Assembly (NCBI RefSeq): GCF_947387555.1
Contig: NZ_CANDNZ010000015.1
Location: forward strand, 1 to 64,000
Direction: 5' to 3'
Length of the DNA stretch: 64,000 nucleotides
Origin: Thalassomonas sp. RHCl1
GTDB lineage: Bacteria > Pseudomonadota > Gammaproteobacteria > Enterobacterales > Alteromonadaceae
Below, piece after piece: positions 1 to 64,000 of this stretch. A program made the position numbers and the translations under genes. The notes under the pieces are model-generated. The model ran no database searches. It was given only the letters and a program-made list of their open reading frames with translations, and had not been told where the DNA came from. Position 1 is the stretch's first letter. The number at the start of each line of letters is the position of its first letter.

Positions 1-73
1 GTGGCTAATGGGACTTGAACCCACGACAACCGGAATCACAATCCGGGGCTCTACCAACTGAGCTATAGCCACC
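1..73 (-). tRNA. tRNA-His (anticodon GTG), 3' end cut by the window
   Basis: Read on the minus strand this folds as a standard tRNA cloverleaf with anticodon GTG in the loop between the CCGGA and TCCGG arms. The 5' end carries the extra G at -1 (position 73) that is specific to tRNA-His. The discriminator base and the CCA end lie before position 1, so the gene is complete except for its last few bases. It closely resembles the enterobacterial hisR sequence as I recall it. Confidence 0.97.
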
Positions 74-112
74 ACTGAGGTGTGTCGACTGCTGTTCTCA
101 AGCAGTGCGCGG

Positions 113-141
113 ATTCTATATCGGTATTCGGGCTTTGACAA
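113..141 (-). promoter_or_regulatory. sigma-70 promoter of tRNA-His
   Basis: On the minus strand a -35 box TTGTCA (136-141) and a -10 box TAGAAT (113-118) are separated by exactly 17 bases. They are followed by a GC-rich discriminator (CCGCGC), as is usual for stable-RNA promoters under stringent control. The predicted start is near position 106, about 33 bases before the mature tRNA. Confidence 0.65.
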
Positions 142-334
142 GGGCCTTTTAAAATTTTTTTTACTTTTTTTGTCTATTTGCTTTTTATTTGTGCTTTTAG
201 GGCTTTTTCTCTGACTTTTCTGCTGGTGGCAGATATTTCATCAAAGAAATAGCTGTTTTTCGGCTGCTTAAATCAGTGCTGTTAAAGGAAGGTTTTTTTT
301 GGATTTTGTTGCTTTTTCTCTGTCCTGGAAGAGA

Positions 335-375
335 AAAATAAAAAAGGCACTGAAAGAAAACTTCCGGTGCCTTTT
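335..375 (-). terminator. rho-independent terminator after hemN
   Basis: Inverted repeat AAAAGGCAC (342-350) / GTGCCTTTT (367-375). Read leftward it is a hairpin followed by a run of T's (TTTTTTATTTTT), placed 24 bases after the hemN stop codon. Confidence 0.8.
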
Positions 376-398
376 AGCTCGCTTTGGTTCGTTGGCGG

Positions 399-1781
399 TT
401 AAATCACCCGGGAAAAACGCTGGTGATTGCGCTGCTCTTTCATATAGGCATCAAAGGTCATGCAGATGTTGCGGATCAATAACCGTGCTTTCTGGCTGAC
501 GGTGATGGCTTCGTCGGTATTGGTGAGCAAGCCGTCGCTGATGAAAGTGCTGAGCGCTGGCAGGTCATCACTGAAATAATCGTCAAAGTCGATACCGAAT
601 TTGTCATTGATGGTTTTTTTGCTGACATAGTGATTGCACATCAGTTCGCGGATCACTTCTCCACGGATTAGGTCATCTTCGGCCAATGCCAGGCCTTTTT
701 CCTGGGCGTGCTGTTTGCTTTCTATCTGTTTGTAGTAGCTGTTGAGCTCTTTAACGTTCTGGCTGTAGCTGCTGCCGATGGCGCTGATGGCGGAGACCCC
801 CAGGCCGAGTAAATCACAATTGCCTTTGGTGGTGTAGCCCTGGAAGTTTCTGTGCAGGGTACCGTTTTTCTGGGCGATGGCCAGTTCGTCATCGGGTTTG
901 GCGAAATGATCCATGCCGATAAAGTCGTAACCGAAGCCACACAGGGTTTCGATGGCTAGCTTCATCAGAGCAAATTTTTCATCAACACTGGGCAGCCATT
1001 CGTCCCGCAGTTTTCTTTGCGCGGCGAAGCGGCTGGGCAGATGGGCGTAACTGAACAGGGAAATTCGGTCTACGTCCATTTCATGGGCCTTGTTCAGGGT
1101 GCGGGTAAAGGTATCTGTGTTCTGGTGGGGCAGGCCATAGATCAAATCGATATTGATGGATTTAAAGCCGACCGCTTTTGCCTCACGGATAAACTGGTGG
1201 ATAAAATCGGTATCCTGCACCCGGTTAATGGCCTGCTGTACTTTCAGATCTATGTCCTGTACCCCTATGCTCAGGCGGTTAAAGCCGAGATCAAACAGGT
1301 GCTGCGCCAGGTCGAGTTCGATTTCCCTGGGGTCTATTTCGATACTCATTTCCAGCTCGTCGGAGAAATTGAATTTTTTCTTCAGCAGGGTGACCAGCAG
1401 GGTAATTTGTTCATGGGTCAGAAAGCTTGGCGTACCGCCGCCCCAATGTAGCTGCTTTACGGTATAACCGGTGAATAAGGCGGCGCGAGATGAGATTTCT
1501 GCTGCCAGATATTCTAGGTAGGTATCGGCTTTCTCCCGGTGACGGGTGATGATTTTGTTGCAGCCGCAGTAATAGCAAAGGCTGTGGCAAAAAGGGATAT
1601 GCACATAGATTGAGAGTTCGCGGTTTTCCGATTCTTCTATGGCATGGATCAGGTCCGTCTGATTAAATTGATCGTTAAATTCCAACGCGGTCGGATAGGA
1701 AGTGTATCTTGGGCCGCTGGTATTGTATTTTTTCAGCAGTTTGTTGTCGAAAAACTGGCTCACTTGCATTGTATTCACCAT
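399..1781 (-). CDS. hemN: oxygen-independent coproporphyrinogen III oxidase
   Basis: Radical-SAM enzyme of heme synthesis. It decarboxylates coproporphyrinogen III to protoporphyrinogen IX without oxygen, in the cytoplasm. The cluster-binding motif CxxxCxxCxC is at residues 65-74 (HIPFCHSLCYYCGC), after a HemN-type N-terminus containing SGPRYTSYPT. The length of about 460 residues matches the E. coli enzyme (457). The open frame can start at a TTG at 1799, but ATG codons at 1781 or 1769 are more plausible; none has a strong ribosome site. It is last of a leftward series yihI, DUF2489, DksA-like, hemN and has its own terminator. A possible FNR box lies upstream. Confidence 0.96.
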   Translation of the reverse strand: MVNTMQVSQFFDNKLLKKYNTSGPRYTSYPTALEFNDQFNQTDLIHAIEESENRELSIYVHIPFCHSLCYYCGCNKIITRHREKADTYLEYLAAEISSRAALFTGYTVKQLHWGGGTPSFLTHEQITLLVTLLKKKFNFSDELEMSIEIDPREIELDLAQHLFDLGFNRLSIGVQDIDLKVQQAINRVQDTDFIHQFIREAKAVGFKSINIDLIYGLPHQNTDTFTRTLNKAHEMDVDRISLFSYAHLPSRFAAQRKLRDEWLPSVDEKFALMKLAIETLCGFGYDFIGMDHFAKPDDELAIAQKNGTLHRNFQGYTTKGNCDLLGLGVSAISAIGSSYSQNVKELNSYYKQIESKQHAQEKGLALAEDDLIRGEVIRELMCNHYVSKKTINDKFGIDFDDYFSDDLPALSTFISDGLLTNTDEAITVSQKARLLIRNICMTFDAYMKEQRNHQRFSRVI

Positions 1782-1839
1782 AGAAAACGCAGGGTGCAAA
1801 ATTCAGGAACACAGTATAGCTTTTGCCGATATTTACACC

Positions 1840-1853
1840 TTGATCGAGCGCAA
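1840..1853 (-). promoter_or_regulatory. possible FNR/Anr box upstream of hemN
   Basis: TTGAT-CGAG-CGCAA matches the FNR consensus TTGAT-N4-ATCAA at 8 of 10 positions and lies about 60 bases before the hemN start. Anaerobic control of hemN by FNR-type regulators is known in other bacteria. The match is short and imperfect, so this is only a candidate. Confidence 0.3.
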
Positions 1854-2002
1854 GCTTAGGTAAAAAAGCCTAAACTTTGTAGGGTTTTTAATGGTTTATA
1901 AACTGGCTTTTAGCAGGCTGTTTAAATGAGGCGCCGTTCAAGCTCATTCCTTTGATGCTTGAGGCCGGGGTTTTCTTTAATCGGGAGGAAAAAGGGCCCG
2001 AA

Positions 2003-2314
2003 TTAATCGGCACATTGAATGCATTTAATCGCCGCGGGTTGCACATGCAATCTTTTCTCGGCAATTTCTTCGCCGCATTCCAGACAGATACCATAATTGC
2101 CGCTATCGATGCGGGTAATGGCATTGGACAATTGTTGAATTTCTATTTTCGCTTCAGATTCCAGGGCGTTGAGGACTTCGTCATTTTCCCTCTCTCCCGC
2201 TTGTTCCGACCAGTCGGCATTGCGTCCTTCGGCAAAGTCCTGGTGGATGGAATCTATGCGTTGTTGAAGTGCGACAATGCGTTGGGTAAATTGTGTTTTC
2301 AGTTGCTCACTCAT
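2003..2314 (-). CDS. TraR/DksA-family zinc-finger protein
   Basis: A 103-residue protein with an N-terminal helical part and a C-terminal four-cysteine finger (CLECG ... CIQC), the C4 zinc site of the DksA/TraR family. Members bind in the RNA polymerase secondary channel or act as small regulators. It is shorter than DksA itself (about 150), so it is a DksA-like paralogue and not dksA. The start at 2314 is chosen because GAGGGG lies 7 bases before this ATG; an upstream start at 2350 lacks such a site. It sits between the DUF2489 gene and hemN. Confidence 0.85.
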   Translation of the reverse strand: MSEQLKTQFTQRIVALQQRIDSIHQDFAEGRNADWSEQAGERENDEVLNALESEAKIEIQQLSNAITRIDSGNYGICLECGEEIAEKRLHVQPAAIKCIQCAD

Positions 2315-2469
2315 AATGTGCCCCTCAAAGTCTCTCTGGCTTGTATTCATGGCTTATTAATGCTGTTGCGGCTGATGGAGCTAAGCCGGCGGACAAAATT
2401 AACAGAGTAGAATTTTCACCAGAATTGTTTGAACAAAGTACCGGACGATTTAGGTGAGCAGCGCCGAAA

Positions 2470-2958
2470 TTATTTCCTTAGCAGCTGGTAGCGCTCGTTG
2501 GCGTACTGATGTAAGAGTTCAAGATCCTGGCTTACCTTATCCCGTAATTCGGCTTCTACCTTCATACGTTCCAGATCCTGCTTCATACGTTGCTGCTTAG
2601 CGAGTTGTTTACGCTCATCTAAAATCGTCAAATGCTTTATGCGATTATATAATTCAAATATAGCAGGAAATTGCTGATCCAGTGCAGTGCTCTTCTTTAA
2701 TGAGTCCAATAACACGCTTAAACGCCAGCAACCTTCGCTGTAATCGCATTGTTCTTCTTTCATCGCCCGAACTATGATGATCACGCTGTTAAGCACCTTA
2801 GCATCATGCTCGCTCAGGGCGGCCTGATGTCTTTGCTCGGCTTCTTGCTGCAACAGGGTTTGCTGTTTTAGCTGGCGCAATAATTTACCGGCATAAAATG
2901 CCAGTGCGGCTATGATGATAACCGCAAAGATAATGGCTATTAACCAGGGGGTGGACAT
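2470..2958 (-). CDS. DUF2489 membrane-anchored protein
   Basis: A 162-residue protein with one N-terminal membrane helix (about residues 5-24) followed by a charged, mostly helical cytoplasmic part rich in Q, K and E, probably coiled coil. I recognise it as the DUF2489 family, which commonly neighbours yihI in Vibrio and Alteromonadales. It begins 10 bases after yihI and is likely co-transcribed with it. Its function is unknown. Confidence 0.8.
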   Translation of the reverse strand: MSTPWLIAIIFAVIIIAALAFYAGKLLRQLKQQTLLQQEAEQRHQAALSEHDAKVLNSVIIIVRAMKEEQCDYSEGCWRLSVLLDSLKKSTALDQQFPAIFELYNRIKHLTILDERKQLAKQQRMKQDLERMKVEAELRDKVSQDLELLHQYANERYQLLRK

Positions 2959-2968
2959 GGTTTATCCT

Positions 2969-3538
2969 TTATTCGAATTCTGACAGATCACTGTTATCGA
3001 ACTTATCCCAAAGCTCGTCTTCAGATGACGTTTTCTGAGCGGTTTCGCTCTCTTCGTCTTCATCATCCCAGCCGAGTAATTCACGCAATTGCTGGTGACG
3101 GGTCATTTTTTCATTGAAGTAGTCGACTTCGGCTTCGCTCAGGGCGACCTCGTCTTCCTGCTTTTCGAGAATGCTCTGTAATTGCGCATCTTCTTCAATG
3201 GCATATAGCTCCTGCTCTAACGAGGTATCCGGCTCTACGTCACGTATTGCGGCGATAGGCGAGGCCTGGACCCTGGCTTTCTTCGGCTGTTTCGTCATCG
3301 GCTGGGCCGGTTTACCTAAGGCTATCGGGGTTTTGCTGCCCAGGCGCGGATCTTTTTTGATGCCTGACCCCTGAGAGCCTTTAGTTTTCTTTTTCGCTTC
3401 AGTCTGGCGGTTGCCCGGCTTGTTGCCGGTTTGCTTCTTGGGTTTTTTATCGCTGCGCAGCGCTGTTTTGGTTTTGTCGTCTTTGACTATGCCGATGGAG
3501 CCGACTCCCGGCTTTCTGGATTTCTTTTTACGAGTCAT
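2969..3538 (-). CDS. yihI: Der GTPase-activating protein YihI
   Basis: A 189-residue protein with a very basic N-terminus (MTRKKKSRKPG), a low-complexity K/Q/P-rich stretch and an acidic C-terminal part containing the YihI core (RHQQLRELLGWDDED). In E. coli YihI activates GTP hydrolysis by Der (EngA) and so modulates late 50S ribosome assembly. As in E. coli it lies close to hemN, here with two extra genes between, and beside a Csr-type RNA. It is slightly longer than the E. coli protein (169). Confidence 0.92.
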   Translation of the reverse strand: MTRKKKSRKPGVGSIGIVKDDKTKTALRSDKKPKKQTGNKPGNRQTEAKKKTKGSQGSGIKKDPRLGSKTPIALGKPAQPMTKQPKKARVQASPIAAIRDVEPDTSLEQELYAIEEDAQLQSILEKQEDEVALSEAEVDYFNEKMTRHQQLRELLGWDDEDEESETAQKTSSEDELWDKFDNSDLSEFE

Positions 3539-3614
3539 AGGGAAAATAATCTTGCTACTGTTTAAGGCGGGTATTTTACGACATTAACAGCCAATAGAAA
3601 AATAAAAGCGTATA

Positions 3615-3646
3615 AAGAAAAAAAGCGATGGCCATTGCCATCGCTT
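3615..3646 (-). terminator. terminator of the Csr-type RNA
   Basis: A perfect 10-base inverted repeat, AAGCGATGGC (3623-3632) and GCCATCGCTT (3637-3646), with a four-base loop. Read leftward it is followed by TTTTTTTCTTT. It lies upstream of yihI, so it must end a transcript other than yihI; this is what first pointed to an RNA gene in the gap. Confidence 0.88.
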
Positions 3647-3990
3647 CTGGAGATTATCATTGCAGGCTTTGCCTACAACTTTTAGTTTCCGATATAACCG
3701 GTTTCCCAACCTATTAGCACAGTCCCTGTAATCTCTGAACGCTTCCTATTTGTTTTTAATGCTTCCGTACTATATTTTTTTATTCTTGGTCTTCCTGACG
3801 CCTTATTGGCTGTCCATAAGGTCCTCTTGAACCTAAAAAGTACATCATCCTGATATTGAATAAACCATCCTTATTCAAAAATATTTATTCAAAATGCGAA
3901 TAAACGATTGCTTTCCTTGCATATCAGTTCCCTGTTTTTATTATTTGCTGCCTGAGCAGCTGTTCAATACTTTACCCGAGATGAGCTCGG
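3615..3990 (-). ncRNA. probable CsrB/CsrC-family regulatory RNA
   Basis: The minus strand of this protein-free gap carries ten GGA motifs between 3870 and 3688, mostly about 20 bases apart, and two more at 3929-3931 and 3914-3916. Several are in AGGA/AGGAA context and near small hairpins. It ends in a strong terminator. Repeated GGA in hairpin loops is the mark of CsrB/CsrC RNAs, which sequester the translational regulator CsrA. E. coli csrC lies beside yihI, as here. A possible -10 (TATAAC, 3997-4002) would give a start near 3990 and a length of about 375, like E. coli CsrB. The 5' end is approximate. No convincing reading frame exists. Confidence 0.72.
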
Positions 3991-4129
3991 CAGCAAGTTA
4001 TAAATGAAACTTTTTTAACGTTTTTTTATCGCGAAAATCTTACTTGCCTGTTTTTACTGGTAAAAAAAATGTAAATAAATCTTTCGTGAATTAGAAAAAA
4101 ATCCGTTAATGGCGAATGTCTCACAAACT

Positions 4130-4148
4130 TTTAAGTTGTTATCCTACA
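4130..4148 (-). promoter_or_regulatory. possible GacA/UvrY box upstream of the Csr-type RNA
   Basis: On the minus strand TGTAGG-N7-CTTAAA resembles the GacA/UvrY site (TGTAAG-N6-CTTACA) with a one-base longer spacer. It lies about 140-160 bases before the predicted RNA start, a distance typical for upstream GacA sites. The match is imperfect. Confidence 0.3.
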
Positions 4149-4233
4149 GTTGATTTGTTGTCTTTTTATACGAAAAACTTCGTTTATTTGCCGATTTTTC
4201 AGGAGTGTCTGAATTCTTTACAACTTAATACCG

Positions 4234-4258
4234 CTGCCGTCTGCGCGCAGATCGGCAG
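4234..4258. repeat. palindrome of unknown role
   Basis: CTGCCG, then the perfect palindrome TCTGCGCGCAGA, one spacer base, then CGGCAG. It could fold as a 12-pair hairpin or serve as an operator. It sits just before the bidirectional terminator at 4262-4293 and is not explained by either neighbouring transcript. Confidence 0.5.
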
Positions 4259-4261
4259 ATC

Positions 4262-4293
4262 AAAAAAACCAGCAAATGGCTTGCTGGTTTTTT
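4262..4293. terminator. bidirectional terminator after the VOC gene
   Basis: AACCAGCAA (4267-4275) / TTGCTGGTT (4281-4289), with an A run on the left and a T run on the right, so it can stop transcription in both directions. It terminates the leftward VOC gene that ends at 4369. Confidence 0.85.
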
Positions 4294-4368
4294 CAAAAAT
4301 ATCACTCGAAAATCGGCTGAATTTCAGGTCATTTTTAAATGTAACCCAAATGTAGCCGCATCCGGCTG

Positions 4369-4899
4369 TTAATCCTGTTCATGTAACCAGGCAGCGTGCC
4401 TGGGAGCGCGTTTGGTTTGTGACCATTCTTCTACCATTAGCGGTGCCACACGCTTGAGTTCGGCAAACTGCTCGGGTGTGCCGGTATTGGCGGCAAGCTC
4501 CAGGCGGTGACCGTTGGGATCGAAGAAATAGATAGATTTAAACACGCCGTGGTTTACCGGCCCCAGTACTTCTACGCCTTTGCCTTCAAGCTCTTCCTTG
4601 GCGGCAACCAGGGCATCAAGATCTTCCACTTCCAGGGCGATGTGTTGCACCCAGGTCGGGGTGTTTTCGTCACGGCCCATTTTCGGAGAGTTGGGGATCT
4701 CGAAAAATGCCAGGACATTGCCCATGCCGGCATCTAAGAAGGTATGCATATAAGGATCCGGCGCTTTCGTTGACGGTACTTCGTTTTCCGCGATAGCAAC
4801 GGTAAGCTCCATGTTTAACTTGTCTTTATACCATTCAACCGTTTCTTTGGTGTCGATGCAGCGGTAGGCCACATGATGAAAGCGTTTTAAATTAATCAT
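4369..4899 (-). CDS. VOC-family (glyoxalase/dioxygenase fold) protein
   Basis: A 176-residue protein with two beta-alpha-beta-beta-beta units of the vicinal oxygen chelate fold. Likely metal ligands are His8 or His9 (FHHVAY), a His in WVQHIALEV and a Glu in HRLELAAN. The family includes glyoxalase I, ring-cleavage dioxygenases and fosfomycin-resistance enzymes. The tail with PRHAAWLHEQD is shared by uncharacterised members annotated as glyoxalase. The gene stands alone with its own terminator. The substrate cannot be told from sequence. Confidence 0.85.
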   Translation of the reverse strand: MINLKRFHHVAYRCIDTKETVEWYKDKLNMELTVAIAENEVPSTKAPDPYMHTFLDAGMGNVLAFFEIPNSPKMGRDENTPTWVQHIALEVEDLDALVAAKEELEGKGVEVLGPVNHGVFKSIYFFDPNGHRLELAANTGTPEQFAELKRVAPLMVEEWSQTKRAPRHAAWLHEQD

Positions 4900-5012
4900 A
4901 ATATTCCGGGGGGTTAGTTGTCCTCATGGCGTTAGTTTGTACCATAAAGGTGTATTTTTCCCAAAATTTTCGCGTCAGTTAACTGCCTGGGCAGGCGTCA
5001 GCTATTTAATAC

Positions 5013-5036
5013 GGGTGTACAAATAACTGTACACCC
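5013..5036 (-). terminator. hairpin after the M61 peptidase gene
   Basis: A perfect 9-base inverted repeat, GGGTGTACA / TGTACACCC, with a six-base loop, 39 bases after the M61 stop codon. There is no clear T run after it on the minus strand, so it is a weak terminator or a 3'-end stabilising hairpin. Confidence 0.45.
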
Positions 5037-5074
5037 CTTGATGGCTATGGTGTTTTAGCCTTTTTTCGGATAGC

Positions 5075-6868
5075 TCAGGTAATGATGTTCTGCCAGCTGG
5101 CGGCCAGCTCGGCATCGGTTACGCTGATCTTGATTGCCGACAGCGGTGAGTCGCTAAAAGCCAGCTCAGAGCAAAGCAATTGATCGTCGCGGAAATAATA
5201 GCAGCTGACCGCCTGACCGGCGCTTAAGTGTTCGCCAAGCTGCTGCAGGGATTTTTCCGTGACCTTAAGGTTGTCCACGGCAATGAGCACATCATTGACC
5301 GCCAGCCCAGCCTTGGCGGCGGGGGAGTGCTCCACCACCACAGATATTTTCAAACCGCCGGCCTGTTCTTTAAATTGTGCCCCCAGGTAAGGGATATAAT
5401 TATCGCTGCTGGTAGTGTCCAGGCTGTTCAGGCTTTTGAATTTTTGTGCTTCAAAGCTTACTCCAACTTTTGCCAGTAAAGGGGCCAGGGCTACCCGGTC
5501 CGGGGCATGTAGCAGGGCTTTAAAGGGCTCACTGATATCTTCACCGCATAAGATATTGGCGATATTGATAAAGTCGTCTTCCTGGGTGCCGATGCCGGGA
5601 CGGCCGAAGTGGATCCATAATTCCCGCATCAGGGTATCCAAGCTGTATTGTCCGGCGGACTTGTCCCGGATGGTCAGATCCAGCCATAAGGCGATTAACG
5701 AACCTTTGGTGTAATAGCTGACGATATTGTTGACCGCATCCGGTCCCTGTTGATAGAACTTGGTCCAGGCATCAAAGCTGGACTCGGTTACGCTTTGTTT
5801 CAGCTCGCCGCCACCGCGGTAAACCCGGGTGGCGGTTTTGCTGAGCAGCTCCAGATATTGTTCAAACGGGATAATGCCGGCGCGGAACAGGGAAAAGTCA
5901 TCATAATAGGAAGTGATGCCTTCATAGGCCCATAACTGCTTGGTATGGGATTCTTTTTGCAGATTATAGGGGACAAACTCTTTCGGTTTGATGCGACAGA
6001 CATTCCAGGCGTGGAAATACTCGTGCGAGCATAAACTGAGGAAAGTTTTGTAGTTATCGCTTAATTCCTCCGGCTTGTTCGGGTTGGGCAGGTCAAAGCG
6101 GCTGGCCTGCAACACGGTCGAGTTTTTATGCTCCAACCCGCCGAAACCGCTGGCAAGCAAATGGGTGATAAACCAGTACTCGGTAAAAGGCGCTTCGCTG
6201 AACAGTTTAATATGATGCTGGCATAACTTAGCGACATCATCCGCCAGGCGCTGGTGGTCGCCGTAATGGCCGCTGGTAAAGACCAGGTGGTGCACTACGC
6301 CTTCGACGGTAAATTCAAAGGTATCCAGAATCCCTATGGCCACCGGGCAGTCGATCAGTTCATGGTAATCGGCGGCAATATAGTCGCCGAAGGCATATTT
6401 GTCTGTGCCTGTTGCCCGGGGCATGCCGGTGGCCACCTGCCAGTTATCGGCTTGTCCGGGAGGGTTGATGGTCAGCTGGCAGGCATGTTCGCTCAGCTCT
6501 TCTACCGCCAGGAAAGTTGAACTGCCGTTAAAGAAACCCCGCTGGCTGTCTAAATAGGCGGTGCGCACTGAAAGATCAAAAGCGAATACCTGGTAGCTTA
6601 GGCTGATTTGCTCATCTGTCGCGGTAACATGCCAGGTCTGCTTATCGCTTTTCTCTGCAGCCAGGGCTTGGCCATCGGCGGAAATGGCGCTCAGCTCAAT
6701 GATATTTTTCGCAAAGTCTCTGATCATATAACTGCCGGGCAACCAGGCGGGCAGACTCAGGGTGTAGCTTTTTCCCGGTTCGCTGGCAAAGGTCATCTCG
6801 ACGCTGAACAGGTGACTATGAATATTTTCCGGGGTGATCTGATAACAAATTTTATTTTTATGTTGCAT
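5075..6868 (-). CDS. M61-family metallopeptidase with PDZ domain
   Basis: A 597-residue protein. The N-terminal beta domain (about 1-170) is followed by a thermolysin-like catalytic domain with zinc motif HEYFH at 282-286 and the third ligand Glu316 (WAYEGITSYY). A PDZ domain lies near the C-terminus (about 480-570, VVEHSPAAKAGLAVNDVLIAV). This is the glycyl-aminopeptidase (M61) architecture; such enzymes prefer N-terminal glycine or alanine and the PDZ domain helps substrate access. No signal peptide is visible, so it is probably cytoplasmic. It is transcribed alone. Confidence 0.93.
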   Translation of the reverse strand: MQHKNKICYQITPENIHSHLFSVEMTFASEPGKSYTLSLPAWLPGSYMIRDFAKNIIELSAISADGQALAAEKSDKQTWHVTATDEQISLSYQVFAFDLSVRTAYLDSQRGFFNGSSTFLAVEELSEHACQLTINPPGQADNWQVATGMPRATGTDKYAFGDYIAADYHELIDCPVAIGILDTFEFTVEGVVHHLVFTSGHYGDHQRLADDVAKLCQHHIKLFSEAPFTEYWFITHLLASGFGGLEHKNSTVLQASRFDLPNPNKPEELSDNYKTFLSLCSHEYFHAWNVCRIKPKEFVPYNLQKESHTKQLWAYEGITSYYDDFSLFRAGIIPFEQYLELLSKTATRVYRGGGELKQSVTESSFDAWTKFYQQGPDAVNNIVSYYTKGSLIALWLDLTIRDKSAGQYSLDTLMRELWIHFGRPGIGTQEDDFINIANILCGEDISEPFKALLHAPDRVALAPLLAKVGVSFEAQKFKSLNSLDTTSSDNYIPYLGAQFKEQAGGLKISVVVEHSPAAKAGLAVNDVLIAVDNLKVTEKSLQQLGEHLSAGQAVSCYYFRDDQLLCSELAFSDSPLSAIKISVTDAELAASWQNIIT

Positions 6869-7011
6869 ATAGGTAACCAGGATAATTGTAATCTTGCTTG
6901 ATTGCTTGGCTTATTCTGCCGGGCAAAGGAAGTGGGTGAAGTCTGGTTTGCACTTGATTTCAGCACCATCCCTTAGCGCACTGTATTAATTAACTAATAA
7001 TAGTCGCGATA

Positions 7012-7043
7012 CCGGAACAGGATAAAGAAAACTCCTGTTCCGG
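7012..7043 (-). terminator. hairpin after purU
   Basis: A perfect 11-base inverted repeat, CCGGAACAGGA / TCCTGTTCCGG, with a ten-base loop, 20 bases beyond the purU stop. It is GC-rich but lacks a following T run on the minus strand. Confidence 0.55.
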
Positions 7044-7062
7044 CGTGTTTGCTTTGGCCTTA

Positions 7063-7923
7063 TTAAGCCAGAATAACGGTTTTGTCGCCGTTGAGGCAGA
7101 TGCGTTGCTGGGCATGCATTTTCACGGCATGACACAGGGCAGTGGCTTCCAGGTCATGGCCTGAGTGCACCATTTGTTCAACGGTGAAGGTATGGTTAAT
7201 AGGTTTGACTTCCTGCACGATAATCGGGCCTTCATCAAGATCTGCGGTCACATAGTGGGCGGTGGCGCCGATCACTTTTACCCCGCGGGCATGGGCCTGG
7301 TGGTAAGGCTTCGCCCCCTTGAAACTGGGCAAGAATGAGTGATGGATATTGATGGCGTTGCCCTGGAGTTTGACACACATATCGTCGGATAAAATCTGCA
7401 TATAACGGGCCAGCACCAGCAGCTCGGCATCGGCGCTTTGCATCACGTCCAGGATGGCGGCTTCCTGCTGGGGTTTATTTTCCTTGTTGACCGGCAGGTG
7501 ATGGTAGGGAATACCATGCCACTCCACCAGGGACTGACAATCCGGGTGGTTGGACACCACAGCAACAATATTGACCGGCAGCACACCGGCTTTCCACTTG
7601 GTTAACAACGAGACCAGGCAGTGATCGTCCTTGGACACGGCAATGACGATATTGGGAAGATCGTTGGCATTTCGGATGCGATAGCTCAGGTTGAGCGGCT
7701 TGGCGAGCTCGTCGATGGCGCTGACAAATTCTTCAAACGGCACTTTCAGGTTGCGGTCATCAAAGGCGATACGGGAAAAAAAGGTATCGGTATAGGGATC
7801 GCTGTACTGGGACGTTTCGGTAATAAAAGCGCCGTGTTCAAACAGGTTATGGGTAACTTTTGCTAAGACGCCTGAAGTATCAGGACATTGCCAGGTTAAA
7901 ACGTATTGATTGTTGATTTGCAT
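7063..7923 (-). CDS. purU: formyltetrahydrofolate deformylase
   Basis: A 286-residue cytoplasmic enzyme that hydrolyses 10-formyl-tetrahydrofolate to tetrahydrofolate and formate, balancing one-carbon pools. An N-terminal ACT domain (about 5-85, LTWQCPDTSGVLAKV) precedes the formyltransferase fold. The catalytic region is visible as NIHHSFLPSFKGAKPY followed by HYVTADLDEGPII, which supplies the His and Asp of the family. Length is standard. The formate released here could feed the formate dehydrogenase encoded at 30.3-36.5 kb. Confidence 0.95.
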   Translation of the reverse strand: MQINNQYVLTWQCPDTSGVLAKVTHNLFEHGAFITETSQYSDPYTDTFFSRIAFDDRNLKVPFEEFVSAIDELAKPLNLSYRIRNANDLPNIVIAVSKDDHCLVSLLTKWKAGVLPVNIVAVVSNHPDCQSLVEWHGIPYHHLPVNKENKPQQEAAILDVMQSADAELLVLARYMQILSDDMCVKLQGNAINIHHSFLPSFKGAKPYHQAHARGVKVIGATAHYVTADLDEGPIIVQEVKPINHTFTVEQMVHSGHDLEATALCHAVKMHAQQRICLNGDKTVILA

Positions 7924-8032
7924 AATGTCTCACTTGATAGAAAAAGTTATTGTTTACCTTGCTTGGTCCTAATTGATTTTTATCCGATTTTTCCCCGGTT
8001 GTGAAAACGTTTGCGTTAGCGCTGCGAACTGC

Positions 8033-8054
8033 ACTTGTTAAATGCTTAACAAGT
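8033..8054. repeat. perfect inverted repeat upstream of purU
   Basis: ACTTGTTAA, loop ATGC, TTAACAAGT: nine paired bases in the 309-base gap between purU and the VF530 gene, about 110 bases before purU. There is no T run. It could be an operator or a leader hairpin. Nothing else stands out in this gap. Confidence 0.5.
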
Positions 8055-8232
8055 TAAGGAGAAGCAAGCTAACCACAATAAGCCACAGCCCCTGTTCAGG
8101 GTTAACGGCGAGGTGTGCTGAAAGTTTTCGACAACAGAGAAGCGATTTAAATTTGAAAACGGCAAAGTCTGAGCTAACAGGTTAATTCCTGCCCGGTTAA
8201 TTTACGACAGAAACTTACTTGTAGGCAAGGGC

Positions 8233-8460
8233 TCAGTGACGGAATTTGTGTTTATTTTTTATATAGAGGTTTTCTACTTTGGTCCGGGCCCAGGGGGTCT
8301 TGCGTAAAAACTTCAGCGACGACTTGATGCTGGGGTCGTGGGTAAAGCAGCGTATCTTGATGATTTGCCCTAATTCTTCAAAACCGTAATGCTCCACCAG
8401 TTCAGTGACTATGGTTTGTAAGGTAATGCCGTGCAAGGGATTAAAGGGTTGTTCGTTCAT
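8233..8460 (-). CDS. VF530-family (DUF2132) small protein
   Basis: A 75-residue protein starting [20 protein letters not shown], with the conserved stretch [23 protein letters not shown] recognise it as the VF530/DUF2132 family, small helical proteins reported as DNA-binding from structure but without a known pathway. It has its own start and sits alone between purU and a chemotaxis receptor. Confidence 0.85.
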
Positions 8461-8680
8461 GTTTTTCTCTGTGGTGATATCGGCCTGCTGTTATTGTATC
8501 AAGTTAAGGACGACGAGCGCGAAAAAATTATCCACAAGAAAAATCTCTGTACGCAGCCCGTGAATTAGTGAAGAATGAATCAACAGTATTTTTGCGTACA
8601 GCCAGGGAAATTGCTTTGGTTATCCTTGCCGGATAACCAGGCTTGAGTCGGCCCCTGGCGATAAACGGATAGTTTTTGTT

Positions 8681-10570
8681 ATGTTCAGCCAATTAAAATT
8701 TGCCCATAAAATCATCTTAACCGCAGCGGTCTTGCTTATTTTAACCCTGACGGTATCAAGCGCTTACCACTACCTTAAAATCAACGAGCAAACCGAAACC
8801 AACCTGGAGCGGGGTATTAATGAAATTGCTCGCTCGGTGTCGGGGAATATTGCCAACTGGCTCAACAGCAAACTGCAAATCGTCAATGCCATCGCACAAA
8901 GTACCCGGGAAGGCAGCGACAGTGCCACCATTTTAGCCACAGTGCAGCAGGCGCAAGTGGCTGGTTTGTTTAAAAACACTTATGTCGGGGTGGAGCGCAG
9001 CGGTGAGTTTATTGTTGATGATGTCAGCATTAAACTGCCGGATGATTTTGATGCCAGGCAAAGGCCCTGGTATACCCAGGTAAAACAGGATCGCAAGTCA
9101 TCCTTTACCGAACCTTATGTCGATGCCTCAGTGAATAAACTGATTATTTCTGCGGTGGCGCCGATTGAGGATAACGGCGGTTTTATCGGGGCAGCCGGCG
9201 GCGATATTGAACTTGATGAAATTGCCGATATTATTAATGCCATCGACTTCCTGGAATTGGGTTACGCCTACCTGGTAAGTGATAACGGGAAAATTCTCAG
9301 TCATCCGCAAAAACAATATCTGGATAAAAATATCAGTGAGCTTTTTGGCTATCAACCCAGTTTTTCCCGTGAACTGGTGGAAATTCCCGAGAAGGAACAA
9401 ATTGTTTCGTTTATCCCGGTAGAGGGCATTACGTCGGTAAAATGGTATGTCGGCGTGGTGCTGGATCGCGACAAAGCCTATGCCCCTATGGTGACGGCAA
9501 GAAACAATGCCATTTTATCCGGTTTTATCAGTGTGGTGGCGACCATAGTTATTTTGCATTTGCTGCTTAATCACCTGATGCAACCCATCAATCACCTGAC
9601 GCTGGCGATCAAAGATATTTCCCAGGGGGACGGTGATTTAACCAAACGTTTGTCGGTAGACTCGCAAGATGAAATCGGCCAGTTATCCCATCATTTTAAT
9701 GCCTTTATCGATACCATTCATGATTCCATGAAGCAGGTACATCAAACTGCCGGAGCCCTGGATCAGCATATCAACAGCGTGCGTCAAAGCGCCCTGTCCG
9801 GGATTGCAATGGCAGAGCAGCAATTGAGCCGGGGCGACAGTGTCTCCAGCGCCATCTCCGAACTTAACAGTTCGGCGCAGGAAATTTCTTCCAATGCGGT
9901 CACCGCCTCGAATTTAACCTCGGCGATGCAGGAGCAGTCAAGGGAAGGGGTGGATGCCCTGAGCAATAATATTCATTCCATTGAGCACTTATCCACGACT
10001 ATGGGGCAGTCCAGCGGTGAAATCGAAAAACTGGCCACCGAAGCCCAGAATATCGGCAATATTCTCGATGTGATCAAAGGGGTCAGTTCGCAAACCAACC
10101 TGCTGGCATTAAATGCCGCCATTGAAGCGGCCCGGGCGGGAGAAGCCGGGCGCGGTTTTGCCGTGGTTGCCGATGAAGTGCGCCAGCTGGCGCAGCGCAC
10201 CCAGGATGCTACCGGGGAAATTGAAGTGATGATCGACAATCTGCAAAACGGTACCGGCGCCGTGGTTACCAGCATGGGGCAAAGCCAGGAAAACAGTGCC
10301 ACCAGCGTGGAAATGGCGGGTTTGGCCGATGAAAAAATGCAGCAGATCATCCAGTCCCTGACCCAGGTGGATATTGAAAACCATGCGGTATCGGATGCCA
10401 CCCAGCAGCAGGCGGCAGTGATCAAAAGCATAGATGAGGATATCTTGCAGCTGATGGAATTAAACCAGCAGGGGGTGAGCAATCTGCAGCAAACCCAGAA
10501 TGCCTGTGACGGCCTGCAACAGGAATTTGCCGGGTTAAATACCCTGGTGGGGCAGTTTAAGGTTTCCTGA
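8681..10570 (+). CDS. methyl-accepting chemotaxis protein with periplasmic Cache domain
   Basis: A 629-residue inner-membrane receptor. One membrane helix (about 10-30) leads into a periplasmic dCache-type sensor (about 35-270, with RPWYTQVKQ and [21 protein letters not shown]), then a second helix (about 275-300), a HAMP domain ([19 protein letters not shown]) and a long signalling coiled coil. The hairpin tip [20 protein letters not shown] is conserved, so it can engage CheA/CheW. The ligand is unknown; Cache domains of this type often bind amino acids or small acids. No other chemotaxis gene is nearby. Confidence 0.94.
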
Positions 10571-10589
10571 GTGTTTGCGCGGTAAAAGG

Positions 10590-11360
10590 TTAAGGGGGGC
10601 TGCTTGAGGTCTCTTCTTTACTGGCTTTAAAGGAGCGGACCAGGGTGTTGATATCCCTGAGCAGGTTTTTGCAGGGAGTGTTTCTGGAAATGCCGATGGA
10701 GACGTTTAAGGTCTCCACCACAAACGGCAGACGTTTCATTTCTTTGAACCTGGGAAAGTGGCTGAGCCACTTTTTTTGCGACCTGATAGAAGAGACATAA
10801 TAATCGCCCCGCTTATGATGCAGCATGTCGGCGAATAAACGGTCGTTTTTAACCCGTACTGTCTTGTCTTTGGCCAGTTCCTCTATCCTGTGGCCCTTAA
10901 AGCTGCCGTAACCCTCCACCCGCCAGTAATTGGCCAGGTCTTCGACTTTTTCGATGTTCAGATCTCTGTTCTTGGCGACAAAAGCATAGAGGTTAATATG
11001 ATGAAAAGGCTCGGAAAAGACCAGGTGTTCGCTGCGTTCCGGACTGGGAATCAGGCCCGCGATCAAATCTATCTTATTGTTTGCCGCCATAAACATCATT
11101 CTCGGCCAGGGGATATTAATATAATAGCGAAACGGTTTATCGTATTCCCTGCTCAGGCGGCCGATCAAGCCGTAGGCATATCCTTTGGTTTCCTGTGATT
11201 GAGGGTCCAGATAAGACACCGGCGGCCAGTCACCGGCACCGCCGGCACGAATAATCGCACAAGCCTCCTGTGCGCCGGCGATAGACGGGGCAAATAGCAG
11301 CCAGGCAGACAACAACCAGTTAGGGCCGCTTAACCGGGAAATATTACAGGCCGAAGTCAT
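10590..11360 (-). CDS. periplasmic solute-binding protein, family 3-like
   Basis: A 256-residue protein with a signal peptide (hydrophobic LLSAWLLFAPSIAGAQ) and a type-3 extracellular solute-binding fold (GDWPPVSYLDPQ, GYAYGLIGRLSREY, IDLIAGLIPSPERSEHLVFS). Its start overlaps the end of the TonB-receptor gene by 17 bases, so the two are probably translated together. No ABC permease or ATPase follows, so it is likely an orphan sensor or scavenging protein and not part of a classical ABC importer. The ligand is unknown. Confidence 0.82.
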   Translation of the reverse strand: MTSACNISRLSGPNWLLSAWLLFAPSIAGAQEACAIIRAGGAGDWPPVSYLDPQSQETKGYAYGLIGRLSREYDKPFRYYINIPWPRMMFMAANNKIDLIAGLIPSPERSEHLVFSEPFHHINLYAFVAKNRDLNIEKVEDLANYWRVEGYGSFKGHRIEELAKDKTVRVKNDRLFADMLHHKRGDYYVSSIRSQKKWLSHFPRFKEMKRLPFVVETLNVSIGISRNTPCKNLLRDINTLVRSFKASKEETSSSPP

Positions 11361-13620
11361 AATAAACGGATAACCCTAAGGTACGTGGTCTTAGCGGGCT
11401 GGCGACTATGGCCTGATCGCTCAAGGCCGCCGAGGTCGCTTCCCTATGGTCAAACAGGTTGCTGATATAAAGCGCCAGCCGCCATTGCTGCAGGGAGAAG
11501 TGATAACGCAGCGTGGTACTGCTATAGCCATTGAGTTTTAAATAACCGGGATCTCCGGGGAAGGCGGTGACCATATCGCCGACCTGGCGGAAATCGACAC
11601 GGATCAGGTTATCCTGCCCCAGCCCATGGTCAAGGTGATAATCTGCCGAGATCGCCACGGACCATTTTGGGCTGTGGGGCAATTGATCGCCGTCGAATCC
11701 GGCCGAGGCTAGTTGTCCGGCCCCGGGCTGATCTTGTGTGAGGCGGGCATCAAGCAGGTTAATTCCGGAGTAGATCTCTGTATTTTCCCCCAATGATGTT
11801 TTCAGCTCCAGTTCTAACCCGGTGGCCCTGGCTTTGCCGGCATTGGTGATAAAGGTAAAAGCGCCGGTTGTCTCATCTGTGGCCTGGGTCTGGATATCGT
11901 CCCAGTCCATTTGATAGACGGCGCCGTAAAAACGGGCGCGATTATGGTTAAAATTCAGCTTCCAGCCCAGTTCATAGTTAATCAGCGAGTCGGCTTTATA
12001 TGCCGGGGCATTGTCGGCAAAACCCAGTGGCTGATTGACGCCCCCCGGGCGAAATCCTTCGCTGATTTGCCCGTATAACAGGGTGTTTTTATGCCATTGA
12101 TAACTGAGGTTAACTTTCCCTACCCAGCTGTCGTCCTTGACCTTCTGGGCGATAAATTTTCCCGGCGGGCCAAAAATAGAGGCCAAAGTTTCCTGGCGGT
12201 CTTCTTTTTCACTTTGATACCACCTCAGGCCTGCTGTTGCCTGCCAGCGGGGAGTAAAAGCATAACTGACTTCTCCGAATACGGCTTTGCCCCGGGTGGT
12301 GCCCTGGTTGTCCCGGGCAAATAAGCGGTTTAACGCCACTCCCTGGTTATCAAATTCCATCTGGCCGCTGCTGTTGGTGAAAGCCACCTGGCCGAGACGG
12401 GAATTATCCCGTTGCTGGTAATATAAGCCGCCAAGCCAGTTAAATGCCCCGGTGCCCTGTGAAAAAAACCGTAATTCGGCGGCCTGGGAATAAACGGTTT
12501 CCCTGCCCCAGGAAGCGGTGCCAGCCAGGCAATCGGGAAAGTCATCGAGCTCACAGCCGAGCATGCTGAACACAAAGCGTGAGGTATCGAACAGACGCAA
12601 AAACTCCCGGTCGATATAGGAGAAGCTGGCAATCGCCCCTAAGCTGTCTGTGTCATAGCGGTAACTGAGGTTCAGCATTTTCAGGGTATCGGTTAACGGG
12701 GTTTGCACAAAGTTTTGTTGCCGGTAGTGATCCGAGCCGAATGTCTGCAGGTGGTAATCAAAAGCGGCGCCGGTTTCCACTTCCTGAAAAAAAGTACTGA
12801 CGCTGACCTGGGATCGGGGAGAAAGACTCCACAGCAGGGCTGCCCGGCCTCCCCGGGTCTGGTCGTCATTTATTTCCTGCCGGCCATAGACCACATCGTC
12901 AATATAGCCGCCGGTATCGCTATAATATCCGGACAGGCGTAAGGCCAGGCTATCCTGGCCCAGGGGAATATTGACCATGCCTTTAAGGCCGTGGGAGGCA
13001 TCGCCGTCCCGGGTGGTTTCCGCATGCAGGGCCAGGGCCGCTTCATACACCTGCAACTCAGGCTGGCGGTAGAGGATTTTGATCACCCCGCTCATGGCCC
13101 CCTGACCATATAAGGTGCCCTGCGGCCCCCTGAGCACTTCTATCCGATCGATATCCCAGAGGGTGAGATCAGATTGCTGGGCGCCGGCATTGCTGTCTTC
13201 GCCGTTAAAGCCGGCGCCGCTAACGGGGATCTCATCGTAATAAAGCGCGACCTGGGGTTCGCCGCTGGCGATAATGCCGCGGATAATATAGCGTTTATCA
13301 CTCGGGCCATGGTCGGTGCTGTATAAGCCGGGAATACTGGTAAACCAGTCGGAGAAGTGTCTGGCACCGCTGTTTTCAATGTCCTGTGCTGTTAATACGC
13401 TGACGGCCATACTGGTTTCCTGCAAATAAGCCTGGCGCTTATTGGCGGTCACCTGGATTTTTTCGATTTCCTTTTCCGTTTGTTCCGACTTGGTTTGTGG
13501 CCAGGCCGTTGGGGTAAGCAGGAGCATGAGGCACAAAATGGTGGTTTGCCTGGCGATGGCATTCAGTCGCTGCACTCCCGTTAATAGCAGCGGGTAATTG
13601 GCCGGGGGCGTTTGCTTCAT
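11344..13620 (-). CDS. TonB-dependent outer-membrane receptor
   Basis: A 758-residue protein. A signal peptide (TTILCLMLLLTPTAWPQ) is followed by a TonB box-like segment (EKIQVTANKR), a plug domain (ETSMAVSVLTAQDIENSG, YDEIPVSG, VLRGPQGTLYGQGAMSG) and a 22-strand barrel ending in an aromatic-type C-terminus (LGLSVYYDFGL). It resembles the plug and barrel of receptors often annotated for iron chelates or complex organics in Alteromonadales. It overlaps the downstream solute-binding protein gene, suggesting a shared ligand. No Fur box or other regulator was found. Confidence 0.92.
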   Translation of the reverse strand: MKQTPPANYPLLLTGVQRLNAIARQTTILCLMLLLTPTAWPQTKSEQTEKEIEKIQVTANKRQAYLQETSMAVSVLTAQDIENSGARHFSDWFTSIPGLYSTDHGPSDKRYIIRGIIASGEPQVALYYDEIPVSGAGFNGEDSNAGAQQSDLTLWDIDRIEVLRGPQGTLYGQGAMSGVIKILYRQPELQVYEAALALHAETTRDGDASHGLKGMVNIPLGQDSLALRLSGYYSDTGGYIDDVVYGRQEINDDQTRGGRAALLWSLSPRSQVSVSTFFQEVETGAAFDYHLQTFGSDHYRQQNFVQTPLTDTLKMLNLSYRYDTDSLGAIASFSYIDREFLRLFDTSRFVFSMLGCELDDFPDCLAGTASWGRETVYSQAAELRFFSQGTGAFNWLGGLYYQQRDNSRLGQVAFTNSSGQMEFDNQGVALNRLFARDNQGTTRGKAVFGEVSYAFTPRWQATAGLRWYQSEKEDRQETLASIFGPPGKFIAQKVKDDSWVGKVNLSYQWHKNTLLYGQISEGFRPGGVNQPLGFADNAPAYKADSLINYELGWKLNFNHNRARFYGAVYQMDWDDIQTQATDETTGAFTFITNAGKARATGLELELKTSLGENTEIYSGINLLDARLTQDQPGAGQLASAGFDGDQLPHSPKWSVAISADYHLDHGLGQDNLIRVDFRQVGDMVTAFPGDPGYLKLNGYSSTTLRYHFSLQQWRLALYISNLFDHREATSAALSDQAIVASPLRPRTLGLSVYYDFGL

Positions 13621-13842
13621 GGGGTAAATACGACCAGTTTTTGGTTTCCTGAGTATAGGTTAAAACTTCGGCATCATCATAAAGACACCCGGCAGCAGCC
13701 TTACTTGTCTGCAGCAACAGGCATTGGCTGGCTAACGGCAGGTAAAATTTGCAGATAGGCGATATATTTCTCCCGTTGGAAATTTTATCCCGGGTCGGTG
13801 GGTCTTTTGCTGAAATCATTAACTTAAAATCAATCCATTAAC

Positions 13843-14478
13843 ATGAAATTTATGCACAAACTTATAACCGCCGCCATGGCTTTATTGTTTATTGTTACCG
13901 TTCAGGCCAAACCCATTGCCGAAGATGTCAACATGATCCGCCCGCTGCTCAACGGCCAGCAGGCTCCGGAAGTGATGGTCACTACGGTGGCAGGCAAAGA
14001 AGTGAATTTACAGGATGTTCTTAGCGGCAAGAAAACCATCTTGTTCTTTTATCGCGGTGGCTGGTGTCCGTTTTGTAATACGCAAATGGGACAGCTTAAA
14101 AAAATCAGCGGCCGTTTAAATGGCATGGGCTTTCAGCTGATCGGCATATCAACCGATGCTCCTGCAGGGCTGAAAGAAAGTATCAAAGAACGCGACCTGG
14201 ATTACACTCTGCTGTCCGACTTTAACTCCCAGGTGAGCCAAAGTTTTGGTTTGGCCTATTTTGCTTCACAAAAAACCACCGAGCGTTATATGTCGAAAAT
14301 GAAACTTGATAACCCGCTGCAAAAAAACCAGCAGGGCCAGGAGCGTTTGGTTTTGCCTGCGCCCGCCGTTTATGTTTTTGATGCTAAAGGCCTGGTTCAG
14401 TTTAACTATGTTAATCCAAACTTCCGGGTACGGTTAGACGAAGAGTTGTTACTCAAAGCGGCTGAATTAGTTAAATAA
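13843..14478 (+). CDS. peroxiredoxin-like (AhpC/TSA family) exported protein
   Basis: A 211-residue protein with a signal peptide (LITAAMALLFIVTVQAKP) and a thioredoxin-fold domain. The active-site region FFYRGGWCPFCNTQ carries a CxxC motif, characteristic of the peroxiredoxin-like branch and not classical AhpC (which has PVCT). It is probably a periplasmic thiol peroxidase or disulfide reductase. It is divergent from the TonB receptor gene. The hairpin element at 14506 follows. Confidence 0.88.
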   Translation: MKFMHKLITAAMALLFIVTVQAKPIAEDVNMIRPLLNGQQAPEVMVTTVAGKEVNLQDVLSGKKTILFFYRGGWCPFCNTQMGQLKKISGRLNGMGFQLIGISTDAPAGLKESIKERDLDYTLLSDFNSQVSQSFGLAYFASQKTTERYMSKMKLDNPLQKNQQGQERLVLPAPAVYVFDAKGLVQFNYVNPNFRVRLDEELLLKAAELVK

Positions 14479-14505
14479 ACTTTTATCGTTCTTATACGTT
14501 GTAAA

Positions 14506-14539
14506 TGATGAAACCGCTCTTTGGTTAGCTGTTTCATCA
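14506..14539 (-). repeat. hairpin repeat, copy 1 of a two-copy family
   Basis: TGATGAAAC (14506-14514) / GTTTCATCA (14531-14539). Read on the minus strand the whole 34-base unit, including its loop with ACCAAA, is closely similar to the hairpin at 19235-19268. It follows the peroxiredoxin-like gene by 27 bases. No T run follows. Confidence 0.6.
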
Positions 14540-14644
14540 TGTTAAGGCTTATTCAGCCGGAAATGCTTGGCACCAACAGCAGAAAGCTTCTCAAACAGTG
14601 CATAGAAATCACAACTTATTTGATAATGTATTGTTAATTATTTG

Positions 14645-14672
14645 TTGATATCATTTTTATTCTGATTATACT
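14645..14672 (+). promoter_or_regulatory. promoter of the cysteine-rich peptide gene
   Basis: TTGATA (14645-14650), 16-base spacer, TATACT (14667-14672); the predicted start near 14680 leaves a leader of about 70 bases before the gene at 14751. Each box matches consensus at 5 of 6 positions. Confidence 0.5.
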
Positions 14673-14750
14673 GGAAAAGTCTTGTTTAAAAGATAACCAG
14701 CCTTTCATCTCAACCAGGGCTATGAAAACACCAATACAAAGGATAGTAAA

Positions 14751-14960
14751 ATGATAAATAAAAATAAAAAACTTTTAAAAATGGCTTTATTAGGCATGTC
14801 TATCGCGTTAGCCCCGGCGATGTCAACTGCCGCCAGTAGCTGTGGTTCTCATTGTCTTACAGAAATGCGCGCATGTTTAAGTGTTGACAGTGGCTCTGAG
14901 ACCTGTTTTTACAAATATGAAAGTTGCATGATCAGAAGCGGTTGTCCTGGTTGGGCATAA
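14751..14960 (+). CDS. secreted six-cysteine mini-protein
   Basis: A 69-residue product with a clear signal peptide (lysine-rich start, hydrophobic MALLGMSIALAPAM, cleavage near residue 27) and a mature part of about 42 residues holding six cysteines at 31, 35, 42, 52, 59 and 65. The pattern C-x3-C-x6-C-x9-C-x6-C-x5-C suggests three disulfides. A ribosome site (AAGGAT) precedes the ATG, there is a good promoter and a terminator follows, so this is a free-standing small gene. I do not recognise the family. It could be an antimicrobial, a signal or a small envelope protein. Confidence 0.75.
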   Translation: MINKNKKLLKMALLGMSIALAPAMSTAASSCGSHCLTEMRACLSVDSGSETCFYKYESCMIRSGCPGWA

Positions 14961-15142
14961 CGTTTACTTTGTCTTTAAGTGTTCATAATGAGCAGCCCGA
15001 ATGAGTGGTATTTATAACTACAGCCATCTACGGGATAAGGCAGTGCTCTGCTTGTAGGAAAACTTTGACTGGTATAAAGTCAATCAGTCTTTATTCGGTC
15101 AAAGCGATATGAGCACCTACTGCAAATGAATACTTTGATAAC

Positions 15143-15195
15143 AGGAGAATGCTAGTCTTAAGACGTACCGTCAATGGCTACTATTCTCCTTTTTT
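15143..15195 (+). terminator. terminator with long loop, rightward
   Basis: AGGAGAAT (15143-15150) / ATTCTCCT (15183-15190) followed by TTTTT. The 32-base loop contains the palindrome GTCTTAAGAC. It lies about 180 bases past the cysteine-rich peptide gene and 18 bases from the convergent VOC gene. Confidence 0.6.
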
Positions 15196-15212
15196 ATGAA
15201 GCTGTTAGCAGA

Positions 15213-15764
15213 TTACACCGATAAATTTTCCCGATGTGACTTCTTCCATTCGTTCGCTATTGAATAACCCGGCAACTCTTTGATCTTACTCTCTGTAAAT
15301 TCAATCAATGCTTCGTCGGTGAGTGTAAAATCAACGGTAAATTTACAAGGTTGGTTCACATACCAAGGGGTATCGGTAAAAATTTCAAAGCGATTATCTT
15401 CAGGATCTCTAAAATAAATGGACCAGGTGCTGCCATGAGAGACGGTCTGGATATTTATTTCAGGCATTTGCTGCAAGGAGGTATTAAACAATCTCAACTC
15501 AGTAAGAGAGCCAACCCTGAAAGAAATATGATCTACCGGGCTTGCTATTGACCGGTGAGACTGCCTGGGATTTAAAACAATTTGGTGGTGCTCGTTTGGA
15601 CTGCGGCTTAAAAAAACCATGCCGTTTTTACCTTCCCCCCTGTCGGTAACAACAAAACCTAAAGCTTTTGTATAAAATGCTTCCATTTGAGTAAGATCTT
15701 GAACATATAATTCAACATGACTTAAAAGCATGTTTGGCATTTTTACTTCTTTTGATACAGCCAT
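15213..15764 (-). CDS. VOC-family protein, extradiol dioxygenase-like
   Basis: A 183-residue protein with a VOC fold. Three likely metal ligands are His in LSHVELYV, His in VDHISFRV and Glu in NRFEIFTDTPWYV. The last motif, with WYV, is typical of catechol 2,3-dioxygenase-like proteins. The start at 15764 has AGGAG about 12 bases upstream. It is last in a leftward group with a GNAT acetyltransferase and a flavin oxidoreductase, separated by 48-101 bases. The substrate is unknown. Confidence 0.85.
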   Translation of the reverse strand: MAVSKEVKMPNMLLSHVELYVQDLTQMEAFYTKALGFVVTDRGEGKNGMVFLSRSPNEHHQIVLNPRQSHRSIASPVDHISFRVGSLTELRLFNTSLQQMPEINIQTVSHGSTWSIYFRDPEDNRFEIFTDTPWYVNQPCKFTVDFTLTDEALIEFTESKIKELPGYSIANEWKKSHRENLSV

Positions 15765-15865
15765 TTGCGCGCTTTTCTCCTATGCCCGATAAGGGCTGTT
15801 AACTAGTTGGCTAAAGATGAAGCAAAGCGGCAGCTGGCCAACCGAGAAAGTTACCGCTTTAGTTG

Positions 15866-16354
15866 TTATTTGGTTAGTTGCTTATGCATGATGAAAGAGT
15901 CAACAAAGCCGAGTTTTTTGTGCTGATATGCCTCAGGAATTGTCCCGATAATTTCGTATCCCAGCTTTTTCCATAAGTTAACGGCAACTTCATTGGAGGA
16001 AACCACCGAGTTAAATTGCATTGCACGATAACCCAGTTCTATCGCCACTTGTTGAGAATGCAAACATAACTTGCGGGCAATACCTTTTCCCCGGCTTTGC
16101 GGGCTAACCATGTAACCGCAATTAGATATATGAGAGCTCGGGCCGGAGGCGTTTGCTTTAATATAATATGAGCCGAGGATCACACCATTTTCTTTGATGA
16201 CAAATGATTTTTCGGGAGACAAACACCACAAGTTATAAGCCGATTCAAAACCAATGTCGGGATCAAATGCGTAGGTCTCTTGAGCCGATACTATTTCCTT
16301 AAAAACAGGCCAAAATGATTCGAAATCACTTCTTGTCATTTCACTAATTTTCAC
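15866..16354 (-). CDS. GNAT-family N-acetyltransferase
   Basis: A 162-residue protein of the Gcn5-related acetyltransferase family. The acetyl-CoA binding loop is SRGKGIARKLC (Q/RxxGxG/A type), preceded by the strand CGYMVSP and followed by AMQFNSVVSSNEVAVNLWKKLGYEIIGTIPEAY, which closely matches the YhhY/RimI-like C-terminal half. The acceptor is unknown. It lies between the flavin oxidoreductase and VOC genes. Confidence 0.9.
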   Translation of the reverse strand: MKISEMTRSDFESFWPVFKEIVSAQETYAFDPDIGFESAYNLWCLSPEKSFVIKENGVILGSYYIKANASGPSSHISNCGYMVSPQSRGKGIARKLCLHSQQVAIELGYRAMQFNSVVSSNEVAVNLWKKLGYEIIGTIPEAYQHKKLGFVDSFIMHKQLTK

Positions 16355-16402
16355 TATACCTCCAGAGAAAAAATGCTGTTTTGGGCGTCGTGGTAAAGCT
16401 TG

Positions 16403-17437
16403 TTAAAGGCAGCCAGCCCAAAGATCGTGAGTTAATTTTGTTGCTGAGATTTCCCGGCAACCACTTCTGTTTGTTCCTGCCCAAAGGGGGGAAAAATCAG
16501 CTTGATTTTGTGACTCGGCCTTTGCTCTTAAAGGAGCAAGTGTAATTGATGCATAGGGAAATTCCGGCGCTTTATCAGAAATATAATTTAAATCTCTCAT
16601 AAGCTCATTGCTAATCCCCCTGGCCAGACGGCCTGAAAATATATTGGTCAAAGCGGTTGTGCTGTTTTTTGACTTTATGGCATCCCGGTGAATATCGCTT
16701 GTTTTTGCTTCGTCACACAGAAGATAAGAGGTGCCAATCTGAACGCCTGATGCTCCCTGCTTGAGCAGTGCTTTGATATCGCTGGAAGCTGCGATACCTC
16801 CGGCAGCTACAATGGGCACAGATAATGCCTTTTTCAAACAAGCCAAGAGCTCAGATGTCGATACTTGTGTCGAGGGATCTGAAGTCATGAACATCGCTCT
16901 GTGGCCACCGGCTTCACTTCCCTGGGCTATTACCACATCAGCGCCATTTTCCTGCAGCCAAATACCTTCATCTTTTGTCGTTGCCGAAGACACTACTACC
17001 GTGCCCCATGATTTTATTCTGGCGACAAGATCTGCTGGTGGCAGGCCAAAATGAAAGCTCATTACCGGAGGTTTATAGGGTTCGAGTATGTCAGCAACGC
17101 TGCTATCAAAAGGAACTCTGAGGCCAGAAATCTTTTCAGGGGGATTGACTGAAAGTGAGTCGTAATATTTTTTCAGTGTCTGTTCCCATGTTTTAAGCGC
17201 CTGATGATCAATGGCAGGCATTACATGACAGAAAAAATTAAGATTATAAGGTTTTTCTGATCTGTCTCTAAAGTTGTTAACTTCGGATAAGATTTGCTCT
17301 TTAGTCAGCATGCCGCAAGGGATCGAACCAAGTCCTCCTGCTTCTGATACTGCAACGGCTAACTCCCAGTTCTGGACACCGGCCATGGGAGCCTGAATGA
17401 TTGGCTTGGTAATGCCTAGGGTATGGCACAAGTTCAT
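16403..17437 (-). CDS. NAD(P)H-dependent flavin oxidoreductase / nitronate monooxygenase family
   Basis: A TIM-barrel FMN enzyme of 344 residues. Family marks are QAPMAGVQ near the N-terminus, EAGGLGSIPCGML, the phosphate-binding QGSEAGGHR and VPIVAAGGIA. Members include nitronate monooxygenases, which detoxify propionate-3-nitronate, and enoyl-ACP reductase II. The start at 17437 has AAGGAAG upstream; an earlier start at 17473 lacks one. It is first of the leftward GNAT/VOC group. Exact substrate is uncertain. Confidence 0.87.
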   Translation of the reverse strand: MNLCHTLGITKPIIQAPMAGVQNWELAVAVSEAGGLGSIPCGMLTKEQILSEVNNFRDRSEKPYNLNFFCHVMPAIDHQALKTWEQTLKKYYDSLSVNPPEKISGLRVPFDSSVADILEPYKPPVMSFHFGLPPADLVARIKSWGTVVVSSATTKDEGIWLQENGADVVIAQGSEAGGHRAMFMTSDPSTQVSTSELLACLKKALSVPIVAAGGIAASSDIKALLKQGASGVQIGTSYLLCDEAKTSDIHRDAIKSKNSTTALTNIFSGRLARGISNELMRDLNYISDKAPEFPYASITLAPLRAKAESQNQADFSPLWAGTNRSGCREISATKLTHDLWAGCL

Positions 17438-17583
17438 TGTTGTCTTCCTTGAAAAAGATGTGGACAGCTCCAATCTGATTTCTGCGTTTGTTTCTAATCG
17501 TGCAAATTTATGGATGTACTATGTTGTACTTTTTGCGATTGATAAGGCTTATTTACAGGCAATCAGAAAAGCATTGGCTAACG

Positions 17584-17835
17584 TTACTTTTTCTTTAGCT
17601 TTTTCTGATACAAAGCGTCAAATTCAGTTATGCTTAGCTTGAAAACCTGACAAATTTCAATGAGCTCTATATAGTCAAGTTTGCGCTCGCCACTCTCATA
17701 TTTAGAAACAAAACTTTGAGGCTTACCAAGGATGTTGCCTAACTTGGTCTGGTTCATGTCCTTGTCACGGTTTCGAAGCTCTCTAAGCAGCTCCCTCAAC
17801 TTTACCCTTCTTTCGTCCCAGGATTTGTTAGTCAT
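17584..17835 (-). CDS. XRE-family transcriptional regulator
   Basis: An 83-residue protein consisting almost entirely of a Cro/C1-type helix-turn-helix (NQTKLGNILGKPQSFVSKYESGERKLDYIELIEICQVF) with a basic tail (KKLKKK). The ATG at 17835 is chosen over a TTG four codons earlier. A perfect 10-base inverted repeat lies about 50-70 bases upstream of this start (17883-17905), suggesting autoregulation. The gene is divergent from a second XRE gene at 18070 and may control it. Confidence 0.88.
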   Translation of the reverse strand: MTNKSWDERRVKLRELLRELRNRDKDMNQTKLGNILGKPQSFVSKYESGERKLDYIELIEICQVFKLSITEFDALYQKKLKKK

Positions 17836-17882
17836 GTGATATTTCAACGCTGGTGAAAAATCCCAATTTAGTATATTTTTTC

Positions 17883-17905
17883 AAATATCCCATTTTGGGA
17901 TATTT
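17883..17905. promoter_or_regulatory. palindromic operator for the adjacent XRE regulator
   Basis: AAATATCCCA-TTT-TGGGATATTT is a perfect inverted repeat in the divergent gap between two XRE genes. An extra half-site-like sequence, AAATCCCA, begins near 17859, closer to the 17835 start. A tight palindrome of this size beside a small XRE repressor is typical of its operator. Binding is inferred. Confidence 0.6.
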
Positions 17906-18069
17906 ACACCTGCAAGAAAGCGGTTTAACATACTCCGGGTTAACAGCGGCAGTAAAATTAGCAGCTTGCTGATGCGTTGCCATCTCCTGTTAACTGCACT
18001 AGCAGAGCAATAAATAAACTCGCCTTTCTTAAGGCAATACGGACATAAAAAGATAAGTAAGGATATTTT

Positions 18070-18396
18070 GTGTTTAGATTCGTAACCGCTGATGACTTAC
18101 GGCGCATGAGATTGTTTTGCGGCTACTCCACCGAAAAGATGGCCAAAAAAATTTCTGTTAGCCACACCACCTATAAGCAATACGAGGCCGGCATAAAGCA
18201 GCCTGAAATAGGTGTTTTCAAGTGGCTGCTCGTTTATTGCCGGCTAGGCATTACCCCTGTGCTCATGCAGCTCCGTGAGCTAATAATCCACTTCAAAAAG
18301 AATAAGGACTTTAAAAATGACAAAACCAACACTTACCCTAAGCCAGCAAAGAAACCACACGGCCAGGTTGAGCAAGAAGATTTTGAAAACAAATGA
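18070..18396 (+). CDS. XRE-like helix-turn-helix protein
   Basis: A 108-residue protein. Residues about 8-60 form a helix-turn-helix of the XRE type (LRRMRLFCGYSTEKMAKKISV, then HTTYKQYEAGIKQPEIGVF); the tail is charged and low in complexity. The GTG start at 18070 has AAGGA seven bases upstream. The last 80 bases overlap the start of a double-glycine peptide gene in another frame. It may regulate that gene or be regulated by the divergent XRE repressor. Confidence 0.75.
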   Translation: MFRFVTADDLRRMRLFCGYSTEKMAKKISVSHTTYKQYEAGIKQPEIGVFKWLLVYCRLGITPVLMQLRELIIHFKKNKDFKNDKTNTYPKPAKKPHGQVEQEDFENK

Positions 18397-18508
18397 TCTC
18401 AAAATGATCACCGGTGGCAGCGGTATTCATAACGGCGATGATCCGGCTGCACCGACGGTGGTAACTCCGGTGGCCGACAGGCAAACGGTTAAACCTGTTA
18501 ACGGCTGA
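18317..18508 (+). CDS. putative double-glycine leader peptide (bacteriocin/RiPP-like precursor)
   Basis: A 63-residue product. The N-terminal part (LTLSQQRNHTARLSKKILKT, then NDLKMITGG) looks like a leader: basic amphipathic helix, a LK-x-I motif and a Gly-Gly at 33-34. The remaining 29 residues are small and polar (SGIHNGDDPAAPTVVTPV and so on), with no cysteine. A ribosome site AAGGA lies nine bases before the ATG, inside the upstream XRE gene. No peptidase-type ABC transporter is in the window, so processing is unproven. The downstream membrane protein may belong with it. Confidence 0.5.
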   Translation: MTKPTLTLSQQRNHTARLSKKILKTNDLKMITGGSGIHNGDDPAAPTVVTPVADRQTVKPVNG

Positions 18509-18588
18509 TGCGGCGATAAAAAAGGTGTTGAAGGCGGGCTGGTTTTCCTGCCCGCTATTATGGCCAATAGACGAAGGACAAGGCGACA

Positions 18589-19209
18589 ATGGCAAAATTA
18601 ATCTTGATATTTTTGGCGGTCTGCTATGCGATCATCAGTCAGAATGCCTTGCATGTATCTGTGCTGATAAACATTTCATTGTTAGTGATCATCTTCATGA
18701 ACAGGCATAACGTAAATATTGTACATGTTTGCGCCTGTTTGCTGGCGGTGTACTTTATAGAAATGCTTATTTTTGAAAACCTTATTATGACCAAGAGTGC
18801 CACCGTCAGTCAGGTATGGATTAACGCAGTTATCTACAGCACACATTTTGCGATAGATTTGACGTTATTCCTGTTATTGGCTTTCAGGGTGCCGCTAACC
18901 AGGGCAAGACTGCAGAAGCAGGGTAAACCTTATGCCCATATTTTTACCTATAACAGCGAATTTGCTTTAACAAGCCTGTTTGCTGTTTTTATGCTGGTAG
19001 ACCTGCTGGCATTGGTTGAGAATTTTATCAGGCACCTGGACGAATTGGGCCTGAGTGCTGAAGCCGTGCAAATATTTTCAAACTGGAGCCTGGTTTTTTA
19101 TAGCTATATCCCGGTAAAGAGCGTGCTGTTAGGCATCAGCTTTTTGCTGATTTGGTCTATGGCAACGTCAATAGGACAAGACAAATATAAAAAAGGGGCA
19201 GCAGGCTGA
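18589..19209 (+). CDS. unknown multi-pass membrane protein
   Basis: A 206-residue protein with about five or six membrane helices (for example LILIFLAVCYAIIS, VCACLLAVYFIEMLIF, FAIDLTLFLLLAFRV, SLFAVFMLVDLLALV, SVLLGISFLLIWSMA). Ribosome site GAAGGACAAGG lies before the ATG. It lies 80 bases after the double-glycine peptide gene on the same strand. I do not recognise the family; it could be an immunity or export factor for the peptide, which is speculation from position only. Confidence 0.7.
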   Translation: MAKLILIFLAVCYAIISQNALHVSVLINISLLVIIFMNRHNVNIVHVCACLLAVYFIEMLIFENLIMTKSATVSQVWINAVIYSTHFAIDLTLFLLLAFRVPLTRARLQKQGKPYAHIFTYNSEFALTSLFAVFMLVDLLALVENFIRHLDELGLSAEAVQIFSNWSLVFYSYIPVKSVLLGISFLLIWSMATSIGQDKYKKGAAG

Positions 19210-19215
19210 TTGCCA

Positions 19216-19268
19216 TTTCATCAAGCCTTTTAGGTGATGAAACAGACTACCAAAAGCCTGTTTCATCA
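19216..19268. repeat. competing hairpins, copy 2 of the two-copy family
   Basis: TTTCATCA (19216-19223), TGATGAAACAG (19235-19245) and CTGTTTCATCA (19258-19268). The middle segment can pair with either flank, giving two mutually exclusive hairpins. The right-hand hairpin (11 perfect pairs) is the same element as 14506-14539. It follows the membrane protein gene. Confidence 0.6.
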
Positions 19269-19318
19269 TAGCTCATGTATAGAAGACAATGGGGGTTAAC
19301 ATGTTCCCGGCTATGAAA

Positions 19319-19651
19319 CTATATTCGCAATAGTAAACCAAGCGTGCAAAGCAGCAGCCCTGATAAAGAAAGCCATTGTTGTATCTTTGGATTGCCAATG
19401 GTTGAGATCTCTTTAGATTTAAAGATATCTTTTAAGGGGGAAAAAAATAATTTAGGAATTAACCCTGCGCTTAATAACAGAAAAAACACGCCAACGGTCA
19501 TGAGTAATTCCCTGATATTAACCTCGACAATTAAAAAGTCATAAATGCCAGTTATTAAAATTAAAGCTGAAAAACTGACACATAAAACTAAAATTACCTT
19601 TTCTTTAAAGGGTAAGTGATTCAATACCGAGTTCTCCTGATTGCAGCTCAT
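19319..19651 (-). CDS. small membrane protein of unknown function
   Basis: A 110-residue protein with three predicted membrane helices (VILVLCVSFSALILITGIYDF, LLMTVGVFFLLLSAGLIP and WLSLSGLLLCTLGLLLRI-like segments) and a short basic loop. It is transcribed leftward, alone, between the XRE cluster and the LysR gene. I do not recognise the family. Confidence 0.55.
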   Translation of the reverse strand: MSCNQENSVLNHLPFKEKVILVLCVSFSALILITGIYDFLIVEVNIRELLMTVGVFFLLLSAGLIPKLFFSPLKDIFKSKEISTIGNPKIQQWLSLSGLLLCTLGLLLRI

Positions 19652-19780
19652 GCTTTAAGCCACCGCCCAGTCTACCTGTTCAACACCCAAGTGCAAATAG
19701 CCGGTTATAATTCACCAATTGCATGTAATTGATTAATAGCATGTCCCACTTTGGCCTTAGGATAATGATGCGCCTGCAAC

Positions 19781-20686
19781 TTAATAGTGGCCTTTAATCC
19801 GCTCCACTAAAAAATCCACCGCGACTTTGATTTTGGGCACATGATATCGCTGTTTTTGATAAAGCAGGTAAATAGCCAGCCCCGGTTTTTGGGTAATACT
19901 CACGGCTGGATTAATGTCTATTTCTACCAGCTCCCCCCGCTCAATATAAGGCTTAAGTATCCATCGCGGCATCATCACAATACCTTCACCTTCAACCGCC
20001 TTTCTTAGTAGCCACTCATCACCATTGCTGATCACCACCGCAGGTGCTGATACGTCGCGCCATTGACCGTCAATCTGGCACAACCAGGGGTTAGGACCAG
20101 TAGGCATACGATAATAAAGCCCTTTATGCTGAGGCAGATCTAACGGTGTTTTTGGCGTGCCCATACGCGCCAGGTAGTCAGGAGAAGCAACCGGATAAAA
20201 AGTATTGTCAATTAACGGCAAAGCAACTACCCGCTCATTTGGTGCATGACCACCACGAATGGCGATATCTACCTCGTCGTAACTAAAAGCCGCTAATTCA
20301 TCACTTAAATGAACCTCCATAACCAGATCCGGGTATAGCTCACCCAGTTCGTCCAATAGCGGAAATAGAATACGCTCACCCACACCGACCATGGCACTGA
20401 TCGATAACTTACCACTCGGTTTCGTTTGGTAACTTTTCACCAGCTCATTACTTTTCTCCAGCTGACCGAGTACTTCACTGACCTGCTGATAATATTCGCG
20501 ACCCACTTCTGTTGGTTGTACAACCCGTGTGGTGCGTTTTAAAAGCGTCGCCCCCAGACTTTCTTCCAGGCTGGCAACACGTCGAGATAAAGATGAAGAA
20601 GGTACAGAAAAGAAAGCCGCTGCTTTATTAAAGTTGCCTAACTCAACAATTTTCACAAAATACTTTAAAGCCCGAAGCTCATCCAT
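19781..20686 (-). CDS. LysR-family transcriptional regulator
   Basis: A 301-residue regulator. The N-terminal winged helix (RALKYFVKIVELGNFNKAAA, with the SSLSRRVASLEESLG recognition region) is followed by a periplasmic-binding-protein-like effector domain (GKLSISAMVGVG, DIAIRGG). It is most like the subgroup that controls divergent oxidoreductases. The ATG at 20686 has GAGGTG upstream. It is divergent from the quinone-oxidoreductase-like gene at 20849, with a palindrome in between. Confidence 0.93.
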   Translation of the reverse strand: MDELRALKYFVKIVELGNFNKAAAFFSVPSSSLSRRVASLEESLGATLLKRTTRVVQPTEVGREYYQQVSEVLGQLEKSNELVKSYQTKPSGKLSISAMVGVGERILFPLLDELGELYPDLVMEVHLSDELAAFSYDEVDIAIRGGHAPNERVVALPLIDNTFYPVASPDYLARMGTPKTPLDLPQHKGLYYRMPTGPNPWLCQIDGQWRDVSAPAVVISNGDEWLLRKAVEGEGIVMMPRWILKPYIERGELVEIDINPAVSITQKPGLAIYLLYQKQRYHVPKIKVAVDFLVERIKGHY

Positions 20687-20801
20687 TTGCAATATCACCT
20701 CGCTATTAGTGTCTTTTAGGCAACAAAGAAACCCAAAATGGCCTCTATATCCTCCAAAAATTATAACTTAGCATATTTCTATTGTTTCAAACACGGCTTA
20801 G

Positions 20802-20818
20802 TCATCAAAAAGTGATGA
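20802..20818. promoter_or_regulatory. candidate LysR-type operator
   Basis: TCATCA-AAAAG-TGATGA, a perfect six-base inverted repeat in the gap between the divergent lysR and oxidoreductase genes, 30 bases before the latter. LysR regulators often bind such dyads in divergent promoters. Confidence 0.4.
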
Positions 20819-20848
20819 AAGCAAAAGTAAGATCTGAGGATATTCATT

Positions 20849-21847
20849 ATGACGACCAATACTGCAATTAATCTAATTAAGCACCATGAAAGTGGCGCTA
20901 TCAGTGCTGACTTTTTCCAAACGGTGAAATTGGACAAACCCAGCATAAAGGAGGGTGAATTACTGGTTAAACAAAACCACATGTCCCTTGATCCTGCAAT
21001 GTTTGGTTGGATGAATGCGGACACCGAAAGCTATATTCCACCGGTAGAGCTAGGTAGTGTAATGCGCAGCTTTGGTATTGGTGAAGTGGTTGAGTCCAGT
21101 CACCCTGACTTTAAGGTAGGTGATCGCGTTACAGGCATGATGGGCTGGCAAGAATATTTCTTAAGCAATGGGGAAGGGCTGGACAAGGTGGACTCGCCCC
21201 TTCCGGATGCGGATGTCTTGTCTGTATTTGCCTTGCCTGGATTAACAGCAACCCATGGACTTTTTAATGTGGGTCAGCCCAAAGCGGGTGAAACACTTGT
21301 GGTTACAGGTGCCGCAGGCGCTGTTGGCTCTATTGTAGGGCAATTGGCAAAAGCAGAGGGCCTGCGAGTGATAGGCATTGTCGGCAGTGAAGAAAAAGCA
21401 GATTGGATCGTTAAAGAACTGGGGTTTGATGGTGCAATCAACTATAAGTCTGATGACCTCGATACTCAGTTAGCGGCCCTGACACCTAAAGGCATTGACC
21501 TATTTTTCGAGAATACTGGCGGCCCCGTACAGCACCTTATTTACAACAGAATGAACGAACATGGCCGTATTGTTGTTTGCGGCCTGATCGCAGATTATGA
21601 AAATGGCGAATACCGAGCAGCCCCAAGCTGGATCAATGTCATTAAAAAGCGTTTAACCGTTCAAGGCTTTGTGATGACAGACCATTTCCATAACTCCCCA
21701 GCGCTATTGGAGAAATTTGCACCATACGTGATGGAAGGCAAAATCAAACACCGCTCGCATGTGCTAGATGGTTTAGAGTCAGCCATATCCGGATTGAATT
21801 TACTTACCACAGGTGGCAACAAAGGTAAGCTGATTGTTCGATTGTAG
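20849..21847 (+). CDS. NADP-dependent medium-chain oxidoreductase (zinc-free MDR, alkenal reductase type)
   Basis: A 332-residue enzyme with a GroES-like N-terminal part (QNHMSLDPAMFGWM) and a Rossmann domain with the nucleotide-binding motif GAAGAVGSIVGQLAK at about residue 151. It lacks the zinc ligands of alcohol dehydrogenases and has the layout of leukotriene-B4 dehydrogenase/alkenal reductases, including FFENTGG and GFVMTDH-like positions. It likely reduces activated double bonds of reactive aldehydes or ketones with NADPH. It is probably controlled by the divergent LysR gene. Confidence 0.92.
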   Translation: MTTNTAINLIKHHESGAISADFFQTVKLDKPSIKEGELLVKQNHMSLDPAMFGWMNADTESYIPPVELGSVMRSFGIGEVVESSHPDFKVGDRVTGMMGWQEYFLSNGEGLDKVDSPLPDADVLSVFALPGLTATHGLFNVGQPKAGETLVVTGAAGAVGSIVGQLAKAEGLRVIGIVGSEEKADWIVKELGFDGAINYKSDDLDTQLAALTPKGIDLFFENTGGPVQHLIYNRMNEHGRIVVCGLIADYENGEYRAAPSWINVIKKRLTVQGFVMTDHFHNSPALLEKFAPYVMEGKIKHRSHVLDGLESAISGLNLLTTGGNKGKLIVRL

Positions 21848-21861
21848 TCTGAGTTAAATGA

Positions 21862-21891
21862 ACAGAGCATCTTGGCGGCAAGGTGCTCTGT
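21862..21891 (+). terminator. hairpin after the oxidoreductase gene
   Basis: ACAGAGCA (21862-21869) / TGCTCTGT (21884-21891), extendable inward by a G-U pair and CTT/AAG. A weak T run (GTTT) follows. It starts 15 bases after the stop codon. I see no gene or clear signal in the following gap to 22189. Confidence 0.55.
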
Positions 21892-22189
21892 GTTTAAGGC
21901 TGCTATTTCCAAAATAGGCGCTTATAGTTTGACCGTTTCATTTATTTATAGCTTTACACATCGACCTTTTATATTTGTCCTGTCTTGTGAAATAAGTCAC
22001 CGCCCAGAGTGGTGATAAGGCGATGCCCGGTAGAGCAAGTTTAACTTAGGTGTAATATAAAGAATTACTGACCTCCTTCATTTACTTTCAACTAGATTTA
22101 ACCATCTTGTTATCCATGGCTAGAATGGCAAACCATTATTAATAGGATGATAGGAACGATTATTTTTTGCTGAGCCGTATTCCGCTGCT

Positions 22190-22420
22190 TCAGCAATCAA
22201 TACAACCAGGTTGTTGCCCTGCCGGTATGGTAAAGATAACTGTTTTACCTGATGGTGCGGTGTGATTTTTATAGCCAGTAGCGTTGGAACTTCCTCTGAT
22301 GATACCTCCAGTGTAATTCTCCGCTGTATCTGCTTCAGTCAAAGCAGTGCCATCATGCTTAAAGAAGGTAACCCTGACATTAACAGCAGAGCTGGTGATG
22401 TTTGTCATACAGGTGTCCAT
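22190..22420 (-). CDS. small protein of unknown function
   Basis: A 76-residue product rich in Thr, Ser, Val and Asn with alternating hydrophobic pattern (SSAVNVRVTFFKHDG, GKTVIFTIPAGQQPG), suggesting a beta-sandwich-like or adhesive domain fragment. It has a textbook ribosome site, GGAGG eight bases before the ATG at 22420, which argues for real expression despite the short length. Four cysteines are present (residues 4, 71, 74 by the C-terminal GCIDC pattern and one near the start). No signal peptide is visible. It could also be the remnant of a longer secreted protein. Confidence 0.45.
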   Translation of the reverse strand: MDTCMTNITSSAVNVRVTFFKHDGTALTEADTAENYTGGIIRGSSNATGYKNHTAPSGKTVIFTIPAGQQPGCIDC

Positions 22421-22526
22421 GCTTGTAACCTCCACGCTTTTAAAATCACTAAAGAAAAAATAAATATTGACTTTTAATTGAGAAAACTATAATCCTTTGA
22501 ATAACTTCATAAAAAGGATGTATAAC

Positions 22527-23315
22527 ATGCATAAAAAATTATTAACCGTAACACTACTAGCTTCATTAACAACTTTTTCTGCATTTTCTAAAGACAACAT
22601 AATCGTTGATGTTAATAACCCAGTTGTTGGTCTGATCGGTGCGAGTTATGTTGACCCGGAAGCATCAATACATAACACCGTAGGTTTAACCAGTTTAAAT
22701 GGTTCATCTTACCGCGGTATTGCCGACTATTTAAAAGCGACAACCATCACAAAAGCAAAAGGCTTAGTGTATCGAGAAAATGCTGAAGGTGGTGCCACCA
22801 GCGGTGGTGCTAATGGCTTTAAATCAATGTTACAACAAGCGCAAGAATTGGTAGAGCACACCACACAATGGGCTGACGGTACACATATGAAAGCCGCGGT
22901 TATATTTTCATTTAATGACTGCAAACATACCTTAGCAGGTTTGTGTCCAAGTCAAAGTGACGTTATTAGCGCTTCAATAAACAATACACTTGATACAATA
23001 AATTACCTGCAAAGTAATAACGTTAAGGTTTTTATTGTACGTGCTCCAAGTTACGATGATCTAGACTTCCCATTAACAGAGCAAATATTTTCAGACGTTA
23101 TTCCTGGTTTTGCAATGGTTGATGAGCAAGGTTATCAACTGATCCAAGATACTTTCCAAGAATATGTTCATAACCTTGATGGCGTAACAGTTATTGATGC
23201 ATGGCAAGAATTTGACCATATGGGGGATGGCTTACACCCTGATCATAAATCAAAGCGAAAAGCGGCTAAAGTCATTAACACAGTACTTGAAAAAGCACTA
23301 AAAGATAAAATGTAG
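22527..23315 (+). CDS. secreted SGNH/GDSL-like hydrolase
   Basis: A 262-residue protein with a signal peptide (KKLLTVTLLASLTTFSAFS). The SGNH blocks are visible: GLIGASYVD with nucleophile candidate Ser40, a block III-like SFNDC with Asn, and DGLHPDHKS with Asp and His near the C-terminus. It would hydrolyse an ester on a lipid, sugar or peptidoglycan-linked substrate outside the inner membrane. The start at 22527 is preceded by AAAGGATG; an earlier in-frame ATG lacks it. It lies just outside the integron cassettes and on the opposite strand. Confidence 0.75.
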   Translation: MHKKLLTVTLLASLTTFSAFSKDNIIVDVNNPVVGLIGASYVDPEASIHNTVGLTSLNGSSYRGIADYLKATTITKAKGLVYRENAEGGATSGGANGFKSMLQQAQELVEHTTQWADGTHMKAAVIFSFNDCKHTLAGLCPSQSDVISASINNTLDTINYLQSNNVKVFIVRAPSYDDLDFPLTEQIFSDVIPGFAMVDEQGYQLIQDTFQEYVHNLDGVTVIDAWQEFDHMGDGLHPDHKSKRKAAKVINTVLEKALKDKM

Positions 23316-23469
23316 TTTGTGTTTTATTGAATGCTCCATCAATTGTATTTTGAAGTGCTTTCATTAGGAAATAGATATCTCTGAATAAATTCAAACTTCC
23401 AATAACAAAAGCTATAGGAAATATAATTACTGGCATCAGTTCGATTATCTGTTATAAACCAAAAAACAT

Positions 23470-23520
23470 TTAACGCCTAAATCAGGTGCGCCGTAGGCGT
23501 CACCTGGATTTACTTGTTAT
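23470..23520 (-). repeat. attC site of cassette 1 (FRG gene)
   Basis: On the minus strand it starts TAACAAG, has CCAGGTGACGCC and GGCGCACCTG arms around a TAC loop, and ends TTTAGGCGTTA. Short at about 51 bases. The TAACAA core contains the TAA stop codon of the FRG gene. Confidence 0.8.
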
Positions 23521-24584
23521 ATTTTCACTTTGGCAAGTACTTTTTTATGAAGAACCTTTGTATATGTGGTGATTTCTGGATAGATAAAATCTTCAGTAAT
23601 ACCGTAAAGTTTCAATTCCTCATGTATTGCCTTTGCATGTTCATACTGTATGTCAATACGAATGATACCTGCTGAATTATCAACCCTTTTTAACTCTGAT
23701 ATGTCTGCTATAGTATTAGACTCATTAAAATCTGAGGCACTATATTCAACATTTTCGATATCTTTAGAAAAAAGAAGTACACCCTGTTGATTTCTAATTC
23801 TTGGATTTATTGGTAATGGCTCTATGATAAAACTGTTTGGATTATGTAAAGTTACAGTTGCGATTCCTTTAATGTAGTTAACTCTTTCAGTATTAAGGAC
23901 TCGATCAGCTAATTCAGCTTTTTGTGGATTAGTTAAAGCTAGCATACCCATTGCTCTTGAATGAAGCTTATCATGCAGCATTATAGGTGGGATAAGACTA
24001 TCCGGTATAAATGCATCACTATTATTTGTTAGTTGATGAAATTCATGTGCGAGATCTATATCAGATTTACTCAAGCTCTTTCTTTCATAAATTTCAGCCA
24101 TTGAGGAAAGATTTTTTTGTTCTTGCTTGATTGACATGAACAAGTCATTGCTACTTGATACTGCGGTAGGATTTTTATGACTGTTAAATAGCATAAAGAT
24201 AGAGCAGTCATTATCCTTTTTGGCAGATTCAGTTGCGAAGAATAAAGCTACTAATGGGTTTTTTGTTAGATCTATTAGCCGAGTCGATAAACCATAATGT
24301 TGAGCAACCATTAGTAAATCAAGTTCATTTAGCTCGTAATTCTCTAGCTCATGAATTTCTGAATAAATTGGCATATTTTTACTGAAATTTAGAAATAATT
24401 CTCTGGCTAATCTATACCCAAAGTTATCTGGTTCATTACCTGATTTGTTGTTGTTTATAAATCTATAAATAGAAGAGCTTATGTCATATTTAGAAGAACT
24501 CTGTCCCCTAAAAAAAGCTTGTGACTCATTGTTATAGCATTGTTTTACTATTTTTAGGAAATCTCCAACTGACTCAATTGGCAC
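23517..24584 (-). CDS. FRG-domain protein (cassette gene)
   Basis: A 355-residue protein with an N-terminal FRG domain: the name-giving FFRGQSS at about residue 24, then QHYGLSTRLIDLTKNPLVALFFAT at about 90-115, a typical FRG core. The rest is not assigned. FRG domains are found in phage and defence-related contexts, but the biochemical activity is not established to my knowledge. The GTG start is used because an in-frame stop lies directly before it; AAGGA is about 11 bases upstream. Base composition and cassette position indicate acquisition by integron recombination. Confidence 0.82.
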   Translation of the reverse strand: MPIESVGDFLKIVKQCYNNESQAFFRGQSSSKYDISSSIYRFINNNKSGNEPDNFGYRLARELFLNFSKNMPIYSEIHELENYELNELDLLMVAQHYGLSTRLIDLTKNPLVALFFATESAKKDNDCSIFMLFNSHKNPTAVSSSNDLFMSIKQEQKNLSSMAEIYERKSLSKSDIDLAHEFHQLTNNSDAFIPDSLIPPIMLHDKLHSRAMGMLALTNPQKAELADRVLNTERVNYIKGIATVTLHNPNSFIIEPLPINPRIRNQQGVLLFSKDIENVEYSASDFNESNTIADISELKRVDNSAGIIRIDIQYEHAKAIHEELKLYGITEDFIYPEITTYTKVLHKKVLAKVKI

Positions 24585-24614
24585 TTCAAATGTTCCTTAT
24601 AACTCGATTGAAAA

Positions 24615-24701
24615 TATAACGCTTGCTTTTGGGTATTTTTATTACCGTTTAGACGCGAAGCGGCTGGTAATTAAAATTCCCATAATAGGCACTTGTTAGG
24701 T
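24615..24701 (-). repeat. attC site of cassette 2
   Basis: About 87 bases. On the minus strand it starts CCTAACAAGTGCC and ends AAGCAAGCGTTATA; between are paired segments such as GGGAATTTTAATTACC and GGTAATAAAAATACCC around AGCCGCTTCGCGTCT. Confidence 0.8.
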
Positions 24702-24703
24702 TT

Positions 24704-25153
24704 TTACACACATACATATTTTTTAAAAGACCAGAACAAACCGATAAAAATCGGTAGTGAACCGAGAATATAAAATAAATTGGGATATAAACTACTTTTA
24801 ACCTTATTACGTATAGCTGTACTTAAAATGGGGTGTATTATGTGGTTTTTATTCTCGCCTTCCAGCTTCACCAAAGCATCCACATTAGCATTTAAAATTT
24901 TATTGTAATATTTGATATCTAAAAGCCATATCGCGATCCAAAATATACACAATGTAAGGAACATAAAAATTAAAAATATAAAAGGTACTTTATCGGAGTT
25001 TTTAGCAATTATCCCTATGGTGGTCATCAAGATAGAAAGTAGAGCAAGTGCTTGTATTCTCAGTTTTAATATTATTCCGTTAAAATGCACAGTCATATCT
25101 TCATACTTACACCACAATTCGAAAAATTGTTCGTTTTTTTCAGCTTCTGTCAT
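24704..25153 (-). CDS. two-helix membrane protein (cassette gene)
   Basis: A 149-residue protein. After a charged start (EAEKNEQFFELWCKYEDM) come two closely spaced membrane helices (about 33-50 and 55-77: ALALLSILMTTIGIIA, FIFLIFMFLTLCIFWIAIWLL) and a third near the C-terminus (LFYILGSLPIFIGLFW). The arrangement, with a cytoplasmic helical middle, recalls SLATT-like two-helix effector membrane proteins, but I cannot assign a family. It has its own attC site. Confidence 0.68.
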   Translation of the reverse strand: MTEAEKNEQFFELWCKYEDMTVHFNGIILKLRIQALALLSILMTTIGIIAKNSDKVPFIFLIFMFLTLCIFWIAIWLLDIKYYNKILNANVDALVKLEGENKNHIIHPILSTAIRNKVKSSLYPNLFYILGSLPIFIGLFWSFKKYVCV

Positions 25154-25198
25154 TTAATTAAAATCAATCTATTTAATAGAGCACGTATATAACTTAAA

Positions 25199-25269
25199 GC
25201 CTAACGACGCGCTCTGCGGCAATTTTAGAGCGCAGCGGAAAAATTGTCCGATAGCAGCGCCTTGTTATG
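25199..25269 (-). repeat. attC site of cassette 3 (DUF3800 gene)
   Basis: About 71 bases. On the minus strand it starts ATAACAAGGCGCTGC and ends GCGCGTCGTTAGGC, the most canonical right end of the four. The paired arms are CAATTTTTCCGCTGCGCTC and GAGCGCAGAG-like segments. The TAA of TAACAAGG is the stop codon of the DUF3800 gene. Confidence 0.85.
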
Positions 25270-26419
25270 TCTGTAGCTCAAGAGGATTCTCCCTAAGAGC
25301 CATGGTAATGAACTGAATGTACTCTCCTATAGCTTCAGTTAAGCTATGGCCATTTTTACTCCGTTCAGTAAGCTCCTGAAGCAAAATAGCATTTCTCTGC
25401 ACTTCTAGTTTACTTAAATCTAGATGGTCATAGTCCTGGAATACACTGCCAAAGATAACATGCTCTTCAATCATGCCTCTCCATTTCTTTGCATATTCGT
25501 CTTGATTTTCGTTGTCACATGCATAGGCAAATGCCCCGGCTATTGCATCAGCAAGTTGAACTCCATGAACAATTTTTGAATCTACTAAGTTAAGAGGCTC
25601 CCTTAGATTAAAGGTAATAGGAGAATCCATGCCTGCAACATGCGAATATTTCTTGTCTTCCCTATTGATCATGACATTGAAAATTTCTTGATCTTCACTC
25701 AATGGCTTTGATTGATCGCAATAAGCCGTTAATTGATCGTATTCTTGCCCCCATTCAGCCAGCAGGCTAAAAAGTGCTGTATTTGTTAAATCCAGCACCC
25801 ATTTTCCTGCACCACTACCAACATAACCATCTAGTTCTTCGACTACAGCTTCTTTGTTATGGATAGCAAAGTCACATATTTGCTCCAAAACTGGAGATAT
25901 ACCTTCGTCTTTGGATGATGAAAATAGTGCTTTAAGCCCTTCAAAATCCCCAGTTCTCATCAGATTTTCGAAGTCTTCAAATATCTCTTCGGCCATCGCG
26001 CCTCGGACGCTTAATTCCACATGAAGCATGTTACTTATAAAACGATGGAAATTGATATTGTAAAATATAGAATTTACGCTCTGGATAGCTGGTTCAAATA
26101 TATATTCAAAAAACTTACCAGCTAAGGCATATTTCTTGTCAGAGACAGAAACTTTAAACCTACCTTTAAAGTTTTGAATTATTTCATCAACTGCTCTTTT
26201 CCCCTTTACACCTTTTAATAATTTACCCCCTTTTATTTCACCATTTTGAATTCTGTATTTTTTAATGATGTACTCCACAAAATCCTGAGCCTCTTGATGT
26301 GGGCATTCAATTGAGGCGTAGCAAAATATCTTTTGTTGCTTATGAAGGAGGTTGTTACCCGTAAACCCAGACTCATCAAAATGTAAAATTGCGTTTGTTT
26401 TATCCTTTGTCAAATCCAT
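25265..26419 (-). CDS. DUF3800-domain protein (cassette gene)
   Basis: A 384-residue protein beginning NAILHFDESGFTGNNLL, the Asp-Glu-Ser-Gly signature of DUF3800, and carrying a late conserved block HGVQLADAIAGAFAYA with a second acidic residue. DUF3800 proteins have an RNase H-like fold by prediction and occur often in mobile and defence contexts; their substrate is not known. The ATG at 26419 has AAAGGAA upstream; a longer frame to 26524 begins with a basic segment and no ribosome site. The gene is a free-standing integron cassette. Confidence 0.82.
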   Translation of the reverse strand: MDLTKDKTNAILHFDESGFTGNNLLHKQQKIFCYASIECPHQEAQDFVEYIIKKYRIQNGEIKGGKLLKGVKGKRAVDEIIQNFKGRFKVSVSDKKYALAGKFFEYIFEPAIQSVNSIFYNINFHRFISNMLHVELSVRGAMAEEIFEDFENLMRTGDFEGLKALFSSSKDEGISPVLEQICDFAIHNKEAVVEELDGYVGSGAGKWVLDLTNTALFSLLAEWGQEYDQLTAYCDQSKPLSEDQEIFNVMINREDKKYSHVAGMDSPITFNLREPLNLVDSKIVHGVQLADAIAGAFAYACDNENQDEYAKKWRGMIEEHVIFGSVFQDYDHLDLSKLEVQRNAILLQELTERSKNGHSLTEAIGEYIQFITMALRENPLELQT

Positions 26420-26543
26420 ACTAATTCCTTTTCTATTTCGACTATTCCTGCGAATTCTTCCTGATACTGCCCTATATGTGACTATGTCTGGATGCTTTCT
26501 TCTAATTTTCTGATAGTTAATCAAGGGTAGAAATCCTCAGGGA

Positions 26544-26598
26544 CATAACGCTTGCAGCAGTGGAGAGCGTAGCGAATCCGATGGCTGCACTTGTTATA
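26544..26598 (-). repeat. attC site of cassette 4
   Basis: About 55 bases. On the minus strand TAACAAGTGCAGCCATCGG, the centre TTCGCTACGCTC, then CCACTGCTGCAAGCGTTATG. Arms GTGCAGC and GCTGCAAG pair. The TAACAA core holds the stop codon of the 83-residue gene. Confidence 0.8.
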
Positions 26599-26845
26599 AC
26601 TGTTCATTAATTTGGTCACAAACCTTAAAGTAGTCAGTGTAGATAGAGCCATGCCCACGAGAGCCGTTCTTGTAATGAACAACTAAAATATTGTTATCAG
26701 TCAACCGGACACTACCACCAATACTTGTTAGTTCGATAACATCCTCTAGTTCTACCTCTAAAATCTTCTCAGCATCAGATTTAGAAAACGTGAGTCCATA
26801 CTCAACCTCATCACCATCATCAAACATAGTTAAATACAGAGACAT
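26594..26845 (-). CDS. small acidic protein (cassette gene)
   Basis: An 83-residue, acidic protein (SLYLTMFDDGDEVEYGLTF, then KSDAEKILEVELEDVIEL). No signal peptide or membrane helix. Ribosome site AAGGAG lies eight bases before the ATG. It is the right-most cassette, the first in reading order. I do not recognise the family; the middle of the protein is rich in beta-branched residues. Confidence 0.7.
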   Translation of the reverse strand: MSLYLTMFDDGDEVEYGLTFSKSDAEKILEVELEDVIELTSIGGSVRLTDNNILVVHYKNGSRGHGSIYTDYFKVCDQINEQL

Positions 26846-26881
26846 CTATGCGACTCCTTGCAGTTATAACAGCTTAACAGG

Positions 26882-26917
26882 CGACAAAATGTCGTAGTTA
26901 ACCACGAGATTTTGTCG
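26882..26917. repeat. 36-base imperfect palindrome at the edge of the cassette array
   Basis: CGACAAAAT-g-TCGT-a-GTT / AAC-c-ACGA-g-ATTTTGTCG. Only two of 18 positions fail to pair. It lies 37 bases beyond the start of the last cassette gene, where an attI or the promoter region would be expected. It lacks the TAACAA/GTTA ends of attC sites and has no T run. Confidence 0.55.
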
Positions 26918-27287
26918 TCTTTACTGAATTTAATGAACTGTAAAATAAACAGATTATCTCATTAGTTCAACTTCTTCACTCTTATTTTGAATATTAAAGA
27001 AATAAGTGAAATACGACTTTTCTCCGTCTAACAAAACACCTTATAAACAACACCTTGTTTGCATAAATGCACAGCATCGATTTGCCATGTACGAGATAAA
27101 CACAACTGCTTTTTAATTGGTTATATCTTTGTACAGTTATTCATACAGTATCTATAAATCACTAAAATATTATTTGTCAGCACAGTCGGATTTATCCCGT
27201 TTTTTGTACTAAAAATGAAGGTAATTATTAATAAACACAGGAGGTATTTTCTTTACTGGCAAACAAAGAGCAAGTGAACAATTAAGC
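26918..27287. other. AT-rich gap without a recognised gene
   Basis: I find no reading frame with a ribosome site, no tRNA and no integrase here. The right part leads into the conserved leader of the truncated SymE-like locus. Confidence 0.5.
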
Positions 27288-27365
27288 GCTACCCCTGAAT
27301 GTGGCAACATCCAGAGGCAGCTAACCGCAACAGATATACGAGGTATCCATCATGGCTAACTCTAA
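27288..27365 (-). ncRNA. SymR-like antisense RNA candidate, copy 1
   Basis: The leader of the 27352 gene carries the hairpin CCCCTG-A-ATGT-ggca-ACAT-C-CAGAGG (27292-27317), extended by GCT/AGC. The same structure is found before the symE gene at 51451, with base-pair-preserving changes. Read on the minus strand it is placed like the 3' hairpin of E. coli SymR, an RNA antisense to the symE start. The 5' end is guessed. Confidence 0.35.
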
Positions 27366-27513
27366 TGATATGCCAGAGTTTCACTCGGTTAAAGTTTCTT
27401 TAACAGAAAATACACGTGTCTGCCCACGCCCACCGGCAATGAATGCAAGCAATCGTGACTTTGCCGGCAGCTGTGCGCCGCTCGTCATCAAGGGAGGCCG
27501 GTATCATGTCTGA
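27352..27513 (+). pseudogene. truncated SymE-like gene
   Basis: A 53-residue frame starting MANSNDMPEFHSVKV, which matches the start of the intact SymE-like protein at 51451 (MAEYHHTPEPVSAKV). It then diverges and ends soon after APLVIKGG, which resembles the SymE strand before the conserved G-x-W-L. The toxin core is missing. Its leader is conserved with that of the intact gene. The stop overlaps the start of the next gene (ATGTCTGA), so translation of the next gene may be coupled to it. Confidence 0.5.
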
Positions 27514-27784
27514 ATCAAATGCAACATCCCAGGATTATGAGGCCAAAAGAGCTCAGCTGTTGAGCGAGAGTCTCGAACTTTGTGACGACTTTAGCAAATT
27601 CAGCGATGAATACTCTTTTCTCTGTGATGCTTTTGCCGCTGTTGCCCGCGAGCCGGAGTGTATCACCCCGCCAACCAGTGAGGGGATATGGTATGTGAGT
27701 TATCGTTTGAAAATGCAGGTCAGAAGCTACCGGGATAAAATAAACAGCATCCACGATGGCTTATGCGCGCTCAAGCGTGAATAG
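27506..27784 (+). CDS. small helical protein of unknown function next to the SymE-like remnant
   Basis: A 92-residue acidic protein, mostly helical by composition (EAKRAQLLSESLELCDDFSKF, then SYRLKMQVRSYRDKINSIHD). A strong ribosome site (GGGAGG, eight bases upstream) precedes the ATG. It overlaps the truncated SymE-like frame by eight bases. No signal peptide or membrane helix. I do not recognise the family. Confidence 0.6.
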   Translation: MSESNATSQDYEAKRAQLLSESLELCDDFSKFSDEYSFLCDAFAAVAREPECITPPTSEGIWYVSYRLKMQVRSYRDKINSIHDGLCALKRE

Positions 27785-27921
27785 TCAGGGCAAGTAAGGA
27801 AAAGGGCGGTTGGGGTTATTGCCATATCAGCCGCCTGATGCCGCCCCTGAATAGCTTCGCTCTCTGCCACAAACTCACCCGGCTTTTCAGCAGGTATCAA
27901 ATGTTCAAAGCAGCAGTTCAC

Positions 27922-27960
27922 CATGGTTTTAGCCATTCCTTTGGCCGGGCAAAAACCATG
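27922..27960. repeat. inverted repeat before the hut operon
   Basis: CATGGTTTT (27922-27930) / AAAACCATG (27952-27960) with a 21-base loop. It lies between the 92-residue gene and the hut promoter. It may be a terminator-like hairpin, without a strong T run, or an operator. Confidence 0.4.
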
Positions 27961-27976
27961 AGATCATATTCCCTAT

Positions 27977-28028
27977 TTGAGCTCATACTTGATACATGAT
28001 AAATTAAATGTACAACTTGTATATACAA
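27977..28028 (+). promoter_or_regulatory. hut promoter and HutC-type operator
   Basis: TTGTATATACAA (28017-28028) is a perfect 12-base palindrome that fits the TGTATATACA core recognised by HutC, the urocanate-responsive GntR-family repressor. A weak promoter, TTGAGC (27977) and TAAATT (28000) with a 17-base spacer, would start transcription just before it, so a bound repressor would block it. hutC itself is not in the window. Confidence 0.6.
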
Positions 28029-28045
28029 TTAGGCGGAGCCCTGAA

Positions 28046-28846
28046 ATGTCATCCACTTATACCTTGATCAAAGGCACAGTTCCTTTGTTGATCAGCATGC
28101 CGCACAACGGTGAAAAAATTCCACAGGATATTGCCGATACTATGGTGCCTTCGGCGCTTAAGGTGCCGGATACCGACTGGCATAAGGATAAGTTGTATGA
28201 TTTTGCCAAGGCCATGGGCGCTTATATCATCATGCCGGAATATAACCGCTACGTGATTGATTTAAACCGTGACCCGGATGGCGTGGATCTTTATCCGGGG
28301 GCAAACAGCACCGAATTGTGTCCCACTACCGGCTTTGATTTATCACCTTTGTATCTTGACGGCAAAACGCCGGATGAAAATGAAATCCAGCGTCGTATCA
28401 AAACTTACTGGCAGCCTTATCACCAGGCACTTGCCGACACCCTGGCGGAAATCAAAGGGCAGTTTGGCCGGGCGGTATTGCTTGAAGCTCATTCTATTCT
28501 TTCCCATGTACCGAGGTTTTTCGAAGGCCAGTTGCCTGATTTCAACTTTGGCACTGCCAATGGTGCCAGTTGTACGCCTGAAATGTTGGAGCAAGTGCAG
28601 TCGCTTGATTACGCCCCTTATTCCATGGTGTCGAACGGCCGCTTTAAAGGTGGTTTTATTACCCGGCACTTTGGCCAGCCGGAGCAGGATGTACACGCCT
28701 TGCAGCTGGAATTATCGCAACGTACCTATATGAATGAACCCAGCCCTGAATATAACGAAACCCTGGCGGCTGAGGTGAAACCTAAGCTGCAAGCCCTGGT
28801 ATCGGCTTTAATCGACTTTGCCCAGCAGCCGGGACAGGAGAAATAA
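28046..28846 (+). CDS. hutG: N-formylglutamate deformylase
   Basis: A 266-residue zinc hydrolase that converts N-formyl-L-glutamate to L-glutamate and formate, last step of histidine degradation by the five-step route. Typical motifs are MPHNGEKIP near the N-terminus, DTDWHKDKLYDF, YVIDLNRDP and LLEAHSILSHVP. The ATG at 28046 has GGAG seven bases upstream, so an upstream start in the same frame is rejected. It is followed six bases later by hutF. A HutC-type operator precedes it. hutH, hutU and hutI are not in the window. Confidence 0.95.
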   Translation: MSSTYTLIKGTVPLLISMPHNGEKIPQDIADTMVPSALKVPDTDWHKDKLYDFAKAMGAYIIMPEYNRYVIDLNRDPDGVDLYPGANSTELCPTTGFDLSPLYLDGKTPDENEIQRRIKTYWQPYHQALADTLAEIKGQFGRAVLLEAHSILSHVPRFFEGQLPDFNFGTANGASCTPEMLEQVQSLDYAPYSMVSNGRFKGGFITRHFGQPEQDVHALQLELSQRTYMNEPSPEYNETLAAEVKPKLQALVSALIDFAQQPGQEK

Positions 28847-28851
28847 TCACT

Positions 28852-30216
28852 ATGAAACTTTACGCGGAAAAAGTCCTGCTGGCAGACGGCTGGGCACAGG
28901 ATAAAACTTTAATCATAGAAGACGGTGTTATCAGCAGTATCGAATCAGGTTGTCTTGAAGGGGCTGAGCGCGCCGCAGGGCCTGTGATCCCGGGCATGGT
29001 CAACTGTCATTCCCATGCGTTCCAGCGTGCCTTTGCCGGTTTTAGCGAGCAGGGCAGCGAAGGCAAAGATAGCTTCTGGACCTGGCGCAACATCATGTAT
29101 AAATTCCTCGGTCAGCTGACGGCGGAAAATGCCGAGGTGATCGCCAGCCAGCTTTATATCGAAATGCTGAAAATGGGTTATACCCGGGTGGCGGAATTTC
29201 ATTACCTGCATCATGACATTGACGGCGAAAATTATCCCGAGCTGGCACAGATGGCCAAGGCCATTTTCAATGCGGCGCAAACCTCGGGCATCGGCCTGAC
29301 CATGCTGCCGGTATTGTATTGTTTCAGCGGTTTTGGCCCGCTGGCGCCGAACGAAGGGCAGAAACGTTTTATCAATTCTGTCGACCAGTTTAATCAGTTG
29401 GTAAGTGATTGCTTCGGTTTAAGTACACAGTATGAGAATGCTAATGTCGGTATTGCTCCCCATTCATTGCGTGCGGTAGATAAAGAGGCGCTGCAGCAGG
29501 CGGTGGTCCATGTGCGCAGTCTGGATAACAAAGCGCCGGTACATATCCATATTGCCGAGCAGCAAAAAGAAGTGAACGACTGCCTGGCCCATTATGGTCA
29601 GCGGCCGGTACAGTGGTTGCTGGATAATATGGAGCTGGATCAGCACTGGTGTCTGATCCACGCCACCCATATCGACGAACAGGAACGCAAGGGTATTATC
29701 AACAGCAAGGCGATTGCCGGTATCTGTCCTACCACGGAAGCCAACCTGGGTGACGGTATTTTCCCGACCACGGAATTTTTGGCGGAGCAGGGCACTTTTG
29801 CCATCGGCTCAGACAGCCATATCTCGGTTAATCCTATTGAAGAGTTGCGCTGGCTTGAATATGCCCAGCGGCTGATCAAGCAGCAGAGGGCGATTTTGGC
29901 GGATGAGCAGCAGCCTTCTACCGGTTTGAATTTATGGCAGCGGGCGGCAAAAGGCGGTGCCCAGAGCACCAACAGCAATACCGGTGAACTGGCGCTGGGC
30001 AAGCAGGCCGATTTATTGGTGTTAGACTCACAAGATACTCGACTTTTTGCCAATTCGGCGCACAATATCCTTGATAGCCTGGTTTTTGCCAGCCAGAAAA
30101 ATCCTGTCAGGGACGTGATGGTTAATGGCCAGTGGCGGGTGCAAAACCGTCAGCATGAACATGAGCAAAGTGCCGCAGATGCCTTTGCGGACTTGCTGGC
30201 AAACCTGTCTAATTAG
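28852..30216 (+). CDS. hutF: formimidoylglutamate deiminase
   Basis: A 454-residue amidohydrolase that deaminates N-formimidoyl-L-glutamate to N-formyl-L-glutamate, the substrate of HutG. Metal-binding motifs are NCHSHAFQRAFAG near residue 50, HIHIAEQ in the middle, and HATHIDEQE followed by GSDSHISVNP. Length fits the Pseudomonas HutF. It is in one operon with hutG (six-base gap). The pathway produces free formate, which the next operon can oxidise. Confidence 0.95.
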   Translation: MKLYAEKVLLADGWAQDKTLIIEDGVISSIESGCLEGAERAAGPVIPGMVNCHSHAFQRAFAGFSEQGSEGKDSFWTWRNIMYKFLGQLTAENAEVIASQLYIEMLKMGYTRVAEFHYLHHDIDGENYPELAQMAKAIFNAAQTSGIGLTMLPVLYCFSGFGPLAPNEGQKRFINSVDQFNQLVSDCFGLSTQYENANVGIAPHSLRAVDKEALQQAVVHVRSLDNKAPVHIHIAEQQKEVNDCLAHYGQRPVQWLLDNMELDQHWCLIHATHIDEQERKGIINSKAIAGICPTTEANLGDGIFPTTEFLAEQGTFAIGSDSHISVNPIEELRWLEYAQRLIKQQRAILADEQQPSTGLNLWQRAAKGGAQSTNSNTGELALGKQADLLVLDSQDTRLFANSAHNILDSLVFASQKNPVRDVMVNGQWRVQNRQHEHEQSAADAFADLLANLSN

Positions 30217-30342
30217 CATAGCCAGAGGTTTATTGGCTGAAGGATTACACCGGGCAGCAGGTAGGGAAACGGCACCTGCATTTTTTGGGTAAAGAGTTGA
30301 CGGTAAAAGTAGACGGTAAAGAGTAGCGGGCGGTAGAGAGTG

Positions 30343-30855
30343 ATGACGAAATTAAGTGAACAGCAATATCAGGTGGTGGCCAAGTCCGTCTCTGACAAAA
30401 AAGCCTTGCCGGGAGCGCTGCTGCCGATATTACATGATATCCAGGATCAGCTGGGTTATATCCCCAAAGCGGCGATCGACATAATTGCTGCCGGTTTAAA
30501 TCAGACCGCCGCCGAGATTTACGGCGTGATCAGTTTTTATCATCATTTCCGCCTGGACAAACCCGGTAACCACCTGGTGGAAATCTGCCGGGCGGAGGCT
30601 TGCCAGGCCATGGGCTCTGAGGCCTTAGAGCAGGAAATCAAAAGCAAACTGGGCATAGACTACCACCAGACCACTAAAGATAATAACGTTAGTCTGGAGC
30701 CGGTTTATTGCCTGGGCAATTGTGCCTGTGGCCCTTCGATTAAAGTCGGTGAGCGTGTTTATGGCCGCATGAGCGGCGAAAAGTTCAGCCGGTTGATGGA
30801 TAAACTGTCTACCTATGTGGTGGAACTTGGACAGGGAGAAAACCATGCCCGTTAA
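30343..30855 (+). CDS. fdsG: NAD-dependent formate dehydrogenase gamma subunit (NuoE-like)
   Basis: A 170-residue thioredoxin-fold [2Fe-2S] protein of the NuoE/HoxE type. The four cluster cysteines are in CRAEACQAMG and YCLGNCACGPS. In soluble molybdenum formate dehydrogenases it pairs with the NuoF-like beta subunit to pass electrons to NAD+. It is the first gene of fdsGBA-fdhD-fdsD. Its 3' end overlaps fdsB by 11 bases. Confidence 0.93.
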   Translation: MTKLSEQQYQVVAKSVSDKKALPGALLPILHDIQDQLGYIPKAAIDIIAAGLNQTAAEIYGVISFYHHFRLDKPGNHLVEICRAEACQAMGSEALEQEIKSKLGIDYHQTTKDNNVSLEPVYCLGNCACGPSIKVGERVYGRMSGEKFSRLMDKLSTYVVELGQGENHAR

Positions 30856-32452
30856 AATTTATATTCCCTGCGATACCACAGCCCTGGCCATGGGCGCAGA
30901 CGAAGTTGCTAACATAGTCGAATTTCAAAGCCGGGAAGCCGGGTTGTCGGTAGATATTATCCGTAACGGCTCTCGCGGTTTGTTTTACCTTGAGCCGTTA
31001 GTGGAAGTGGAAACTGCCCGGGGGCGTATTGCTTTTGGTCCGGTAGAAGCAGAAGATGTGCCCGGTCTGATTCAGTCCCTGGTAGCACATGGCGACTTTT
31101 CTGAAGGTAAAGCATTTGCAGGCAAACATCCTTTATATTTGGGGTTAACGGAAGAAATTCCTTATCTGGCCAAACAGCAAAGGCTGACCTTTGCCCGTGC
31201 CGGGATTATTGACCCGCTAAGTCTTGAAGATTATCAGGCCCACGGCGGTTTTGAAGGTCTGAACCAGGCCTTGGCCTTAACCGGCTCAAATGGCCCGCAG
31301 GGCATAGTCGATGAAGTAAAAACCTCAGGTTTACGTGGCCGGGGCGGCGCGGCTTTCCCCACGGGAATAAAATGGCAAACGGTGCTTGATACCCCAGCAG
31401 AGCAAAAATATATCGTTTGTAATGCCGATGAAGGTGATTCCGGCACTTTTGCCGATCGTTTGCTGATGGAAGCGGACCCCTTTACCCTGATTGAAGGCAT
31501 GGTCATCGCCGGTTTGGCGGTGGGGGCAAACCAGGGTTATATCTACCTGCGCTCCGAATACCCGCAGGCGGATAAGATCCTCAATCAGGCAATAAAAACC
31601 GCTTATGCCCAAGGCTATTTAGGTGAAAATATTCAGGACAGCGGCCAGCACTTTGATTTGGAAGTGAGACTCGGTGCCGGTGCCTATATTTGCGGTGAAG
31701 AAACCTCCCTGCTGGAAAGCCTGGAAGGTAAACGGGGTCTGGTACGCGCCAAACCGCCGTTGCCGGCGATTGAAGGTTTATTTGGTTTACCCACCATAGT
31801 TAACAATGTTATTTCCCTGGCATCCATCCCGGTGATCCTTGCCAAAGGCGGGGAATATTACCGGGATTATGGCATGGGACGCTCCCGCGGCACCTTGCCG
31901 GTGCAGTTAGCCGGTAATATCAAACAAGGTGGTCTGGTGGAGCTGGCTTTTGGTGCAACCTTGCATAACCTGGTGTTTGAATTTGGCGGCGGCACCTTTA
32001 GCGGTAAACCGGCCAAGGCAATCCAGGTGGGCGGTCCTTTGGGGGCTTATCTGCCAGAAGAACAATGGCATACGCCCCTCGATTACGAAGCCTTTGCCGC
32101 CAATAATGCGGTATTGGGTCATGGCGGCGTAGTGGTATTTGATACCAGTGTCGATATGGCGAAGCAGGCGCGTTTTGCCATGGAATTTTGCAAAATCGAA
32201 TCCTGCGGTAAATGTACGCCGTGCCGTATCGGCGCGGTACGCGGGGTGGAAGTGATCGATAAGATTATCGGTGACGATCACCGGGAGCAAAACCTGGAAC
32301 TGCTAACCGATTTATGCGACACCATGGAGCTGGGATCCTTATGCGCCATGGGCGGCATGACACCTTACCCGGTGCGCAGTGTGATGGAACATTTTCCTGA
32401 TGACTTGATTAAAGCTGTCCCTGGCAAAGCACAGCAGGAGCAAGAGCTATGA
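30845..32452 (+). CDS. fdsB: NAD-dependent formate dehydrogenase beta subunit (NuoF-like)
   Basis: A 535-residue flavoprotein. It has a short thioredoxin-like N-terminus, then the NADH/FMN domain (GLRGRGGAAFPTGIKW, CNADEGDSGTFADR, GAGAYICGEETSLLESLEG) and the [4Fe-4S] motif ESCGKCTPCRIG near the C-terminus. It transfers electrons from the iron-sulfur chain to NAD+. The ATG at 30845 has GGGAG upstream. Its stop overlaps the fdsA start (ATGA). Confidence 0.95.
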   Translation: MPVKIYIPCDTTALAMGADEVANIVEFQSREAGLSVDIIRNGSRGLFYLEPLVEVETARGRIAFGPVEAEDVPGLIQSLVAHGDFSEGKAFAGKHPLYLGLTEEIPYLAKQQRLTFARAGIIDPLSLEDYQAHGGFEGLNQALALTGSNGPQGIVDEVKTSGLRGRGGAAFPTGIKWQTVLDTPAEQKYIVCNADEGDSGTFADRLLMEADPFTLIEGMVIAGLAVGANQGYIYLRSEYPQADKILNQAIKTAYAQGYLGENIQDSGQHFDLEVRLGAGAYICGEETSLLESLEGKRGLVRAKPPLPAIEGLFGLPTIVNNVISLASIPVILAKGGEYYRDYGMGRSRGTLPVQLAGNIKQGGLVELAFGATLHNLVFEFGGGTFSGKPAKAIQVGGPLGAYLPEEQWHTPLDYEAFAANNAVLGHGGVVVFDTSVDMAKQARFAMEFCKIESCGKCTPCRIGAVRGVEVIDKIIGDDHREQNLELLTDLCDTMELGSLCAMGGMTPYPVRSVMEHFPDDLIKAVPGKAQQEQEL

Positions 32453-35343
32453 TTTCCTATTATGATCCTAAACAGCATCCTGAAGATAAAGATCTCGGCA
32501 CCCCGGCAGTTCGGCTGAACCACCAGCAAAGCCTGCCCCAGGTCACGCTGGAAATCGACGGCTGCGAGGTGACGGTGGAAGAAGGCACTTCGGTGATGCG
32601 CGCCGCCGCCCTGAATAATATCAATATTCCCAAGTTATGTGCTTCCGATAACCTGGAAGCCTTTGGCTCCTGCCGTTTATGTGCGGTGGAAATTCAAGGC
32701 ATGAAAGGTATGCCAGCCTCCTGCACCACCCCGGTGAGAGAGGGCATGCAGGTAACCACGCAAAATAAAAAAATTGCCAAGTTACGCCGTAATATTATGG
32801 AGCTTTATATTTCCGACCATCCGCTGGATTGTCTGACCTGTCCCAGCAACGGCGATTGTGAATTGCAGGATATGGCGGGGGCCGTGGGTTTAAGGGATGT
32901 GCGCTATGGTTTCAGCGGTGAAAACCACCTTGATGCCAAGGGCGATGACTCCAATCCTTATTTTCATTTTGATCCCAGCAAATGTATCGTTTGCTCCCGC
33001 TGCGTGCGCGCCTGTGAAGAAGTACAGGGCACTTTTGCCTTAACGCTTGACGGCCGGGGCTTTGATTCCAAGGTTTCTACCGGGGCGGACAATAATTTTC
33101 TTTCTTCCGATTGTGTTTCCTGCGGTGCCTGTGTTCAGGCCTGTCCGACGTCGACCCTGATGGAAAAAAGCGTGATCGAACAGGGCCAACCTGAGCACAG
33201 CGTGATCACGACCTGTGCCTATTGCGGTGTCGGTTGTTCGTTTAAGGCGGAAATGAAAGGCACCGAAGTGATCCGTATGGTGCCTTATAAAGGCGGCGAA
33301 GCAAACCGGGGACATTCTTGCGTCAAGGGACGTTTTGCCTTTGGTTATGCCAATCATAAAGACCGTATCACCAGCCCAATGATCCGTGACAGCATAGATC
33401 AGCCCTGGCGGGAAGTGAGTTGGCAAGAGGCAATAACTTTTGCTGCCGACAAGCTGAAAAACATCCAGCAAAAATATGGTCAAGACAGCATAGGCGGTAT
33501 CACGTCTTCTCGCTGTACCAACGAAGAAACCTATCTGGTACAAAAGCTTATTCGCGCAGCTTTTGGCAATAACAATACCGATACCTGTGCCCGGGTGTGT
33601 CATTCGCCCACCGGTTTTGGCTTAAAAGCCACCTTAGGGGAGTCTGCCGGTACCCAGACCTTCGATTCCGTGATGGATGCCGATGTGGTGATGGTGATCG
33701 GCGCCAACCCTACCGACGCCCATCCGGTATTCGGTTCTTTGCTGAAAAAACGTTTGCGCCAGGGGGCAGGACTTATTATTGCCGATCCCAGGCGTATCGA
33801 TCTTGGCATCAGTCCGCATGTTAAACTTGATCACCACCTGGCGTTAAGGCCGGGTACCAATGTCGCCTTTATCAATGCAATGGCTTATGTGGTGGTTGAA
33901 GAAGGGTTGGAAGATCAAAGCTTTATTGATGAACGCTGCCAGCAGGAAAATTATCAAAAATGGCGTGAGTTTATCAGCGACAGCCGTCACTCCCCGGAAA
34001 ATACCGCCGATATCACAGGTATAGCGGCAGAAGAATTAAGGATGGCGGCACGCCTCTATGCCAAGGCAAACAATGCCGCGATTTATTATGGTCTCGGGGT
34101 AACTGAACATTCCCAGGGGTCAAGTATGGTGATGGGCATTGCCAACCTGGCGCTGCTGACCGGCAATATCGGTCGTGACGGCGTTGGTGTTAACCCGCTT
34201 CGGGGACAAAACAATGTCCAGGGCTCTTGTGACATGGGTTCTTTCCCCCATGAATTACCGGGCTACCAGCATGTGAGCAAGGATGAACTCAGGACCAAGT
34301 TTGAACAAAACTGGGGCGTGGAAATAGACCCTGAACCCGGTTTACGTATTCCCAATATGTTTGATGCCGCCATCGACGGCAGCTTTAAAGGGCTTTACTG
34401 CCAGGGTGAAGATATCGCCCAGTCTGATCCCAATACCCAGCACGTACAGCTGGCGTTGTCGTCGCTGGAATGTTTGATCGTGCAGGATATTTTCCTGAAC
34501 GAAACCGCGAAATTTGCCCATGTATTTTTACCCGGCGCTTCTTTCCTGGAAAAAGACGGCACCTTTACCAATGCCGAGCGCCGTATCAACCGGGTACGCC
34601 AGGTTATGCCGCCGTTATCCGGCAAGGCTGACTGGCAGGTGACCATGGCGCTGTCGGAGGCGCTTGGCTATCCGATGAGTTATCAGCATCCGTCTGAAAT
34701 TATGGATGAAATTGCCCAATTAACCCCGACCTTTACCGGTGTCAGTTATGACAAACTGGAACAGTTGGGCAGCATCCAGTGGCCCTGTAACGAACAGGCG
34801 CCAGACGGTACCCCGATAATGCACAGGGAAAGTTTCCCTATCGGCAAGGCAACCTTTGCCGTCACCGAATATGTGGCTACCGAGGAAAAAGCCAACCGTA
34901 AATTCCCGTTATTGCTGACCACGGGCCGTATTTTGTCCCAGTATAATGTCGGCGCCCAGACCCGGCGCACCGACAACCAGATGTGGCACGACAGCGATGT
35001 GCTGGAAATACATCCCGATGACGCCCAGGAGCGGGGCATCAACGAAGGTGACTGGCTCGGCATTAAAAGCCGCGCCGGTGATACCGTATTAAAGGCGCAA
35101 ATCAGCGACCGAATGCAGCCGGGAGTGGTATATACAACTTTCCATCATCCCGAAAGCGGCGCTAACGTGGTGACCACGGATAATTCCGACTGGGCGACTA
35201 ACTGTCCCGAATATAAGGTTACCGCGGTGCAGGTGGAAAAAGTAACTTCACCGTCGAAATGGCAAGAGCGCAACAAGCAGTTTTCCAAAAGGCAGCATGC
35301 GCATCTGGTTGCGGCGAAAACGCCGGCAGCTAAGGCCAATTAA
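32449..35343 (+). CDS. fdsA: NAD-dependent formate dehydrogenase alpha (catalytic) subunit
   Basis: A 964-residue molybdenum enzyme that oxidises formate to CO2. The N-terminus has a NuoG-like [2Fe-2S] domain (CRLCAVEI, then HPLDCLTCPSNGDCELQ), two [4Fe-4S] ferredoxin motifs (CIVCSRCVRAC, CVSCGACVQAC), the CAYCGVGCSF cluster site, and the bis-MGD molybdopterin domains. The probable molybdenum ligand is Cys384 (ARVCHSPTG), encoded by TGT, so this is a cysteine and not a selenocysteine enzyme. The C-terminal dinucleotide-binding domain is complete. Confidence 0.96.
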   Translation: MISYYDPKQHPEDKDLGTPAVRLNHQQSLPQVTLEIDGCEVTVEEGTSVMRAAALNNINIPKLCASDNLEAFGSCRLCAVEIQGMKGMPASCTTPVREGMQVTTQNKKIAKLRRNIMELYISDHPLDCLTCPSNGDCELQDMAGAVGLRDVRYGFSGENHLDAKGDDSNPYFHFDPSKCIVCSRCVRACEEVQGTFALTLDGRGFDSKVSTGADNNFLSSDCVSCGACVQACPTSTLMEKSVIEQGQPEHSVITTCAYCGVGCSFKAEMKGTEVIRMVPYKGGEANRGHSCVKGRFAFGYANHKDRITSPMIRDSIDQPWREVSWQEAITFAADKLKNIQQKYGQDSIGGITSSRCTNEETYLVQKLIRAAFGNNNTDTCARVCHSPTGFGLKATLGESAGTQTFDSVMDADVVMVIGANPTDAHPVFGSLLKKRLRQGAGLIIADPRRIDLGISPHVKLDHHLALRPGTNVAFINAMAYVVVEEGLEDQSFIDERCQQENYQKWREFISDSRHSPENTADITGIAAEELRMAARLYAKANNAAIYYGLGVTEHSQGSSMVMGIANLALLTGNIGRDGVGVNPLRGQNNVQGSCDMGSFPHELPGYQHVSKDELRTKFEQNWGVEIDPEPGLRIPNMFDAAIDGSFKGLYCQGEDIAQSDPNTQHVQLALSSLECLIVQDIFLNETAKFAHVFLPGASFLEKDGTFTNAERRINRVRQVMPPLSGKADWQVTMALSEALGYPMSYQHPSEIMDEIAQLTPTFTGVSYDKLEQLGSIQWPCNEQAPDGTPIMHRESFPIGKATFAVTEYVATEEKANRKFPLLLTTGRILSQYNVGAQTRRTDNQMWHDSDVLEIHPDDAQERGINEGDWLGIKSRAGDTVLKAQISDRMQPGVVYTTFHHPESGANVVTTDNSDWATNCPEYKVTAVQVEKVTSPSKWQERNKQFSKRQHAHLVAAKTPAAKAN

Positions 35344-35363
35344 GGTTTGCGGGCACTGTGGTG

Positions 35364-36191
35364 ATGAATAAAAAGGATCAAGGTTCGGATAACAAGCTGC
35401 CGCTGCAGCAGGTTAACCGGGTGATTCGGGCCGGGGAAGCGGCAGATAAGGCACAAGCCGATACCGTGATCACCGAAGAAGCGGTGGCGCTGGTGTATAA
35501 CGGTATCTCCCATGCGGTGATGATGACGACACCGCAGGATTTAGTGGATTTTGCCCTCGGCTTTAGCCTTTCCGAGGGCATTATCACCAAAGCGGCTGAT
35601 TTACTCGATTGCGAGATTTACCACAGGGAAAACGGCACAGAGATTTGTTTAACCATCAGCTCGCGCTTTTTTACCCGGCTGAAACAGCAACGCAGAACCT
35701 TGGCGGGTACCAGCGGTTGTGGTTTATGCGGGGTGGAGTCGCTGGCGCAAGCGTTTAAACAGCCAGATGCCCTCCCCAAAGCGCCGCTGGTGGATTTTTT
35801 GTCGATAGAAAAGGCGGTGACCGGATTTAACGGCGAGCAGGTGTTAAACCGGCAGTCGGGAGGTGTACACGGTGCGGCTTTTTATCACAATGACGGCGAG
35901 CTGGCGCTGCTGCGTGAAGATGTTGGCCGCCATAATGCCCTGGATAAACTAATCGGTGCCCTGGCACAAACCGATTTTTCAGCCGGACAGGGGTTTGTGC
36001 TGGCATCGAGCCGGGCCAGTTATGAAATGGTGTATAAAACCATTAGCTGCGGTATTAATCACCTGGTGACTTTTTCTGCCCCCACCAGTAAGGCGATAGA
36101 GCTGGCCCGGGCGGGAAATTTAAACCTGATAGGTTTTGCCCGGCAGGGGCGGCAGGTGGTTTATCACAGTGCCGTTGAACCTTTGTCTTGA
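35364..36191 (+). CDS. fdhD: formate dehydrogenase accessory sulfurtransferase FdhD
   Basis: A 275-residue protein that delivers sulfur from IscS to the molybdenum cofactor of formate dehydrogenases. The conserved CxxC is Cys119 and Cys122 in GTSGCGLCGVES; other family motifs are VHGAAFY, LREDVGRHNALDKLIG and ASSRASYEMV. The ATG at 35364 is preferred over the GTG codons just before it. Its place in the fds operon is standard. Confidence 0.95.
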   Translation: MNKKDQGSDNKLPLQQVNRVIRAGEAADKAQADTVITEEAVALVYNGISHAVMMTTPQDLVDFALGFSLSEGIITKAADLLDCEIYHRENGTEICLTISSRFFTRLKQQRRTLAGTSGCGLCGVESLAQAFKQPDALPKAPLVDFLSIEKAVTGFNGEQVLNRQSGGVHGAAFYHNDGELALLREDVGRHNALDKLIGALAQTDFSAGQGFVLASSRASYEMVYKTISCGINHLVTFSAPTSKAIELARAGNLNLIGFARQGRQVVYHSAVEPLS

Positions 36192-36232
36192 GAGATTGAA
36201 GATACACCGATGAAAATAGAGAAGGAGAAAAT

Positions 36233-36457
36233 ATGCCCTCGGCAAAAGTGAATAACCTGATCAAAATGGTCAATCAGATCGCGGCCAATATCTGTTTTCA
36301 GTCTACGGAGCAGGAAGCCGTGCTGAAGATCGTCAATCACCTGCAACTGTTTTGGGCTAAGTCGATGAAGCAGGACATTATCGAATATTATCAGCAAGGC
36401 GGTGAAGAATTATCTGAGTTGTCTGCTCAGGCGGTTGCCCGTTTAGCCGGGCAATAA
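36233..36457 (+). CDS. fdsD: formate dehydrogenase delta subunit
   Basis: A 74-residue protein of the FdsD family (VNNLIKMVNQIAANI, then HLQLFWAKSMKQDIIEY). In related enzymes it is a small accessory subunit needed for full activity or assembly. A ribosome site, GAAGGAGAAA, lies directly upstream. It is last in the fds operon and is convergent with the 118-residue gene at 36484. Confidence 0.9.
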   Translation: MPSAKVNNLIKMVNQIAANICFQSTEQEAVLKIVNHLQLFWAKSMKQDIIEYYQQGGEELSELSAQAVARLAGQ

Positions 36458-36483
36458 CGGCTGTTAAGTGCAGGGCCGGGGGG

Positions 36484-36840
36484 TTATAAAAATGCTTCGT
36501 AGTTATAAACGGTTTTGCACACCTTGGTCAGGTTGCTCGGATGTAGCTTGGGATTATCCTGATGGTTTTGGCAATAATCCTCATAGAAGGCCTTTACCGC
36601 TTCCCGGTTGGCGGTGATTTTCTGTAAATAAGTGAGTTCATCCGGGGAAAAACTGTAAAATTGCGGTTGGAGATCATCATAAATCTTTGCCGCCTTTAAT
36701 CTCACCTTAGTGTCTGTTCCTTTAGAAAAAATCTCTATCACCAAAGCTTTCTGCTGCTGATACCAGGCCTCCACACTAGGTTGTGGATTAAAATGTAAAA
36801 ATAATGCTCCGGCAACGATTAAGATCAATAATTTTTTCAT
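36484..36840 (-). CDS. small exported protein of unknown function
   Basis: A 118-residue protein with a signal peptide or N-terminal anchor (KKLLILIVAGALFLHF) and a helical polar remainder (AWYQQQKALVIEIFSKG, FSPDELTYLQKITANREAV, two cysteines near the C-terminus). It is transcribed leftward between fdsD and ccoG. I do not recognise the family. Confidence 0.65.
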   Translation of the reverse strand: MKKLLILIVAGALFLHFNPQPSVEAWYQQQKALVIEIFSKGTDTKVRLKAAKIYDDLQPQFYSFSPDELTYLQKITANREAVKAFYEDYCQNHQDNPKLHPSNLTKVCKTVYNYEAFL

Positions 36841-36982
36841 AGCATGTAATATAATGCGGCCCTGAGGATAGGATAATCAATTTTCATTAAGAATACATTA
36901 TCTTAATTAAGTATAGGGTTATTGTGGTAATAGACCAGTAATCCCATGTTTTCGTACCTTCCCGAACTTTCAAGGATTTATC

Positions 36983-38422
36983 GTGAAACCAGATGAAAAG
37001 CAAAAAGATGTCTCCATGCATATTCCGGTAAAGAATATCAAGATACATCCGGCCAAGCATAGCGGCAGCGAAAATTACAAACCCAGGGATCAGATCTACG
37101 TTCGTAAAGTTACCGGCTTTTTCCAGCAATTGCGGCAAAAGATGAATTTTTTCTTTTTGGCGGCGTTTACCTTATTGCCCTGGCTGCAATATAACGGCCA
37201 TCAGGCGATTTTGTTTGATATTATGGAGCAGCGCTTCACCTTGTGGGGGCTGACCCTTTGGCCGCAGGATCTGACCTTGCTCGCCTGGTTATTTATCTTA
37301 AGTGCGTTTTTGCTGTTTTTTGTCACCACTTTTATGGGACGGGTGTGGTGTGGATACCTCTGTCCGCAAACGGTATGGACCTTTATCTTTATCTGGTTTG
37401 AAGAAAAAATTGAAGGCAGCGCCAACCAGCGTAAAAAGCTCGACAGCCAGAAAATGGACTTCAACAAGTTCTGGCGCAAGGCACTGAAACACTTTTGCTG
37501 GCTGGGTTTTTCGGTATTAACCGCGCTGACTTTTGTCGGTTATTTCGTGCCGATGCAGGAAATATTTGTTGATTTCTTTACCTTTAATGCTTCCTTTGCC
37601 GCTGCTGCCTGCGTCTGGTTTTTCGCTTTTTGTACCTACGGCAATGCCGGTTGGATGCGGGAAATCATGTGTCTGCATATGTGCCCTTATTCCCGTTTCC
37701 AGTCTGCAATGTTTGATAAGGACACGGTGACCGTTTCTTATGATGCCAAACGCGGTGAAAGCCGCGGCGCCCGCTCCCGTAAGCAAGATCCGAAAAAGCT
37801 GGGATTAGGGGATTGTATCGACTGTAACTTATGTGTGCAGGTGTGCCCGACGGGCATTGATATCCGTAACGGCTTGCAATACGAATGTATTAACTGTGGT
37901 GCCTGTGTTGATGCCTGTGACGGTGTAATGGAGAAAATGAATTATGCCAAAGGTTTGATCCGCTATACCACAGAGCATGAACTGGAAGGGAAAAAGGTGC
38001 ATTTAGTGCGCTCGAAACTGATCGGTTATGCCGTGGTGCTGGTGATCATGAGCAGCTTATTGGTGATGGAAATTGTTAACCGGGTGCCGGTGTCGCTGGA
38101 TATTATCCGCGACCGTAATGCCCTGGCCCGGGAAAATATTCGCGGCGAAGTGGAAAATGTTTATACCCTGAAAATCCTCAATAAGTCACAAACCGACAAT
38201 GTTTACCGGTTGACGGTTAAGGGTATCCCCAATGCCAAATGGATAGGGGATCAGGAAGTGACGGTAAAAGCGGCAAATGTTTATACCTTGCCGATCAGTA
38301 TTGCCGTCGACCCCTATGAATTATCCGGGTTTATTACCGATATTTCCTTTGTGGTAGAGCAGATTTCAACAGACAGTGATGTTAAGCTAGAGCAACAAAG
38401 TCGCTTTTTTAATAAACGTTAA
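36983..38422 (+). CDS. ccoG: cytochrome c oxidase accessory protein CcoG (RdxA/FixG)
   Basis: A 479-residue inner-membrane iron-sulfur protein involved in copper handling and assembly of cbb3-type oxidase. It has about five membrane helices, two ferredoxin-like [4Fe-4S] motifs (CIDCNLCVQVCPTGIDI, CINCGACVDACD), and a C-terminal Ig-like periplasmic domain (about 390-479). The GTG start at 36983 has AAGGA seven bases upstream. No cco oxidase genes are nearby. Its stop overlaps the srkA start by one base. Confidence 0.95.
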   Translation: MKPDEKQKDVSMHIPVKNIKIHPAKHSGSENYKPRDQIYVRKVTGFFQQLRQKMNFFFLAAFTLLPWLQYNGHQAILFDIMEQRFTLWGLTLWPQDLTLLAWLFILSAFLLFFVTTFMGRVWCGYLCPQTVWTFIFIWFEEKIEGSANQRKKLDSQKMDFNKFWRKALKHFCWLGFSVLTALTFVGYFVPMQEIFVDFFTFNASFAAAACVWFFAFCTYGNAGWMREIMCLHMCPYSRFQSAMFDKDTVTVSYDAKRGESRGARSRKQDPKKLGLGDCIDCNLCVQVCPTGIDIRNGLQYECINCGACVDACDGVMEKMNYAKGLIRYTTEHELEGKKVHLVRSKLIGYAVVLVIMSSLLVMEIVNRVPVSLDIIRDRNALARENIRGEVENVYTLKILNKSQTDNVYRLTVKGIPNAKWIGDQEVTVKAANVYTLPISIAVDPYELSGFITDISFVVEQISTDSDVKLEQQSRFFNKR

Positions 38423-39402
38423 TGTCTGTATTTGATTTTACTACCCTGTCTCCGGACCTGATCCTTGACGGTCTGGAGAGTGTCGGCTTTTATCCCGACA
38501 GCGGTTTGCTGCCCCTGAACAGCTACGAAAACCGCGTTTATCAGTTTCATGATGAACAAAAAACAAAATATGTGACCAAGTTTTACCGGCCGCAGCGCTG
38601 GAGTGAAACCCAGATCCGCGAAGAGCATGCCTTTGGTTTTGAGCTGGCGGAGGACGAGCTGCCTGTGGTTGCCCCGCTAAAACGCGATGGCGAAAGCCTG
38701 TTTAATTTTAAGGGTTATCACTTTGCCGTATACCCTTGCCGGGGTGGACGCATCTTTGAGGTGGATAACCTGGATCAGCTGGAATGGATGGGACGTTTTG
38801 TCGGCCGTATCCATGCCCGGGGGGCGCAACAGCCTTTTGAGTCCCGGCCAGGTTTTAACAGCGACGAGTTTTTGCACCAGGCAAAGCAGGTTATTTTCAA
38901 TTCCGGTTTTGTGCCCGACACGTTAAATAATGCCTTTTTCACTATTTTAGATCAGGTGGTGGCGCTGGCGGACGAGCAGTACCAGCCGGCACATGAAATA
39001 CGATTGCATGGCGATTGTCATGCCGGTAATATTTTGTGGACCGACGACGGCCCGCATTTTGTCGATCTGGATGATTGCCGCAGTGGCCCTGCTATCCAGG
39101 ATCTGTGGATGATGTTATCCGGGGACAGGCAACAACAATTGTTACAATTGGATACTATGCTGATGGGCTATGAGGAGTTTTTTACATTTGAAACTGACCA
39201 GCTTGTCTTGATAGAATCATTACGCACCATGCGTATCGTGAATTATATGGCCTGGTTGTGTAAGCGTTGGCAAGATCCTGCCTTCCCGCGTAATTTCCCC
39301 TGGTTCAATACCGAGAAATACTGGGAACAGCAGATTTTAATGCTAAAAGAGCAGTTTTCTATGTTGCAGCAACCGCCGCTAAGTTTAGTGCCGGGGATGT
39401 AG
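38422..39402 (+). CDS. srkA: stress-response Ser/Thr protein kinase SrkA (YihE)
   Basis: A 326-residue kinase of the choline-kinase-like fold. The N-terminus FDFTTLSPDLILDGLESVG is typical of YihE; the catalytic loop is RLHGDCHAGNILW and the DFG equivalent FVDLDDCRSGP. In E. coli it counteracts the MazEF-linked death pathway under envelope stress and is co-transcribed with dsbA, as is likely here (47-base gap). It overlaps ccoG by one base. Confidence 0.95.
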   Translation: MSVFDFTTLSPDLILDGLESVGFYPDSGLLPLNSYENRVYQFHDEQKTKYVTKFYRPQRWSETQIREEHAFGFELAEDELPVVAPLKRDGESLFNFKGYHFAVYPCRGGRIFEVDNLDQLEWMGRFVGRIHARGAQQPFESRPGFNSDEFLHQAKQVIFNSGFVPDTLNNAFFTILDQVVALADEQYQPAHEIRLHGDCHAGNILWTDDGPHFVDLDDCRSGPAIQDLWMMLSGDRQQQLLQLDTMLMGYEEFFTFETDQLVLIESLRTMRIVNYMAWLCKRWQDPAFPRNFPWFNTEKYWEQQILMLKEQFSMLQQPPLSLVPGM

Positions 39403-39449
39403 GGCCAAATCTGAGGCCAGATGATGTTCATTTAAGGAAAATGAGAATA

Positions 39450-40082
39450 ATGAAAAAAGTAATCAGTTTAATAATGTTAATGTTTATCCCTTTTATGGCG
39501 TCATGTGCCGAATTTGAAGAGGGTAAGCAGTATACCAAGGTCAGTGAAAAAGCCTCGACGAAACCGGAAGTCAGAGAGTATTTTTCCTTTTACTGTCCTC
39601 ACTGTCTTAAGTTCGAACCATTTTTTGCCAAGGTGAAAAAGCAGTTGCCTGAAGGGGTGCCGTTCGAGCGTAACCATGTTGACTTCCTGCGTGCGGCTTC
39701 GCCTAAAATCCAGGCCATGCTAAGCAAGGCGGTTGTTACGGCTCAGCAGATGGGTCTGGAAGAGAAAGTTGTTGCCGCGATTTTCAATTATATCCAGGTA
39801 CAGCGCGCGGTGATCACCTCGGAAAAAGACCTGCGTAATATCTTTGTGTTACAAGGTGCCGATGGTGAGAAATTCGATAAGATTTTCAAAAGCTTCAGCG
39901 TAAACAGCAAAGCGAAACAGATGAAGAAAAACCAGGATTACTTCTCGCAAAAAGGCGCATTGACCGGCGTACCTACCATTATTATCAATGGTAAATACCG
40001 CATCAATAACCAGGAGCTTGACCGCGATAACTTCGAAGAAGATTATCACAAGCTGACAAAATACCTGCTGGCGCTTAAATAG
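39450..40082 (+). CDS. dsbA: thiol:disulfide interchange protein DsbA
   Basis: A 210-residue periplasmic oxidase that puts disulfides into exported proteins. Signal peptide KKVISLIMLMFIPFMASCA; active site Cys49-Pro-His-Cys52; cis-proline loop GVPTIIING near the C-terminus. The ATG at 39450 is preferred because AAGGA lies about 11 bases upstream; the ATG at 39441 is too close to it. A terminator follows. The gene order srkA-dsbA matches E. coli. Confidence 0.96.
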   Translation: MKKVISLIMLMFIPFMASCAEFEEGKQYTKVSEKASTKPEVREYFSFYCPHCLKFEPFFAKVKKQLPEGVPFERNHVDFLRAASPKIQAMLSKAVVTAQQMGLEEKVVAAIFNYIQVQRAVITSEKDLRNIFVLQGADGEKFDKIFKSFSVNSKAKQMKKNQDYFSQKGALTGVPTIIINGKYRINNQELDRDNFEEDYHKLTKYLLALK

Positions 40083-40101
40083 TTCGACAGTAAAGGTAAT
40101 A

Positions 40102-40130
40102 AACAAAGGGGCTTAGGGCCCCTTTGTTGT
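40102..40130 (+). terminator. terminator after dsbA
   Basis: AACAAAGGGG (40102-40111) / CCCCTTTGTT (40119-40128), ten perfect pairs, loop of seven, followed by GTCCCT without a long T run. Confidence 0.7.
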
Positions 40131-40185
40131 CCCTAAAAGCAAGAAATTTGCGTTTGCCGTGATTGCCAATAGCAAACCTTTACAT

Positions 40186-40881
40186 CTATCCGGTCTCTTC
40201 TTTGGGCTTTATCGCTAATTTAGCCAGTGATGATTGCCGTACCAGGTATCCGCCGATCAGGGCGATGGTTAAAAATAAGCCCAGGGTGACATATACCTGC
40301 TGCTCGTCTGCTAGTTTCACGCCGCTGCCGGCAAAAGAGAAAATCAGCATCTGGGGAATAAAGCCGAGTAAAGAGCCCAGCACATAAGGTTTGGCCGATA
40401 CCCGGGTAACGCCTGCCAGGATATTGGTCATCAAATTACTGCCCAGCGGCAATAGGCGGATAATGATGGTTTTGGCCAGGGTCTGCTGTTCGATAAAGCT
40501 AGAGACTTTGCTGATCTGTTTTGGGTATTTGGCACTTACCCTGTGACTGAGCAAATGTCTGGAGACGCTAAAGGTCAGCAAGCAGCCAATAGTAGCTGCC
40601 AGGGTGGCGAGTACGGCGCCAAAAAGAGCGCCAAAACTGTAGCCGCTGACAAAGGCGGCCACTTGCCTGGGTAAGCCTATGGCGGTGGTGATGCTTAAAA
40701 AGATAAATAAGGTGATCATGCCCGCCGGTCCTTGGGGGATCACTTGTTGCTCGATCAGGTATTGTCCCCAGCTGGCGGGGTTTAAATGACTCAGATCGGC
40801 CAGGGTGACGGTATTGCTGCCGACAAGGGCGATTAACACTATCACCAGGGTGAACAAACTATACTTTAGACCTGATGACAC
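40186..40881 (-). CDS. TVP38/TMEM64-family (DedA/VTT) membrane protein
   Basis: A 231-residue integral membrane protein with five or six helices. The VTT signature is visible: LPRQVAAFVSGYSFGALFGAVLA, FIEQQTLAKTIIIRLLPLGSNLM and the proline-glycine loop SLLGFIPQMLIFSFAGSG. Family members are lipid scramblases or transporters related to DedA. The GTG start at 40881 has AAGAG upstream. It is convergent with dsbA. Confidence 0.9.
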   Translation of the reverse strand: MSSGLKYSLFTLVIVLIALVGSNTVTLADLSHLNPASWGQYLIEQQVIPQGPAGMITLFIFLSITTAIGLPRQVAAFVSGYSFGALFGAVLATLAATIGCLLTFSVSRHLLSHRVSAKYPKQISKVSSFIEQQTLAKTIIIRLLPLGSNLMTNILAGVTRVSAKPYVLGSLLGFIPQMLIFSFAGSGVKLADEQQVYVTLGLFLTIALIGGYLVRQSSLAKLAIKPKEETG

Positions 40882-40979
40882 AATTGCAACTCTTACTTCT
40901 TTGTGAAAAATAACTAATACCGGGTCGGTATGATACCCCGTTATGACTAGGGTGCAACTGTGTTAACTGAATTTCTTGC

Positions 40980-41855
40980 TCAGACGTGTTCCAGCAGCTT
41001 TTCCTTGGCCCGGGTGAATTCGCTCTCGGTGAGCAGTCCTTCTTGCTTAAGTTTTGCCAGTTTCTCCAGGGCAGCCAGAAATTCAGCATTGCTGGTTTTT
41101 TCCTGAGTTTGTTGTTCCTGTTGCCGTTTTTCTTTTTGCTGCCGGGCGGATATGTCCTCTTGCTGTTGTGGTGACATTTTTTCGGTGACAGGGGCTTGTG
41201 TTTGTTGGCAATGATAGCGGTTGATTTGCGAAGACAATAACCGGCACCAATCAAGAATGTCTTCGACCACATCCTGATAACGGGTGTGGGTTAACCGTTT
41301 GTTTCCGGCCCTGAGGTAGAGACAAATTGCATATCTTTGCCGGTGTTTATCGGTTAACACCAAGTGGACTTTTCTGAGTTCGCCGTCGTGCATTTTTTTA
41401 CTTTGTATACGGGCAAAATCAGCCTGCAACTTTTTTTCCTGCTCGGCGGTAAAAGTATCCGCCTGCTCTTGGGTGATCAGGCTGATCAGCTTGTCGTTGA
41501 GCAAAATTTTACTGCTGATCACATCGCTGATGTTAAGCACGGTATCGGTATTGGTCTGATGCCGGCGATACAGGCCTATTTGCTGTTTGGACTTACTGAT
41601 CTCCAGGTAGACATATTGCTTCCCCGGCAGGGAAGAGAGGCCGTAACGGTTTCTCCGGTAACGGATTAACAGGAAAATAAGCAGTAAAGACAAGGCCAGC
41701 AGCAGGAAGGTTTTTTGATTGGTAAGTAGGGAAGTATCCGGGATTGAACTGCTCGCGCTAAAACCCGGAGTGTGGTAGCTGCAGGCAAATAAGACCATAA
41801 GCCGTTTAGCGGGGCTTAATACCTTGGAAAAACACCACTTGAATAGATTAACCAT
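40980..41855 (-). CDS. SHOCT-domain membrane-associated protein
   Basis: A 291-residue protein. One membrane helix (about 48-66, TFLLLALSLLLIFLLIRYRR) follows a signal-like N-terminus; a central domain (about 75-215) includes VYLEISKSKQQIGLYRR; a Q/E/K-rich coiled linker leads to a C-terminal SHOCT motif (LEKLAKLKQEGLLTESEF). SHOCT motifs mediate oligomerisation in membrane-associated proteins of mostly unknown function. Lies 98 bases before the VTT gene in reading order. The central domain is not recognised. Confidence 0.78.
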   Translation of the reverse strand: MVNLFKWCFSKVLSPAKRLMVLFACSYHTPGFSASSSIPDTSLLTNQKTFLLLALSLLLIFLLIRYRRNRYGLSSLPGKQYVYLEISKSKQQIGLYRRHQTNTDTVLNISDVISSKILLNDKLISLITQEQADTFTAEQEKKLQADFARIQSKKMHDGELRKVHLVLTDKHRQRYAICLYLRAGNKRLTHTRYQDVVEDILDWCRLLSSQINRYHCQQTQAPVTEKMSPQQQEDISARQQKEKRQQEQQTQEKTSNAEFLAALEKLAKLKQEGLLTESEFTRAKEKLLEHV

Positions 41856-41944
41856 AATGCCTGACTGATCCTTATTCTTGTTCGGCCGTTTATGGTTTTA
41901 GTTATTGGCCGTTTGTGTAAAAATCCAGCATTTTGAGCAAAAAA

Positions 41945-42634
41945 TCAATAGTTAATTGTTGGTTTTTTTATCAGTTGTATATGTTTACCATCAATAAACT
42001 GAGATTTATCAAGGTCATTGAGGTAATTTAGCTTGCCTTCAATTAACAGGGTATCGCCGGGGGCAGCATGCTCGCTCAGGTATAATGCCTGTTTTCCCCA
42101 GATATGAAGCGGGCGGGTCACCGTCAGTTGTTTTGGTTTTTTGCCTGTTGTTGACGCGGTTTCGAAGAAGATTGAAATATCGGCATGCGCCAGGGTTTTA
42201 TTGTTTTCCGTGGTCACCTGGGTAAGGGGAGCGGTTAAGGTTGCGCTGCAATGGACCTGGTTGATCTCCTGGGTATAACCTTTGGCAAATGCCTGGATAA
42301 AGGTGGCGTTGACGGTTTCTTTCGGGGCGTAGTCATGGCTGGCCAGGTAACCCTGCACCAGCAGAATATCGCCTTTTTGCGCCCGGGCGATCACTTGTTC
42401 GACACTGTCGCCAACCACCTTGATATGGTGAAAACTGGTCCATTGTTTTTGGCTGTTGGTTTTTTTATCCAGCCATTTGCTGTGGGTGGCCAGGGTTAAC
42501 TCGGTAATGGCCTGCACCGGATTTGCCAGGTAGCGGATTTCGGGTTTGTTGACTAAATTGCCCAGTAAAGTGACTGAATTTAATTGCAGGTCATTGATCT
42601 GGAGGTTGGCAGATGCCGAGGTAGCGTGAGACAT
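41945..42634 (-). CDS. SSB-like protein with two OB folds
   Basis: A 229-residue protein. Residues about 15-105 resemble an SSB/PriB oligonucleotide-binding fold (NSVTLLGNLVNKPEIRYL, TLATHSKWLDKK, QWTSFHHIKVVGD, KGDILLVQGYL). Residues about 145-225 appear to be a second OB fold (ADISIFFETAS, TVTRPLHIWGKQALYLSE, GDTLLIEGKLNYL). It lacks the acidic C-terminal tip of canonical SSB, so it is not the housekeeping gene. Probably a single-strand-binding accessory of unknown process. Transcribed leftward, upstream of the SHOCT gene. Confidence 0.75.
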   Translation of the reverse strand: MSHATSASANLQINDLQLNSVTLLGNLVNKPEIRYLANPVQAITELTLATHSKWLDKKTNSQKQWTSFHHIKVVGDSVEQVIARAQKGDILLVQGYLASHDYAPKETVNATFIQAFAKGYTQEINQVHCSATLTAPLTQVTTENNKTLAHADISIFFETASTTGKKPKQLTVTRPLHIWGKQALYLSEHAAPGDTLLIEGKLNYLNDLDKSQFIDGKHIQLIKKPTINY

Positions 42635-42748
42635 AAAAACGATCCTTTGAATTGCCGGCCAGGATTTTCGACAGTTTGAAAGTTGCTAGATCATAGCAAA
42701 CGAAATAATTAATTGATCACCTTCAATGGTCTAAACACACAATTTCTT

Positions 42749-42812
42749 CGTTGCGTTCAATCCCAATAGCTGGCTATTGCTCAATCGCGCGCCTCGCCTG
42801 CATGGATGCAGG
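42749..42812. repeat. palindromic intergenic repeat
   Basis: Two short palindromes, CAATAGC-TG-GCTATTG (42764-42779) and CCTGCAT-GG-ATGCAGG (42797-42812), preceded by TTCGTTGCGTTCAATCCC. The combination looks like a dispersed intergenic repeat of marine Alteromonadales, from memory. Only one copy is in this window. The rest of this 377-base gap has no gene. Confidence 0.45.
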
Positions 42813-42933
42813 TGCTTAGCTTTAGTCTGGAACAATAAAGCTGTGAACTTGAATGTTTATCCTCATTGAATCTTGAGCAATTATTTATCACGTTTGGTAT
42901 AAGACTATTTATAATAAAGGGTTTTTGAGAAAA

Positions 42934-42971
42934 TAAAAAGCCAGCACCGGCATTGAATATCGGTGCTGGCT
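42934..42971 (-). terminator. terminator after fabH
   Basis: AGCCAGCACCG (42939-42949) / CGGTGCTGGCT (42961-42971), eleven perfect pairs, followed leftward by TTTTATTTTC. It ends the fabH transcript. Confidence 0.88.
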
Positions 42972-43011
42972 CAGATGTGTCGGTGTCGGCGAAAACCGGT
43001 CAAACGACAGG

Positions 43012-44091
43012 TTAAGCTTCCTGGTTCAGGCAATGCTTGATCGCCACCGACAGCAGTTCTTTTGCCGTGGCGTCACTGGCCGGTAATTCGGCATCGCTGG
43101 TAGCGACTGGGGTGACTCTTTGCCCCCATTTGATATAACCCGCGCCCCAGGTTAAGCCGGCGCCAAAAGCGGCGGTCATAATATTATCGCCGGGTTTGAT
43201 GCGACCGTTTTCCAGTGCTTCACATAAGGCGATTGGTACCGTAGCGGCAGAGGTATTGCCGTATTTTTCGATATTCACCATTACCTGGTCGTCACTGAGT
43301 TCGAACTGTTTTTGCAAGGCGGCAATAATGCGTAAGTTGGCCTGATGCGGTACCAGCAAGTTAATGTCGTCGACATTAAGCTCAGCCTGTTCGAGTACGG
43401 TTTGTGCTGCCGTGCCCATGCCTTTTACCGCGCGGCGGAAAATATCTTTACCGATAAAATGTACGTCTAATGCGGTCGGGGCATTTTCATAACGGTCCAT
43501 GTCGGTACCGAAACCGCGTATTTCCAAAACGTCCCTGGCTTCGGTATCGCAACCGAGTTTGGCATTGACCAAACCGAGTTTTTCTTCGCTGGCTTCAATC
43601 ACCACAGCGCCGGCGCCGTCGCCAAACAATACCGCGGTTTCCCGGCGCGACCAGTTAATAAACCAGCTCATGCGCTCAGCGCCGATGACAAGCGCTTTTT
43701 TAACGGCGCCTACCCGTACCTGGGCGGTGGCGCTTTGCAGGGCATATAAAAAACCGGTACAGGCGGCGGTCATATCGGCGGCAGCGGCATTGTTTGCGCC
43801 GATCATTTTTTGCACCATGGAAGCGGTATTGGGCACTATGGTATCCGGGCAGGAAGTGGCGACCACTATCATATCGATTTCATCGGCGCTAACTCCGGCG
43901 GCGGCCATGGCACGCCGGGCGGCAACCGAGGCCAAATGGGCGGTATTTACATGTGAAATCCGGCGAGATTTAATACCGGTGCGGGTGGTGATCCACTCGT
44001 CACTGGTATCGACAAACGTTGAAAGATCATCATTGGTTAACGTTGCCGGAGGTAAGCACTTACCCCAGCCGGTAATTTCAGCATATAACAT
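43012..44091 (-). CDS. fabH: 3-oxoacyl-ACP synthase III family (FabH-like)
   Basis: A 359-residue thiolase-fold enzyme. The catalytic triad is present: Cys111 ([10 protein letters not shown]), His in LVPHQANLR and Asn in EKYGNTSAA. FabH condenses acetyl-CoA with malonyl-ACP to start fatty acid synthesis. It is about 40 residues longer than E. coli FabH at the C-terminus, and it stands alone, away from plsX/fabD, so it is probably a second copy with perhaps different acyl preference. Confidence 0.9.
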
Positions 44092-44212
44092 ATAAATTCC
44101 TAAAATCTGCTATCAAAATGGATAGTGATACATCTGTTAACATCTTACTGGTCTGAGCTGATGTTTTCTAGCGATAAATTAGACAAATATTGATTATTCG
44201 CAAAAGAAAGGT

Positions 44213-44311
44213 GTGCTGGTGCGTAAAGGCGTTTCTGGCTGTGGTTGCTTTGGTGGTTCATGTATTTGTGGGGCTCCAGGGGGGGAAACCCTGGCTCAAG
44301 CAGCAGAATAA
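44213..44311 (+). CDS. possible cysteine-rich mini-peptide
   Basis: A 32-codon frame starting GTG with AAAGG nearby; a second GTG at 44219 has better spacing. The product has a basic start (LVRKG) and the striking core SGCGCFGGSCICGAPGG, four cysteines in two C-x-C pairs. It lies in the 545-base gap between fabH and the paralogue cluster. No modification enzyme is near, so this may be chance. The gap otherwise holds only the hairpin at 44573. Confidence 0.22.
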   Translation: MLVRKGVSGCGCFGGSCICGAPGGETLAQAAE

Positions 44312-44572
44312 CCAGGATTTAACTAAGCACGATGTGTATCACTAAACTGGCGTATAAAAGTTAGCCGTTTGTATATTTATTGTTTATTTTGCCCGCGAAA
44401 AACGCTATTATCCCGCCCTTGTTTTTTAGCGTTACTCTCGATTCCTGGAAGGTGTCAGGGGCTAAAAGCAGTTAACCACCTAACCGCATGGATGCTTGAG
44501 GAACAATATTCATTGTGCCGGGTATGTTTCAAAGGTTTCCCGCCCAATACTTGCTTCCCGATTGATGAGTAC

Positions 44573-44596
44573 TTAGTGCCAGGATCTGGGCACTAA
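44573..44596. repeat. hairpin before the paralogue cluster
   Basis: TTAGTGCC (44573-44580) / GGCACTAA (44589-44596); it can extend with CAG/CTG. It lies 40 bases before the first paralogue gene, so it may be an operator or leader hairpin. Confidence 0.5.
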
Positions 44597-44636
44597 TATT
44601 TCCTTAAACATTTATAAGCGGCAGTTACTTAATTTT

Positions 44637-45458
44637 ATGAAATCTACTTTATTCACCTTAGTGTTTTTGATCGGTCAAAGTATTGCTTTTGACGTGCAGG
44701 CAGCGGGGAAAATTACCTATCTCAATGTCGTGGACGATACCGTTTATTTCACCACAGATAAAGTAAAAGCCAGTACGCCAAGTTGCGTTGTCACTGAAAA
44801 TGCCGAGCAGTGGACGGTATCCCTGAACAATAAAACCGGCCGTGCTTTGTATTCCTTATTGGTGACTGCCATGGCGGGTAAACAGGCGATTAATATTGAA
44901 ACAGGTGCTGATTGCGGCGACATTGCCGGGATTGAAAGGGCAAAGGGGATCAGCTTACAACCAAGCAGTGAAACCTCTTCTGCAGGGCAAGTACAATGGG
45001 CCGGATATACAAGCGCGGTAAGAGGCCATTTTGTTTATCAGGATGGCGTGCGCAAGAGTCCGGTACTGGCTGCCACAGGTCTTTGTCAACAGCTGTGGCC
45101 TAAATCTCGAGTGATGCTCTGGAATGATTACCTTAGTATTCTCTCGACTTATCCGCATACGAATGAAATCTGGTTTTTAGATGCACTTGAGGCAGCCAGT
45201 GAAGCGAATACGAACGAATATAATGGCAAGCTTTCATCCGGGGCGTTGTTGGCCTTTAAAAATGGCCAGACTAAAACTTTAAATTATTATGGTAACGATA
45301 CCTCAAACCTAAATCAGAATGTTTCTTATAACACTCAATATAGCTGTTCAGATTGGACATCCAGTACGTCAGGTAGTAAAGGCATGGTAATGACGGTAAA
45401 TGGCGAGTTTACCAATTTGTATTGTAATAACTATCGCAAGCTGGCTTGTGTGTATTAA
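44637..45458 (+). CDS. secreted protein, shared N-domain with variable C-domain (paralogue A)
   Basis: A 273-residue protein: signal peptide (LFTLVFLIGQSIAFDVQA), then a shared domain of about 90 residues (GKITYLNVVDDTVYFTT, then WTVSLNNKTGRALYSLLVT, ADCGDIAGIERAKGI) with two cysteines that could pair. The C-terminal part (about 120-273) is unique and ends with spaced Cys and aromatic residues (SCSDWTSSTSG, NLYCNNYRKLACVY), which recalls lectin-like or DUF1554-type endings; this is tentative. First of three close tandem paralogues. Confidence 0.8.
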   Translation: MKSTLFTLVFLIGQSIAFDVQAAGKITYLNVVDDTVYFTTDKVKASTPSCVVTENAEQWTVSLNNKTGRALYSLLVTAMAGKQAINIETGADCGDIAGIERAKGISLQPSSETSSAGQVQWAGYTSAVRGHFVYQDGVRKSPVLAATGLCQQLWPKSRVMLWNDYLSILSTYPHTNEIWFLDALEAASEANTNEYNGKLSSGALLAFKNGQTKTLNYYGNDTSNLNQNVSYNTQYSCSDWTSSTSGSKGMVMTVNGEFTNLYCNNYRKLACVY

Positions 45459-45536
45459 TGAATGCAGTTGACCGAGACATTTTTAACAGCAACACAGTTA
45501 CACTCGAAACTCATTGACAAATTATTAAAGAAGCTT

Positions 45537-46409
45537 ATGAAAAAATATCTGTTATTACTTGCTGGTTTATTTGCAGCTACACCGGCCTTAGCCGCAGGAA
45601 AGATCACTTATCTTAATGTGGTAGACGATGTCGTTTATTTTACTACTGATGAAGCTAAAGTAAGTGCGCCGGCCTGCGTTGTCGCTGAAAATGCCCAGCA
45701 GTGGACAGTTTCCCTGAACAATAAAACCGGTCGAGCCTTGTATTCATTATTGGTTACCGCTATGGCGGGTAAACAGGCAATTAATATTGAAACTGGCAGT
45801 GATTGTGGTGATATATCGGGTATTGAGCGGGCTAAAGGGATCAGCTTGCAGCCGGTAAATAGTGAAACATCTTCGGGGAGTACTGCCACCGCAGTAAGGA
45901 ACAATGTGCTGTCGTATGGCGTTGAAACTAGTCAAAATTTTCAAATCATTAGCCGTAAAAATCTTTTTACTAACAGTTCGGGATTTTATACTGAAGAGTT
46001 TCATGGCGGATTGGGGAATTATAAGAAATTTTCTGTCAATAACAGCCGTCGCTTGGTTGCCAGTGCCGAGGGCAGCGGTTGGCTCACGGCAATTTTAACG
46101 CCTGAAACGAATGGTACAGATACCAGTGATAAAACGACCCTGGAAGTGATTATTGACGGTGAGAATACCACGATGGAATTGTCAAAAAACGGCTATGGCA
46201 GTTTTTTCTTCGGGTTAACAGAGCCGAGTGATTCTGACCGGGATAAGCGTCATATCGTGGCGCCTGTTGAAGTGGTTCAGCAGGGGAAAGGGATCTACTT
46301 TGAAACCAGCCTGGAAGTTTGGATCACGGAAGCTGCCGTAGCACAAAACGCCCAAGGTTTTGGCTATGCAGGAGTGCATTACATACTTGGCACAGAAGTA
46401 AAACAGTAA
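45537..46409 (+). CDS. secreted protein, shared N-domain with variable C-domain (paralogue B)
   Basis: A 290-residue protein starting KKYLLLLAGLFAATPALA, a signal peptide. The shared domain is about 89% identical to that of paralogue A over 88 residues (my count). The C-terminal 180 residues are unrelated to the others (NFQIISRKNLFTNSSGFYTEE, LEVIIDGENTTMELSKNG), beta-rich, without cysteines. The ATG at 45537 is used because the signal peptide starts there; the ribosome site is weak. Confidence 0.8.
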   Translation: MKKYLLLLAGLFAATPALAAGKITYLNVVDDVVYFTTDEAKVSAPACVVAENAQQWTVSLNNKTGRALYSLLVTAMAGKQAINIETGSDCGDISGIERAKGISLQPVNSETSSGSTATAVRNNVLSYGVETSQNFQIISRKNLFTNSSGFYTEEFHGGLGNYKKFSVNNSRRLVASAEGSGWLTAILTPETNGTDTSDKTTLEVIIDGENTTMELSKNGYGSFFFGLTEPSDSDRDKRHIVAPVEVVQQGKGIYFETSLEVWITEAAVAQNAQGFGYAGVHYILGTEVKQ

Positions 46410-46450
46410 TGGTAATGAGTTATCGGTTTAATCACACTCGAGGAAATAAA

Positions 46451-47215
46451 GTGACAGTAATAAAAAAATATTTACTACTTATCTCTACGTTGTTATTTAC
46501 TAATTTGAGTTATGCTGCGGGAAAAATTACCTACCTCAATGTAGTGGACGATACCGTTTATTTTACCACTGATGAAGCCAAAGCCAGCACGCCTGGTTGT
46601 GTGGTGACCGAAAATGCACAGCAGTGGACGGTATCCCTGAACAATAAAACCGGACGCGCCCTGTATTCGTTATTGGTTACTGCGATGGCGGGCAAGCAGG
46701 CGATTAATGTTGAAACGGGGGCTGACTGCGGCGATATAACAGGTATCGAGCGGGCGAAAGGTATTAGCTTACAACCAGCAACCGAGACAGCAAGTACAAG
46801 CGCTAATGGTAAAGCCCTTTATCTGTTCCAGGGAGATGGGGTTACTAAAGTGGGCCGTATTGCTGAAGTACTTTCACCTACGACATTTTATTATTTACCT
46901 GTTGGCAATGAAGAGCAGTTTGCATTCTATGACAGTGGTGCTCGTTTTGAAGAAGGGTATATGTACTTTGATGGCCCTGACTGTAGCGGTAATGTTGCCG
47001 GAAATAAAAATTTCTTAGAGAAAATATTTAGAAATAAACATTATAACGACGGTAGGTTATATCAAGCAGGTAGCTTACTTAATTTCCCAATGCAATCATA
47101 CTTATTATCTGATGGTACTTGCCAAGCTAATGTTACAACGGGCATATATATGACAATTAAGGAATATACCGATCCTTTATGTGGTGATTATGCATGTGTC
47201 ATAAAAGAAGACTAG
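46451..47215 (+). CDS. secreted protein, shared N-domain with variable C-domain (paralogue C)
   Basis: A 254-residue protein. The GTG at 46451 has GAGGA at the right spacing and begins a signal peptide (KKYLLLISTLLFTNLSYA). The shared domain is about 93% identical to paralogue A. The C-terminal part is again different, with several cysteines (DGPDCSGNVAGN, LSDGTCQANVTT, DPLCGDYACVI). Longer upstream frames are rejected because they would remove the signal peptide. Confidence 0.78.
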   Translation: MTVIKKYLLLISTLLFTNLSYAAGKITYLNVVDDTVYFTTDEAKASTPGCVVTENAQQWTVSLNNKTGRALYSLLVTAMAGKQAINVETGADCGDITGIERAKGISLQPATETASTSANGKALYLFQGDGVTKVGRIAEVLSPTTFYYLPVGNEEQFAFYDSGARFEEGYMYFDGPDCSGNVAGNKNFLEKIFRNKHYNDGRLYQAGSLLNFPMQSYLLSDGTCQANVTTGIYMTIKEYTDPLCGDYACVIKED

Positions 47216-47283
47216 TGTCGGCAGGTGAAGGTTTATTTGTGACTTTCCTGAAGTTTAATTGCTGTTTTAGAGATTACCAATTA

Positions 47284-47607
47284 ATGAAAAAATTATTAAT
47301 GAGCTTATTAACCTTAACTATTTCACAGCAGGTTATGGCTGAAAGTGCATTAACAGAAATCAAGGTCAGCGACGATATTCTGTACTTTGCGACATCAGAA
47401 GAACAGACGGCTACGGTTAGCTGTGTGCAGCCAGAGAACACCGGCACCTGGGCGGTGTCGATGAATTCATCTACCGGCAAAAATGCCTATACCGCATTAA
47501 TGACGGCGGCGGCCACCGGGCAAAAAATTACCGTTGTTTCGGCCAATGACTGTGCCGATAAAAGCGGTTTCGAACGTCCGGCCAGTATTGCTGTTAGCAG
47601 CAACTAA
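47284..47607 (+). CDS. secreted single-domain relative of the paralogue cluster
   Basis: A 107-residue protein with a signal peptide (KKLLMSLLTLTISQQVMA) and only a divergent version of the shared domain (TEIKVSDDILYFATS, WAVSMNSSTGKNAYTALMTAA, ANDCADKSGFERPASIAV). The two cysteines and the W-x-V-S and G-F-E-R-P positions are kept. It lacks any C-terminal extension, so it shows the domain alone is stable. Confidence 0.75.
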   Translation: MKKLLMSLLTLTISQQVMAESALTEIKVSDDILYFATSEEQTATVSCVQPENTGTWAVSMNSSTGKNAYTALMTAAATGQKITVVSANDCADKSGFERPASIAVSSN

Positions 47608-47648
47608 TCGCTGCTTTATCGAATAATAAATGAAATTTGAGGAATAAA

Positions 47649-48053
47649 ATGAAAAAGTTAACTGTATTATTTATCGGTTTGTTAAGCCTGGTATCAACGG
47701 CTCAGGCGGCTGAAGTGTTATGTAAAAATGCCCATGTCGACACCATCACGGTAGAAGGTAACCGGGACACCAGCACCAACCTGATCAGCCAAAGCCTGTT
47801 GATCAGCTTTAAAAATGCCAGCACAGGTGCTTTTGATAACTGTGGCGGCGCTTTCGACCGTTATGTTTATTTAAAGGCTGATCAAGTTAATACTGGTGTT
47901 TTTAATGCCATGGTATCTATCGCTTTTATGGCCAAAGCCAATAACTACGAAGTGGAATATATGATCAAGCCGACCAAAGACATTTACAGTGCAACCGAGC
48001 TGGCATATCTGCAAATTGTTGAGAATTCGGCTTTACCCGTGATTACTCCCTAA
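47649..48053 (+). CDS. secreted protein of unknown function
   Basis: A 134-residue protein with signal peptide (KKLTVLFIGLLSLVSTAQA) and a mature beta-rich part (VDTITVEGNRDTSTN, GAFDNCGGAFDRYVYLKA) with two cysteines. TGAGGA lies before the ATG at 47649. It is the fifth small secreted protein in the run; similarity to the shared domain is weak, at most in layout. Probably co-transcribed with the genes before it. Confidence 0.7.
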   Translation: MKKLTVLFIGLLSLVSTAQAAEVLCKNAHVDTITVEGNRDTSTNLISQSLLISFKNASTGAFDNCGGAFDRYVYLKADQVNTGVFNAMVSIAFMAKANNYEVEYMIKPTKDIYSATELAYLQIVENSALPVITP

Positions 48054-48114
48054 CCTTTAATTTGCTTTTGGGCGTGTAACGCCTGCCGATAAAAATAACA
48101 CCAGGTTTTAGTTA

Positions 48115-50115
48115 ATGCTGACAAGCTCTAAATTCCCCTTCTTATGCGCTGGATGGCTGTTGCTGTTCAGTACCTTTAGCCAGGCCAATACCGAAGAGTA
48201 TGTGCCTGTGGTGGTTCACTATATTATGGATGAAATAGAGCCTGAGGCGGCAGGCACTATTACCCTGCCGGATATTAGCAATACCGGTGAATATACCGTT
48301 AGCTGGACGCTGGAACAGCCGGGTGAATATTATGTACTTGAAGCTTTGACGGCTGATAGCGGCAATAATCACTGGCAGCAGGTTTTTAGCGGAGATGCTA
48401 CCAGCTGGAGCGTTTCACAAGCCGACAACGGCCGCTATAAATACCAGGTAAAAGCCTGTGACAGCAACGGCTGTGGCAATTACCTGGAATCGGCTTATGT
48501 CACGGTTGAATTGCCGCCGAGTGAGCCAAGCAATGTTATTGCCGAACAAGTCGGTAATGAAAACAGTGTTCGTTGGACAGCGTCGACGCTGGCAAGCAAC
48601 AGCATAGCTAAGTCGGCTTTAAAACCAGCCGCCATGGCGAGCACTCAAGTGGCGAAAACGGCCCAAACACAAACCCAGACAAGTGAAATCATCACTTATT
48701 TGCTTGAACAAAGCATTAATGGTGACAACTACCAGCCGTTAGAGCAAACCACGGCCACCAGTTTTAGTCATACCGTTACCGAAAATGAAACCCGCCGTTA
48801 CCGGGTGAGTGCCTGTGATCAGGACCTATGTAGTAAACCTTCGGCGCAGTCAAATGCGGTCGGCGGTTTTGCCGGCACTAACCGTTTTACAGGTAGTGCC
48901 AGCGGAAATCAGGTGAATTTTACTTGGGATGAAGTTACCGGCGCCACCAGCTACCTGATCCAGGTGCAATATAACGGCGGCGAATGGCTGATCGTGGCCT
49001 TTACCGAGGAGCTTTATTATTTATACGACCTGCCCGGAGAAGGACAATATAACTTCCGGGTGCGGGCTTGTGATGCGCTGACTTGCTACGAAGGCTCTGC
49101 CCAGCAGTATGCAGTGACCATAAACAGTTCGGCGCAATGCCGACAATTTGCTGATCAGTTCCAGATTTACAGCGACAATGGCAATTATTACCTGGTAAGT
49201 CCGGATCCCACCCCGGCGATTGAATTTATTCCCGGTACCTTATTAATTCCGGTGCGTAAAGATAACGAGTTGCGCATGGGGTTATGGCAAATATCTCCCC
49301 TGCAATCGCCGGCGGAACACTGGCAACTGACCAGCATCAGCAAAGCCGAGTTTAAACAGGCAGGGGCTGCCAGCGGCGGCCTGTATATGTCGTGTCAGCC
49401 AGGTGAGTCATCATCGGCAATTTTAAGCTATCGCAATGTGGATGGCAGCGACAGTTTTTCGGTGCAGGCCGAGATGTCAAATGGCGTGGTGCCGACCTTA
49501 ACCATGCTGGACTCTGTGGTTCGTCCTTCCCGCCCGGTGGCTCTTCTTGAAGGTACCACCATCACCCTGAATTGGGACAGCATCCCTGAAAATACCGACT
49601 TGGTAGAAATTTATGTCAGTTACGGCGGTAGCCGCTGGGTGGATGTGACCAACTCATTGCAGCGGGTTGGCTCAGGCAATGAGCAGGCAGTGTTTACCGA
49701 CCTGGAGGAAGGTAGCCGGATATTCAAAATCCGCGCCTGTGATCTCAATCGGGCATGTACTGAGTTTTCTGAGTTATCGAATGAAACCGTTATTGGCTCA
49801 GCTCCCGTGGTTTACCGGGACAGTGAAGGCAACCTATATTTATGGTTCCCTTCCCGCTCAGCCAATGCTTACTATAAGTTAAGTGAAGGCAGCAATGGCT
49901 GGCAGGCCGAGTATTTAACCGCGCAAGAATGGAATACTCTGGATCCGGTTAATAGCTTTGAAGATAGCGGTTATCAGTTCGAATTCGGTGATTTTGCCGG
50001 TAATGAATTAATAGATTTCCGTATTTTTGATGACGGTATCTTGAATATCATTATTGAACAAAAAAGCCAGATACTTAATATCCGTACCGAATTAATGGGA
50101 GCCCCGGCTAGTTAA
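48115..50115 (+). CDS. exported fibronectin type III-like repeat protein
   Basis: A 666-residue protein with a signal peptide (FLCAGWLLLFSTFSQA) and at least three or four fibronectin-III-like repeats recognisable by recurring Y-x-V/F-x-V/I-R/K-A-C-D (YKYQVKACDSNGC, RRYRVSACDQDLC, YNFRVRACDALTC, RIFKIRACDLNRAC). A Cys pair within each repeat is constant. Such repeats precede Rhs or large adhesin modules in related bacteria, but here the protein ends without them. The last 100 residues are not recognised. Likely outer-surface or secreted, with the preceding secreted proteins. Confidence 0.78.
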   Translation: MLTSSKFPFLCAGWLLLFSTFSQANTEEYVPVVVHYIMDEIEPEAAGTITLPDISNTGEYTVSWTLEQPGEYYVLEALTADSGNNHWQQVFSGDATSWSVSQADNGRYKYQVKACDSNGCGNYLESAYVTVELPPSEPSNVIAEQVGNENSVRWTASTLASNSIAKSALKPAAMASTQVAKTAQTQTQTSEIITYLLEQSINGDNYQPLEQTTATSFSHTVTENETRRYRVSACDQDLCSKPSAQSNAVGGFAGTNRFTGSASGNQVNFTWDEVTGATSYLIQVQYNGGEWLIVAFTEELYYLYDLPGEGQYNFRVRACDALTCYEGSAQQYAVTINSSAQCRQFADQFQIYSDNGNYYLVSPDPTPAIEFIPGTLLIPVRKDNELRMGLWQISPLQSPAEHWQLTSISKAEFKQAGAASGGLYMSCQPGESSSAILSYRNVDGSDSFSVQAEMSNGVVPTLTMLDSVVRPSRPVALLEGTTITLNWDSIPENTDLVEIYVSYGGSRWVDVTNSLQRVGSGNEQAVFTDLEEGSRIFKIRACDLNRACTEFSELSNETVIGSAPVVYRDSEGNLYLWFPSRSANAYYKLSEGSNGWQAEYLTAQEWNTLDPVNSFEDSGYQFEFGDFAGNELIDFRIFDDGILNIIIEQKSQILNIRTELMGAPAS

Positions 50116-50446
50116 TAAAAGTCATCGCTATTGATATCGGGCAACCCTTGAGCTATCCTGATTTGGCTACTACCACTGCATTTGCCGGTGTGTACGTAGG
50201 GCTTTTTTGTGCGGTGAGGATAATAGTGCCGGGCAAAATATCGATCATGGAAAACAGTGGCTTGTAGACAGAATCACTCAGCTGGTAGCTGTGTTTGCCA
50301 TAGAAATCTGCGCCTATGTCATCATGAGCAATCATTACCATTTAGTGCTTAGAGTGAATCAGCATCAGGCAAGGCAATGGCAACTCCGGGAGGTGGCTTT
50401 ACGCTGAATGCAGCTTTTTAAAGGGCACCCTTTGGTTGACCGTTAT

Positions 50447-50490
50447 TTATCTGAGGCTGAAATCACTTTTATCTGAGGCTGAAATCACTC
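50447..50490 (+). repeat. 22-base tandem duplication in the transposase
   Basis: The unit TTATCTGAGGCTGAAATCAC plus two bases occurs twice in tandem with a period of 22. Because 22 is not a multiple of three, it shifts the frame of the transposase. The two copies are almost identical, so the event is recent relative to other lesions. Confidence 0.85.
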
Positions 50491-50627
50491 AGGCAGAAAC
50501 GGATAAAGCGCTGGAGCTGATTGAGACATGGCGGCTAAGGTTATTTGAATTGGGCTGCTTTATGCGTTGTTTGAATGAACATATAGCGATACAGGCGAAT
50601 AAGGAAGACAACTGCAAAGGCCGCTTT

Positions 50628-50699
50628 TATTCGTCACCATCCCTGGTACTCCCCCTTCGGGCCAGCTAAAGCTGTTCTAATTTTTTCCTGAAAAATTAG
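50628..50699 (+). repeat. 72-base insertion in the transposase
   Basis: The frame before it ends KGRF and the frame after resumes [11 protein letters not shown], as in intact relatives, so 72 bases were inserted. The insert keeps the frame but carries stop codons. It contains CTGG / CCAG and AATTTTT / AAAAATT inverted repeats, so it is probably a small palindromic repeat element. Confidence 0.6.
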
Positions 50700-51383
50700 T
50701 GGGAAGGGCGTTTTAAATCTCAGGCTTTATTGGATGATACTGCTTTGTTGGCCTGTATGGCGTATGTTGATTTGAATCCGGTACGGGCTGCAATAGCAGA
50801 TACCCCGGAAGCCTCAGATTTCACCAGCATCCAAAAAAGGATCAAGGTGCTGGCTACGGCGGGAAAAGAGCAAGACCTGCCCCCCCGGTATACTCTCTTT
50901 TACCGGTTACAAACCCCATGGTAAGCCGAGTCCTGGCCTGCCTTTTAAGCTATTTGATTATTTAAACCTGGTAGAATGGACCGGGCGTTGTGTCCGGGAC
51001 GACAAACGTGGTTTTATTCCTGCTGACATTCAAACCTTGTTTGAACGCCTTAATATCAATGAGAAAGACTGGTTAATGGTGGTAAAAGACTTTAATCGGC
51101 ACTTTATCAGTGCCGCAGGCAGTCCTGCTCAATTAAGCCGCTGGGCGGAAAGAAGCAAGCGAAAATGGTGCTGTACCCATAAGCCACTATACCTTTATGC
51201 CGACTCAAAAACTTGAGTCTAAAGCTGTAAACCATCACGGACGTTCATACTGTAATTGACAAGAAAAAAAGACCTTGTCATTTTGCTTTAACTGCAAAAG
51301 CGGTCTTTCATTAAAGGTGCAATCCAGCTACCAAAGGAGCGCAGCCACTTCAATATTCTTCACAACTCATAGCAGTAATCAAG

Positions 51384-51465
51384 GCGCAACCCCTGAGTGT
51401 ACACAGCACCCAGAGGTCGCTAACCACAACGAACTTAACAGGAGTCCGCCATGGCTGAATATCAT
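51384..51465 (-). ncRNA. SymR-like antisense RNA candidate, copy 2
   Basis: The hairpin CCCCTG-A-GTGT-acaca-GCAC-C-CAGAGG (51390-51416), extended by GCG/CGC, lies in the leader of symE and covers its start if read on the minus strand. It has the same structure as at 27292-27317 with compensating changes. The minus-strand sequence around it (GTGGTTAGCG then a stem) resembles E. coli SymR as I remember it. The ends are guessed. Confidence 0.4.
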
Positions 51466-51735
51466 CATACGCCAGAGCCCGTCTCGGCAAAAGTAAAATA
51501 TCCCATTTATCGGCAACTTACCGTGTTGGAAACCAGCTGCGAGTCGGCAGCGAAAACCCGGGGCATAGGCATTAATTATGTGCCGGTAAACCTGGAACCT
51601 TGCATTGTCCTTAGGGGGAAATGGCTCAGACAGGCTGGTTTTCTTGTCGGCCAGAAGATCAGTATTGCTGTCAACCGGGAGCAACTGCTCATTACGCCTA
51701 AACAGCTTTATGCAAAGCGGGCAGTTGAGGAATAG
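51451..51735 (+). CDS. symE: SymE-family toxin
   Basis: A 94-residue protein of the SymE family, SpoVT/AbrB-like fold. The conserved core is PCIVLRGKWLRQAGF followed by VGQKISIAVNREQLLITP. E. coli SymE is an SOS-induced protein that affects RNA or nucleoid stability, with translation held down by the antisense RNA SymR. A ribosome site, AGGAG, lies before the ATG. A LexA box was not found. A truncated relative lies at 27352. Confidence 0.85.
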   Translation: MAEYHHTPEPVSAKVKYPIYRQLTVLETSCESAAKTRGIGINYVPVNLEPCIVLRGKWLRQAGFLVGQKISIAVNREQLLITPKQLYAKRAVEE

Positions 51736-51746
51736 TTGTTAACCAT

Positions 51747-51787
51747 TAAGGCTGTTGCTTGCTAAGCCGGATGCGGCAGCCTTATCG
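51747..51787 (+). repeat. REP-like element, copy 1
   Basis: A 41-base unit TAAGGCTG...CAGCCTTATCG with the core GCCGGATGCGGC. It is 39 of 41 bases identical to 55889-55929. The outer ends pair (TAAGGCTG / CAGCCTTA). The core is close to the enterobacterial REP sequence. It lies 11 bases after symE. Confidence 0.75.
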
Positions 51788-52173
51788 TAAATCAGCTTTT
51801 GAACAAGTCTCTAAGTGTTCTTCTCATACTTGTAAATTGAGTTAAAGGGTGGAGATCTTCTTCAATGTATTCAAACTTATGTCAAAATAGTTTTCTGTAA
51901 TTGCTGTTCAATATATGATTTATTGCAATAAAACCTTCCACCATTGTTTTAATGTCTCTCGTCTCATTTCCCATATCAGCGAATAAGGAGTTTTGTTTGT
52001 TATATATTTTGTACTGATTGCGTCACTGTCGGGTCAGCCCAATCAAATTAAGGGCTAAAGGTAAGGAGAGCCTGAAATAACTCTGGTTTATGCGCTTTCG
52101 AATTTGATATCATGCCGACTAAAGGAGCTGTTGATTCAAGCTGAACAAATAATAGATATTAAAATTACAAAAC
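51788..52173. other. gap before the regulator gene
   Basis: About 390 bases without a credible gene. I see no strong promoter or palindrome; the leader of the winged-helix regulator must lie here. Confidence 0.4.
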
Positions 52174-54225
52174 ATGGCATATCTTAAAATTGGTGAGTTT
52201 CAGTTAGATATAGAACGTTCGCGAATTATAAATAACGGAGAAACAATAGCTTTAGAGCCGAAAGTACTCGAAGTGCTTTTAGTGCTGGCGGAGCGGCCGG
52301 GAAGAGTGGTGCCAAAAGCTGAGATCATTGAAAAAGTGTGGGGTGATGTCGTTGTCGAGGCCAATGCTCTGCATAGATGTATCAGGCAGCTAAGAAAAGC
52401 CTTTAATGACAATGTTAAAGAGCAGTCCTATATAGAGACGCATCCCAGGAAGGGCTATAGCCTGGTAGCAGAGGTCAGTAAGGAAACGGATACCAAGGCT
52501 GACGAAAAGCAAAAGCTTGGAGCAAATTCAATCTCAGTAGCCCCGACAAACAAGACAGGCCGTTATTGGCTGTTACTTTTGATTTTGCTCGTGCCGATCG
52601 CAGTTTATTTTTTACCTAAAGAAACCGGTCATATTTATCAATTTAACAACTTAACGCCATTAACGGCTACTGACGCGGTTGAATCAAACTCAGTGTTTTC
52701 TCCTGATGGCAAGTATGTCACCTTTCTTAGAGACAACACCAATGGGGCTGACCATATTTGGTGGTTAAACATTGCGACTAAAGAAGAGTACAGACTCACT
52801 AAGGAGCCAGGAAACTATAGGAACTTGGCCTGGTCGCCTGATGGTGAACGTATTGCCTTTACCCATGTAATCGCTGATGAAAATAGCTACTGTATGCAAG
52901 TTGAAAGCTTATATGTGCCCCTGGCTATCAGCAGCCCGCAAGCAACGAGTATATTGGCTGAATGTGATGATAGTCATTACGAATCTCCTCAATGGCTAGA
53001 TGACAAGCGATTCTTTGTAATACAACACGCAAATAAACAAAGCAGCGTGATATTGTTTAACTCTGAGTCAGGTAAGGGAAAGCGCATTTTCTCTGATACA
53101 AAGGCAAAAGTGCACGCTCTGGCTATGTCTCAAGCGGTTAAGAAACTGGCGATCACCATTCTTGCCGATCAACATAAGCCCAGAATTTTTATTTATAATA
53201 TTGAAGACAAATCATCAGAGCCGCTATCTTTCAACATACCGCAAAAGTACAGCAACTTTTTCCATTGGCATCCTACTTGGGATCATGTGGGTGAGGGATT
53301 TGTCTTTTCAGTGGGACGCTACCTGCTCCATATGAATATGGCTGGAAACTTTACCGAGTTGCATTCATCCGATTCCCCAGACCTACGGTTAGCCGATGTG
53401 AGTAGCACAGGGAATAGTATTGTAATGACCATGGGCAAGGCCGACAGGGACATTTACATCCGCCCCTTATCCGATCGAAATGAAATATCCGCCAAAGTTG
53501 TCGGCAGGAGTATTGTTAAAGAGTTTGACGCAAAATTTAATCCAAAATCAGAAGAGGTCGCTTTTTTATCAGAAAGGAATGGAGTGACAAATGTTTGGGT
53601 AGAACAAGTAAATGGAACGAAGCAAGTTTCTAATATGCCCGAAGGCGTTGAACAGTTTGTATGGTCTCAATCCGGCAAAGAGATTTTGTTGTTTCATGGA
53701 GGAAAGTTAACAATAGTCTCTCTAAGCAATAAAGAGCAGGTTTCAAAACCTGTTGAGACAGATGTTAAAATTACCCGTATTTTCCAATGGTTTAATCAAA
53801 CTCAATTATTATGCAGCACCTTTAACCAGGGTAAGCATCAATTGATAAGTTTGAATATAGAAAATGGTGGCTTTGAAACTTTATACGACGGACATGTTTA
53901 TTGGGCACAATTGGATGAGGGAAAACTGGTTATATCGGATCAGAATGAGCAGATTTTTTCTGTAGATAATGCAGATGCGGTAAATATAACTATTGAAAAG
54001 GAATTAGCGCCTCAAGCGCCGTTTTTCCTACGTAAGGGGTATTTGTATTTACTCAGTAGCTCAAAAGAATTGTGGCGATATCATCTGGAATCAAAAGGTC
54101 TTGAGTATTTAACCCGCTTCTCACGTGGGGATACCTGGTTAAATGACGTGGACCACCAAAGTAAACGACTATTAACTTCAGAGATTCAAATCAGACAAAC
54201 TGAATTAGTGTCGTTTCACAACTAA
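52174..54225 (+). CDS. CadC-like winged-helix regulator with TM helix and beta-propeller sensor
   Basis: A 683-residue protein. Residues 1-98 form an OmpR/PhoB-type winged helix (LEPKVLEVLLVLAERPGRVV, ALHRCIRQLRKAF, YIETHPRKGYSL). One membrane helix is at 131-147 (YWLLLLILLVPIAVYFL). The periplasmic part carries PD40/TolB-like propeller repeats (VFSPDGKYVTFLRD, AWSPDGERIAFTH, KSEEVAFLSER). This is a one-component membrane-bound regulator of the ToxR/CadC type. Its likely target is the esterase-like gene 459 bases downstream on the same strand. Confidence 0.9.
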   Translation: MAYLKIGEFQLDIERSRIINNGETIALEPKVLEVLLVLAERPGRVVPKAEIIEKVWGDVVVEANALHRCIRQLRKAFNDNVKEQSYIETHPRKGYSLVAEVSKETDTKADEKQKLGANSISVAPTNKTGRYWLLLLILLVPIAVYFLPKETGHIYQFNNLTPLTATDAVESNSVFSPDGKYVTFLRDNTNGADHIWWLNIATKEEYRLTKEPGNYRNLAWSPDGERIAFTHVIADENSYCMQVESLYVPLAISSPQATSILAECDDSHYESPQWLDDKRFFVIQHANKQSSVILFNSESGKGKRIFSDTKAKVHALAMSQAVKKLAITILADQHKPRIFIYNIEDKSSEPLSFNIPQKYSNFFHWHPTWDHVGEGFVFSVGRYLLHMNMAGNFTELHSSDSPDLRLADVSSTGNSIVMTMGKADRDIYIRPLSDRNEISAKVVGRSIVKEFDAKFNPKSEEVAFLSERNGVTNVWVEQVNGTKQVSNMPEGVEQFVWSQSGKEILLFHGGKLTIVSLSNKEQVSKPVETDVKITRIFQWFNQTQLLCSTFNQGKHQLISLNIENGGFETLYDGHVYWAQLDEGKLVISDQNEQIFSVDNADAVNITIEKELAPQAPFFLRKGYLYLLSSSKELWRYHLESKGLEYLTRFSRGDTWLNDVDHQSKRLLTSEIQIRQTELVSFHN

Positions 54226-54684
54226 GCATCTTTACCGTCTTATCGATCTCAAACTCCACATACAAGTAATAAGCTAATCACAGACTTATTAGCCTGATTG
54301 GTAACAAGCGGTCTATTTTTTGGCTCGCTTACGTTATTTACCGTCCAAATCACGATTATTTTTTTAGTTTTCCCATCATTTAAAAATCAAATTTTATCGA
54401 GTAAATCGAGAATTATATACGCCATAAAATCATGGGTTTAGCTAAGCCATCAGAAAAAAATCAGAAATCAATCACCCATCCAACATGTCAAAATGCAGCA
54501 GCTATGTCAGTGTAATTGCATTAGCGACAGCAACTTGTAAAAGGAATATTAAAGCATATGAAAGTCACATAAAAGGTGTCAGTTTTAGCACAAAAAAGTT
54601 ACATCTCCGTTCTTTTTGCATAGCATAGAAGCGATCGCTAGCCCTGCTAAATCGCTTACCATCACATAGTTTGGAATTAATTAT
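54226..54684. other. gap between the regulator and the esterase-like gene
   Basis: 459 bases, AT-rich, without a credible reading frame, tRNA or strong hairpin. It probably holds the promoter of the esterase-like gene and could hold target sites of the winged-helix regulator. Confidence 0.4.
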
Positions 54685-55824
54685 ATGAAGTCTCCACAGT
54701 TACTATTTCTCTTTGCACTTTGGCTGGTGCCTTTCTTCAGCTTGAGCGGTGAACCGATTGTTATAGGTGAAACCATCCGCATTGACTCAAAAGTTCTGAA
54801 GAAACAAGCCAGCATAAATATTACGCTGCCTGGTAGTTATCAGGCACTAACGAATAAACGATACCCGGTATTTTATAGCATCAGCTCTGATGAAGGTTAT
54901 GCGGCAACTGCCGGTACTCTGCGAAATTTAAGTCATAATCGGGAATATCCAATGCCCGAAACCATTTTGGTTTCTCTGACCACAGAAACTGCAGTCAGTA
55001 TTATCCAGCGTGGTGTCAAGAGTGAAGATTTCATCAATTTCCTCGAAATTGATGTTATTCCCTATATAGACAAGCACTATCGTAGTCAACCTTTTAGAAT
55101 AGTATCGTCTGGTGCAAGGTTTGGTATGGCGCCGTTATATGGGCTTATCCATAAACCCGAACTGTTTCAGGCTTATATTACTATTAGTCCCTGGATAACA
55201 GATGAATCCGGCCTGTTAGGGGATTTTGAAGCCTTTTTGAAGGAGAATAACGACATCTCAGCCTTTTTATGGTTAAGTTCCGGCCGAGAGCTCAGAGAGG
55301 TGGAAAATTACAATAAATTGATAGCGCTTTTACAACAACATGCCCCAAAAATGCTGGATTGGAAAAGTGCAGAGTTCAATCAAAATACCAATATGTCACA
55401 AGGTTTGCTGAGCCTGCCAAACGCATTGGAGTCTTTATTTGCTGATATGTACCTGGCGCCAGAGTCACCAATAGTACGCGCAGGAGCCAAGTCAATAAAA
55501 AGCTATTACCAGCAACTCTCGGATAGTAAATACGGCTATGCAGTTTCTGCAGAAAGAGCGTTAAGTGCTCTTGGCTACGCAAAACTCAGAGAAGAAAAGG
55601 TCAAAGAGGCCATAGCAGTTTTTCAAATCAATCTGCAAGACTACCCTGATTCACCACATGTCTATACCGCTATGGCCTGGGCCTTTAAACTTGATGACAA
55701 TCTGGCCGCCGCATTGCCGATGCAAAAAACCGCCTATGAGCTGGCATTGAAACAAAATAGCGCATACAAAGACTACTATAAGCAACTATTTACTGACATA
55801 GAAAATGCATTATCAGCCAAATGA
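54685..55824 (+). CDS. exported esterase-fold protein with TPR-like tail, nucleophile apparently lost
   Basis: A 379-residue protein with a signal peptide (LLFLFALWLVPFFSLSG). The fold is that of Fes/BesA-type alpha/beta-hydrolases (ASINITLPGSYQ, YPVFYSISSDEGY, VIPYIDKHYR). At the nucleophile elbow the usual G-x-S-x-G reads SGARFG at 142-147, with Arg145 where Ser is expected, so catalysis is doubtful. The C-terminal 90 residues (ALSALGYAKLREEKVKEAI, VYTAMAWAFKLDDNLAAAL) are TPR-like. It may be a binding or sensing protein controlled by the regulator upstream. Confidence 0.82.
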   Translation: MKSPQLLFLFALWLVPFFSLSGEPIVIGETIRIDSKVLKKQASINITLPGSYQALTNKRYPVFYSISSDEGYAATAGTLRNLSHNREYPMPETILVSLTTETAVSIIQRGVKSEDFINFLEIDVIPYIDKHYRSQPFRIVSSGARFGMAPLYGLIHKPELFQAYITISPWITDESGLLGDFEAFLKENNDISAFLWLSSGRELREVENYNKLIALLQQHAPKMLDWKSAEFNQNTNMSQGLLSLPNALESLFADMYLAPESPIVRAGAKSIKSYYQQLSDSKYGYAVSAERALSALGYAKLREEKVKEAIAVFQINLQDYPDSPHVYTAMAWAFKLDDNLAAALPMQKTAYELALKQNSAYKDYYKQLFTDIENALSAK

Positions 55825-55888
55825 TAGTCAGTTGCCTGTATAGGTTGCTTTTCTTTTTGGCCGGAAGGTTAGTATTGTTGTTAAGTAC

Positions 55889-55929
55889 TAAGGTTGTTGC
55901 TTGCCAAGCCGGATGCGGCAGCCTTATCG
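55889..55929 (+). repeat. REP-like element, copy 2
   Basis: Same 41-base unit as 51747-51787, differing at two positions (GGTTG for GGCTG, GCCAAG for GCTAAG). It follows the esterase-like gene by 65 bases, just as copy 1 follows symE. Confidence 0.75.
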
Positions 55930-56025
55930 CACAGGATATAAACATGCGATAACGGGCATTTAAGATATCTACAGTAAAAACTTACGGGGAAAAGTTGAGA
56001 TATAGAATTACAGGAGGATACAAAA

Positions 56026-56102
<77 letters not shown>

Positions 56103-56128
56103 ATTCACTTTGGCTTTTCAGCGCGCAA

Positions 56129-56157
56129 ATACTATAGCTTCTCGGCAAACTTGTCTA
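56129..56157 (-). promoter_or_regulatory. promoter of tRNA-Arg
   Basis: On the minus strand TAGACA (56152-56157), a 17-base spacer and TAGTAT (56129-56134), followed by a GC-rich discriminator (TTGCGCGC). A TATAGT overlapping the -10 is an alternative. Confidence 0.5.
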
Positions 56158-56372
56158 GCAAACTCGGTGAAAACTTTATTTTTTTTTATCAAGCGTTGAA
56201 AAATTATTCTATTTGTCTGTTTTACCTTGTTTGCTTTGAAAAAGCCGATCCGGGCTATTTGCATAAATCTAAAGCTAAGTACTTGATTAAAAAAGATGTA
56301 CTTTCACTATTAACAGGCCTACAGTAAGCGCTATAATCTTTTTAGCTGATTCATATTAAGATATTCAAGTCG

Positions 56373-57428
56373 ATGAAACCTGATCTCCTGCAAAATTTAA
56401 CGGCTAAGTTTATGTTCGTTAAACTGTTTTTCTTGTTATTGGCGGGAGGCTTTACCTCCCTGGCATCTGCACAAAATGCTCCTGTATCGGCTCAGGGCTA
56501 TGACAGTGAGGAAGTGTATGTCGAGCCTTACTTTAATGAAATCCGCCGCACCGGCAAGTTAGATTTTAAGCGTACTTTAAACCTGTCTTTTAAAAGCTCG
56601 GGTTATCTGACCCGGCTAACGGTTGATGAGGGGGATATCTTTAAAGCGGAGCAGTTACTGGCGGCGCTGGAAACCGATGAGCTTATCGAAGAGAAAAATG
56701 CCAGTTATGCCGAGTTATTGCAGGCGAAACGTGATGTCAGGCGTATTAAACAGCTGGCGGAGAAAAAGCTCACTTTTGAGCAGGAGCTCGACAGTGCCGA
56801 AACCCGGGTCGAAACCACCCGGGCAAGATATAAAGTAGCTTATTACAACCTGGAAAAAGCCCGAATCGCGGCGCCGTTTGACGGTGTGGTATTGGCGCGC
56901 CATACCGAACTGGGAGAGCTGCAGTCTCCCGGCACCCAAGTGCTGGAAGTGGCGGCATTAAAGAATAACTGGATTGCCAAGGTTGCCCTTACCGGCGCCG
57001 AAGTCAGCCGGGTGAGTGTCGGGCAAAAGGTCAGCGTGGTACTGGAGCGCCTGGGGGAAGTTGAGGGGGTGATCACTAAGGTGCCTGCCATCGCCAATAC
57101 CCGGGGACAGTTGTTTATGATCGAGGTTTTGCTGCCTGAGCTTTCCCTGGCCAAAGGGGTTGCTGCCGGACAAATCGTCGAGGTGCTTATCCGCATTTCA
57201 GTCGGGCAATCGGTTTACCGCATCCCTATTGAGGCTTTGATTGCCGTCGATGATGCCGGCAAAGCCCTGGTGATGGTCAGCCCGGCTGAGCAAAGACAAT
57301 TTGTCGAGCAGGCTTTTGATATTCTCTCCCTGGATAACAGCTATGTTTATCTGCTGGCCAATGAATTTGATCAGCCGCTTAATATCATCACCCGGGGCTG
57401 GCAACATCTCAGCGTCAGTGGCCGCTAA
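56373..57428 (+). CDS. RND efflux periplasmic adaptor (membrane fusion protein)
   Basis: A 351-residue HlyD/AcrA-type adaptor linking an inner-membrane RND pump to an outer-membrane channel. Signal-like segment VKLFFLLLAGGFTSLASAQ; lipoyl-like half motifs (LDFKRTLNLSFKSSGYLTRL, ARIAAPFDGVVLARHTELGE); an alpha-hairpin between; and a beta-barrel part. No lipobox Cys is seen. The start is either 56373 or the ATG at 56412; neither has a strong ribosome site. It is in operon with the pump (3-base gap). The outer-membrane channel is not in this window. Confidence 0.92.
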   Translation: MKPDLLQNLTAKFMFVKLFFLLLAGGFTSLASAQNAPVSAQGYDSEEVYVEPYFNEIRRTGKLDFKRTLNLSFKSSGYLTRLTVDEGDIFKAEQLLAALETDELIEEKNASYAELLQAKRDVRRIKQLAEKKLTFEQELDSAETRVETTRARYKVAYYNLEKARIAAPFDGVVLARHTELGELQSPGTQVLEVAALKNNWIAKVALTGAEVSRVSVGQKVSVVLERLGEVEGVITKVPAIANTRGQLFMIEVLLPELSLAKGVAAGQIVEVLIRISVGQSVYRIPIEALIAVDDAGKALVMVSPAEQRQFVEQAFDILSLDNSYVYLLANEFDQPLNIITRGWQHLSVSGR

Positions 57429-57431
57429 GTT

Positions 57432-60400
57432 ATGAATTTACCTTTTGCCGCCATAAAAAACGCCCAGTTTACCTTTACCCTTGTCGTGCTTATGGTGCTG
57501 GTGGGGCTCGTGTCTTATTTTAATATGCCGCGCTCGGAAGATCCCCAGTTTGAAATTCCCATCACCTTGCTGGAAATCATTTATCCCGGCGCTTCCCCCA
57601 AGGATGTCGAAACCCTGGTGGTGGATCCGCTGGAAGAAGAGTTTTCCGATATTGAAAATATCAAAAAAATCGAATCTCAGATCAAAGACGGCGGCGCCCG
57701 TATCGAAGTGACTTTCCTGTACGGTACAGATGCCGATGCCGCCTTTAACAAAGTCAAAAGGGCGGTTTCTACCGTTAAGCCCAATTTGCCCGCCGGGGTG
57801 CAGGATGTCCTGGTTTTAAAAGCTACTCCCAACAGTGTCGCCGTGATGCAGCTGGCGCTGTGGAGCGAGCCGTTAGATTATAAAACCATGGAGTTTCATG
57901 CCAAGCAGCTGGAAAAAAGGCTGGAAGCCATTGCCACCGTGCGCAAGGCTGATATCTGGGGTTACCCCCAGCAAATCGTGGCGGTGGATATCAACCTTAA
58001 TCTGCTCAAACATTACGGTATCAGTGTCACCGACATCAATAATATCCTCAAAGGCCGGGCGGTTAATATCACCCCGGGCTTTGTCGACGGCAACAGCCGG
58101 CGTTTTAATGTTAAAGCCAGCGGTAATTTTGAACAGTTGCAGCAGTTGTCCGATACCATAGTGTTGGCCAATGAAGACTTTGTCTTGCGCCTTAAAGATG
58201 TTGCCAACGTAAGCTTTGCCAGCCGCGAGCCCAGCTATCTGGCTTACTTCCAGCAAAAGCCGGTGATTTTTGTGACCCTGCAGCAAAGGGAAAATACCAA
58301 TATTTTCAACCTTACCGAGCAGGTACGCAAAGAAGCGGAATTGTTCAGGCAGCAGTTGCCGGAAAATATGCACCTGGAAGTGATCTTCGAGCAGGCGGAC
58401 AGTGTCAGCGCCCGGGTGGATGGCTTCTTTGACAACCTGTGGCAGGGGCTGTTGCTGGTGGGGCTGATGTCGCTGGTGTTTTTAGGCATCAGGGAATCTG
58501 TAGTGGTGATCACCGCCATTCCGCTATCTTTTCTGATCGCCATAGGTTTGCTTGATTTCAGCGGTTTCGGGCTGCAGCAAATGTCCATTGTCGGCATGAT
58601 TATCGCCCTTGGCCTCTTGGTGGATAATGCCATAGTGGTCACGGAAAGCATCCACAGGGAAAAACGCAAGAACAGCAATTTGAGCCAGGCGGCTGCCACC
58701 GGCACCAGCCGGGTGGGCTGGGCGATCAGTAGCGGTACCATCACCACTATGCTGGCGTTTTTGCCTATGCTGATGCTGGCCAGCAATACCGGTGATTTTA
58801 TCCGCTCTATGCCGGTGACTGTGGTGCTGGTGTTGCTGGCGTCCCTGGTGATCGCCCTGACCTTGACCCCTTTGCTGGCCAGCCGGTTTTTCTCCCTTAA
58901 GCCGGGAAAAATTAAAACGCTGCAGCATTACGCTAATATTTTTGCCGAGCGGGTTTATAGCAAAGGGCTGGCGGTGTTGATCCGTTACCGGTTATTGGTA
59001 CTGGTGGTGGCGATTGCCTGTTTGGTAGGCATGCTGTCCCTGTTTGGCAAGGTCGGGGTCAGCCTGTTTCCAAGGGCGGAAAAAGCCATGGTCTTGCTTG
59101 ATGTCGATACCCCGGCTAATTCCTCGCTCGAATATACCAACCGGGTGATGCAGGAGATGACCCAGGTGCTGGGCAATTATCCGCTGATCGATAAGGTGGC
59201 GTTAAATGTCGGCAACTCTAATCCGCGTATTTATTACAATGAGATCCCCAAGCGCGGGGTGGTGAAATTCGGCCAGGCACTGCTGATTTTGCATGAATAC
59301 GATGAAGAAAAAGTGCAGCAGCTGGTGGCGGATTTGCGCCGTGAATTTTCCAGCTGGCACCAGGCCAGTATTACCGTGAAAGAATTTACCCAGGGGCCGG
59401 TGACGGATCAGGCCATTGCCGTGCGCCTGATGAGTGAATCCCTGGATGATTTAGAGCAGGTGGCGGGAGATTTAAGCGCCCATATGGCCTCCCTAAACGG
59501 CATTATTAACCTGGATAACCCGATAGGAGTGGCCAACACCGAGCTGGCGCTGACCCTGGATTATGACAAGGCAGGATTGGCGGGGATAGACATCAATACC
59601 CTGGACAATACCGTACAAACCATACTTTCCGGCGCTTTTGTCGGCCGTTTTAACGATGAAAACGGTGAAAACTACCCTATTGTTGTGCGCCGTACCAATC
59701 CGGATATCAACGGGCTGTCGGATGTGCATATTCAAAGCAGCAGCGGAGAGTTTATCCCCCTGAGCCAGATGGCGAGCCAGCAACTGCAAAAAGGCCACAG
59801 CGAGTTTTTCCATTATCAGAAATTGCGTATGGCCAAGGTTTCCGCCGATGCCGCCCAGGGCCATTCGGTGCATGAACTGACCTCCGAAGTGGTTGCTTAT
59901 CTGGATAACTATCCTATGCCGGCGGGCATGTATTATACCCTGGGGGGTGAAGAAGAGTCCCGGCAGGAATCGTTTGCTGGTTTATCCCAGATCATGTTGA
60001 TCACCGCCATCGGTATTTTTGCCGTGCTGGTATTGCAATTCCGGTCGTTTTTACAGCCGCTGATCATTTTCAGCTCCATCCCTTTTGCCATGGCGGGATC
60101 GGTGATCGGCCTGTATTTAACCGGCTTGTCTTTTTCCATGATGGCCTTTATCGGTTTGATCAGTTTGTTCGGTATCGTGGTTAACAATGCCATTATTTTA
60201 ATCGACACCACCAACCGCAACCTGGCGGATGGCCTGGAAAAAAGCGCGGCGATATTAAGTGCCAGCGCCACCCGGTTTACGCCCATTTTATTAACCACCC
60301 TAACCACTATCGGCGGCTTGTTGCCGCTGACCCTGTTTGGCGGCGGTTTATGGCAACCGCTCGGGGTGGTGATTATTTCCGGTTTATGTGTCTCGGCCCT

Positions 60401-60473
60401 GTCCAGCTTTTTGCTGGTGCCGATTTTAACCCAGCTGTTTACCCGCTCACTTGCTGTGAGCAAAGCTGATTAG
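57432..60473 (+). CDS. RND-family efflux pump (AcrB/MexF superfamily)
   Basis: A 1013-residue inner-membrane transporter of standard RND length with twelve membrane helices and two large periplasmic loops. Typical segments are the start FTFTLVVLMVLVGLVSYFN, GLLVDNAIVVTE in helix 4 with the proton-relay Asp pair, and GIVVNNAIILID in helix 10. Proton-driven export of drugs, dyes, metals or lipids. The sequence is nearer to the CzcA-like or VmeB-like hydrophobe branch, but the substrate cannot be told. No tetR or marR regulator is adjacent. Confidence 0.94.
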   Translation: MNLPFAAIKNAQFTFTLVVLMVLVGLVSYFNMPRSEDPQFEIPITLLEIIYPGASPKDVETLVVDPLEEEFSDIENIKKIESQIKDGGARIEVTFLYGTDADAAFNKVKRAVSTVKPNLPAGVQDVLVLKATPNSVAVMQLALWSEPLDYKTMEFHAKQLEKRLEAIATVRKADIWGYPQQIVAVDINLNLLKHYGISVTDINNILKGRAVNITPGFVDGNSRRFNVKASGNFEQLQQLSDTIVLANEDFVLRLKDVANVSFASREPSYLAYFQQKPVIFVTLQQRENTNIFNLTEQVRKEAELFRQQLPENMHLEVIFEQADSVSARVDGFFDNLWQGLLLVGLMSLVFLGIRESVVVITAIPLSFLIAIGLLDFSGFGLQQMSIVGMIIALGLLVDNAIVVTESIHREKRKNSNLSQAAATGTSRVGWAISSGTITTMLAFLPMLMLASNTGDFIRSMPVTVVLVLLASLVIALTLTPLLASRFFSLKPGKIKTLQHYANIFAERVYSKGLAVLIRYRLLVLVVAIACLVGMLSLFGKVGVSLFPRAEKAMVLLDVDTPANSSLEYTNRVMQEMTQVLGNYPLIDKVALNVGNSNPRIYYNEIPKRGVVKFGQALLILHEYDEEKVQQLVADLRREFSSWHQASITVKEFTQGPVTDQAIAVRLMSESLDDLEQVAGDLSAHMASLNGIINLDNPIGVANTELALTLDYDKAGLAGIDINTLDNTVQTILSGAFVGRFNDENGENYPIVVRRTNPDINGLSDVHIQSSSGEFIPLSQMASQQLQKGHSEFFHYQKLRMAKVSADAAQGHSVHELTSEVVAYLDNYPMPAGMYYTLGGEEESRQESFAGLSQIMLITAIGIFAVLVLQFRSFLQPLIIFSSIPFAMAGSVIGLYLTGLSFSMMAFIGLISLFGIVVNNAIILIDTTNRNLADGLEKSAAILSASATRFTPILLTTLTTIGGLLPLTLFGGGLWQPLGVVIISGLCVSALSSFLLVPILTQLFTRSLAVSKAD

Positions 60474-60502
60474 AGCAGTGATAAGAGAAGAATAATTATA
60501 TT

Positions 60503-62533
60503 ATGCAAACCGTAGGATTTTTTGGTTATTCCCTTGGCGCCGTGGCGTTTTTCGTTTTTTCCCTGTTGCTGGTTGCCGCCCGCAACCATACAGTGATCGC
60601 CCGCTGGATTTTATTCAGTACCCTAACCACTGTGGTTGCCAACCTGGTAGCGGCGGTGCAGGTCAAATCCGGCTTTAGCCTGCAATGGGTGATGCTGGCG
60701 GATGCGGTGAAAATTGCCAGCTGGTCGGTATTGATTTTAAGCTGTAATGTCGAAGTCAAATCCATCCGCGAGTTGCTGTTTAGTTTCCATGTCCGCCAGT
60801 ATCTGGGGATCTGGAGTGTGCTGATGTTGGTGTGCGCCGTTGCCAATAACTGGCTGAACTACTCCTACGAATATCTGTTTTTATTGTTTGTGCTGCTTAA
60901 TCTTTGGGTGCTGGTATTGCTGGAGCAGTTATATCGCAGCGCCGACCTCCAGGTGCGCTGGGCCATCTGGCCGCTGGTGATCGCTCTGGCGAGCATGGCG
61001 ATTTTTGATTTTGTGCTTTATGCCCAGGCGACTATGGTGGAAGGCATAGATTTTGACTTCTGGTACAGCCGCGGTTTTATCAGCACTATGATGATGCCTT
61101 TGCTGCTGGTGACCACCCGGCGCATCAATAACGGTGCGGTAAGGGTGTTTGTCTCCCGCAATGTGGTGTTTTACAGCTCAATTTTAATGATCGCCGGTTT
61201 ATACCTGTTGATGATGGCCTTTGCCGGTTATGTCATTAACTATATCGGCGGCGAATGGGGCACTTTGATCAGCATTATTTTCCTTATTCTCGGTGGTGTG
61301 GTGCTGGCGGTGCTGCTGATCACCGAATCGCTGCGCCGCAAGCTCAAGGTGTTTATCGCGAAAAACTTTTTTGCCAATAAGTATGAATACCGGGATGAGT
61401 GGCTTAATTTAATCGAAACCCTGGAAACCACCTCGGCGGAAAGCCATTACCAGATGGCGACCAGGATCATGATTTCTAAGCTGAACCTCGATGGCGGCGC
61501 GATAGTGAAAAGGGTGACGGATTTACAGTTCAAGGTGGAATATGCCGAAGGGTTAACCCTGGAGGATAACTTTAACCAGCAAATGGTGCTGCTGAGCCAG
61601 CATTGTCAGAGCCAGGGCTGGATTGTTGATATCCAGGAGTATGTTAAATCCCCCGGTCTCTATCCGGAATTGTCCCTGGATGTCGACTTATGGCTGGAGA
61701 AGAAGGTTGCTCTGGTGGTGCCTATTTTCATCGGCCGTGCTTTTTACGGCATGTTTATTTTATCGGGACATGAAGACGTTAAACCCCTGAACTGGGAAGA
61801 CAGGGATCTGATGTTTGCCATTTCCAAGCAGCTGGGTAATTTTCTTTCCCTGCACGAGGCCAATGATAAACTGGCGGAGTCCAAACAGTTTGATGCCTTT
61901 AACCGTATGTCGGCATTTTTGGTGCATGACTTGAAAAATGTCCAGGCACAGCTGACGCTGATCACCACCAATGCGCAAAAGCACAGGCATAACCCGGCCT
62001 TTATCGACGATGTTTTTGAAACCGTGGAGTCAGCCAGCGAAAGGCTGGGCAAGGTATTGTCCCAGTTGCGCAATAAACAGCTGGTACAGTCCCAGAGCAA
62101 GGTGGTTGATATTGCCGCCCTTATCGATAAAGTGGTGCAGCAATGTAATGTCCGTGAGCCCAGGGTGCAGGTGGAACAAAGCCGGGAGTGCCTGATGCCC
62201 CTGGACGGTGAAACGTTTTATTCTATTCTCAATCACCTGATCCAGAATGCACAGGAAGCGACAAAATCCGACGGTTGGGTTAAAGTATCATTAGAGGCTG
62301 ATGATAAACAGGCTAAAATCACTATAAGTGATAACGGTACCGGCATGTCGGAAGAGTTTATCAATAAGCGCTTATTTAAGCCCTTTGATACCACCAAAGG
62401 CAATGCCGGTATGGGCATCGGGGTGTTTGAAGCCCGGCAGTTTATACACAGCATTGCCGGTAAAATTGATGTGGCAAGTGAAGAAGGCCAGGGTACCGAG
62501 TTTTGCCTGACCTTGCCGATTAAATCGTTATAA
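60503..62533 (+). CDS. prsK: PEP-CTERM/XrtA system histidine kinase PrsK
   Basis: A 676-residue membrane histidine kinase. The first 280 residues hold about eight membrane helices; a GAF-like domain (about 310-440) follows; then a HisKA-like region with FLVHDLKNVQAQL and an ATPase domain (NHLIQNAQEAT, ISDNGTGMSEEF, GMGIGVFEARQF). This long architecture followed by an NtrC-type regulator is characteristic of PrsK, which regulates genes of the exosortase/PEP-CTERM exopolysaccharide system. It is 141 bases before prsR. Confidence 0.9.
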   Translation: MQTVGFFGYSLGAVAFFVFSLLLVAARNHTVIARWILFSTLTTVVANLVAAVQVKSGFSLQWVMLADAVKIASWSVLILSCNVEVKSIRELLFSFHVRQYLGIWSVLMLVCAVANNWLNYSYEYLFLLFVLLNLWVLVLLEQLYRSADLQVRWAIWPLVIALASMAIFDFVLYAQATMVEGIDFDFWYSRGFISTMMMPLLLVTTRRINNGAVRVFVSRNVVFYSSILMIAGLYLLMMAFAGYVINYIGGEWGTLISIIFLILGGVVLAVLLITESLRRKLKVFIAKNFFANKYEYRDEWLNLIETLETTSAESHYQMATRIMISKLNLDGGAIVKRVTDLQFKVEYAEGLTLEDNFNQQMVLLSQHCQSQGWIVDIQEYVKSPGLYPELSLDVDLWLEKKVALVVPIFIGRAFYGMFILSGHEDVKPLNWEDRDLMFAISKQLGNFLSLHEANDKLAESKQFDAFNRMSAFLVHDLKNVQAQLTLITTNAQKHRHNPAFIDDVFETVESASERLGKVLSQLRNKQLVQSQSKVVDIAALIDKVVQQCNVREPRVQVEQSRECLMPLDGETFYSILNHLIQNAQEATKSDGWVKVSLEADDKQAKITISDNGTGMSEEFINKRLFKPFDTTKGNAGMGIGVFEARQFIHSIAGKIDVASEEGQGTEFCLTLPIKSL

Positions 62534-62674
62534 AATGTGACACTTTTATCTTTAGGCCCCTCTTGTTGCCTTTGGCGATAATGGCTAAGCTAGCGTTGTA
62601 AGGGCAGGGATCTGCGGTTTGTTATTTTGCCTGTAGCGCACTGAATTGAATAAAAATTAAGGATTTGAATCCCT

Positions 62675-64000
62675 ATGGAAAAATTGCTGATTATTGATGA
62701 TGATAGCGGCGTTCAAAAGCAATTAAAGTGGAGTTTTTCTGATTATGATGTCATTTTGGCATCGGATCGTGAAAGCGCCATTGCGGCTGTCCGCCGCCAT
62801 GAACCAAAAGTTATTACCCTGGATTTAGGCTTGCCGCCGGATGAAGCTAATGCTTCCGAGGGGTTGGCGGCCTTGCAGGAAATTCTGGCGATAGCTCCGC
62901 ATACTAAGGTTATCGTGATCACGGGTAATGACGACAGGACCAATGCCTTAAAGGCGATTGCCGCCGGCGCCTATGATTTTTACCAGAAGCCGGTTGAACC
63001 CGAGGTGATCAATGTCATTGTCTCCCGCGCCTTTAGTGTTGCCGCGATAGAAGAAGAAAACCGCAAAATGCGTGCCGTCGCCGGTAGCGACATGGGGGTG
63101 ATAGGCAACAGCGCCAGCATAGACAGAATGCGTATGATGATCAAACGCATCGCCCCTACCAGTATTACTGCTTTGCTGCTGGGGGAAAGCGGCACGGGTA
63201 AGGAAGTGACCGCCAATGCCGTACATTTGGCCAGCGACCGCAAGAAAAAGCCTTTTATCGCCATTAACTGCGCCTCAATCCCGGAAACCCTGCTGGAAAG
63301 CGAGCTGTTTGGTTTTGAAAAAGGGGCCTTTACCGGCGCTCATAAAACCACTAAAGGGAAAATTGAATGTGCCGAGGGCGGCACTTTATTTTTAGATGAA
63401 ATCGGCGACATGCCCTATAACCTGCAGGCAAAACTACTACGCTTCTTGCAGGAAAAAAGCATCGAACGCTTGGGGGGACGCCAGGAAATTCCCGTGGATG
63501 TCCGGGTGATCTGTGCCACCAACCAGAACCTGGAGCAGATGGTGCAGGAAAAATCTTTCCGGGAAGATTTATTCTACCGGGTCAGTGAAATTACCTTGAA
63601 TATTCCGCCGCTTAGGGACCGGGAAGAAGATGTGCTGATCCTGGCGCAATACTTCCTGCAGCAATATGCTGCCGAATATAAGCGTAATGTTAAAGGCTTT
63701 TCCGAAGATGGCCTGAGTGCATTAAAAAATCATAAATGGCCGGGTAACATTCGCGAGTTGCAAAACAAGGTGAAAAGTTCGGTGATCATGAGCACAGGCA
63801 CCCAGGTGACCGCCATGGATCTCGGCTTCTTTGATCATGAAGACCAGGGTTATGAGCTGTCGCTGAATTTACGTGCCGTCAGGGAGCAGGCGGAAACCTT
63901 GGCAATCCAGAAAGCCTATGCCCTGTCTACCGGCAATATGTCGAAAACGGCGGAGTTGTTGGGTATTACCCGGCCGACGCTTTATTCTTTGGTGGAAAAG
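62675..64000 (+). CDS. prsR: PEP-CTERM/XrtA response regulator PrsR, 3' end beyond the window
   Basis: The first 442 codons of a sigma-54-dependent response regulator. Receiver domain with acidic pocket DDD at 8-10 and phosphoacceptor Asp50; AAA+ domain with Walker A GESGTGKE and the sigma-54 loop GAFTGA; and the beginning of a Fis-type helix-turn-helix (MSKTAELLGITRPTLYSLVEK-like region) at the cut end. A ribosome site AAGGA is 11 bases upstream. PrsR drives sigma-54 promoters of PEP-CTERM genes; such targets are not seen in this window. Confidence 0.92.
   Translation, partial: MEKLLIIDDDSGVQKQLKWSFSDYDVILASDRESAIAAVRRHEPKVITLDLGLPPDEANASEGLAALQEILAIAPHTKVIVITGNDDRTNALKAIAAGAYDFYQKPVEPEVINVIVSRAFSVAAIEEENRKMRAVAGSDMGVIGNSASIDRMRMMIKRIAPTSITALLLGESGTGKEVTANAVHLASDRKKKPFIAINCASIPETLLESELFGFEKGAFTGAHKTTKGKIECAEGGTLFLDEIGDMPYNLQAKLLRFLQEKSIERLGGRQEIPVDVRVICATNQNLEQMVQEKSFREDLFYRVSEITLNIPPLRDREEDVLILAQYFLQQYAAEYKRNVKGFSEDGLSALKNHKWPGNIRELQNKVKSSVIMSTGTQVTAMDLGFFDHEDQGYELSLNLRAVREQAETLAIQKAYALSTGNMSKTAELLGITRPTLYSLVEK

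Follow-up and report, generated by a model that had tools for sequence, protein, structure and literature searches.

A probable csrC gene upstream of yihI in Thalassomonas sp. RHCl1, recognised by its locus, promoter and conserved GGA motifs

Csr RNAs govern how metabolism, motility and biofilm formation are balanced. Such RNAs were reportedly predicted across many gammaproteobacteria by Kulkarni et al. (2006), whose list may already include some of those considered here. One of the species compared below, Alteromonas macleodii Te101, is presumably a related marine bacterium. The repeats of the UvrY/SirA site, located by ChIP-exo, are TGTGAGACATTGCCGATA in E. coli csrC and TGTGAGACATTGACCATT in Salmonella csrC (PMC4682653). 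Pf3 of Pseudoalteromonas fuliginea is a sparse Csr RNA with 9 GGA that binds CsrA in EMSA and in vivo, and a partial match to it was reported in Thalassotalea, as was glycogen staining of laboratory E. coli expressing Pf3 (PMC11882849). In A. macleodii Te101, the RNAs Aln1a-c were predicted to titrate CsrA, all three arising from one 404-nt intergenic region (PMC5864184). The csrB-group RNAs of Vibrio, including CsrB, CsrC and CsrD of V. cholerae, are Csr RNAs that depend on VarA (UvrY) (PMC6262261, PMC6550530), and an RNA named 'CsrC' in S. oneidensis, located between mutM and SO_4727, is transcribed independently of UvrY (PMC3171408). Our literature search covered titles, the beginnings of abstracts and few subscription papers; among the matches listed, no description of the present RNA in Colwelliaceae was found.

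The window analysed here consists of positions 1 to 64,000 of contig NZ_CANDNZ010000015.1 of Thalassomonas sp. RHCl1, and all coordinates are window positions. Next to yihI there is very probably an unannotated copy of CsrC, the small RNA thought to titrate CsrA. An earlier note had delimited the stretch as 3615-3990; the RNA itself probably runs from near 3961, and 3990-3962 belongs to the promoter. The elements of the locus are as follows.

4369..4899, minus strand: glyoxalase-superfamily gene (Pfam PF00903), upstream of the RNA; same place in many relatives (tblastn to related loci)
4108..4125, minus strand: predicted UvrY-binding site TGTGAGACATTCGCCATT, with its 5' end at about -164 relative to the predicted start
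3992..3997, minus strand: -35-like element CTTGCT, 17 bases before the -10; CTTG followed by C or T at a fixed distance in all 28 aligned rows
3969..3974, minus strand: -10 element TAAAGT within GTAAAGTA, identical to E. coli csrC
3617..3961, minus strand: predicted csrC-type small RNA gene, about 345 nt; start predicted by analogy with the -10-to-start spacing in E. coli csrC, end by the terminator
3618..3648, minus strand: intrinsic terminator of the RNA, a 12-pair stem (3648-3621) and a T tract, both recurring in the ortholog alignment
3573..3580, minus strand: CGTAAAAT, possible -10 of a promoter of yihI itself, suggested by the alignment, where it recurs in many relatives
2969..3538, minus strand: yihI (Der GTPase activator; Pfam PF04220, E 4.7e-27), the syntenic partner

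Downstream on the minus strand, yihI is followed by a DUF2489 gene, a DksA-like gene and hemN. On the opposite side of the RNA, the gene that the earlier note had called ysxC is in fact the glyoxalase-superfamily gene. Between it and the RNA, an inverted repeat with flanking A and T runs was observed at 4262-4297; this is probably the terminator of the glyoxalase gene and would leave the RNA gene insulated in both directions. As had been proposed, the strong terminator of the RNA cannot end yihI, since it lies upstream of the yihI start at 3538. The claim that the stretch has no reading frame also stands: the longest ORF within the transcript has 32 aa, and the best ORFs in the 28 orthologs, with 14-54 aa, do not share their positions. 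A TTG-start frame of 41 aa at 3709-3584 extends beyond the terminator.

In the three genus mates, the 421 bases surrounding the site have 93-99% identity, and DNA-level matches were obtained in 45 of the family's 196 genomes. The loci of the best 30 of 52 DNA matches were extracted, and one more locus from the genus brought the set to 31. In 29 of these 31, yihI lies downstream on the same strand, the exceptions being a locus that ends before yihI (L014) and a stray short match (L011). The alignment of the yihI-side gap, suggested in the earlier note, was made from 28 loci, leaving out the stray match and the two loci that lack a near-exact -10 (L032 and L035). GGA conservation was counted on the 23 rows outside the genus, where L018 was omitted as near-identical to L017. 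It was found that GGA triplets are retained at a mean of 0.79, compared with 0.24 for 283 non-overlapping other triplets, and none of 20,000 random draws in a permutation test reached as high a value. The GGA motifs are thus the conserved part of the RNA, in agreement with the Csr-type reading proposed earlier, and GGA is the best conserved among the triplet types that occur at least 4 times. Three of the 12 GGA are kept in all 23 relatives, while the one at 3746 is kept in a fraction of only 0.13.

The rows of the alignment were chosen by a near-exact -10 match, which 2 of the 30 ortholog loci lack. About 150 nt upstream, at a near-fixed distance, TGTAAGACATT occurs in 28 of 28 aligned orthologs, in 24 of them exactly and in the other 4 with a single mismatch, and GACCATT or something close to it often comes next. 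This box corresponds to the UvrY site of E. coli and Salmonella csrC. The 18-nt palindrome TGTAAGN6CTTACA was also tried as a UvrY box and was rejected, its best matches in the 28 upstream regions having 2-5 mismatches. By the alignment, the conserved upstream element is a predicted csrC-type half-symmetric site rather than this palindrome. In the E. coli control that we fetched, the UvrY site is at -168, the -10 is GTAAAGTA, and csrC is followed by yihI and then hemN, which agrees with the statement of the earlier note that E. coli csrC lies beside yihI. The locus, the UvrY box and the -10 are therefore common to both organisms, and the conserved position asserted for the window RNA holds.

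On the minus strand, 12 GGA motifs were counted, at 3931, 3916, 3870, 3850, 3824, 3815, 3795, 3766, 3746, 3725, 3706 and 3690. This count reproduces the ten motifs from 3870 downward and two upstream of the earlier note, and their spacing, 9-46 bases, is mostly about 20 as had been described; the opposite strand has 1 GGA. When compared with 2000 dinucleotide shuffles, the count of 12 exceeds a mean of 8.0 (p 0.039), and mononucleotide shuffles give a mean of 7.0 (p 0.022), while ANGGA, with six occurrences, has a dinucleotide shuffle p of 0.052. An equal raw GGA count is found in other 300-base stretches of the window. Since the strand is rich in G and A, the GGA count alone is weak against chance, and raw GGA density (shuffle p 0.02-0.05) was rejected as proof.

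Of 100 shuffles, none folds as well as the 395-nt strand with its terminator (z -4.45). A 5' hairpin and seven small hairpins that could present a GGA were recognised as follows.

3946..3961, minus strand: 5' hairpin AGCTGC-TCAG-GCAGCA, from the consensus fold of 28 sequences; relatives have GCTAC/GTAGC for GCTGC/GCAGC
3925..3934, minus strand: GGA hairpin CAG-GGAA-CTG
3909..3921, minus strand: GGA hairpin TGC-AAGGAAA-GCA
3858..3876, minus strand: GGA hairpin GAATAA-GGATGG-TTTATTC, its GGA in 23 of 23 relatives outside the genus
3844..3854, minus strand: GGA hairpin ATC-AGGAT-GAT, GGA in 23 of 23, with a covarying outer pair (A-U, C-G, U-A)
3789..3799, minus strand: GGA hairpin GTC-AGGAA-GAC, from ortholog comparison and covariation count
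3719..3729, minus strand: GGA hairpin ACAG-GGA-CTGT, GGA in 23 of 23
3700..3711, minus strand: GGA hairpin GGTT-GGGA-AACC, with a covarying stem in relatives

In the window RNA, 11 of the 12 GGA could be placed in loops with 3 or more closing pairs, compared with 6.6 in shuffles (p 0.003). This shuffle test covered 8 of the 28 orthologs and the excess is clear in some of them only: in the seven others p is 0.10-0.56, and when at least 4 pairs are demanded, p is 0.003-0.03 in 4 of 8 and 0.057-0.45 in the remaining 4, the window among the latter. Five small hairpins, of which four carry GGA in the loop, were counted over 26 sequences, and 85% of the cells pair. They score 0.205 for covariation; shuffles give 0.132, with none of 500 reaching the observed score, and sliding the structure yields no more than 0.119. 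Covarying pairs (7) and further pair types (22) in these five hairpins are no more numerous than in shuffles. We take the covariation to support the predicted GGA hairpins.

On the other hand, the search with the CsrB and CsrC covariance models that the earlier note had suggested as a check fails at the window site. Rfam RF00084 (CsrC) scores 10.5 bits there, where 61 are needed, and matches the terminator only; over the whole genome it gives nothing at E <= 0.001. Rfam RF00018 (CsrB, cut-off 71 bits) has no match at the locus and six elsewhere, the best with 69 bits. We account for this failure by the narrowness of the models, since RF00084 also stays below its cut-off in 12 of 13 loci that share the promoter and the locus (13 of the 59 described below were given to it), from Serratia, Ewingella, Vibrio-type genomes, Ferrimonas and Colwelliaceae. 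It passes in Cedecea alone, and therefore its silence does not show that csrC is absent.

Another covariance model, R1, was built of the RNA body from 26 loci and has only 8 base pairs. It matches all 23 Colwelliaceae-type scan loci and both Ferrimonas loci (62 and 56 bits), and four Vibrio-type scan loci weakly (28-30 bits, E 0.02-0.05). Some of the Colwelliaceae-type loci apparently come from the source genomes of R1, as their equal scores indicate, so those 23 are no independent test; the Ferrimonas and Vibrio loci are independent. An RNA body recognisably homologous to E. coli CsrC was looked for with R1 in the 31 enterobacterial loci given, E. coli included, and was found in none, a result that tests the reach of the model as much as homology. 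By these comparisons the body apparently fades with distance while the switch and the locus stay. Since R1 misses E. coli csrC, orthology with it rests on locus and promoter, namely the position and strand of yihI and a UvrY site about 160 nt upstream together with GTAAAGTA. On this basis the window RNA is most likely orthologous to E. coli csrC, the same ancestral gene in the same place, and not merely similar to it.

Within the family, R1 matches occur in 64 of 196 genomes and 22 of 52 genera. Of the 64 genomes, 54 were assessed for yihI: in 53 the match precedes yihI on the same strand, and in the other (G088) tblastn over about 2 kb found no yihI. When genomes were drawn evenly across the order, 14 of 295 gave a match, seven of them in one genus of a family (f6) that we guess to be Shewanella. 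Rfam CsrC scores 24 and 20 bits at the right place in two of three f6 loci, under its cut-off, and in all three the box and -10 were not convincingly found. Among 18 weaker R1-match loci, the box and -10 are present within 3 mismatches in 4, with 4 mismatches and no GGA-rich sequel in another 4, and not at all in 10. In 20 yihI regions from genomes without an R1 match, two (L106 and L114) have the box and -10 with 3 mismatches, which 0 of 20 shuffles equalled; five have matches that 1-3 of 20 shuffles equalled, and 13 have none. In 10 of these 20 regions, fewer than 200 nt precede yihI. The box thus appears to fade in distant relatives. A claim of family-wide presence was rejected, given the 64 of 196 genomes with R1 and a signature that is missing or unrecognisable in many genera.

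We also scanned a collection of one genome per species (84,980 species by its own description) for the box and -10 alone, ignoring the RNA body. The scan returned 59 loci: 30 enterobacterial (including Serratia and Ewingella), 23 from Colwellia, Cognaticolwellia, Thalassotalea and related bins, 4 Vibrio-type and 2 from Ferrimonas. Five of the 59, with less than 700 nt of downstream sequence, were not counted for yihI; in 52 of the 54 assessable loci, yihI follows on the same strand, no more than 1500 nt away. The two loci without it are Vibrio stretches only 1123 and 1231 nt long, which is roughly the point at which yihI begins in the remaining Vibrio-type loci (1094 and 1288). Over the following 350 nt, or as much of it as was available, each of the 59 loci has 8-22 GGA and 0-3 TCC. 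In Vibrio-type (L164, L121), Ferrimonas (L123, L138) and f6 (L094) loci, the RNA and yihI are separated by an open frame of 211-225 aa, the whole interval being about 1 kb; in L094 this frame is a methyltransferase gene by Pfam. As a side observation, the csrC neighbourhood is retained in the window although this gene is absent there.

The genome also carries the other parts of the Csr system. There is one copy of csrA. The best UvrY match has 70% identity, in an open frame of 214 residues with receiver and LuxR-type domains and with uvrC next to it (the match of 217 residues includes one internal stop counted by the search tool), and the best BarA match covers residues 3-636 of the 770-residue E. 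coli stretch used, with 48% identity. Three CsrB-type RNAs were found elsewhere, all under the Rfam CsrB cut-off of 71 bits.

L001, at G000:C4:155532: CsrB-type RNA, Rfam CsrB 69 bits, 19 GGA in 333 nt
L002, at G000:C3:401421: CsrB-type RNA, Rfam CsrB 64 bits, 20 GGA in 348 nt
L003, at G000:C4:438858: CsrB-type RNA, Rfam CsrB 30 bits (weak), 15 GGA in 270 nt

UvrY palindromes within 1 mismatch lie upstream of L001 and L002, while the best one for L003 has 3 mismatches; by eye, L003 has its 3' end in common with the other two. Therefore, the window RNA is not the one Csr RNA of the organism, as it had been called, but would be its fourth. In three genus mates, Rfam CsrB matches 5, 2 and 2 places, and there is no match in 11 of the 30 genomes searched.

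The three further weak CsrB-model matches in this genome are tandem repeats. Arrays of a 49-nt unit were observed at G000:C1:360921-361177 (L005), G000:C7:264215-264478 (L004), G000:C14:14469-14631 (L006), G000:C14:106910-107044 and G000:C1:1165126, with about four copies each in L004 and L005. The unit carries small hairpins with GGA in the loop, TACAGGATGTA and TTCATGGATGAA, and this motif pair occurs 9 times in the genome against 0 for a reversed control. Judged by sequence, these weakly scoring arrays look like repeated CsrA sites.

Taken as a whole, we consider it highly probable that the minus strand from about 3961 to 3617 is CsrC, an untranslated, UvrY-activated CsrA sponge of about 345 nt. 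The support comes from the sequence, in the form of a conserved locus, promoter and box, conserved GGA motifs, covarying hairpins, a terminator, and homologues of csrA, uvrY and barA; conserved GGA, a promoter signature and terminator with no conserved frame, and a genome that has CsrA and BarA-UvrY also mark the functional class. Following established Csr biology, phosphorylated UvrY would bind the box at 4125-4108 and turn on the promoter. The predicted transcript would offer several GGA motifs in hairpin loops and single-stranded stretches, where CsrA dimers would bind and be drawn away from their mRNA targets. It would work alongside the three CsrB-type RNAs, as one of four sponges.

Other explanations were weighed against this one. 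The stretch could be the 5' leader of the yihI mRNA, through which CsrA would regulate yihI in cis; it is directly upstream of yihI on the same strand, and CsrA is generally known to act often on mRNA leaders. However, a strong terminator and then the -10-like CGTAAAAT stand between the RNA and yihI, and the 211-225 aa frame intervenes at L164, L121, L123, L138 and L094, so we regard a leader as very unlikely. The same small chance is given to a conserved small RNA of some other type, such as a base-pairing one, in which GGA would be incidental. Some tracts other than GGA are indeed well kept, such as UGUGCUAAU following the ACAGGGACUGU hairpin in the alignment, but GGA is the triplet type that is conserved best, and the promoter has a UvrY site of the csrC type.

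Slightly less probable again is a csrB copy relocated to the side of yihI. The genome does hold three CsrB-type RNAs, and duplication and relocation of csrB were described in Vibrio (PMC6262261); nevertheless, the CsrB model has no match at the window locus, and in its promoter and locus the RNA agrees with csrC across several families. Chance clustering of GGA in a G/A-rich spacer would agree with the raw density, for which p is merely 0.02-0.05 in shuffles, but conservation, covariation and promoter architecture speak against it; we treat it as practically negligible and consider it already refuted by the GGA retention and the UvrY box.

With the window RNA read as csrC, we lean towards the view that csrC is one ancient, vertically inherited gene which stood beside yihI before Enterobacteriaceae, Vibrionaceae, Ferrimonas and Colwelliaceae split, its switch and -10 kept near letter-for-letter while the body turned over around the GGA motifs. 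If this is true, csrB and csrC would be old, separately maintained sponges. The conserved non-GGA tracts of the Colwelliaceae RNA, for example GUGCUAAU, hint at a possible second duty beyond CsrA titration. The csrC of Colwelliaceae passes no Rfam cut-off. As the same switch is found at the same position in relatives of E. coli and in marine Colwellia-type bacteria, the window RNA is an expected yet overlooked one. Where covariance models fail, the signature of promoter and yihI provides a simple annotation of csrC that is independent of the body, and it makes the age of csrC and the parallel maintenance of csrB and csrC testable. For this genome, the count is corrected from one to four predicted Csr RNAs.

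Among the known systems, E. coli and Salmonella csrC share with the window the position upstream of yihI on the same strand, the -10 GTAAAGTA and an intrinsic terminator. They also share the UvrY site TGTGAGACATT, which is at -168 in E. coli and at about -164 in the window. Both RNAs are rich in GGA and untranslated, with 14 GGA in 246 nt in E. coli and 12 in 345 nt in the longer window RNA. Unlike E. coli csrC, the window RNA has a body too diverged for the Rfam CsrC model, and R1 in turn does not reach E. coli csrC; the far-side gene is yihA in E. coli and the glyoxalase gene in the window. The CsrB RNAs (RF00018, including L001-L003) resemble the window RNA as GGA-rich RNAs, with UvrY palindromes within 1 mismatch at two of these three. 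In contrast to the window RNA, L001-L003 lie at other loci and have denser GGA, and the CsrB model is blind to the window RNA. The four Vibrio-type loci carry the promoter pattern of the window.

In L094, from the presumed Shewanella family, the RNA lies between a cytochrome c gene and the methyltransferase gene; yihI comes next, and the far side is occupied by a GTPase gene. This neighbourhood differs from that of the S. oneidensis 'CsrC', and the proposal that the latter is the same gene is not supported. Three genomes that we assume to be Pseudoalteromonas have 12, 9 and 15 sense-strand GGA upstream of yihI. The Aln1a-c RNAs are likened to the window RNA by class, as predicted CsrA-titrating RNAs (PMC5864184). 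Pf3, whose flanking genes are given by locus tags only, is perhaps the yihI-linked RNA (PMC11882849). The nearest published relatives of the window RNA are E. coli csrC and, perhaps, Pf3 of P. fuliginea.
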